Made by a program: the position numbers and the translations under genes. The notes under the pieces are model-generated. The model ran no database searches and was not told the origin of the DNA. It was given only the letters and a program-made list of their open reading frames with translations. From positions 1 to 26,923 of the IMG/VR virus record IMGVR_UViG_3300040807_000248: a DNA stretch of 26,923 nucleotides; one strand, 5' to 3'. This stretch comes from a virus. Positions 1-26,923 of the stretch are shown one piece after another (the first letter of the stretch is position 1; each line of letters begins with the position of its first letter).

Positions 1-18
1 TACTGCGTGAAAGCATAG
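1..18 (+). CDS. 3' end of an upstream gene (partial)
   Basis: The first bases read Tyr-Cys-Val-Lys-Ala-stop, with TAG at 16-18. Ten bases then separate this stop from the ATG at 29. The same stop-to-start spacing and sequence recur before the gene at 2033, where the stop belongs to a tail-fibre gene, so this is probably the end of another tail-fibre gene. Only five residues are visible, so no function can be read. Confidence 0.35.
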   Translation, partial: YCVKA

Positions 19-28
19 GGAGACTGAC

Positions 29-1006
29 ATGGCATTATCAAAAATACTACCAGCCTCTCAAGAGCAATATGCAGGGGCGAGAAATCTTATCATCAATGGC
101 AACTTTGCTATTGACCAAAGAAACGGTGGCTCAAGCATAACACCTACCAATGGTCAGTTTAGTGCAGACAGATGGAAATGCTCTTTAAGCCAAGCATCAA
201 AGTTTTCTGTGCAACAAGTAACGGATGCTCCTGTTGGTTTTCAAAATTCAGTTAAACTTACTAGCCTTTCTGCTTACACTCCTGTTTCTTCTGATTACTT
301 TCTTATTCAGCAACAGCTAGAAGGATATACAGGCGCACATTTACTTTATGGAACGGCTGATGCAAAAACAGCAACTTTATCTTTTTATGTAAAGGCATCT
401 TTAACAGGGACTTTTGGTGGTGCGATTAGAAACAGTAATGGTTACAGCAGAACTTATCCTTTTGAGTACACAATTAACTCTGCAAATACTTGGGAAAGAA
501 AAACCATAACATTTGCTGGCGATACATCTGGCACTTATTTAACGACAAATGGTGCTGGAATCACAACAACCTTTAGCATAGGTGCTGGGACTGACTTTAA
601 GTCAACAGCAAATGCTTGGGCGGCTAACAATGATATTGCAGGAAGTAACGCAACAGATGTTGTGGCAACTAATAGTGCGACATGGCAACTTTCTGGCGTA
701 CAGCTAGAACTAGGCGAGACAGCCACACCGTTTGAGCATCGGTCTTATGCGGATGAGTTGGCTAGGTGTCAGAGGTATTACTGTAAAACTATTCAAGAAT
801 TAAAAAGTTCTTATGGTGCTACTTATAATTATGTTGATTGGCTGTTTCCTGTTCAAATGAGAACTGCTCCGACTATTGGAGGAAATGTTACTGGAACTGC
901 TGATGGTGTTCAAATAGACGCAGCGTCTCGTTATTCATCCGGTAGTTCTTATGCAAGATTTGGAAACGGCACGGCTAACCCAGCTACAGCAGATGCGGAG
1001 TTATAA
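29..1006 (+). CDS. Tail fibre / receptor-binding protein with carbohydrate-binding-like domain
   Basis: This 325-residue protein has the pattern common in tail-fibre tips: LIINGNF near residue 20, a DRW around residue 48, a beta-rich middle, then VQLELGETATPFEHRSY followed by CQRYY near residues 222-249. In known phage fibres this pattern marks a carbohydrate-binding-like jelly roll involved in host surface recognition. There is no long N-terminal tail-attachment region, so it may bind another fibre subunit. An SD (AGGGAG) sits just before the ATG. It is the first complete gene of a run of fibre genes. The receptor is unknown. Confidence 0.75.
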   Translation: MALSKILPASQEQYAGARNLIINGNFAIDQRNGGSSITPTNGQFSADRWKCSLSQASKFSVQQVTDAPVGFQNSVKLTSLSAYTPVSSDYFLIQQQLEGYTGAHLLYGTADAKTATLSFYVKASLTGTFGGAIRNSNGYSRTYPFEYTINSANTWERKTITFAGDTSGTYLTTNGAGITTTFSIGAGTDFKSTANAWAANNDIAGSNATDVVATNSATWQLSGVQLELGETATPFEHRSYADELARCQRYYCKTIQELKSSYGATYNYVDWLFPVQMRTAPTIGGNVTGTADGVQIDAASRYSSGSSYARFGNGTANPATADAEL

Positions 1007-1183
1007 ATGGATATCACATCAGCACAATATATTAGAAATAGAGATGACACTGATAATATAGCTATTGCCGCAACTGTTAACGGGCAAGATATGGAAGTTC
1101 CCATAGACCCAGCCAACCGCCACTACGCAGAAATTTTGCGTCAGGTAGATGCTGGCACACTAACAATAGCGGAGGCAGACTAA
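1007..1183 (+). CDS. Small conserved protein of the tail-fibre cluster (58 aa)
   Basis: The ATG follows directly after the stop of the preceding fibre gene, and the stop (TAA) shares one base with the next ATG at 1183. The product is a 58-residue acidic protein with MEVPIDPANRHYAEI and QVDAGTLTIAEAD. That PxDxxNRHYxEIxxxVxAGTLxI pattern is one I associate with small proteins encoded beside tail-fibre genes in marine phages. A role as fibre accessory or assembly factor is inferred from position only. The tight coupling to both neighbours argues that it is a real gene. Confidence 0.7.
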   Translation: MDITSAQYIRNRDDTDNIAIAATVNGQDMEVPIDPANRHYAEILRQVDAGTLTIAEAD

Positions 1184-2022
1184 TGCCATACATAGGTAAA
1201 AATCCAGTAGGCGGTGGCTTTCACAAGCTGGATGCTCTGACTGCCTCTGCCACAGATACTTACGCTTTGACGCTAGGTTCTGCGGCATATTATCCAGAGA
1301 GTGCTAACCAACTGCTAGTCTCTCTGAACGGTGTTATCCAAGCACCACAGGACAGCTTCACAGTGTCTGGTTCTAACCTAGTGTTTGACACGGCTCTGAC
1401 AGCCTCAGACAGCATCGACTTTGTTGTTGCGCTGGGTGATGTGCTGGCTGTGCAGACGGTTACTGATGGGGCTATTACGACTAACAAGATTGGTACTGAT
1501 GCTGTCACTACAGCTAAGATACAGGACGGTGCTGTTACTGCGGCAAAGCTGGCTGGCACTTATCAAAATGCTGTTTCTGTAGCACTTATAGCTGACCAAA
1601 AAACTTTGAATACTGCTGGGGGTACATTTACTAGCGGTGCTTGGCGCACAAGAGATTTGAATACAGAGATATTTGACCCTGATGGAATAGTAAGTATTTC
1701 GTCTAATCAATTTACATTAGGTGCTGGCACATATCTTATACAAATAAAAGCCCCTGTTTATAGAGTTGGTAGAAACAGAGTAAGGCTTTATAATGTTACG
1801 GACAGTGTACTAGAAGGACTTTCAAATAGTCAGTTTGAAGATGGTGACAATGATGGAAATAGTCTCACTGAAGCTACAGTGTTTGTAACCCCAACCGCTT
1901 CTAAAACTTATGAAGTACAACATATTGGTGAAAATACAGTATCAACCTATGGATTTGGGGTTGAATCAAATCTAGGCGGCAACGAAATATACACTACTGT
2001 TTTTATAACAAAGCTGGCATAG
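1183..2022 (+). CDS. Tail fibre protein with repeat neck and jelly-roll tip
   Basis: The 279-residue protein begins MPYIGKNPVGGGFHKLD, typical of fibre proteins of marine podo- and myoviruses. Residues 1-90 form a beta-rich domain containing LLVSLNGVIQAPQDS. Residues 91-127 contain a repetitive neck (VTDGAITTNKI, DAVTTAKIQ, GAVTAAKL), suggesting a trimeric coiled or beta-helical shaft. Residues about 128-279 resemble a C1q/TNF-like tip (TLGAGTYLIQIKAP, RVRLYNVTDS, TYEVQHIGE). It probably displays the receptor-binding tip. It overlaps the upstream gene by one base. Confidence 0.75.
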   Translation: MPYIGKNPVGGGFHKLDALTASATDTYALTLGSAAYYPESANQLLVSLNGVIQAPQDSFTVSGSNLVFDTALTASDSIDFVVALGDVLAVQTVTDGAITTNKIGTDAVTTAKIQDGAVTAAKLAGTYQNAVSVALIADQKTLNTAGGTFTSGAWRTRDLNTEIFDPDGIVSISSNQFTLGAGTYLIQIKAPVYRVGRNRVRLYNVTDSVLEGLSNSQFEDGDNDGNSLTEATVFVTPTASKTYEVQHIGENTVSTYGFGVESNLGGNEIYTTVFITKLA

Positions 2023-2032
2023 GGAGACTGAC

Positions 2033-2569
2033 ATGGCTTTAATTAAACTAAACAATCAGTCTTTGTCTGCTGTTACTAGCGCAGGGTTGCCCAGTGGCAC
2101 TGTGTTGCAAGTGGTGCAAGCCACAGAAACATCAAGAGTATCAAAAGCGTCTACAAGTACAAACAATTTTACTGCCGCTTTTATGTCGGGAACAATCACA
2201 CCGTCTTCATCAAACAGTAAAATTTTGGTTATTGCCTCAGGAACTATTGGTTGGGAATCAGGAACTTGTCACCTAAAAGTTATAAGAGGTTCAACTGATA
2301 TTTACAGAGGCGATGCAAATGGAAGTAGATTGCAGTCTGCTAATTCTTTTAGACACGCCGCAACAACTTACACCCTTACAATGGACACTTTTAACATAAC
2401 CTTTTTAGACAGCCCTGCAACAACTTCGGCAATAACTTACAATTTGGTTGGCAGTTTAGGTGATACATACAGTGGGGATATTGTACTTAATGGAACTGAT
2501 AATAATGCTAACGCATCTTACGGTGGTGCGACTGCATCATCAATTACCTTAATGGAGATTGCAGGGTGA
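2033..2569 (+). CDS. Short tail-fibre-like protein
   Basis: This 178-residue Ser/Thr-rich, beta-strand-rich protein contains GTVLQVVQATET, ITPSSSNSKILVIASG and a C-terminal ITLMEIAG. The pattern recurs as C-terminal domains of marine phage fibres. Here it stands alone after a short N-terminus (MALIKLNNQSL). Its start lies in a 21-bp sequence identical to that at the start of the gene at 29, so it may be a mobile fibre module carrying its own ribosome-binding site. Receptor binding is inferred. Confidence 0.65.
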   Translation: MALIKLNNQSLSAVTSAGLPSGTVLQVVQATETSRVSKASTSTNNFTAAFMSGTITPSSSNSKILVIASGTIGWESGTCHLKVIRGSTDIYRGDANGSRLQSANSFRHAATTYTLTMDTFNITFLDSPATTSAITYNLVGSLGDTYSGDIVLNGTDNNANASYGGATASSITLMEIAG

Positions 2570-2712
2570 ACCAGAACGACATTGCATTAGCTACTGGTGG
2601 TATTACTGCGCCTCTGTGGTTGCAAGCCCTGAACGATTGGCTAGGGCTTGTAGCTGTTAGCATGACTATTATTCTGCTTGCTATTAACATCTGGAAAAGC
2701 AGAAAGAAGTAG
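2566..2712 (+). CDS. Small holin-like membrane protein (48 aa, GTG start)
   Basis: The GTG at 2566 overlaps the TGA of the previous gene (GTGA) and is preceded by GGAG at a suitable distance. The 48-residue product has a polar N-terminus (MNQNDIALATGG), an amphipathic middle (PLWLQALNDWL), one hydrophobic helix (LVAVSMTIILLAINIW) and a basic tail (KSRKK). This is the shape of small phage holins or holin-like proteins. It opens the lysis block ahead of the endolysin at 3705. Function rests on topology and position. Confidence 0.6.
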   Translation: MNQNDIALATGGITAPLWLQALNDWLGLVAVSMTIILLAINIWKSRKK

Positions 2713-2714
2713 CT

Positions 2715-3167
2715 GTGATAGACCCAGCCACCATAGCTTTGGCGGCTAGTGCATTTGCGGCTGTTAAGAAAGGCATAGCATTTGGCAAAGATATTGAGGG
2801 TATGTACCAAGATGTATCTCGCTGGATGTCAGCTTGCCATGATATTGAATCCAAACATCATAAAGTTAAGCGTAAAAAAGGTCAGTCTATTGCTGAAGAA
2901 GCAATGGAAACTTGGGCGGCTGTTCGCAAGATACGCCAGCAAAGGGAAGAACTAAGACTGTATATGCTGTCTATCAATCCTAATGCTTGGAATGAGTTTA
3001 TTAAAATAGAAGGTCAGATAAGAAAGCAACGGCAACAGGAAGAAGAAGAAAGGCGTAGGAAGGTAAAGAAAACCATAGAGATTATAATCCTTGTTTGCGC
3101 TATGATACTTGTTAGCTTTGCCTTTGCGTTTTTAGTTTGGTGGGTATTTTACTTAAGGAGTCAATGA
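2715..3167 (+). CDS. Membrane-anchored coiled-coil protein, unknown function
   Basis: This 150-residue protein has a GTG start two bases after the previous stop. The N-terminus MIDPATIALAASAFAAVKKG is an amphipathic, Ala-rich segment that I associate with a conserved protein of marine phage lysis or tail regions. A long highly charged helix (about residues 50-120, many K/R/E/Q) looks like a coiled coil. It is followed by a strongly hydrophobic segment at residues 122-146 ending FLVWWVFYLRSQ. C-terminal anchoring makes it unlike the usual Rz-type i-spanin, which is anchored at its N-terminus. A spanin-like role is possible but unproven. Confidence 0.6.
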   Translation: MIDPATIALAASAFAAVKKGIAFGKDIEGMYQDVSRWMSACHDIESKHHKVKRKKGQSIAEEAMETWAAVRKIRQQREELRLYMLSINPNAWNEFIKIEGQIRKQRQQEEEERRRKVKKTIEIIILVCAMILVSFAFAFLVWWVFYLRSQ

Positions 3168-3370
3168 TGGCTGTTACTATGGAAAGATTTTTAGAGTGGA
3201 AGATACTGCCACGCCTAATGATGCTGGTGATGACAATCATGTATATCCGTGTGCTTGAGTGGGGCATGAGCCTAGAGGATTTATCTACTGCTCAGTCTGC
3301 TATGATTAGTGTATGCAGTGGCGCAATGACAGGTGCTTTTGCTGTATGGCTAGGAAGTGAAAAGAAATGA
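3167..3370 (+). CDS. Small two-helix membrane protein, putative holin
   Basis: The start is taken at the second ATG of ATGATG (3167), six bases after AAGGAG; the first ATG is too close. The 67-residue product has two hydrophobic segments, ILPRLMMLVMTIMYIRVLEW and a C-terminal stretch AMISVCSGAMTGAFAVWLG, then a charged tail SEKK. This matches two-TM putative holins in marine podoviruses. Its start overlaps the stop of the previous gene, and its own stop overlaps the next start (ATGA), so translation is coupled. Confidence 0.6.
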   Translation: MAVTMERFLEWKILPRLMMLVMTIMYIRVLEWGMSLEDLSTAQSAMISVCSGAMTGAFAVWLGSEKK

Positions 3371-3705
3371 TACAGTTACTAGGCGTTGTAGGTAATCTTG
3401 CTCAGACATTTCTTGAGGGTAAGGTTGAGAAAGAAAAAGCCAAGTCAGAGATACTCAAGACTGCGGCACAGCATGATAGTAAGTGGGAACTTATCATGGC
3501 TGAGTCTACAAAGAATAGCTGGAAAGATGAGATTATAACTATAGTTGTCCTTGCCCCATGTGTTATGGCTTGGATAGACCCTGAGCTTGCCAAGCGTGGC
3601 TTTGATGTTATTGCTGAGTTGCCTGATTGGTATCAGAATATATTGTATGTAACTATTCTAGCTGGCCTTGGATTAAAAGGCTTGGATAGATTTAGGAAAC
3701 GGTAA
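3367..3705 (+). CDS. Holin, gene-transfer-agent-type 3-TM family
   Basis: The 112-residue protein has a charged helical N-terminus (residues 18-50) followed by SWKDEIITIVVLAPCVMAWI (51-70) and ELPDWYQNILYVTILAG (84-100). The SWKDE...hydrophobic...PDWYQ...G.KG pattern is what I recognise for the family named for holins of 3 TMs in gene-transfer agents. Such proteins open the inner membrane so that the endolysin can escape. It lies directly before the endolysin gene with a stop/start overlap, supporting the role. The N-terminal TM is weak here. Confidence 0.7.
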   Translation: MIQLLGVVGNLAQTFLEGKVEKEKAKSEILKTAAQHDSKWELIMAESTKNSWKDEIITIVVLAPCVMAWIDPELAKRGFDVIAELPDWYQNILYVTILAGLGLKGLDRFRKR

Positions 3706-4154
3706 TGAAACTATCACCTCATTTTAGCTTAGAAGAATTGGTTAAGAGCCAGACTGCAATTCGTAAGGGCATACCTAATTCGCCCTCAGAAGCCCATACA
3801 GAGGCATTGCGTCATTTGTGCATGAACATACTAGAACCAGTAAGAACGCAATACAGCATACCTTTTAGCCCCAGCAGTGGGTATCGTAGCCCTGAGTTGT
3901 GTATTGCTATTGGTAGTTCTGTATCTAGCCAACACGCTAAAGGTGAGGCGGCTGACTTTGAAGTGCCTAGCATTTCTAACTTAGAAGTTGCTGGCTGGAT
4001 TGCTGGTAATCTGGATTTTGACCAGTTGATTCTTGAGCATTACGAAGGTGGCAACAGTGGGTGGATACATTGTAGCTACAAAACAGAAGGCAATCGCAAA
4101 GAGGTTTTAACTTATGACCGAAAGAATAAGTATCGTAAGGGTTTGATTACTTAG
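3705..4154 (+). CDS. Endolysin: zinc D-Ala-D-Ala carboxypeptidase-type peptidase (M15 family)
   Basis: This 149-residue protein starts LSPHFSLEELVKS, the usual opening of M15-type phage and cell-wall peptidases. It carries SGYRSP (58-63), SSQHAKGEAADFEV (74-87, giving zinc ligands His77 and Asp84) and WIHCS with the third ligand His122. These make it a single-domain peptidoglycan peptidase cutting peptide cross-links. No signal peptide is seen, so export depends on the upstream holins. Its last 8 bases overlap, tail to tail, the convergent gene on the other strand. Confidence 0.85.
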   Translation: MKLSPHFSLEELVKSQTAIRKGIPNSPSEAHTEALRHLCMNILEPVRTQYSIPFSPSSGYRSPELCIAIGSSVSSQHAKGEAADFEVPSISNLEVAGWIAGNLDFDQLILEHYEGGNSGWIHCSYKTEGNRKEVLTYDRKNKYRKGLIT

Positions 4155-4329
4155 ACTTTCTGCGTTGCATTGATTGTTTCAATGTGTTGCTAACAAAGGT
4201 TGGGCCATTTCTTCTTTGGTCTGTTCTGTATTTGTCAAAGTAAAATAGTCTATCTCGTTTGTTTTTTAGATACAAACTAAATTCATAGACTGTCATTTGA
4301 GACGCTAAGTTTTTATTCTGGCTCGACAT
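4147..4329 (-). CDS. Small basic protein, unknown (last gene of the early unit)
   Basis: A 60-residue Lys/Arg/Gln-rich protein (ends NTLKQSMQRRKSK) with no recognised family. GAGG six bases before the ATG gives it a fair ribosome-binding site. The start lies 17 bases inside the preceding minus-strand gene, and its end overlaps the endolysin gene by 8 bases from the opposite strand. It lies downstream of the terminator-like hairpin at 4536-4577, so expression may need read-through. Confidence 0.5.
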   Translation of the reverse strand: MSSQNKNLASQMTVYEFSLYLKNKRDRLFYFDKYRTDQRRNGPTFVSNTLKQSMQRRKSK

Positions 4330-4522
4330 CTATTACCTCATGCTCAAGTATTTTATATTTATACAACCATGCACCTTTATTTCTTTTTAATCTGTTTATA
4401 GCTATTTCTTTTGCTTCTTCTATATCTACAGCCATAACAGAAACTTCTCTTTCTATAATTGTTTCAACATAAACAATATGTTTTTTAGCATCCTTTCTAT
4501 TGTTTGTTTGTGTTCTTTTCAT
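4313..4522 (-). CDS. Small protein, unknown (69 aa)
   Basis: The start is set at the ATG ending at 4522 because GGAG at 4529-4532 lies six bases upstream; an earlier in-frame ATG at 4534 overlaps that GGAG and would lack a site of its own. The product has a basic N-terminus (MKRTQTNNRKDAKKH) followed by VYVETIIEREVSVMAVDIEEAKEIAI, a beta-strand/helix pattern seen in many small phage proteins. No function is assigned. It begins just after the terminator-like hairpin. Confidence 0.55.
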   Translation of the reverse strand: MKRTQTNNRKDAKKHIVYVETIIEREVSVMAVDIEEAKEIAINRLKRNKGAWLYKYKILEHEVIDVEPE

Positions 4523-4535
4523 AATAATCTCCATA

Positions 4536-4577
4536 TAAAAAGGCGCACCAGTGGGAACGACTCAAACTGATGCGCCT
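4536..4577 (-). terminator. Rho-independent terminator or attenuator of the recombination operon
   Basis: On the minus strand AGGCGCATCAGT (4577-4566) pairs with ACTGGTGCGCCT (4552-4541), 12 pairs with one G.T, loop 13 nt. It is followed at once by TTTTTAT. It lies about 40 bases after the stop of the SSB-like gene. Two small genes follow with their own SDs, so it may be leaky or regulated. Confidence 0.7.
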
Positions 4578-4578
4578 C

Positions 4579-4612
4579 GGCTTGGAAAGGAGAACTACTT
4601 CGAAACCAAGCC
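4579..4612. repeat. Second short inverted repeat beside the terminator
   Basis: GGCTTGG (4579-4585) and CCAAGCC (4606-4612) form a 7-bp stem around a 20-nt loop, directly next to the terminator stem. There is no T-run. The loop contains, in plus orientation, AAAGGAGAACTAC, the same string that precedes several minus-strand early genes, but no start codon follows it. Confidence 0.5.
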
Positions 4613-4616
4613 TATG

Positions 4617-4997
4617 TTAGAATGGTATAACATCATCTACAGATTCTGTCGCCTGTTGATTATCCTGTGTTTGCTGTTGTTTTTCAGAGACTTGGAATGT
4701 CATGTATGGCTTGCCATCTTTCATGCCTCTCCATCCAGCAATGCGTAGACCATCAAAGATACCTTCCATTGGTCCTGAATAATCTGGTGCTTTGTCATTA
4801 CCCTGCTTGTCATTCTCAAATAGAACGCCAGCTTTGTAGTAAACCTCAACACGTTTATCGCCAGCCTTAGATTCCGTTAAGATAAGAGCCACGTTGCGTT
4901 CAACTCCGTGTATATCTAGCTTACCTTGCAAGATAAACTTTTGTTCAGGGAATGGCTGGAAAGCCGCCCCTCTGTTTGTGTTATCATATTCACTCAT
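4617..4997 (-). CDS. SSB-like single-strand DNA-binding protein with acidic DDVIPF tail
   Basis: The 126-residue protein has a beta-rich core (QKFILQGKLDIHG, VEVYYKAGVLFEN, PYMTFQVSEK) and a disordered Gln-rich linker. It ends in DDVIPF at the extreme C-terminus. Bacterial SSB proteins end in a comparable acidic tip (DDDIPF), which recruits replication and repair partners. The compact core is not an obvious SSB match, so this is either a small phage SSB or a protein mimicking the SSB tip. It lies at the end of the exonuclease/annealing operon, where an SSB fits. An SD (AGGAG) precedes the ATG. Confidence 0.55.
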   Translation of the reverse strand: MSEYDNTNRGAAFQPFPEQKFILQGKLDIHGVERNVALILTESKAGDKRVEVYYKAGVLFENDKQGNDKAPDYSGPMEGIFDGLRIAGWRGMKDGKPYMTFQVSEKQQQTQDNQQATESVDDVIPF

Positions 4998-5356
4998 TAG
5001 AATGTCTCCTTGTTTAGTTTATAGGATGGGGGTTGACCCTTTACCGTTCTGGTTTCAATGTTGTAGCCAGCTTTTCTAGCCAGCTTTATGTATGTGATTG
5101 CTGTCTTTTCAGTTACCTTTAATGACTTGGCAATGTGGTCAAGCCTTTTGAATCTATCACTGATAAGAGGTATCAATGCTCTGTAGTATCCATGATTTCT
5201 TTTTTTAACTACAGGAGTGTAAATTCTATCTGATTGGTTATGGCTGTTCATCTTCTTGCCATACTTCATAACCTCGTTCATCAACCAAATGATACGCTCT
5301 TGCTTGTGTTTAATTTCTTCTATGTCTTGTTTGATTTGTTTGATTGTTCCAAACAT
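4997..5356 (-). CDS. Helix-turn-helix DNA-binding protein
   Basis: The ATG ending at 5356 is preferred: AGGAGG lies six to seven bases upstream and the TAA of the previous gene overlaps it (TAATG). The 119-residue product has a charged N-terminal helix (TIKQIKQDIEEIKHKQERI) that may form a coiled coil. The C-terminal winged-helix-like segment is RLDHIAKSLKVTEKTAITYI followed by KLARKAGYNIETRTVKG. It probably binds DNA. It sits between the annealing protein and the SSB-like protein, so it may regulate or assist recombination. Confidence 0.55.
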   Translation of the reverse strand: MFGTIKQIKQDIEEIKHKQERIIWLMNEVMKYGKKMNSHNQSDRIYTPVVKKRNHGYYRALIPLISDRFKRLDHIAKSLKVTEKTAITYIKLARKAGYNIETRTVKGQPPSYKLNKETF

Positions 5357-5808
5357 TACCAACCTCCTGTATCTTTGTTGCCACTGTCTGCGGCATATTT
5401 ATTGCCATCCATTTCGCCTAAGAATACATCAGCGTTAAAGCCTAGATGTGATAGGGCTTTGGTTAGGCCATCAGTGATAGCCATCTTAGGCGCGTCTTCT
5501 GCAATGCGTTGCTTGCTTGCACTGTAGAATGTACGACAGCCTGAGAATGGTCCGAATATATTTTCACGCGAAACAGTCCAGATAGAAACGTCTGCAATTA
5601 CAGCAGTGTCACCACCTGCCAAATCAATAAAACGTGTTTCGTTTATCCATCCCCAGCCTTGACCGACAGGGCCAAACTGTTCTGTTGCACATCGTACTTG
5701 ATATTGTGGGTCGATTGCTGTGAATGACCGCTTACCAAACGATACCTTCTTTAGATATTGTTTGTCTGATTTGGATACTGTGTTCCAAAGTTTCATGTTG
5801 TCTGACAT
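5356..5808 (-). CDS. Putative single-strand annealing protein (Rad52-like)
   Basis: The 150-residue protein contains KLWNTVSKSDKQYLKKV, FTAIDPQYQVRCATEQFGP, GWGWINETRF and MAITDGLTKALSHLGFNADVF. The middle and C-terminal blocks match what I know of Rad52-like (Sak-type) phage recombinases, where the last block is the GxTKALxxLGFxADVF signature. It would anneal complementary strands exposed by the exonuclease encoded directly upstream. GGAGAAC lies before the ATG. The subfamily is uncertain. Confidence 0.6.
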   Translation of the reverse strand: MSDNMKLWNTVSKSDKQYLKKVSFGKRSFTAIDPQYQVRCATEQFGPVGQGWGWINETRFIDLAGGDTAVIADVSIWTVSRENIFGPFSGCRTFYSASKQRIAEDAPKMAITDGLTKALSHLGFNADVFLGEMDGNKYAADSGNKDTGGW

Positions 5809-6606
5809 TTAGTTCTCCTTTGTTGTTATGCGTAACGAGCCACGCTTGTCACGCTTGATTGTAAGCAAGTCGCAATATACTTCTCGCTCATCATCAGCGA
5901 CCATAGCCTTTAGGTCTGACTTTGCAGACTCAAAAGACTTTGCTGATTGTTCTTGCTCAATGTAGTCATGGCAACGAGATATAAACTCATTGTCACTTGA
6001 GGCATCCCTGCGTGTCATGCCATCTACAGGAATCTTATCTATAGATACAGGTGACACTTGCTCATCACCGAAAGGGCGAGTGTCTGCTTTGACATGACCC
6101 CAAAACTCTTTGAGGTGTACTTGCATCTTGTGAATGTAATCCCAATCTTTCTTGATATAAACAGATTCCCATCTGCGATTGCCAAAGATTACAGATAGAT
6201 AGCATCCATCCTTAACGCTAATCCATAAGTAGAATTGTATCTGCGGCATATACATATTGAGGCAACCTTCCATTGTGTTGCGTTCGTATGTATGCTTTGC
6301 CTCTACAATTTCATGTGTGTCATGTATGCAAGCATCGACAGTACCCTTACATGGTACGCCTTCCCAATTCATTTCGAATGTTCTTTGCTTACTGAGCAAG
6401 TCTAAGCCTCGCTCTATTGCATTGAGTTCATTATCTGCAAACCAGTGCAGATTAAAGTCTTCTGTATATGTACCTAGTTGTACAGCAAGATGGTTGGATA
6501 AATCTTCTGGTTTGGTGCGACCAGTTTTTTCTTCCCATAGTGATACCCAATCACCATCCATGATGCGTCTCATATCTGAGCCGCCAATAAAGCCTTGTCT
6601 ATTCAT
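5809..6606 (-). CDS. YqaJ/lambda-type recombination exonuclease
   Basis: The start is set at the ATG ending at 6606 because AGGAG lies eight bases upstream; an in-frame ATG at 6639 falls inside the promoter/operator. The 265-residue protein carries IGGSD (7-11), LGTYTED (44-50, Glu49), GTVDAC (88-93, Asp91) and IVEAKH (100-105, Glu102 and Lys104), then MPQIQFYLWI (120-129). These are the catalytic motifs of lambda-exonuclease/YqaJ enzymes, which resect 5' ends of duplex DNA. It is followed one base later by the annealing protein, forming a Red-like pair. Confidence 0.8.
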   Translation of the reverse strand: MNRQGFIGGSDMRRIMDGDWVSLWEEKTGRTKPEDLSNHLAVQLGTYTEDFNLHWFADNELNAIERGLDLLSKQRTFEMNWEGVPCKGTVDACIHDTHEIVEAKHTYERNTMEGCLNMYMPQIQFYLWISVKDGCYLSVIFGNRRWESVYIKKDWDYIHKMQVHLKEFWGHVKADTRPFGDEQVSPVSIDKIPVDGMTRRDASSDNEFISRCHDYIEQEQSAKSFESAKSDLKAMVADDEREVYCDLLTIKRDKRGSLRITTKEN

Positions 6607-6627
6607 GTGTAGTTCTCCTTTTCTTTT

Positions 6628-6656
6628 GTTGTACTGCAACTATGCAGTAATGTCAA
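6628..6656 (-). promoter_or_regulatory. Sigma70-like promoter with operator in the spacer, for the recombination operon
   Basis: Minus strand: TTGACA (6656-6651), 17-bp spacer, TACAAC (6633-6628). The spacer is filled by a near-palindrome TACTGCATAGTTGCAGTA (6649-6632). It differs at one base from 11219-11202 and shares ACTGC-N5-TGCAG with the promoter at 8560-8588. It overlaps the stop of the helicase-loader gene and lies just before the exonuclease SD. Confidence 0.65.
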
Positions 6657-7266
6657 CACGCTTTTTGTGAAGCGCATCTAACAGTAGCTGGCGCGTGCGT
6701 ACTCGCCAGCCAATGTGTTCATAAAACTCTGCGTATGAAGGCCAGAATTTTGCAGACTCAGATACACGCTTGATTGCACGTTGTACAATGTCTGCTGGGT
6801 AATTTGATAACTGCATTGCTAGGCTTCTCATGCGTAGTGAGTGGTCTTCTGGTGTCTCGCCTGTAGGTTTGACCACCAGCGTTGCTAACAATTCAAGCTG
6901 GCTCTCGATGGCCTCCACCGACAACGGGGTCATCGAAGCCAGCACAGCTTTGATTGCTTGCTCTACTTGCTCAACTGAATCTGCTTCTATCTTGAAACCA
7001 GAAACAAGAATGTGAGTGCCGTAGTCTGTAAACCTAGTGCGTGATATTTCATTGACTGTGTAACCTAGTATTGATTCGACCGAAGTAACTAGACTTCTGT
7101 CCACTTTGGCTGGGTCGCCTATCTCTAACAATCGAGCCACCGATTGTTTTCGCTGTTCCGAACTTAACTGAATTTCGTATCCAGTTTCGGTAGGCTTTCT
7201 CGATGTCGATGAATGTTGTGCCTTTTGATTGATGGTGGTCACGGAACTGATTGGCTTCAAAGTCAT
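6640..7266 (-). CDS. Putative helicase loader (P-like replication protein)
   Basis: The ATG ending at 7266 has GAGG nine bases upstream, giving 208 residues. The C-terminal half has EDHSLRMRSLAMQLSNYPAD, IVQRAIKRV, KFWPSYAEFYE and a basic tail (VRTRQLLLDALHKKR). The YPAD...W/FWPS.AE...R..LL.AL pattern is one I associate with phage proteins acting as helicase loaders or replisome organisers. Its first 218 bases overlap, in another frame, the end of the O-like gene. The residue 1-70 segment is low in recognisable motifs, as expected for overprinted sequence. Loading of host DnaB is inferred. Confidence 0.5.
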   Translation of the reverse strand: MTLKPISSVTTINQKAQHSSTSRKPTETGYEIQLSSEQRKQSVARLLEIGDPAKVDRSLVTSVESILGYTVNEISRTRFTDYGTHILVSGFKIEADSVEQVEQAIKAVLASMTPLSVEAIESQLELLATLVVKPTGETPEDHSLRMRSLAMQLSNYPADIVQRAIKRVSESAKFWPSYAEFYEHIGWRVRTRQLLLDALHKKRVDITA

Positions 7267-7684
7267 GGTCAAATTCCTCTTTCATAATTGTATCTATAGA
7301 AAAGCGAAGGTCATCAGACGGCATCCACTCATCTGGAACTTGTTTGCGCCTAACAACTTTATTGTTATTACTGGTTATTGATAGGTTAGTGTCGCTCTCT
7401 GCAACAGTGGTGTCGCACTGTGCGACAGTCGGGAATACAGTATAGAGTGTTGAACGTCTGCTGTTACCACGTTCTCTAACCACAAGACCGTGTTCCTCTA
7501 GCCAGTTTAGTTTTCTAGCTACAGTTGCTTTGTTCATTTGTGTGCGGTCAGCAAGACGTTCGAGGCTAGGCCAGCACTGGCCTGTCTCCTCGTTGGCGTG
7601 GTCTGCTAGTACAACTAACAACCACTTGGCATAGCAATCAGGTATATCAGCTTTGATTGCCCTCGCCATCAGTAGAAATGACAT
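7049..7684 (-). CDS. Replication initiator-like protein (O-like) with N-terminal winged helix
   Basis: GGAGAAC sits four bases before the ATG. The 211-residue protein has an N-terminal DNA-binding domain: KWLLVVLADHANEETGQCWP, then LERLADRTQMNKATVARKL and LEEHGLVVRE, a wing and RRSTLYTV. After a low-complexity linker containing TVAQCDT-TVAESDT, the C-terminus has DEWMPSDDLRFSI, NQFRDHHQSKG and AYRNWIRNS, a pattern common at the ends of phage replication proteins. The linker DNA contains tandem iterons followed by AT-rich sequence, as in lambda O, so the gene probably carries its own origin. It partly overlaps both neighbours. Confidence 0.65.
   Translation of the reverse strand: MSFLLMARAIKADIPDCYAKWLLVVLADHANEETGQCWPSLERLADRTQMNKATVARKLNWLEEHGLVVRERGNSRRSTLYTVFPTVAQCDTTVAESDTNLSITSNNNKVVRRKQVPDEWMPSDDLRFSIDTIMKEEFDHDFEANQFRDHHQSKGTTFIDIEKAYRNWIRNSVKFGTAKTIGGSIVRDRRPSQSGQKSSYFGRINTRLHSQ
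7351..7387. other. AT-rich stretch next to the iterons (candidate unwinding region)
   Basis: About three quarters of these 37 bases are A or T, and they directly abut the two iterons at 7388-7429. In lambda ori an AT-rich segment follows the iterons and is where strands open. The same function is inferred here. Confidence 0.4.
7388..7429 (-). repeat. Two tandem 21-bp iterons inside the initiator gene (candidate origin)
   Basis: Positions 7429-7409 and 7408-7388 read, on the minus strand, as adjacent 21-bp units agreeing at 17 positions. Each holds a dyad: GTCGCACAGTGCGAC (perfect apart from its centre) and GTTGCAGAGAGCGAC. They encode the heptapeptides TVAQCDT and TVAESDT. The period of 21 bp puts both on the same helix face. 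Confidence 0.55.
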
Positions 7685-8009
7685 TGCAGTTCTCCTTTAG
7701 TAATGGTGCAATATGTTTTTCAAACACATCTGCATCAAACATTATAATAGTTTTTGGTTCACCTGTCCTACGTTTATAGATTAAAGCGTCACGCATTACA
7801 GTGAATGGGTTGGGAAAGCCAGACTTGTCACGGTACTTTACTTCCGTTACCAGTCTATGTCCTCCGATTTGCCAGACGATATCGCCTGAATACTCTCCTC
7901 CCAGCGACCCTGAGAGAGGTTGCCTTTTGGCTTTGAACCCCAGTTTTTGTAACCACTCTGTGATTTTTCGCTCGTGATAGTTTCCTTTGTTGCGACTCTT
8001 TGAAGCCAC
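7647..8009 (-). CDS. PD-(D/E)XK nuclease, Holliday-junction-resolvase-like
   Basis: The 120-residue protein (GTG ending at 8009; a TTG one codon earlier is possible) has an N-terminal SRNKGNYHERKITEWLQKLG, then RQPLSGSLGGEYSGDI with the catalytic Asp, and about a dozen residues later TEVKYR with the Glu and Lys of the PD-(D/E)XK core. The RxPxSG...GDI...EVK arrangement is that of Hjc-like resolvases. It could resolve recombination or replication junctions. A GGAGGG sequence precedes the start. Its end overlaps the initiator gene by 38 bases. Confidence 0.65.
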   Translation of the reverse strand: MASKSRNKGNYHERKITEWLQKLGFKAKRQPLSGSLGGEYSGDIVWQIGGHRLVTEVKYRDKSGFPNPFTVMRDALIYKRRTGEPKTIIMFDADVFEKHIAPLLKENCNVISTDGEGNQS

Positions 8010-8182
8010 CAATCCCTCCCTCTTTCCATGCAGTCAAGGCATATTATGTGGTAAGTTGCTGGTTCTATAGATGCAAGGATACAGCTAAACCATAGTTTTG
8101 TTTGGTCACATGAGTCACAAAGGGCTGGCTTGCCTACTTTATCGTTGAGTTTTTTTCTTATGGATTTTGATTTGTAAGCCAA
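7847..8182 (-). CDS. Small zinc-ribbon-like protein, unknown
   Basis: This 111-residue frame starts at a TTG (8182) without a clear SD. It has a basic N-terminus, a CDSC at 22-25 and a CLDC at 48-51, forming a probable four-cysteine zinc site. The first 57 codons are not shared with the nuclease gene, but the last 166 bases overlap the nuclease in another frame and look unstructured. Without it the zinc-knuckle stretch (8009-8140) would be unexplained. The true 3' extent and the start are uncertain. Confidence 0.4.
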   Translation of the reverse strand: MAYKSKSIRKKLNDKVGKPALCDSCDQTKLWFSCILASIEPATYHIICLDCMERGRDWWLQRVATKETITSEKSQSGYKNWGSKPKGNLSQGRWEESIQAISSGKSEDIDW

Positions 8183-8393
8183 GAGCGTCTAACCAACAGC
8201 TAAATAAGAAACCAGATGGCACTCGTTTGTACTGTTCCCATTTGTGAATTAAAGATTTGGCGCACCCGATACGATGCGCCAGTTCTTCTTGTGATATCTT
8301 CTGCCTCTCTCTATGAGACACCAGTTCATTAATGATTGCCTGATATGTATCAGTCACTGGCGTTTCGTTTTTGTAGTGCTGAAAGTTTTTCAA
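8139..8393 (-). CDS. XRE-family transcriptional regulator
   Basis: The product (84 residues from TTG at 8393, or about 72 from a GTG near 8357) contains YQAIINELVSHRERQKIS, QEELAHRIGCAKSLIHKWE and QYKRVPSG. This is a complete XRE-type helix-turn-helix, with the recognition helix around CAKSLIHKWE. It is followed by LFSCWLDALGLQIKI, a usual end for such small regulators. It is the second of two adjacent small DNA-binding genes, so they may form a regulatory pair or act on the same operators. Neither possible start has a clear SD; coupling to the upstream gene is likely. Confidence 0.7.
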   Translation of the reverse strand: MKNFQHYKNETPVTDTYQAIINELVSHRERQKISQEELAHRIGCAKSLIHKWEQYKRVPSGFLFSCWLDALGLQIKIHKKKTQR

Positions 8394-8553
8394 TAGCTTG
8401 CTCTACTCTGTTAGCAGTGCTATGCCTTAGTTCTGAACCCAGCTTTGCTCGATAGAAAGTTGAGTCAGGTACACCAGCATAAACGAAAGCCCTCTTGAGA
8501 TTTACGTTTGCATCTGTAGATTTTTTGATGAGTGTGTCCATGTATGTAAGCAT
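8350..8553 (-). CDS. Small Cro/CI-like DNA-binding protein
   Basis: The 67-residue product contains NVNLKRAFVYAGVPDSTFYR then AKLGSELRHSTANRVEQAIEKL. This looks like a helix-turn-helix (AFVYAGVPDSTFYRAKLG) followed by a helix, as in small phage repressors. The first ATG ends at 8553; others are the ATG at 8541 and a GTG at 8559. No SD precedes any of them. The promoter at 8560-8588 would place the transcript start close to 8553, so the mRNA could be leaderless. The same promoter carries a copy of the ACTGC-N5-TGCAG operator, pointing to autoregulation. Confidence 0.6.
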   Translation of the reverse strand: MLTYMDTLIKKSTDANVNLKRAFVYAGVPDSTFYRAKLGSELRHSTANRVEQAIEKLSALQKRNASD

Positions 8554-8559
8554 GAACAC

Positions 8560-8588
8560 ATCATCTGCAAACGCGCAGTTATTGTCAA
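8560..8588 (-). promoter_or_regulatory. Sigma70-like promoter with operator for the regulator genes
   Basis: Minus strand: TTGACA (8588-8583), 17-bp spacer, GATGAT (8565-8560). ACTGCGCGTTTGCAG (8579-8565) lies in the spacer, the same place as the operator in the 6628-6656 promoter. It lies at the end of the preceding gene and directly before the Cro-like gene. Confidence 0.55.
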
Positions 8589-8911
8589 GCCTCCTCTTGT
8601 ATATAAAATTCTTTAGCCCACATAACTAATTGATTTCGCCCGCTTTTTCCTCTGCGTTTGCGTTCATCTACAATTACAAAACCTTTTTCTTTTAGCTGTT
8701 TGTATCTTGCAGTGACAGAACTGTAGCCATGATGGGGTAAAATATTTAGAACGTCATCTGATATGCAACCGTCTTTGCCAAAAGTTTTGATGGCGGATAA
8801 GACTATGCGTTCCATTGCGTTGACATCTAGCTGGTCTGCCGCTTCGTGACTTGTTGAGGGGTCACTCGCTCTGACCAGCTTGTATGCTGGTGTGTCGAAT
8901 AAATCATTCAT
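8585..8911 (-). CDS. Winged-helix DNA-binding protein, conserved phage family
   Basis: The ATG ending at 8911 has GGAGG nine bases upstream and overlaps the preceding gene by 8 bases. The 108-residue product reads LVRASDPSTSHEAADQLD, then MERIVLSAIKTFGKDGCISD, VLNILPHHGYSSVTARYKQL, KEKGFVIVDERKRRGKSGR. The ASDP-TSH-AA start with GCISD and SSVTARYKxLxEKG is a recurring winged-helix protein of phage early regions. It probably binds DNA; the target is unknown. Its end holds the -35 of the next promoter. Confidence 0.65.
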   Translation of the reverse strand: MNDLFDTPAYKLVRASDPSTSHEAADQLDVNAMERIVLSAIKTFGKDGCISDDVLNILPHHGYSSVTARYKQLKEKGFVIVDERKRRGKSGRNQLVMWAKEFYIQEEA

Positions 8912-9086
8912 TATTCCATTCCTCCACTTCAAAAATAGTTTCGTCCATTTCATCATAAAGAGGGTCTGATATTATCTGCTGAACGTATTCTTGATTTCTG
9001 TAATTTTGTATTGCTTGTTCTCGATTATTGGCCTCAATAATATAATGTGTGTATGATATATAGGATGTTGTTACTCGCCATTTCAT
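8904..9086 (-). CDS. Small acidic protein, unknown (60 aa)
   Basis: AGGAGAAC lies before the ATG ending at 9086, and that ATG overlaps the upstream stop (ATGA). The product MKWRVTTSYISYTHYIIEAN, then NREQAIQNYRN and an acidic C-terminus (DEMDETIFEVEEWNNE), has the beta-strand/helix pattern of small phage proteins in which a sensory-type strand precedes EAxxREQAI. No function is assigned. Confidence 0.6.
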   Translation of the reverse strand: MKWRVTTSYISYTHYIIEANNREQAIQNYRNQEYVQQIISDPLYDEMDETIFEVEEWNNE

Positions 9087-9379
9087 GTCTGTTCTCCTTT
9101 TATGCGAATGGTATGTGGTATAACTTCCCAAGTTTCTAATTCTAAAGCTACTTCAAGCACATCTTCTGTAGATAGAGAATCTTCTACCCACAATTCTTGA
9201 TAGATTGTTTTATTAATTAAAACTTTGATGTCGCTCGAACCGCACCAACAGAAGCCACCTGAATCTTCTGTTGGGTGGTTCAGTGCATTGTATGATTCAT
9301 ATTGCTTGCCACAATCCCAGCACTCATACACTTCGTCATAAAGTTTATTGCCATCAAATTTAGTACGGTACTTCGTCAT
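9083..9379 (-). CDS. Small zinc-binding-like protein, unknown (98 aa)
   Basis: GGAG stands seven bases before the ATG ending at 9379. Four cysteines in a zinc-ribbon-like layout (Cys20-x2-Cys23 and Cys44-x-Cys46) sit in VYECWDCGKQYES and GGFCWCGSSD. They are followed by an acidic region (ELWVEDSLSTEDVLEVALEL). The spacing suggests a structural zinc site. No family is recognised. It overlaps both neighbours in an early operon of small genes. Confidence 0.6.
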   Translation of the reverse strand: MTKYRTKFDGNKLYDEVYECWDCGKQYESYNALNHPTEDSGGFCWCGSSDIKVLINKTIYQELWVEDSLSTEDVLEVALELETWEVIPHTIRIKGEQT

Positions 9380-9566
9380 TGATTTTCTCCATAGGATTTG
9401 CTTCTTCCCAAGCGTCAACAGCACGCTTGAGGAACTTTTCCTTATTGAATCTTGGGTTAGTTTTGGCTAGTCGGTCAGCCATTTCTACTATCTGTGAAGG
9501 CCACCCCATAAGTGGGGCAACCTCATCAGCTAGATATTCAAAGTGTCTTTGTTGCATGAGTGACAT
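9360..9566 (-). CDS. Small conserved phage protein, unknown (68 aa)
   Basis: GGAGAAC precedes the ATG ending at 9566, which overlaps the previous stop (TAATG). The product is helical: RHFEYLADEVAPLMGWPSQI, VEMADRLAKTNPRFNKEKFL and RAVDAWEEANP. The LAxxNPRFxxxxFLxxA pattern recurs in small proteins of phage early regions. I know no function for it. Confidence 0.6.
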   Translation of the reverse strand: MSLMQQRHFEYLADEVAPLMGWPSQIVEMADRLAKTNPRFNKEKFLKRAVDAWEEANPMEKINDEVPY

Positions 9567-9781
9567 TACTTGTTCTCCACAATAGTAGGTTTAGAGTATG
9601 TTTTGTTATCACCAGCATCAGTTGCAAGTACCTCGTGATAAGTATCTTCAATGCCCTTGAGATAGTCACGAGCCATGTTTGCTTTGTGTCTAAACTCTGA
9701 TTTGCTGGCATCTAAATGACCGCACATAATAGTAAGACTGCGATTGATAGATGATAGGTGTGTGATAAATGAGTAAGACAT
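9566..9781 (-). CDS. Small helical protein, unknown (71 aa)
   Basis: AAGGAGAAC precedes the ATG ending at 9781. The product is polar and mostly helical (FITHLSSINRSLTIMCGHLD, SEFRHKANMARDYLKGIEDT). No domain is recognised. It opens a run of tightly overlapping small genes that starts after the strong hairpin at 9818-9848, so its expression may be set apart from that of the DUF932 gene upstream. Confidence 0.55.
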   Translation of the reverse strand: MSYSFITHLSSINRSLTIMCGHLDASKSEFRHKANMARDYLKGIEDTYHEVLATDAGDNKTYSKPTIVENK

Positions 9782-9817
9782 TGTGTTCTCCTTGTATTGT
9801 GATTGACAGGATGGAAT

Positions 9818-9848
9818 CTGCCACCCTCACCCACGGCAGGGGTGGCAG
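9818..9848 (-). other. Strong hairpin between early genes (no T-run)
   Basis: CTGCCACCC (9818-9826) and GGGTGGCAG (9840-9848) form a perfect 9-bp GC-rich stem with a 13-nt loop. A small palindrome TCCAG-A-CTGGA (9850-9860) lies beside it. No T-run follows on either strand, so it is more likely an RNA processing, stability or attenuation element than a simple terminator. Confidence 0.6.
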
Positions 9849-9860
9849 TTCCAGACTGGA

Positions 9861-10733
9861 TTATACAACTTCCCAGTTTGATTTCTTGAATACTTTGGAT
9901 AGCTGATTCTCGCGTAACCTGCGTGTGTTAGCAGGTGAGCGTGACTCGTTGGTGTGTGTAGCCCAGTATGTACAAGCGTTGTACAATGCCCACTTGTTCA
10001 TGCCGAGAGTGCGTGAGTCTGCGTTCCAACAGCACATCAACTGGTCAAGCTGACGCTCATTCCATTTGAATGTGGATGTTTTGTTTTGGATGCGGCACAT
10101 TGTGTGTTTAAAGAATTGCTCTGCCATTTCATCGCTGACATGAGTACTCATCCATGCTTTGTACTGGTCTTTGGTATTGAAGAAAGCGTCCAATCCATTT
10201 TGTATCTTGCCGGCAGAGCCTTCGATGTTGACATTGGTGGTGTGCTTTGCCCATGTGTTAGCCAGTGTATCAGAGTGTGTGCATCCGTTGAGACACCATA
10301 GGCGCAAGCCTCTGGCTTGCTGTTGAAACGCCCATGAACCGTCATAAGAATTATAGAACAGGACTTGGAAGCGTATTGTATCACCGACCTCTGGCTCAAC
10401 AACCAAGTCATTGAAGTCGATAGTGCCTCGTAACTTTGCACCATTGTCAAACAGTTCTATTTTGTAATCATAATCTTTTGATATGCCAGATTGTCTGACT
10501 GCATCAAAGACTGAGTTGACTACATCGTCATGGTGTATTGCTTTGTATTTAGAACCATGAACACCAAGCACTTGATTGGTATCTGTGCGTACTAATGCTC
10601 GTGCCATGTTAGGCGGCACTTCGATTTCGTTTGCACCTGTAATTGTAGGTGATGCCCACAAGTCATAGGTATCTACTGGAAATGCCCAAGCATTTACAGT
10701 TTCTAGTTCTTGAATTGTTGTCATGTCGTTCAT
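9861..10733 (-). CDS. DUF932 family protein
   Basis: The 290-residue protein has ALVRTDTNQVLGVHGSKYKA, IHHDDVVNSVFDAV, RFQVLFYNSYDGSWAFQQ and LRLWCLNGC. These are the landmarks of the DUF932 phage/plasmid family: repeat of R.D....LG.V...Y..., a dimerisation-like middle, and the RL.C.NG motif. Its biochemical role is not established. AAGGAGAACTACA precedes the ATG, the usual leader of this operon. It is the largest gene of the first leftward transcript and probably expressed early. A strong hairpin follows its stop. Confidence 0.75.
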   Translation of the reverse strand: MNDMTTIQELETVNAWAFPVDTYDLWASPTITGANEIEVPPNMARALVRTDTNQVLGVHGSKYKAIHHDDVVNSVFDAVRQSGISKDYDYKIELFDNGAKLRGTIDFNDLVVEPEVGDTIRFQVLFYNSYDGSWAFQQQARGLRLWCLNGCTHSDTLANTWAKHTTNVNIEGSAGKIQNGLDAFFNTKDQYKAWMSTHVSDEMAEQFFKHTMCRIQNKTSTFKWNERQLDQLMCCWNADSRTLGMNKWALYNACTYWATHTNESRSPANTRRLRENQLSKVFKKSNWEVV

Positions 10734-10756
10734 TGTAGTTCTCCTTTCTTGAACGG

Positions 10757-11002
10757 TTATTTTACTGTGTCTTCCGTTTTACAAAAGCACATTATAAAAT
10801 GGACGACCTTTCTCCCATACCAAATACGCATATATTTGCCTTGAGAAAATCCATAAATCTTAAAGTTAGATGGGCGTTTATACTTCTTCCATACCAACAA
10901 GGTGTAACCAAACGATGTAATAGTACCTTCGCCAAGTTCTTTCCAAGGTCTAGGCCAATCATCTGGTATGTTAATGTTTAGTTTCTTTTTCTTCTTTGCC
11001 AT
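10757..11002 (-). CDS. Small basic protein, unknown (81 aa)
   Basis: The ATG ending at 11002 has GGAG seven bases upstream. The protein starts MAKKKKKLNINIPDDW and is basic and aromatic (YTLLVWKKYKRPSNFKIYGF, GKYMRIWYGRKVVHF). Such charge suggests nucleic-acid or membrane-surface contact, but no family is recognised. It is the second gene after the leftward promoter at 11216-11244. Confidence 0.55.
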   Translation of the reverse strand: MAKKKKKLNINIPDDWPRPWKELGEGTITSFGYTLLVWKKYKRPSNFKIYGFSQGKYMRIWYGRKVVHFIMCFCKTEDTVK

Positions 11003-11006
11003 CTGA

Positions 11007-11189
11007 TTACTCCGCCATGCTGTGCATAATAAAGCCAATGAATGTTGCACCGATACCGAATACAATCAGCATCATTTGCAACATAAATTCTTCGTTAGTC
11101 ATTGGCGCATAGGTTTCATCTACTGCCATTGATGCCAGTAGCACTGCTGATATGCCACCATAGATAAATGTTTTAGCGATTACTTTCAT
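11007..11189 (-). CDS. Small two-transmembrane protein (60 aa), first gene of the leftward unit
   Basis: AAGGAGAAC precedes the ATG ending at 11189. Two hydrophobic helices are visible: KTFIYGGISAVLLASMAV and FMLQMMLIVFGIGATFIGFI, joined by an acidic loop (DETYAPMTNEE). It would sit in the inner membrane. As the first gene after an operator-bearing promoter it would be made very early, which suits a host-takeover or exclusion role, though this is only inference. Confidence 0.6.
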   Translation of the reverse strand: MKVIAKTFIYGGISAVLLASMAVDETYAPMTNEEFMLQMMLIVFGIGATFIGFIMHSMAE

Positions 11190-11201
11190 TGTGTTCTCCT
11201 T

Positions 11202-11244
11202 TACTGCATCTATGCAGTATATAATGTTTAGTTGCTGTGTGCAA
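11202..11244 (-). promoter_or_regulatory. Leftward early promoter with palindromic operator
   Basis: Minus strand: TTGCAC (11244-11239), 17-bp spacer, TATACT (11221-11216). The near-perfect palindrome TACTGCATAGATGCAGTA (11219-11202, 8-bp arms) overlaps the -10 and start region. A short inverted repeat GTTGC-N5-GCAAC lies at 11231-11245. The -35 is weak and may need an activator. Confidence 0.6.
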
Positions 11245-11336
11245 CCATAGACTTTTTTTCTCAAGTCATGTTTGATTTGTTGGCGGCTGGCAAACACTCA
11301 GCCGTGATGTGTCCCCCCTTTCGGGCGGATGAGAAA

Positions 11337-11372
11337 AACAAAAGAAAAGCCCCGATGCCGAAGCATCGAGGC
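11337..11372 (-). terminator. Rho-independent terminator with TTCG loop
   Basis: Minus strand: GCCTCGATGC (11372-11363), loop TTCG, GCATCGGGGC (11358-11349), ten pairs with one G.T. It is followed by TTTTCTTTTG. It lies 13 bases after the stop of the gene ending at 11386 and upstream of the leftward promoter, so it isolates that gene from the next operon. Confidence 0.8.
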
Positions 11373-11385
11373 TCGTTGTTGGGGG

Positions 11386-11781
11386 TTATGCGTATTTGCT
11401 GAGGATGTCTGCTGTCTTGTCAGCTACTTGCTGTGACTTGTTATGCTCATCAGGAAACAACTGCTGTGACGCTTGTGTGAAGTATGTCACCATCTCGTCA
11501 TTGAAATCTACTTGCTTCTGAAGCCACTCGATATCGTTCTCGTTCTTCAACAGTGCATCATTGTCAATCTGTTCACCGTTGCGAGCTTTCTCAACGATTT
11601 CTTCTTGCATTGCAACAATCTCTGCAATCCGAAGTTCTTTCTGATTCGAGTTCCAGTTAATATCTTTCACAAACTTTGTAAGATAATATTGAATTGATGA
11701 TTTGTGTGTTCTGTCAGTGATTGTATGAATACGCATCATGTCCTGAACGAAGCCGTTAGTTGTGTTTTTCTTGCTAGTCAT
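11386..11781 (-). CDS. Helical protein, unknown (131 aa), first leftward gene at the hub
   Basis: AAAGGAGAAC precedes the ATG ending at 11781. The product has a Thr/Asn-rich start (MTSKKNTTNGFVQDMMRIH) and a largely helical body (RIAEIVAMQEEIVEKARNGE, NENDIEWLQKQVDFNDEMV) ending ADKTADILSKYA. No family is recognised. It forms a one-gene unit with its own leader (one arm of the inverted duplication) and its own terminator, so it may be a regulator or early effector. This is inference from arrangement. Confidence 0.6.
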   Translation of the reverse strand: MTSKKNTTNGFVQDMMRIHTITDRTHKSSIQYYLTKFVKDINWNSNQKELRIAEIVAMQEEIVEKARNGEQIDNDALLKNENDIEWLQKQVDFNDEMVTYFTQASQQLFPDEHNKSQQVADKTADILSKYA

Positions 11782-11801
11782 GTTAGTTCTCCTTTGTTGA
11801 C

Positions 11802-11821
11802 GGTGAGGAACTGCCCTCACC
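11802..11821 (-). other. Leader hairpin in the left arm
   Basis: GGTGAGG and CCTCACC form a 7-bp stem around a 6-nt loop, about 20 bases before the ATG at 11781. The right arm offers a comparable but not identical stem (TGAGGA with TCCTCA, near 12034-12057). No T-run follows either one. Confidence 0.5.
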
Positions 11822-11878
11822 TTATGCCCCCCACTGAAATCACCATCCGAGGGGACTGTCAAACAGCTTCACGAACGT

Positions 11879-11914
11879 GGCTATGCCTCGCCCAGCGAGG
11901 CTCAATCAAATAGC
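11879..11914. other. Composite hairpin in the centre of the inverted duplication
   Basis: An inner stem GCCTCGC-CCA-GCGAGGC (11886-11902) is nested in an outer stem TGGCTAT (11879-11885) with ATAGCCA, separated on one side by about eight unpaired bases. Fourteen perfect pairs in so short a stretch suggest a folded RNA or a protein-binding cruciform. It is not a tRNA. Confidence 0.5.
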
Positions 11915-12107
11915 CATACTCGCATCGATGAACAGAAAAGAACGGGGCTAGGTATCTACCTGCGAGGATGTCTCTACCAGACGGAAGCAGTTTGACTGTC
12001 ACAGCGGATTGTGATTCAGATGAGGGGGTTTGGTGAGGAAAGCAGAGCCTCTCCTCAACAAAGGTGACTGACTAGCAGAAAAACATAACTGACGGTGGAG
12101 AGAAGAC

Positions 12108-12197
12108 ATGGTGCGTGTTCGTGCAATCTCTGACCCTTGTGCTATTGTGTGTACTATTGTTTTGTGCGTTGACAAGGTACTCGCTGAGAGTGGATAA
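12108..12197 (+). CDS. Candidate small peptide (29 aa) before the small terminase gene
   Basis: GGAG lies seven bases before the ATG at 12108. The frame gives 29 residues with a hydrophobic Cys-rich core (DPCAIVCTIVLCVDKVLAES) and ends at TAA just before the G-tracts. It could be a leader peptide or a tiny membrane protein. It also overlaps the candidate late promoter, so it may be chance. The only support is the good SD spacing. Confidence 0.3.
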   Translation: MVRVRAISDPCAIVCTIVLCVDKVLAESG

Positions 12198-12198
12198 A
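12161..12198 (+). promoter_or_regulatory. Candidate rightward late promoter
   Basis: TTGACA (12169-12174) lies 18 bp before GATAAA (12193-12198). It overlaps TTTGTGCGTTG (12161-12171), a sequence found again ahead of the portal block and the capsid gene. It is placed to transcribe the small terminase gene and the genes after it. Confidence 0.5.
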
Positions 12199-12219
12199 GG
12201 GGGGGAACACAAGGGGGGG
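12199..12219 (+). other. Two G7 tracts upstream of the small terminase gene
   Basis: Two runs of seven G are separated by AACACAA, just after the candidate promoter and 16 bases before the ATG at 12236. Such runs are exceptional in this AT-leaning sequence. They could form a G-quadruplex (two tracts would need to pair or fold back on themselves) or mark a packaging site. Confidence 0.5.
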
Positions 12220-12235
12220 TTATTGAGGTTGAGAC

Positions 12236-12607
12236 ATGACAGATGTAGTGAAACTAACTGATAAACAGATGGCTCTTGTGGATACGCTTGTAGCAACAGG
12301 CTGTAGCATCAAAGAAGCGGCTCGTGAAGCTGGGTATGCCCAAGGAGAGAGTGGCAGAGTGACAGCCACAAAGACTTTGCGCCTCCCTCATGTGCAGTCG
12401 TACATGATGCAGAGGGTGACGGAGACGTTAGGATTGAACGCTACCTTCGCCGCATCTAAGCTATTGAATCTAGCTCGTGGTGCTAAGAGTGAGTATGTTC
12501 AGCTAGAGGCGAGCAAGGACATACTGGACAGAGCAGGGTTCAAGCCAGTAGATAAATCACAGCATTTAGTTGCTGGCGAGATTAAGGTTAGTATAGACTT
12601 AAGCTGA
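12236..12607 (+). CDS. Terminase small subunit
   Basis: The 123-residue protein starts with a helix-turn-helix: LTDKQMALVDTLVATGCSIK then EAAREAGYAQGESGRVTATK and TLRLPHVQSYMM. The rest is helical (KLLNLARGAKSEYVQLEASK, DILDRAGFKP). This is the layout of small terminase subunits, which bind the packaging site and bring the large subunit to the DNA. GAGG lies seven bases before the ATG. Unlike many phages, nine small genes separate it from the large subunit gene. The position at the start of the late region supports the call. Confidence 0.7.
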   Translation: MTDVVKLTDKQMALVDTLVATGCSIKEAAREAGYAQGESGRVTATKTLRLPHVQSYMMQRVTETLGLNATFAASKLLNLARGAKSEYVQLEASKDILDRAGFKPVDKSQHLVAGEIKVSIDLS

Positions 12608-12723
12608 CGGGGGTGGGGTCAAAAAGTTGGCATAGTATGTGGCGAGGGATGCCTCACTCACATGATAGTTAAAAAAGGCTCGATGAACCTGAGAAATATT
12701 TTTTTTAGTCAGAGGTATGTCTA
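12608..12723 (+). other. Non-coding gap after the small terminase gene
   Basis: No convincing gene is seen in this 116-base gap. It has a G-rich start, a weak inverted repeat (GAGG-GATG-CCTC) and a run of eight T near 12705. The T-run is not preceded by a stable stem, so I do not call a terminator. GAGG before 12724 serves the next gene. Confidence 0.4.
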
Positions 12724-12987
12724 ATGTGTGTTTCAAGTACGCCTAGTGCGCCAGTAGCTAAGACGAGTTACAGGGATACAAGTCAAGACCCTATTATTAG
12801 CAACTACGAGTTAAGTGATGCACAGAAGGCTGAGAACAAGAGACGCAGGGCGGCTAAGAGAAGTAAGTCATTAGTTTCTTTTAGCGACAATGGTAGCACT
12901 GGTACTGGCGTTTCTTTTAGCGGTTCTGTTCCTTCAAGCAGGGGTTTTAGCACAGAGCAAGCAACTGGATTTGGGATGGACTTATAA
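12724..12987 (+). CDS. Small basic Ser-rich protein (MCVS start), unknown
   Basis: The 87-residue protein begins MCVSSTPSAPVAKTS and has AENKRRRAAKRSKSLVSF followed by Gly/Ser-rich sequence. It resembles in outline the protein at 16282 (MCVGSKPKAPAPDP...RGRRSLISGTGGG): a Met-Cys-Val-Ser/Gly start with Pro/Ala, a basic middle, and a Gly/Ser tail. The two may be distant paralogues of a small virion protein family. GAGG lies eight bases before the ATG. It opens a run of small genes before the large terminase gene. Confidence 0.55.
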   Translation: MCVSSTPSAPVAKTSYRDTSQDPIISNYELSDAQKAENKRRRAAKRSKSLVSFSDNGSTGTGVSFSGSVPSSRGFSTEQATGFGMDL

Positions 12988-13295
12988 TGGCAACGACACC
13001 AGCATGGACTAGGAAAGCAGGGAAGAACCCTAAAGGTGGGCTTAATGCAACTGGCAGGGCTTCGTATAAGGGTGGTACATTAAAGCCCCCAGTTAAGTCT
13101 GGTGACAATCCTCGCAGGGCATCTTTCTTGGCTCGTATGGGCAACATGAAAGGTCCAGAGCGTGACGAGAAGGGTAGACCTACTCGTTTACTGAAGTCTC
13201 TACAAGTTTGGGGTGCTTCATCTAAGGCTGATGCTAGGGCAAAGGCCAGAGCAATATCAAAGCGTAACAAGGCAAAGAAAACAAGGAGTATTTAA
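12987..13295 (+). CDS. Small basic protein, DUF6321-like
   Basis: The 102-residue protein reads TPAWTRKAGKNPKGGLNATG, RASYKGGTLKPPVKSGDNPR, RASFLARMGNMKGP then DEKGRPTRLLKSLQVWGASS and a Lys-rich tail. The AWxRKxGKNPxGGLNxxGRxSY...PVxSGxxPRRxSFxARxxxMxGP pattern is one I know as a conserved phage protein (DUF6321). Its function is unknown; the charge suggests DNA contact or virion packing. It overlaps the previous stop by one base. Confidence 0.7.
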   Translation: MATTPAWTRKAGKNPKGGLNATGRASYKGGTLKPPVKSGDNPRRASFLARMGNMKGPERDEKGRPTRLLKSLQVWGASSKADARAKARAISKRNKAKKTRSI

Positions 13296-13633
13296 TGTCT
13301 GACCTTCGCCCTTTAACTGTTGCTGAATTTAATGCGGCTGTAGACCGAGGCATTAAGCAACGCGAAGAAAAAATTCCATCTAACTTTAGGCAGATTGCTA
13401 GAAAAGTAATTGCTGGCATGAGGCAACCAGCCCCATCAAATAGCCGAGACATTCGCAAGGTTGATGCTGACAAGCAAGAGCAGATGCAAGAACTAAAAGA
13501 ATATAAACAGCGTATGCAAACAAAACGCAGGGCTTTAGTTAAGTTAGGCAAAAACCCAACGCGAGAAGCCTATCTTGATGCTGGTTTACCGCTTATAAAT
13601 AAAGACAAGATTAAAGATTATATTGCAAACTAG
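13295..13633 (+). CDS. Small charged protein, unknown (112 aa)
   Basis: AAGGAG stands about seven bases before the ATG, which overlaps the previous stop. The product has LTVAEFNAAVDRGIKQREEK, a basic region and a helical Gln/Lys-rich segment (KQEQMQELKEYKQRMQTKRR), then NPTREAYLDAGLPLINKDKI. No family is recognised. The coiled, basic character and neighbours suggest a minor structural or DNA-packing protein. Confidence 0.55.
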   Translation: MSDLRPLTVAEFNAAVDRGIKQREEKIPSNFRQIARKVIAGMRQPAPSNSRDIRKVDADKQEQMQELKEYKQRMQTKRRALVKLGKNPTREAYLDAGLPLINKDKIKDYIAN

Positions 13634-13642
13634 GAGAAACTA

Positions 13643-13750
13643 ATGCCTAACGTAGCTGGAAAGAAATATCCATACACCCCTGCTGGCAAGAAGGCCGCAA
13701 AGAAAGCTAAAACACTTTTAAAAAAGATGAAGGGTAAGGCTAATGCCTAA
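13643..13750 (+). CDS. Tiny basic protein (35 aa), conserved type
   Basis: GGAGAAACTA precedes the ATG. The product is MPNVAGKKYPYTPAGKKAAK followed by a Lys-rich tail, 35 residues with 13 lysines. Proteins of the form GKKYxYTPxGKxAAKxAK are common in this position in marine phages. The function is unknown; DNA or RNA binding is plausible from charge. Its end overlaps the next start by 8 bases. Confidence 0.65.
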   Translation: MPNVAGKKYPYTPAGKKAAKKAKTLLKKMKGKANA

Positions 13751-14006
13751 ATACCAATTTAGGGATGGCACACCTTATGATGGGCCGACTATTAAAACCC
13801 CAGATGGTCGCATCCTTTCTGGCTCAACCTATACAGCAGAGTCCAAACGTCTAGTGGAGATAGAAGATGGCGGTGAACGAAGCAGGGAATTACACCAAAC
13901 CAGCATTGAGGAAACGCCTATTCAACAAAGTAAAGGCGGAGTCAAAGGGCGGAAGAAGCGGTCAGTGGTCAGCAAGAAAAGCGCAAAGACTAGCTCTGCT
14001 TTATAA
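13743..14006 (+). CDS. Small protein, unknown (87 aa)
   Basis: The product reads MPKYQFRDGTPYDGPTIKTP, DGRILSGSTYTAESKRLVEI, then a basic tail (KGRKKRSVVSKKSAKTSSAL). The first half, with FRDGTPYxGPTxKxPDGxxxSGxxYTxxS, looks like a small conserved phage protein. Its last 140 bases overlap the DUF5872-like gene at 13867 in another frame. The start is fixed by the previous gene: its ATG lies in that gene's last codons. Confidence 0.6.
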   Translation: MPKYQFRDGTPYDGPTIKTPDGRILSGSTYTAESKRLVEIEDGGERSRELHQTSIEETPIQQSKGGVKGRKKRSVVSKKSAKTSSAL

Positions 14007-14034
14007 GAAAGCTGGCGGAGGTTATACATCGTGA
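13867..14034 (+). CDS. DUF5872-like small basic protein (55 aa), overlapping gene
   Basis: An ATG at 13867, with GGAG seven bases upstream, opens a 55-residue frame: MAVNEAGNYTKPALRKRLFN, then KVKAESKGGRSGQWSARKAQ and RLALLYKKAGGGYTS. The NYTKPxLRxRL...SKGGxxGQWSARKAQxLAxxYxxAGGGY pattern is a well-known phage/bacterial family (DUF5872). It lies in a different frame over the 3' part of the gene at 13743. Its stop overlaps the GTG of the next gene. The function is unknown. Confidence 0.8.
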   Translation: MAVNEAGNYTKPALRKRLFNKVKAESKGGRSGQWSARKAQRLALLYKKAGGGYTS

Positions 14035-14276
14035 AGAAAGCACCGAAAAAACCAAAAGGCAAAACACTTCTTAAAAAAACAAGTGGCGATGACCCATATC
14101 TTGACATTGGCTCGTTTTTAATGGGCAAAGATTTAATTGGCGGTTTATCTGGCTCTGAGGAAGACTCTTTTGTAGATTATTTGCGAGGCAAGGGTATAAG
14201 CAGAGGCAAAGCTGATTATATGGATTACAATTCAGTTAATAGCCACTACCAAAGATTTAAAGGTAAGATGAACTAA
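14031..14276 (+). CDS. Small protein, unknown (81 aa, GTG start)
   Basis: The GTG at 14031 has GGAGG nine bases upstream and overlaps the stop of the previous gene (GTGA). The product starts with a basic stretch (MKKAPKKPKGKTLLKKTS). It continues PYLDIGSFLMGKDLIGGLSG and EEDSFVDYLRGKGISRGKAD then a Tyr-rich tail. No family is recognised. Confidence 0.55.
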   Translation: MKKAPKKPKGKTLLKKTSGDDPYLDIGSFLMGKDLIGGLSGSEEDSFVDYLRGKGISRGKADYMDYNSVNSHYQRFKGKMN

Positions 14277-14521
14277 TGAAGCCTCCACAGCAGTCATTAC
14301 GCGCATGGACTCGCCAGAAGTGGCGCACTAAGTCAGGCAAGCCTAGCACACAAGGCTCTAAAGCCACTGGTGAGCGTTACTTGCCAGAGGCGGCTATTAA
14401 GGCTATGTCTAGTGAAGAATACGCCAGAACAACCAAAGCAAAGAGGGCGGCTTTGCGTAAAGGCAAACAATTTAGCAAACAGCCTAAGGATGTTGCTAAG
14501 AAGGCCGCAAGATTTAGATGA
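14276..14521 (+). CDS. Conserved small basic phage protein (81 aa)
   Basis: The protein reads MKPPQQSLRAWTRQKWRTKS, GKPSTQGSKATGERYLPEAA, then EYARTTKAKRAALRKGKQFS. QSLRxWTxQKWRTKSGKPSxQGxxATGERYLP is a strongly conserved pattern in marine phages, found near large terminase genes. Highly basic, it may bind DNA. Its function is unknown. It overlaps both neighbours by a few bases. Confidence 0.7.
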   Translation: MKPPQQSLRAWTRQKWRTKSGKPSTQGSKATGERYLPEAAIKAMSSEEYARTTKAKRAALRKGKQFSKQPKDVAKKAARFR

Positions 14522-14712
14522 GTTTTTTACACACATTAAAGCCAGAAGAACGCGATATACTTCGCAGAGTGGTGAAGAAAGTCCACCTTGTTCACCATCC
14601 CAAAGAATTTTGTACAGACCGAGAAGCAGATAAGGTTATAGCCTCTATTGGCCCTGAGGTTGTAGAACGCATGATTCGGTTTGGGAAAGACAAGCAAGTT
14701 GACCAGCTTTAA
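14518..14712 (+). CDS. Small conserved protein upstream of large terminase (64 aa)
   Basis: The ATG at 14518 overlaps the previous stop (ATGA). The protein reads MSFLHTLKPEERDILRRVVK, then KVHLVHHPKEFCTDREADKV and IASIGPEVVERMIRFGKD. The pattern ERDILRRxVxxVHxxxxPxExCTDREADKxIxSxxP recurs next to terminase genes in T7-like marine phages. Function unknown. The large terminase gene starts inside its last 14 bases. Confidence 0.7.
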   Translation: MSFLHTLKPEERDILRRVVKKVHLVHHPKEFCTDREADKVIASIGPEVVERMIRFGKDKQVDQL

Positions 14713-16219
14713 TTACAAGCCAGATGGTAAAGTATTAAAAGCATTTATGAAGGACAACACCTTCTTTCGCGGCATCAGAGGACCAGTAGGTTCTGGAAAA
14801 TCTGTTGGATGTTGTGTTGAGGTGTTCCGCAGAGCCTTAGAGCAGAAGCCAAATAAAGATGGTGTACGGCGTTCTCGTTGGGCGATTATTAGAAACACAA
14901 ACCCCCAGCTACGAACAACAACAATCAAAACATGGCTCGACTGGTTTCCCGAAGACCAGTGGGGAAAGTTTATGTGGTCAGTGCCATATACGCATTTTAT
15001 CAAACAAGGCGACCTCGAACTTGAGGTTATCTTTCTTGCGCTGGATAGGCCAGAAGATGTTAAGAAACTGCTGTCGCTTGAACTTACAGGCATCTGGATT
15101 AACGAAGCCAGAGAAGTGCCGAAAAGTATTATAGACGCTTGTACAATGCGTGTGGGTCGCTTTCCTTCCATGCGCGATGGTGGGCCATCATGGTCAGGTG
15201 TTATTGCGGACACCAATGCTCCTGAAGAAGACCACTGGTGGCCCATCATGTCTGGCGAAGTGCCTATTCCAGACCATATACCAAGAGAACAAGCAAGGAT
15301 GCTGGTCAAGCCAGACAATTGGTCTTTCTATATTCAGCCAGAAGGTATGAGAGAAGTCTTTGAGGAGGATGGTTCTGTTAAGGATTATGAGCCTAACAAG
15401 GACGCAGAGAACTCAAAGAATATGCTTAAAACATATTATCCAAACCTTATACGAGGCAAGACTAAGAGTTGGATTGATGTTTATGTAATGAATCGTCTTG
15501 GCTCTATACAGGAGGGCAAGCCAGTGTATCCTTCATTTGTTGCGGAAACACATATAGCCAAAGAAGAAATACCTATTGCCGATGGTGTTCCTGTGTATAT
15601 TGGCATTGACTTTGGGCTTACCCCTGCGGCTGTCTTTGGTCAGAAGGTGCGTGGACGCTGGCTTATTCAGTCTGAGATTGTAGCTATTGACATGGGTATC
15701 GTGCGCTTTGCTGAATTACTGCGGCAAGAGATAGCTACACGCTTTGGTAATCAAGAGGTTCATATCTTTGGCGACCCTGCTGGTGACTTCCGCGCACAAA
15801 CAGATGAGTCTACACCCTTTCAAATACTTAGAGGTGCAGGGCTTAGAGCATTACCAGCCCCATCAAACTCTGTTGATTTGCGTTTAGAAGCTGTTTCAGC
15901 CTCGTTAAATAAGATGGTTGATGGCAAATCAGCTTTCCTTATAGACAGAAGATGCCCATCGCTTATCAAAGGTTTTGAAGGTGGGTATCAATATAAACGT
16001 ATGGAGGTATCTGGCGAAAGATACGCTGATAAGCCAGACAAAAATATGTATTCTCATATACATGACGCATTGCAATACCTAATGCTAGGTGCTGGTGAAG
16101 GCAGACAACTTATATCTGGACACAAACCAGTTAATGCTTTCAATGCCAGAAAAGACTTTGATGTGTTTACTCGCAAGCCAAGACAAGCCAAACGACAAGG
16201 TTTGTGGGCAAGAATGTAA
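14699..16219 (+). CDS. Terminase large subunit
   Basis: The 506-residue packaging motor has an ATPase domain with Walker A GPVGSGKS (28-35) and Walker B GIWINEARE (131-139, catalytic Glu136). The RNase-H-like nuclease domain has YIGIDFG (Asp304), HIFGDPAG (Asp359) and a late HDALQYL (Asp456). It pumps DNA into the prohead and cuts it. The start is a TTG at 14699 by choice; a TTG at 14681 gives six more residues, and no strong SD is seen at either, so coupling to the upstream gene is likely. Confidence 0.9.
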   Translation: MTSFNYKPDGKVLKAFMKDNTFFRGIRGPVGSGKSVGCCVEVFRRALEQKPNKDGVRRSRWAIIRNTNPQLRTTTIKTWLDWFPEDQWGKFMWSVPYTHFIKQGDLELEVIFLALDRPEDVKKLLSLELTGIWINEAREVPKSIIDACTMRVGRFPSMRDGGPSWSGVIADTNAPEEDHWWPIMSGEVPIPDHIPREQARMLVKPDNWSFYIQPEGMREVFEEDGSVKDYEPNKDAENSKNMLKTYYPNLIRGKTKSWIDVYVMNRLGSIQEGKPVYPSFVAETHIAKEEIPIADGVPVYIGIDFGLTPAAVFGQKVRGRWLIQSEIVAIDMGIVRFAELLRQEIATRFGNQEVHIFGDPAGDFRAQTDESTPFQILRGAGLRALPAPSNSVDLRLEAVSASLNKMVDGKSAFLIDRRCPSLIKGFEGGYQYKRMEVSGERYADKPDKNMYSHIHDALQYLMLGAGEGRQLISGHKPVNAFNARKDFDVFTRKPRQAKRQGLWARM

Positions 16220-16241
16220 TTTGTGCGTTGCGCTGTGCGAC
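16220..16241 (+). promoter_or_regulatory. Late regulatory site ahead of the portal block (dyad GTTGC-N5-GCGAC)
   Basis: TTTGTGCGTTG (16220-16230) runs into GTTGCGCTGTGCGAC (16227-16241). The stretch agrees at 23 of 27 positions with 19494-19520. The dyad also resembles the iterons at 7388-7429. It lies in a 62-base gap without a gene, before an SD AAGGAG. A good -10 is not seen. Confidence 0.55.
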
Positions 16242-16281
16242 TAAATGTGATTAGGAATAGTAAAGCTATAAGGAGATTATT

Positions 16282-16494
16282 ATGTGTGTAGGCAGTAAAC
16301 CCAAAGCACCAGCACCAGACCCAGCAGTAGAAGCGCAACAAACAGAACAAAAAGCGCAAGAAACGCAAAAAAAAGCAACACGTAGACAAGAGTCGTTACA
16401 GCAAACTGTTGCAAGAAGAACTGGTGGCAGAGGTCGCAGGTCGCTTATTAGCGGTACTGGCGGTGGAATGGGCTTCTATAACGAGTATGTATAA
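16282..16494 (+). CDS. Small virion-like protein ahead of the portal, gp7.3-like
   Basis: AAGGAG precedes the ATG. The 70-residue protein has a Pro/Ala-rich start (MCVGSKPKAPAPDPAVEAQQ), a helical Gln/Lys-rich middle (EQKAQETQKKATRRQESLQQ) and a basic Gly-rich tail GRGRRSLISGTGGGMGFYNE. T7 gp7.3, a small virion protein encoded just before the portal, ends in a similar RxxxKSLxxxxxxGGG region. Position and tail agree, but the homology is not proven. It may be a tail-assembly or ejected protein. Confidence 0.5.
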   Translation: MCVGSKPKAPAPDPAVEAQQTEQKAQETQKKATRRQESLQQTVARRTGGRGRRSLISGTGGGMGFYNEYV

Positions 16495-18083
16495 TGATTG
16501 TACAACCAACTGCCGATAGTGGCGTATATGTTGCGGATAATGTGGCTTCTCAGTTTCTTAAAAAATATGAGAGAGCAAAGTCTTTACGCGAAAACTTTGT
16601 TCCGTTGTTCGAGGAATGTTACGAATATGCGCTACCTCAGAGAGAGTCTTTCTATGCTGAAACAATCGGACAGCGCAGAGATGACAAAATTTTTGATGAG
16701 ACGGCTGTTGTTGGTGTACAGGAATTTGCATCGAGGCTTCAATCAGGACTTGTTCCGAATTTCGCTCGTTGGGCAGACTTTAATGCTGGCAGTGAAGTGC
16801 CACCAGAAGACCGTGACGCAATCAATAACGAACTTGATGAAGTCACTGATTATGTTTTTGAGGTTATCCAAAATTCAAACTTTGGTCAGGAAGTACATGA
16901 ATCGTTCCTAGACCTAGCGGTAGGCACTGGCGTTCTTGCTGTAAGCGAGGGCGATGCTGTTAATCCAGTAGTTTTTTCAGCGATACCCCTCCCACACGTT
17001 GTACTGGATACTGGCCCCGATGACAGGATTGACCACGTTTATAGAGAACGTCAGTGCCGCAATTCGGATATTCCTATTATGTATCCGAAAGCAGTTATTA
17101 ACGACAAACTACAGGCTAAGATAAATAACTATCCAGACGAAAGAACTAAGGTTCTTGAGGTGGTTTGCAAAGATTACAGCAAGAAAAACCAAGAAGCATA
17201 TTTCTTTTATGCTATTGAAACAGAAACAAAAAGCGTAGTTAAGCAAGAAAACTATAACGGTGTAGGTTCTAATCCTTTTGTTTGTTTCCGTTGGTCTAAA
17301 TGTGCTGGTGAAATCTATGGGCGTGGCCCTTTGATTAACGCACTAAGCGCAATCAAAACCACCAACTTAACGATTGAACTTATTCTTGAAAATGCTCAGA
17401 TGGCTATCTCTGGCATCTATCAGATGGATGATGATGGCGTTATCAACCCAGACACTATCAACCTAGTCCCCGGAACTGTGATACCAAAAGCCGCAGGTTC
17501 GCTAGGCTTACAGCCTGTTCAAGCGGCTGGTTCATTTGATGTGGCTAATCTTGTGCTTTCAGATATGCGTTTAAATATTAAACGTGCATTGTACAATGAT
17601 ATGCTGGGCAATCCAGACAGAACACCAGCATCTGCAACAGAAGTTGCAGAAAGAATGGCTGACCTTTCCAGACGCATTGGTTCTGCTTTTGGCAGATTGC
17701 AAGCAGAACTGGTACAGCCTGTTCTTGCAAGGGTGGTTTACATTCTAAAAAAACAAGGTAGGATTGATTTGCCAACGCTGAATGGCAGAGAGGTCAAGGT
17801 AAAGTCGGTATCGCCTTTAGCCCAAGCCCAAGCTAATCAAGACATTACATCTGTCTCACGTTGGTTAGAGTTGGTGCAAGGTGTATTTGGGCCTGAGGTT
17901 ATGAACATCCTTATTAATTCTGAGGAAACTGCCGCCTTCTTAGCTAAGAAGTTTGGCGTTCCTGATTTATTGATTAGGGATGTAGAAGAAAGAAAACAGT
18001 TAATCCAAATGGCCCAGCAGTATGCACAGCAACAACAGATGCAACAGCAACAGCCAATGGAGCAAATGTTTGGTCAAGGGTAA
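16494..18083 (+). CDS. Head-to-tail connecting (portal) protein
   Basis: The 529-residue protein has RENFVPLFEECYEYALPQRE near residue 40, then QRRDDKIFDETAVVGVQEFA with SRLQSGLVPNFARWADFNAG. GTGVLAVSEGD and FRWSKCAGEIYGRGPLI follow. The middle DDKIFDxTAxxxxxxFAxxLxxGLxPxxxxW and GExYGRGP patterns define the podovirus head-tail connector family, which forms the dodecameric ring at the portal vertex. The C-terminus is Gln/Met-rich (AQQYAQQQQMQQQQPMEQ). It overlaps the previous stop by one base, and the next gene starts inside its end. Confidence 0.88.
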   Translation: MIVQPTADSGVYVADNVASQFLKKYERAKSLRENFVPLFEECYEYALPQRESFYAETIGQRRDDKIFDETAVVGVQEFASRLQSGLVPNFARWADFNAGSEVPPEDRDAINNELDEVTDYVFEVIQNSNFGQEVHESFLDLAVGTGVLAVSEGDAVNPVVFSAIPLPHVVLDTGPDDRIDHVYRERQCRNSDIPIMYPKAVINDKLQAKINNYPDERTKVLEVVCKDYSKKNQEAYFFYAIETETKSVVKQENYNGVGSNPFVCFRWSKCAGEIYGRGPLINALSAIKTTNLTIELILENAQMAISGIYQMDDDGVINPDTINLVPGTVIPKAAGSLGLQPVQAAGSFDVANLVLSDMRLNIKRALYNDMLGNPDRTPASATEVAERMADLSRRIGSAFGRLQAELVQPVLARVVYILKKQGRIDLPTLNGREVKVKSVSPLAQAQANQDITSVSRWLELVQGVFGPEVMNILINSEETAAFLAKKFGVPDLLIRDVEERKQLIQMAQQYAQQQQMQQQQPMEQMFGQG

Positions 18084-18336
18084 TGCCTATATAGGTATTG
18101 ACGGTTTTCATCGTAATAAGAATGAAGACGCAAAAATAAGCCTAAATGTTGCAAGTGTATTCCAGACAGAAGCAGGTGCGGCTGTCTTGAAATACTTGCG
18201 TTCTATAACAATCGAGTCAGTGCATGGTGCGGCAGTCGGAAACGATGAACTGCGTCATGCCGAAGGCCAGCGATACATTGTTGGCCTCATTGAAACTAGA
18301 ATAAGACACGCACATAAGGTGAAAGAAAATGAGTGA
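18070..18336 (+). CDS. Bbp19-like small protein after the portal (TTG start)
   Basis: A TTG at 18070 with GGAG seven bases upstream gives 88 residues; an ATG at 18022 is in frame but lies deep in the portal gene. The protein contains LNVASVFQTEAGAAVLKYLR, then VHGAAVGNDELRHAEGQRYI and VGLIETRI. The F.T..G..VL..L...T......G....A...G.R..V..I pattern resembles small proteins next to the portal named after Bordetella phage BPP-1 Bbp19. Its role is unknown. It overlaps the scaffold gene by 8 bases. Confidence 0.6.
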   Translation: MVKGNAYIGIDGFHRNKNEDAKISLNVASVFQTEAGAAVLKYLRSITIESVHGAAVGNDELRHAEGQRYIVGLIETRIRHAHKVKENE

Positions 18337-19045
18337 AGAAGCACAAGAAGTAGTAACTGAAGGTGGCGACCCACAACTACAACCAGAAGTACAGGTCGAA
18401 CGTCCTGAATGGTTGCCTGAAAAGTTTAAGTCAGCAGAAGATTTGGCTACAGCATACTCCTCATTGGAGGGTAAGTTAGGTCAAAAAGAAGAAGAATACA
18501 AAGACGCTTTCTTAAAAGAATTAGAGGCTGAAGCCTATGCTAATCGTCCTGAATCTGCTGGTGACTATCAATTACCAGAAGGCATTGACGAAGAACTAGC
18601 GGCAGATAATGAGTTGTTAGATTGGTGGTCTAAAACTGCATTTGAAAATGGATACAGCCAAGATGAATTTGCTGAAGGTATTAATATGTACCTCAATGCC
18701 CTCAATGCAGATGTTCCAGATTATGATGCAGAGGTTGGCAAGCTAGGCGATAATGCCAACGCAAGAACAGAAGCCGCTAGTTTGTTTGCCAATCAATTCT
18801 TTCCAGAGGAACAGCTACCTGCTATTGAGCGTATGTGCGAAACAGCAGAAGGCGTAATGGCTTTGGAAACTATCATGGAAGCTATGAAACAAGCTGGCCC
18901 ATCTACAGATGGAACTCCGCTTGGTGCTATCAATGAACAGCAGTTACAACAGATGATGAACGACCCACGTTATCACGACCCTGCAAGACGCGACCCGAAC
19001 TATGTTCAGCAGGTAGAGGCAGGGTTTAAAAAGTTGTATGGCTAA
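18329..19045 (+). CDS. Capsid assembly scaffold protein
   Basis: The 238-residue acidic protein begins with a disordered Glu/Gln-rich stretch, then RPEWLPEKFKSAEDLATAYS, a helical middle with GDYQLPEGIDEELAADNELL, and ends DPRYHDPARRDPNYVQQVEA. PEWLPEKFxSxEDLAxAYxxLExK and the DPxYxDPxxRDPxYVxxV tail are familiar from podovirus scaffolds. Scaffolds shape the prohead and leave before packaging. Its location just before the capsid gene agrees. The overlap with the previous gene is 8 bases. Confidence 0.8.
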   Translation: MSEEAQEVVTEGGDPQLQPEVQVERPEWLPEKFKSAEDLATAYSSLEGKLGQKEEEYKDAFLKELEAEAYANRPESAGDYQLPEGIDEELAADNELLDWWSKTAFENGYSQDEFAEGINMYLNALNADVPDYDAEVGKLGDNANARTEAASLFANQFFPEEQLPAIERMCETAEGVMALETIMEAMKQAGPSTDGTPLGAINEQQLQQMMNDPRYHDPARRDPNYVQQVEAGFKKLYG

Positions 19046-19559
19046 CGAAATCGTGCGAGTTGGGCGACTCTCGCTTATCAAAGGTCGCCCCCATCATGCA
19101 GAGGAAATAGCAGACTCATTGCGCTTCTTTGACAAAAGGGAGTGCATGATATGGGGTTTGCCACCTCTTGAAGCCTTAACAGAGCCTTTTGCAACAACAG
19201 ACGCACGCATCTATACGATAAGATTTGACGATAGACCTATAGCAATGTGTGGCGTAGTACCCCTTGATGATAATCAGGGGCGTGTGTGGATGCTTGGAAC
19301 TGGTGCAATTAACAATAACTTCAGACCTTTCTTGCGTGGTTGCAAGCAGGTAATAGAAATCTTGCAAGGTGATTTAGATTTAATAGAAAACTTCTGTCCT
19401 GTAGACCATCACGAAACAATTATGTGGTTAAGTTGGTGTGGATTTACATTTGACGATGAAACATACGAAGTAAATGGTCACATGATGATGCGTTTTGTGC
19501 GTTGCAGAGTGCGACAAAATAATGTTTATTACTTAAATCAACGGCCTGTAATGCACTGA
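19038..19559 (+). CDS. GNAT-like virion-associated protein (DUF2833 / T7 gp13-like)
   Basis: The 173-residue protein resembles the GNAT-like family that includes T7 gp13 (internal virion protein A): a helical start with PHHAEEIADSLRFFDKREC, strands TIRFDDRPIAMCGVVPLDDN, GRVWMLGTGAI, and a late ETIMWLSWCGFTFDDE. Whether it acetylates anything is unclear; the canonical acetyl-CoA loop is not obvious. T7 gp13 is needed for assembly of ejection proteins. Here it sits between scaffold and capsid genes. Its last third contains a late regulatory dyad. Confidence 0.7.
   Translation: MANEIVRVGRLSLIKGRPHHAEEIADSLRFFDKRECMIWGLPPLEALTEPFATTDARIYTIRFDDRPIAMCGVVPLDDNQGRVWMLGTGAINNNFRPFLRGCKQVIEILQGDLDLIENFCPVDHHETIMWLSWCGFTFDDETYEVNGHMMMRFVRCRVRQNNVYYLNQRPVMH
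19494..19515 (+). promoter_or_regulatory. Late regulatory site ahead of the capsid gene (dyad GTTGC-N5-GCGAC)
   Basis: TTTGTGCGTTG (19494-19504) runs into GTTGCAGAGTGCGAC (19501-19515). The dyad differs at one base of 15 from iteron 2 in the initiator gene. It lies inside the GNAT-like gene (codes CRVRQ), 130 bases before the capsid ATG. A 19560-19644 gap then has no gene. Confidence 0.55.
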
Positions 19560-19644
19560 GCGACCCGAAAGGATAATCGCTTTGAGGTGATAGCACAGAC
19601 AACCGCAAAAAACCAAAACTTAACCTTATGAAAAGGACTGTAAA

Positions 19645-20457
19645 ATGGCGAATACTATTGATACCGCTTTTATTAAACAGTTTGAATCAGAGGTACACAT
19701 GGCTTATCAGCGCATGGGTTCTAAATTGCGGAACACTGTGCGTACTGTATCAAGTGTACGTGGCAACACTGTGCGTTTCCAAAAGATTGGCACAGGCTCT
19801 GCTTCAACTAAATCACGCAACGGCAACGTAGCACCTATGGAACTTGCACACACCAATGTGGAAGCAACAATGGCTGACTACTATGCCGCAGAATACATCG
19901 ACAAGTTGGACGAACTAAAGACCAACATTGATGAGCGTCAAGCAGTTGCTAAGTCTGCCGCCGCCGCATTGGGGCGTAAGACTGACGACATTCTTATCAC
20001 AGCTATGGATGCTGGTGCTAATGCAACGCAGATTAATTCAACTGCGGCCGCAGTAGACAAGGCTGACTTGCTTACTCTGTTCGAGACATTCGGTTCTGCC
20101 GATATTCCTGAAGATGGTGGGCGTTATCTTGCTATGCACCCGAAAGGTTATGCTGACCTGTTTGCAATCAACGAGTTTGCTTCAAGCGACTTTGTTGGCG
20201 AACAGAACCTGCCTTTCGCTGGCGGTATGACAATGAAGGAATTTCTTGGGTTCAAGATTTTCTCTACATCAGCCGTAACTGCTGGTAAGAACATTGCTTA
20301 TCACACTTCTGCTGTTGGTCTTGGCATTGGCTCAGACGTAACAACTGAACTCAACTATGTCGCAGAAAAAGTATCACACCTTGCCACATCAATGATGTCA
20401 ATGGGTTCTGTCGTTATTGACGACAACGGTGTGTACGAAGTTCTGGACAACAACTAA
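19645..20457 (+). CDS. Major capsid protein
   Basis: The 270-residue protein has MANTIDTAFIKQFESEVHMA, then NTVRTVSSVRGNTVRFQKIG, ADYYAAEYIDKLDELKTNID, GRYLAMHPKGYADLFAINEF, and ends VSHLATSMMSMGSVVIDDNG. This is the pattern of podovirus capsid proteins of the HK97 fold found in marine phages: an N-terminal helix, NTxxxxxKIGxGxA, and a late MxxxGAVVIDxxxV. Length fits. It is preceded by a short leader without a gene and followed by a decoration-like gene. Confidence 0.85.
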   Translation: MANTIDTAFIKQFESEVHMAYQRMGSKLRNTVRTVSSVRGNTVRFQKIGTGSASTKSRNGNVAPMELAHTNVEATMADYYAAEYIDKLDELKTNIDERQAVAKSAAAALGRKTDDILITAMDAGANATQINSTAAAVDKADLLTLFETFGSADIPEDGGRYLAMHPKGYADLFAINEFASSDFVGEQNLPFAGGMTMKEFLGFKIFSTSAVTAGKNIAYHTSAVGLGIGSDVTTELNYVAEKVSHLATSMMSMGSVVIDDNGVYEVLDNN

Positions 20458-20471
20458 AAGGAGTTAAGATT

Positions 20472-20741
20472 ATGGCATTTTCCGCAGATGGTCTAACCCT
20501 AGTTGGCGGTTCATCAGCACAGCGTATGTGGATTTACACAAGCGCAGATACTATTGCTGATATTAACACTGAAGATTACTTCCTAGATGCAATTGGCATG
20601 ATTAACAAAAATGATGTTATGTTTGTCGTTTCATCAACAGGCGGTACTCCTGTAGTTTCAACCGCATACTGTAACCAGAGCGATGGCACTAACATCGACA
20701 TCGTTAATGGTGTTGCTGTTACAGCTACTGACTCTGACTAA
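20472..20741 (+). CDS. Head decoration / head-fibre-like protein
   Basis: AAGGAG precedes the ATG. The 89-residue beta-rich protein reads MAFSADGLTLVGGSSAQRMW, then IYTSADTIADINTEDYFLDA, IGMINKNDVMFVVSSTGGTP and VNGVAVTATDSD. The F.aDGLt..GG......R.W.Y.T.D....v....YF..a...l..GD.i.v pattern is typical of small trimeric head-fibre or decoration proteins encoded after capsid genes. It probably coats the capsid. A strong hairpin follows its stop. Confidence 0.65.
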   Translation: MAFSADGLTLVGGSSAQRMWIYTSADTIADINTEDYFLDAIGMINKNDVMFVVSSTGGTPVVSTAYCNQSDGTNIDIVNGVAVTATDSD

Positions 20742-20752
20742 TAATAAGGGAG

Positions 20753-20772
20753 TGGGGGGTGTAAGCCCCCCA
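20753..20772 (+). other. GC-rich hairpin between head and tail genes
   Basis: TGGGGGG (20753-20759) and CCCCCCA (20766-20772) form a perfect 7-bp stem with a 6-nt loop. It ends seven bases before the ATG of tail tubular protein A, and the SD-like AAGGGA (20746-20751) lies on its far side. No T-run follows, so it is not a standard terminator. T7 has its main late terminator at the equivalent place, after the capsid gene. Confidence 0.6.
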
Positions 20773-20779
20773 TCACCGT

Positions 20780-21367
20780 ATGGCAAGCACTACAGCAGAT
20801 TCACCAATCGACATTTGCGCCAGAGCCTTAATACTCATAGGTGCAGACCCGATTACATCTTTCAACGATGGAACAACCGAGGCATTAGTCTCGGTCAATA
20901 TGTATGAGGACGTAGCTAGAGCCGCTTTGGTAAACTCTCGCTGGCGTTTTTCTACAAACCAAGCTGTATTAAATTTATTAACTGCCGCACCTACTGGACG
21001 CTATGACAGAGCCTATCAGTTACCTAATGATTTGCTTATGTTACACGCTGTTACAGTACAAGACCTACCAATAGAATATCAGATTTATGGCTCTAAAGTA
21101 TTTGCAGATACTGACCCAAGTGATGTGGTTATTGCAGATTATACCTATAGAGCAGAAGAAGAAGATTGGCCTTCTTATTTTACATTAGCTGTTGAGTATG
21201 CTTTGGCTGTTGTATTTGCAACATCTATTGCTAGAGACTCTAGCCTTGCCAGTCTTATGAAGACACAAGCTAATGAAGCTATGGCAAAAGCTAGAAGCCT
21301 AGACTCACAACAGCAAACAGCTAGAAAGCTAGTTACATCGAGGTTTATTGCTGAAAGGCGTAGCTAA
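20780..21367 (+). CDS. Tail tubular protein A (adaptor, gp11-like)
   Basis: The 195-residue protein reads SPIDICARALILIGADPITS, VSVNMYEDVARAALVNSRWR, FSTNQAVLNLLTAAP and YQLPNDLLMLHAVTV, with ALAVVFATSIARDSSLASLM in the C-terminal half. INxALxxxGxxPIxSxxD...A...Y...R...L....W.FA....L...YxLPxD is typical of T7 gp11-type adaptors, which bind the portal and attach the nozzle. The ATG lacks an SD within reach; the hairpin at 20753-20772 lies between. Confidence 0.85.
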   Translation: MASTTADSPIDICARALILIGADPITSFNDGTTEALVSVNMYEDVARAALVNSRWRFSTNQAVLNLLTAAPTGRYDRAYQLPNDLLMLHAVTVQDLPIEYQIYGSKVFADTDPSDVVIADYTYRAEEEDWPSYFTLAVEYALAVVFATSIARDSSLASLMKTQANEAMAKARSLDSQQQTARKLVTSRFIAERRS

Positions 21368-23631
21368 TGCCAAGTATTAAGATACCTGTTAGCAACTTTC
21401 AGTTTGGTGAAATAAGCCCATCTCTTATCTCAAGAACTGATACAAAAGTTTACCAAAATGCGGCAAAGAAGGTTGAGAACTTTTTCTTACGCAGTGAAGG
21501 TGGCTTGCTGAAAAGATATGGCACACGCAAAATCTACGAGTTTGACACAACTGTAGACTCAACTAAGACACAACAGCACAGAATTATACCGTTTATTTTT
21601 TCTGATGATGAGCGTTATATTGTATCGCTTGAGCATGAAAAGATTAGAGTGTTTCAAATTAACCCCACTACAGGGGCTGTAAGCCTCGTCAGCACCATAA
21701 CTGCTGATGTAGACAGTGCTACCCTGCCAATTACTGATGATATCATTCCTGAGGTCACATACGCCCAATCAGGGGATATTATGTTTTTAGCGCATCAAAC
21801 CTTTATGGTGCGTAAACTTGTGCGTACTAGCTTAACAGACTTTGAAGTACAGACCTTTGAGTTTGAAGAAAGTGCTGATGGCTATAGAGTTAATCAACCT
21901 TATTACTCATTTCAGGGATTAAATGTAACGCTTGACCCATCTGCTAGTAGCGGTACTGGGATTACTGTGACAACAAGCGCAAACTATTTTGACACAACTG
22001 GAACACAATCTGGCGGTAATTATCCTGATTCAAAGCACGTAGGCACAACGCTTCGTTATCATAACAATGAGATTGTCATTACTTCTGTGCAGTCTGCCAC
22101 ACAAGCAACTGGTGATATTACAGATGAACTTACTGTACACCTAGATGCAGACGCAATAGAAACAACAGACGGTATTTCAGATATTGAGATTACCTTTGCA
22201 TTGCATGGACTGGTTGTTGGTGATTCAATTACAATCGCTCATGCAGGTTCGGTAGGCGGCATATCTTCTAATCAAATCAATGGAACAAGAACCGTCCAAG
22301 AAGTAAGAAACAAAAACGTAATAGTAGTCACCGCTGGTCAAAACGCTAACTCCTCCGAGATTGGCGGTGGCTCACCCAAGATAACCACTCATGCACCAAC
22401 TACTGAGTGGTCAGAACAATCATACAGCGCATTGCGAGGATATCCGGGGGCGGTTGCGTTTCACGAGAACAGGCTGTGGTTTGGTGGAACTATTGGTCAG
22501 CCAGACGGAATATGGGCAAGCCAATCTGCGGCATACTTTAACTTTGATGTTGGCGATGCAGAAGATAATGATGCGTTAGACCTTACTGCAAGTATTGGTG
22601 AAATCAACACTGTGCGCCACATTGTGTCTAATCGTGACCTACAGATATTTAGCAGTACATCTGAATTTTATATTCCAGCATTTACTGAAAAACCAATCAC
22701 ACCAACTAATGCACAAATTAAAAGACAAACGCCTTATGGTGCTAGTTTTGTCAGACCTCAATCATTAGATGGTGCTACACTATTTGTGCAGAAAACTGGC
22801 TCTGTTCTTAGAGAGTATATCTACTCTGATGCAGAGGCCGCTTATGTAACAACTGCCATATCTGCCTTATCAAGTCATTTGATAACAGAACCAGTGCAGA
22901 TGACGATACTGCGAGGGGCTATCAATCGCCCAGAATCTTATGCGTTCCTCCTCAACAATGATGGTACTCTCGCAGTGTTTACATCTAGTAGAGCAGAACA
23001 AAGGGCTGGATGGTCACAGTGGACTACTAGCGGAAAGTTTCATTCATTATGCACAGTAGATGATAGAGTCTTTATCATAGGGCAATATGATACTGGTGCT
23101 GGCACAGATAAATTTATTTTGATGGAATTTGATGCTGACTTGAACTTGGACTTTTCTGATGAGTTTACTGGAACTGCTGGCGTTTTTGATGTATCTAGTC
23201 ACTTTGCTGACGGAGCAGTTGTTGATGTGGTTAATGGGACTGACTATCTAGGACAGTTTACAGTAGCTGGTGGTGATGTAGATGTATCTGCTGTACAATC
23301 TATTACCAGCGCAGAAATAGGTTTAGCTTTTGATGTTGAGGCAGAGACGCTTCCATTTGACGCTACTGTTTCTAATGGCCCTCTAACTGGTGAGCCTCGT
23401 TCAATAAACAGAGTTACGCTTGATTTGCTTTCTACATTATCTGTGTCTGTAAATAACAAGCCGCTTATTATACGCACTGTAACAAGCAACTTTAGCCAAG
23501 ACAGAATACCAGTTACAGGCAAAAAAGAATTTAGGCTGTTGGGTTATAGTAAAGACCCAACAATAACAATAACTCAAACAGCACCATTACCATTGCAAAT
23601 CAATGGGATAGTTGCGGAGGTATCTTTCTAA
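21367..23631 (+). CDS. Tail tubular protein B (nozzle, gp12-like)
   Basis: The 754-residue protein begins PVSNFQFGEISPSLISRTDT, then KVYQNAAKKVENFFLRSEGG and LLKRYGTRKI, followed by a long beta-rich body (IIPFIFSDDERYIVSLEHEK, GYPGAVAFHENRLWFGGTIG, QPDGIWASQSAAYFNFDVGD). The FxxGExSPxLxxRxDxxxYxxxxxxxENFxxRxxGGxxxRxGT start is the signature of podovirus nozzle proteins. Length is near T7 gp12 (794). It overlaps the gp11-like gene by one base. Confidence 0.9.
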   Translation: MPSIKIPVSNFQFGEISPSLISRTDTKVYQNAAKKVENFFLRSEGGLLKRYGTRKIYEFDTTVDSTKTQQHRIIPFIFSDDERYIVSLEHEKIRVFQINPTTGAVSLVSTITADVDSATLPITDDIIPEVTYAQSGDIMFLAHQTFMVRKLVRTSLTDFEVQTFEFEESADGYRVNQPYYSFQGLNVTLDPSASSGTGITVTTSANYFDTTGTQSGGNYPDSKHVGTTLRYHNNEIVITSVQSATQATGDITDELTVHLDADAIETTDGISDIEITFALHGLVVGDSITIAHAGSVGGISSNQINGTRTVQEVRNKNVIVVTAGQNANSSEIGGGSPKITTHAPTTEWSEQSYSALRGYPGAVAFHENRLWFGGTIGQPDGIWASQSAAYFNFDVGDAEDNDALDLTASIGEINTVRHIVSNRDLQIFSSTSEFYIPAFTEKPITPTNAQIKRQTPYGASFVRPQSLDGATLFVQKTGSVLREYIYSDAEAAYVTTAISALSSHLITEPVQMTILRGAINRPESYAFLLNNDGTLAVFTSSRAEQRAGWSQWTTSGKFHSLCTVDDRVFIIGQYDTGAGTDKFILMEFDADLNLDFSDEFTGTAGVFDVSSHFADGAVVDVVNGTDYLGQFTVAGGDVDVSAVQSITSAEIGLAFDVEAETLPFDATVSNGPLTGEPRSINRVTLDLLSTLSVSVNNKPLIIRTVTSNFSQDRIPVTGKKEFRLLGYSKDPTITITQTAPLPLQINGIVAEVSF

Positions 23632-24077
23632 TGTGGCAATTTGTAGCTTTAGCAGGTGCGGCATTTAGTGCTTACGGTCAAATGCAAGCTGGAAAAGCGG
23701 CGGCACAACAAGGTCGCTTACAGCAAGCAATGTATGAACAAGAGCGTAGGCAGAATGAGATTGAAACGCTACAGCGTCACAATGACAGGCTTGCGGCCTA
23801 TGATTCTGCAAGAGCAAGCAATCAGGCTTGGTTTGCTTTTTCTGGACGCGACCCAAGCGACCGTTCAGTTCAGGCGTTCCTCAATAAGCAACGTGAGGTA
23901 GCCTACACAGATGTTGCTCGTTCAGACGCACAAGGCTTTGCAGAAGGCGCACAGTTAGCGTTTCAAGGGCGTATGGCTAGGTATGGCGGTGAAACAAGAC
24001 GAAGGGCTTACCAGATACAAGCCATATCAACTCTAGCCTCTGGTCTGCACGACTATGGCTCAGTAAAGACAACGTAA
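23631..24077 (+). CDS. Internal virion protein B-like (gp14-like)
   Basis: The 148-residue protein begins with a hydrophobic segment WQFVALAGAAFSAYGQM, continues with Ala/Gln/Arg-rich helices (AAAQQGRLQQAMYEQERRQN, NDRLAAYDSARASNQAWFAF) then SGRDPSDRSVQAFLNKQ and QAISTLASGLHDYG. This matches T7 gp14-type ejection proteins, which are ejected first and insert in the outer membrane. Its place after the nozzle gene and before two large ejection-like genes fits T7 order. It overlaps the previous stop by one base. Confidence 0.75.
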   Translation: MWQFVALAGAAFSAYGQMQAGKAAAQQGRLQQAMYEQERRQNEIETLQRHNDRLAAYDSARASNQAWFAFSGRDPSDRSVQAFLNKQREVAYTDVARSDAQGFAEGAQLAFQGRMARYGGETRRRAYQIQAISTLASGLHDYGSVKTT

Positions 24078-24090
24078 AGAGTATTTAATT

Positions 24091-26391
24091 ATGGCTGTAA
24101 TTAGAGAGAAAATTCAATTTAGAAACCAGAAGATTGGTGTCACTCGTGTTGATACTGGTCAAGAACAGTTATGGAATACTGTCTCTCAAGCCGCAGATAC
24201 ACTTACCGCAAGAGCCTTTCAAAGCGCAGAGATAGAGGCAAAGAAAGCTGGTAAAGAAGTCGCTGAGAATATGAGCGACAAGCGTTTACGCACAATAGAC
24301 CCAGCAACAGGACAGCCTATTGCTTATCAAGCCCCTTCTGGTTTTGGCACTGTTGCCCAAGCCGCCTTCGAAGAAACGCTTGACCGCAGATACATTCGTT
24401 CTGTTGAGCAAGAAATACGCGACAAAGCAAACGAAACCTATCTTAAATATGTAAACGACCCACAAGGCCCTGAAAAATACGCAGTTGATATGGAAGACTA
24501 CGTTGGGCAAATGACCAAGAACGCCAACTCACGCTTTCAGAATATGGTGCGTGACACTGGTGCGGCCTACATTGCTAGTACCAAGCTAAACCTTCTGACT
24601 CAAAGGCAAGCTCGTATAGTTGAACAAGAGCAAGGTGCTTTAACTAAAGACAATCAGTTTGTTGTAGAAACTATTCAATCAATAGCCAAAGGTGCTGGCT
24701 CTGATTTAATGGATGCTAACTCAATACCAAGAAAGCATATACAAGCTGTTGTTGATGAGCAAATTAATGCCCTTAACACTGCTGTGGATGCTGGTATTTT
24801 TACTGACGAACAGAGACGTTCAAGGGTAAGAGAGATACAAGCGGCATTGCCAACTAGCATATTGCAAAGCGTTCTAAATGCTGACGCTACTTTTGAAATT
24901 AAATCAGAAGATGAAGGAGAAGATGGTAAAACAGTTTCAATGAATGTTGATGTTGCTTCTGATATTGAAAGTTCTTTATCTGCTGGCAGAGTTCTTAGTG
25001 ATGTCCCAGAGTCTTTGCGTCCTTATGTTCAAGAGGTTTTGGATTCAGATTCATACAAAGAAAACCCTGACCCACTTATCGCCAAAGCAACTGAGTTAAG
25101 AGTTGATTTAGGAAACACAGAAGAAACACAAAAAAAAGCTACCGCACTAGATATTAGAGTTGGTGAACTTTCTCAAGATGATAGGTTTGTTGATGCAAGT
25201 GCAACATTAACACAACAAGCCGCAGACGTAGTAGTTGCTCAAAATACTGATTCATTAAAAAACGAACCAAACCCAGATATGATTGGGTATTATATGACTG
25301 AAGAATCAGTAAACAATTCTGCACTTCAAAGATTAATACAATTCAAAGGGGTTTTGCCAGAAAGTTTTTTAACAGCGTTTGAACACGCTTTTAATTTACG
25401 CCCAATGAACAATGACCAGCTAACTAATTTATTAAGTCATTATGATAAATTATCGACTGCTCAAATTGGCTCTAAACAAATTAATGTTCTCACCTCTGAT
25501 GGCGGTTTGACACAAGAGCAAGATGCGTTTTTTAGAAGTTTATCAGCTTTATCTAAAGTAAAAGGTTCTACAAACCTTGTTAAACTAGCATCATCACTTA
25601 GAGAGGATTTTCAAAATCCAGAACTTGTTAATGAAACTTTATTAACGCAGTTTGGTGAGTTTAATAAAGATGCTAAAAAAGGTAGCACTGTACTAACTTC
25701 GTATTTATCATCAAAGTTTGGCGATGATTACACAATGCATAAGTTAGCAAGTCCTCTTGTTCAATACATGGCTTCTTCTGGCATGACATTCAAAGAAATA
25801 GATAAACAAGTAAATGCTTTGTTTGAAACTACCTACATAGAAACTGATGGTCTTGTTATTGACCGTCATAATAAAACAAGTGACAGGTCAATGTTTGCTA
25901 TTGCTAGAACTTTGCCAGACCCAAAAGAGCAAGGGATATTTGTTCGTGAAGTACAAATGATGTTAAACAAAAGATTTGGAAATGGAACATACGCTTTTAC
26001 TAAAAAACCTATAGGTATAGACAAAACTAAAATAGTTAAATTAGTACCTGTTACTACAAATCCAGCAGTTCCTGATGTGGTCCAAGTTGAAACTCGCGTG
26101 GAAGGTAAAGCTGAACCTGTCATGCAAGACATTAAAACATTTACTTACATGGCTGTTGTTGAAGATAAAAATGGGGAAATTGTATTTTTGTCTGATGAAA
26201 ATGGGCCAGTTGTCGTAACAACATCTATTGCAAAAGAAGCTATCGCGGCTCAAAGAGCTTTAGGTCAAAGCCAAGAAATTGCAACTTCGCAAAAGAAAGC
26301 TGAAATAAAAGGCAAGCGTCAAAAGGCACTTTCAGAAATAGAGGGTGAGTTGCCTACAGATGAGCAGATGTTTGAAGGTAGGTTTAATTAA
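24091..26391 (+). CDS. Internal virion protein C-like (gp15-like)
   Basis: The 766-residue protein is mostly helical and charged with no signal peptide. It begins MAVIREKIQFRNQKIGVTRV, then SQAADTLTARAFQSAEIEAK, and continues through many helical stretches and an acidic insertion (IKSEDEGEDGKTVSMNVDVA). Its length (T7 gp15 is 747) and location between the gp14-like and gp16-like genes support an ejection protein that helps form the conduit for DNA. No catalytic motif is seen. Sequence evidence alone is modest; the call rests on synteny. Confidence 0.6.
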   Translation: MAVIREKIQFRNQKIGVTRVDTGQEQLWNTVSQAADTLTARAFQSAEIEAKKAGKEVAENMSDKRLRTIDPATGQPIAYQAPSGFGTVAQAAFEETLDRRYIRSVEQEIRDKANETYLKYVNDPQGPEKYAVDMEDYVGQMTKNANSRFQNMVRDTGAAYIASTKLNLLTQRQARIVEQEQGALTKDNQFVVETIQSIAKGAGSDLMDANSIPRKHIQAVVDEQINALNTAVDAGIFTDEQRRSRVREIQAALPTSILQSVLNADATFEIKSEDEGEDGKTVSMNVDVASDIESSLSAGRVLSDVPESLRPYVQEVLDSDSYKENPDPLIAKATELRVDLGNTEETQKKATALDIRVGELSQDDRFVDASATLTQQAADVVVAQNTDSLKNEPNPDMIGYYMTEESVNNSALQRLIQFKGVLPESFLTAFEHAFNLRPMNNDQLTNLLSHYDKLSTAQIGSKQINVLTSDGGLTQEQDAFFRSLSALSKVKGSTNLVKLASSLREDFQNPELVNETLLTQFGEFNKDAKKGSTVLTSYLSSKFGDDYTMHKLASPLVQYMASSGMTFKEIDKQVNALFETTYIETDGLVIDRHNKTSDRSMFAIARTLPDPKEQGIFVREVQMMLNKRFGNGTYAFTKKPIGIDKTKIVKLVPVTTNPAVPDVVQVETRVEGKAEPVMQDIKTFTYMAVVEDKNGEIVFLSDENGPVVVTTSIAKEAIAAQRALGQSQEIATSQKKAEIKGKRQKALSEIEGELPTDEQMFEGRFN

Positions 26392-26923
26392 TGGAATTAA
26401 ACGTATGGAACACAACACAGCCAGCTTTATTGCCTGTTGATGTAAAATCTAGACAGGCATTACAGCCAGAAGAAAAGCCTGAGTTTTGGAAAGATACTGT
26501 TCCAGCTTCTATAGGTTATCAATACGCACCTATTCTAGATGCCATTAGAAACACTGTAACCTATGGCACAAAGCGTCAAGCAGGTTACAATCCACTTGAT
26601 GATATTGATGGCTATGAACAATATCAGCATACGCTTATGGATGCGTTAAATCCAGAACACATGGCTGACTTAAAAATGCAGATAGATGAAAACCTAAGAC
26701 GCAGACAAGTTTTAGCTGATTCATCGTTTTTAGCTAATTTAGGTGCTGGTATCTTTGACCCTGTTAATCTTGTTGCGCTTCCCTTTGGTGGTGCGGCCGC
26801 TACTGTTGGGCGTCAGTTTTTGCGTAGCGGTGCTGGTGTTGGTTTAACACAAGTAGGATTAGAAGTTGCTCGTGCGCCATTTGACCCATTAGCAACAACC
26901 TCTGAAGTTGCTGTTAATGTTGG
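26391..26923 (+). CDS. Internal virion protein D-like (gp16-like), cut by window end
   Basis: The ATG overlaps the previous stop (TAATG), and the frame stays open to the window end (177 complete codons). It has a polar start (MELNVWNTTQPALLPVDVKS), then NPEHMADLKMQIDENLRRRQ, a hydrophobic region LANLGAGIFDPVNLVALPFG and Gly/Ala-rich helices. DPVNLVALP in a small hydrophobic block near the start recurs in giant podovirus ejection proteins. T7 gp16 has an N-terminal lytic transglycosylase domain; no such catalytic motif is seen in the visible part. Confidence 0.6.
   Translation, partial: MELNVWNTTQPALLPVDVKSRQALQPEEKPEFWKDTVPASIGYQYAPILDAIRNTVTYGTKRQAGYNPLDDIDGYEQYQHTLMDALNPEHMADLKMQIDENLRRRQVLADSSFLANLGAGIFDPVNLVALPFGGAAATVGRQFLRSGAGVGLTQVGLEVARAPFDPLATTSEVAVNV

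Follow-up and report, generated by a model that had tools for sequence, protein, structure and literature searches.

A probable lambda-like replication origin embedded in the O-like initiator gene of a viral genome segment

When a replication initiator gene carries tandem repeats within its own coding sequence, we may ask whether those repeats serve the protein, as a linker peptide, or the DNA, as sites at which replication begins. We consider this question for an O-like gene in IMG/VR virus record IMGVR_UViG_3300040807_000248, of which positions 1 to 26,923 were analysed as a single stretch of 26,923 nucleotides, hereafter called the window. Our conclusion is that the segment is very probably a replication origin of the lambda-ori kind, embedded in the gene of its own initiator, in which the O-like winged helix would bind a set of dyads and the adjacent AT-rich tract would melt. 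The protein binding, the melting, the helicase loading and the start of replication at this segment are inferences; the features concerned are as follows.

7049..7684, minus strand: O-like replication initiator of 211 aa, with a winged helix (residues 1-84), a disordered linker (about 85-112) and a helical C-domain of DnaT/primosomal type (about 114-178)
6640..7104, minus strand: P-like gene, overlapping the last 18 codons and the stop of O; its GTG start is deduced from conservation of the frame
7412..7426, minus strand: iteron 1, GTCGCACAGTGCGAC, a perfect 6+3+6 dyad with 6/6 arm positions paired
7391..7405, minus strand: iteron 2, the AT-proximal one, GTTGCAGAGAGCGAC, an imperfect dyad with 4/6 paired, 21 bp from iteron 1
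7379..7389, minus strand: element CTAACCTATCA, nearly invariant, which falls inside codons T99-S102 and follows the last dyad at once
7355..7390, minus strand: tract of 75% AT, proposed as the unwinding element; AACC occurs at 7387-7384 and a second time 11 bp further, at 7376-7373

The initiator gene and its repeats

The N-terminus of the initiator matches HTH_36 (1.3e-13), its best PHROG is phrog_1032, replication initiation (1.1e-27), and its C-terminal part matches phrog_1408 (1.8e-7). In the AlphaFold (AF2) model, a confident winged helix occupies residues 1-84, residues 88-110 have pLDDT below 50, and a helical C-domain spans residues 114-178; this C-terminal domain is DnaT-like. Fold searches returned general winged-helix matches only (best E 1.3e-3; VIA best Z 10.4 over 67 residues at 1.6 A), with 4pt7 ('structure of initiator') and its relative 4pql among the near-tied rows, and a PDB sequence search with the initiator profile gave transcription-factor winged helices only. 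Judged from the model, these fold matches, which mostly probed the N-terminal part, mean a winged helix and no more. Matches in BFVD are mostly unnamed HTH proteins, and a search of bacterial genome contigs found no relative at the sensitivity used.

The P-like reading frame is conserved downstream of O in relatives. Since it overlaps the end of O in another frame, the C-terminus of O is doubly constrained. The best PDB fold match of its helicase-loader-like four-helix core (6643-6930; model pLDDT 94) is SPP1 G39P, 1no1, a weak match with probability 0.91 and E 0.25, and the P-like protein had no match in the phage collection. Genes for a YqaJ/RecE-type exonuclease, an SSB and a helicase-loader-like protein lie in the neighbourhood; the window also has a Holliday-resolvase-like gene, and no phage helicase was recognised among the window genes searched.

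On the minus strand, positions 7388-7429 consist of two contiguous 21-bp units inside the O-like gene. Unit 1 (7429-7409) comprises codons 86-92 and encodes TVAQCDT; unit 2 (7408-7388) comprises codons 93-99 and encodes TVAESDT; and a 15-bp dyad is present within each. A sequence-only reading of this DNA had proposed exactly such a pair of iterons with internal dyads, lying between the winged-helix and C-terminal parts of the protein. Sequence and translation bear out the pair and its peptides, and the AlphaFold model places a disordered linker at that point. The same reading had an AT-rich stretch follow at once, and indeed the next 36 bp are 75% AT as compared to a gene mean of 54%, which puts them in the top 1% of the gene's 36-mers for AT, no other being richer, and in about the top 2% within the window. 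GC skew, which that reading had suggested as a check, tracks gene direction and is therefore uninformative about an origin.

Considering the window gene alone, 10/12 arm positions are paired. When the gene was recoded synonymously, 20 of 2000 random trials did as well at this place, and 47 of 2000 did so anywhere in the gene (P about 0.01-0.02); the pair also escaped a repeat finder run with its default settings. Since the dyads of this one gene are only moderately unlikely by synonymous recoding, their statistical weight comes from relatives.

Dyads and half-sites among relatives

The set of homologues comprises 117 genes: that of the window together with 79, 12 and 25 loci. One search for relatives counted 150, of which the best 80 were considered, and four partial or weak loci (L164, L165, L197, L198) were left out of the gene set. 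A contig represented by more than one locus was meant to contribute only once. Some of the 117 genes are near-identical, there being 49 distinct proteins among the first 80. For the pairing test we used 26 representatives that are less than 80% identical, omitting L033, which contains N, and L080, whose gene ends early; with the conserved element as a fixed anchor, we scored the two AT-proximal 15-mers.

Across these homologues the dyad array recurs with a 21-bp period, in 2 to 3 (perhaps 4) copies that abut CTAACCTATCA. In the 26 representatives 249 of 312 arm positions are paired, as compared to 156.2 +/- 7.1 after synonymous recoding, and none of 4000 random trials reaches 249. In each representative between 8 and 11 of the 12 positions pair; other offsets in the same genes average 3.06/12. 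The rows of this comparison share ancestry, and single genes are often not significant when taken alone (highest P 0.12, in L012 and L150). By this comparison of sequences, the dyads are maintained at the DNA level. The earlier reading counted only two clear units, which holds for the window's clade; other clades have three. It had also named an outcome that would speak against it, namely relatives that keep the protein and lose the repeats; what we find is the abutting element in 116 of the 117 genes and dyads at the same two positions in all 26 representatives.

The half-sites themselves differ among clades, while the dyad, its register and the element are retained:

GTYGC: most relatives
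CTCCG: L072-L076, L105, L106, L111, L112
GTTCG: L078, L097
GGTCG: L098-L103, as their main half-site
GTCTC: L086-L090, L159-L163
GTMCG, that is GT[AC]CG: L150, L151, L153
GTAG(C/T): L010

The tree of the 26 representatives requires no fewer than 12 changes of half-site state. The linker peptides differ as well (VAQCDT, VLRESEG, VRQTNY, VSHRDE and GRYATY, depending on the clade), with dyads and 21-bp register retained. Such a combination of changing peptides and constant dyad register fits a selected DNA-binding site, as read from these alignments, and is unlike a protein repeat.

We compared half-site distance with residue differences among the 26 representatives, correcting for overall protein distance. 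The highest values belong to residue 57 (0.68) and residue 56 (0.63), and 0 of 2000 permutations reach 0.68. Both residues belong to helix 52-64, which is the recognition helix in the AlphaFold model, and V57 accompanies CCG arms in two separate clades (L072; L150/L151/L153). Against this, L086 has the usual R57 and yet GTCTC arms, and high values are also reached by columns 24, 50, 35 and 32, which are not part of helix 52-64. Because an independent-pairs test counts only 2-3 independent changes of residue 57, a sign test on that residue is empty. Thus, the evidence from sequence covariation that the initiator reads its own iterons is good but not conclusive.

Directly after the dyads, an in-frame [AC]CTAA[CA]C[TA]A occurs in 115 of the 117 genes. 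The count rises to 116 with L024, whose element has one changed base, and the remaining gene, that of L080, ends before the element; in L102, where a first match lies upstream of the dyads, the one after the dyads was counted. Codons T99-S102 read ACT AAC CTA TCA, and among 16 representatives less than 90% identical their synonymous-codon identity is 100%, as compared to a mean of 0.56 over 104 columns. Where the amino acid does change (CTA to CAA, TCA to TTA or CCA, ACT to CCT), a single base differs in the element. In the window, CTAACCTATCA is found 6 times with up to 2 mismatches, against 7.6 expected by chance, and the copy in the gene is the sole exact one.

The 36 bp that follow the iterons are more AT-rich than their own gene in all 26 representatives. 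Moreover, 25 of the 26 (all except L078) have a second AACC or AAACTA 11-13 bp on, a spacing found at only some 1% of control positions, among which are AT-rich ones. We read this tract, with AACC repeats about one helical turn apart, as a candidate unwinding element. Three loci (L150, L151, L153) have the winged helix, iterons and AACC tract of the others and a different C-terminal domain, so that the N-domain and the origin would seem to move as a single module. Since the AACC tract persists alongside a different C-domain, the likelier agents acting on it are the N-domain, a host factor or a melting tendency of the DNA itself.

Single dyads elsewhere in the window

The pattern GT[CT]GC-N5-GC[AG]AC occurs exactly five times in the window, namely in the two iterons and at 11231, 16227 and 19501. 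Under a first-order Markov simulation the mean count is 0.076, and none of 1000 random trials reaches five. The three distal sites, together with the promoter that one of them overlaps, are:

11231..11245, minus strand: single dyad GTTGCACACAGCAAC, overlapping the -35 of the probable early leftward promoter
11244-11239 (TTGCAC), 17 nt, 11221-11216 (TATACT), minus strand: probable early leftward promoter, ahead of the leftward early genes
16227..16241, plus strand: single dyad after the terminase gene and before portal-type genes; also in L004
19501..19515, plus strand: single dyad; the gene at 19645, probably the major capsid gene, lies about 130 bp downstream; also in L004

A promoter scan of the window gave 17 promoter-like sites, as compared to 17.0 in shuffled sequences; since the scan does no better than shuffles, it is the recurrence among relatives that supports the assignment of the early promoter. 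With the same spacing to the -10, the promoter dyad is exact in 8 of 11 testable regions of the TGC/GGTGC type, the window included. It has one mismatch in L022 and is absent in L034 (degenerate) and L046; L070 lies outside the tested set. In regions with other half-sites it was found in 0 of 8, two of which hold about 4 kb or less upstream. Within the clades with other half-sites we also sought a dyad of their own type, any TGC dyad, and any dyad 7-13 bp before the -10, and none was recurring. A leader hairpin, TACTGCA..TGCAGTA (11202-11219), follows the promoter dyad, and in relatives the two recur about 3.3-4.5 kb upstream of the O-like gene.

Another sequence, TTTGTGCGTTG, occurs exactly three times in the window, at 12161, 16220 and 19494 on the plus strand, each time before a rightward gene block: small-terminase-like, portal-type and probable capsid, respectively, where the first and last identities are deduced. 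These three copies are probable late promoters, judging from sequence and position. Two of them (16220 and 19494) continue into a distal dyad.

The placement of the distal dyads suggests that the initiator may also regulate transcription. They could equally be sites for a second factor of the same specificity, or fork barriers like those of SPP1. Because the same dyad occurs singly at promoters, dyad binding alone need not mean an origin. A further proposal, which we hold only tentatively and regard as somewhat doubtful, is that the tandem dyad in the gene is the origin, and that the single dyads at the early -35 and near two late blocks (in the window's clade) would let the initiator shut down its own operon once it has accumulated, thereby coupling replication to the early/late switch; residues 56-57 would also predict the half-site, as a specificity code.

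Known origins and rival explanations

The sequence-only reading likened the segment to lambda ori, with iterons in O between its two domains followed by an AT-rich region. The lambda record (NC_001416) agrees with that plan: it has four annotated 18-bp iterons inside O, whose starts are spaced by 20, 24 and 23 bp, and beyond them comes a 40-bp stretch that is 78% AT. According to PMC5043065, a review, lambda's inverted repeats are bound by O dimers and the adjacent 40 bp melts. PMC7466680 gives two iterons and the AT tract as the minimum for unwinding in lambda, so that a window origin with two iterons is reasonable. The window shares these sequence features of a lambda-type origin: tandem iterons in the linker-coding region that are inverted repeats, at least two of them beside an AT tract lying on the C-terminal side, and all of it kept in relatives. 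The two also differ. Lambda's four 18-bp iterons follow at uneven steps, whereas the window's two follow at 21 bp; CTAACCTATCA is missing from the 60 bp that follow lambda's iterons; and in place of lambda P the window has a G39P-like neighbour, by a weak fold match.

At the protein level the likeness is remote. Neither pairwise comparison by BLASTP (E 0.52) nor profile comparison by hhalign (probability 0.2%) finds the window initiator similar to lambda O, and phrog_277, which is lambda O proper, is absent among the best 25 of its 28 PHROG matches; phrog_345, 391 and 678 are matched by both proteins. The earlier designation of an O-/P-like gene pair needs qualifying in that homology to O is not detectable, beyond the shared remote families, and the best fold match of the P-like protein, a weak one, is G39P. 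The segment would accordingly work like lambda ori, with proteins outside lambda's own families.

In SPP1, as described in PMC6316719, oriL lies within gene 38; the phage further has oriR as a second site, the loader gp39, and an exonuclease, annealase, SSB and resolvase. It resembles the window in that an origin, a probable one in the window, is placed in the initiator gene, with repeats and an unwinding element; the small gene next to it encodes a helicase loader, which the window's neighbour may do as well, given its weak G39P match. SPP1 differs in that its repeats are described there as direct and in that it encodes its own helicase, gp40. Two cultured phages, Sphingopyxis phage VSN-002 and Microcystis phage Mvi-Yong1342-1 (L204 and L205), have the same wHTH and C-domain families as the window and linker repeats followed by GACAAACCATCAAGAACC. 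Their repeats are of another sequence, at steps of 17, 17 and 22 bp, none a multiple of a codon, and the proteins are 26-28% identical:

L204:841-913 and L205:839-911: the O-like genes carry four repeats of 17 bp each, for which the records have no annotation

Given these linker repeats, the in-gene plan is wider than the window's clade. Salmonella phage SI8, a 32%-identical cultured match, has no such repeats, and in MEP301 a comparable initiator linker was not found. Gene 55 of MEP301 (L082:34057-34662) is listed on the plus strand of its record, but only the minus strand is open, encoding an HTH protein, and the listed strand looks wrong. By terminase the nearest cultured relative (64.6%) is Pelagibacter phage EXVC031P Hodr, which shares the type of C-terminal domain and the gene neighbourhood, but has an XRE-type HTH instead of the winged helix, and in which tandem dyads were not found. 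Initiators of the Hodr type (L081:15522-15553, L166-L189) have a 12-nt inverted repeat in the region coding for the recognition helix, which is well conserved, with 7-11 of 12 positions paired in 19 genes, and is possibly an in-gene site of their own.

Three other explanations should be weighed against an origin of the lambda kind. The heptads might be a tandem repeat at the level of the protein, forming a flexible linker, with the dyads a mere by-product: the units are seven codons long in the window's relatives and the linker is predicted to be disordered. However, pairing exceeds that of synonymous recodings of the very same peptides, different peptides yield dyads in the same register, and the 17-bp step in the two cultured relatives means that there the peptide is not a repeat. 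We regard this explanation as highly improbable. Somewhat less so, but still improbable, is that the dyads are operators, through which the wHTH protein or another factor controls transcription, the copies in the gene acting as an internal operator or roadblock. In 8 of the 11 TGC/GGTGC-type regions that could be tested, an exact single dyad does overlap the probable early promoter, and two more lie near late blocks in the window; yet in the eight regions with other half-sites no distal dyad was found, whether with their own arms or with TGC arms, while the array in the gene is always present. The invariant element and the AT tract with AACC repeats suit an origin instead, and the protein belongs to replication-initiation families.

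The third explanation extends the preferred one rather than replacing it. In a use like that of SPP1, the site in the gene would be an oriL, and the distal sites would stall forks and switch replication to recombination-dependent synthesis of concatemers. The window has a G39P-like fold (weakly matched), the YqaJ exonuclease, SSB and Holliday-resolvase-like genes, and distal dyads; SPP1 itself, according to PMC6316719, combines an in-gene oriL with oriR, gp39 and recombination genes. But the distal sites of the window are single dyads without the exact element of the AT tract, they overlap or adjoin probable promoters, and they are absent in several clades, so that we consider this extension unlikely, if less so than operators.

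For the lambda-like origin, which we prefer, the following mechanism may be proposed. A dimer of the O-like protein would bind each 15-bp dyad through the recognition helix of its winged helix. The bound dyads, two here and three in relatives, would sit on one face of the DNA, as they are 21 bp, or two helical turns, apart; together they would strain and melt the adjacent AT tract, beginning at CTAACCTATCA. The DnaT-like C-terminal domain and the overlapping G39P-like product would then load the host helicase.

Our analysis supports reading the segment as a lambda-type origin with its iterons inside the gene. The dyads keep strictly to a register of two helical turns, their half-sites differ between clades in step with the recognition helix, the element next to them is invariant, and the dyad may have a second use at promoters. 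A literature search found no earlier report of these in-gene origins, a weak negative since it covered few subscription papers. New here are the AACC repeats, which follow one another at 11-13 bp within the AT tract, and the exact single dyads elsewhere in the window.

These results would place a lambda-like replication strategy in small podovirus-like phages that are related by terminase to a Pelagibacter phage. They provide initiators and iterons that have changed together as pairs, so that direct tests can be made of initiator specificity, of a minimal origin with two iterons and of what the invariant element does, and they offer a sequence rule for locating origins in uncultured phages. 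If the specificity code is true, residues 56-57 of the recognition helix would tell which origins fire in mixed infections.
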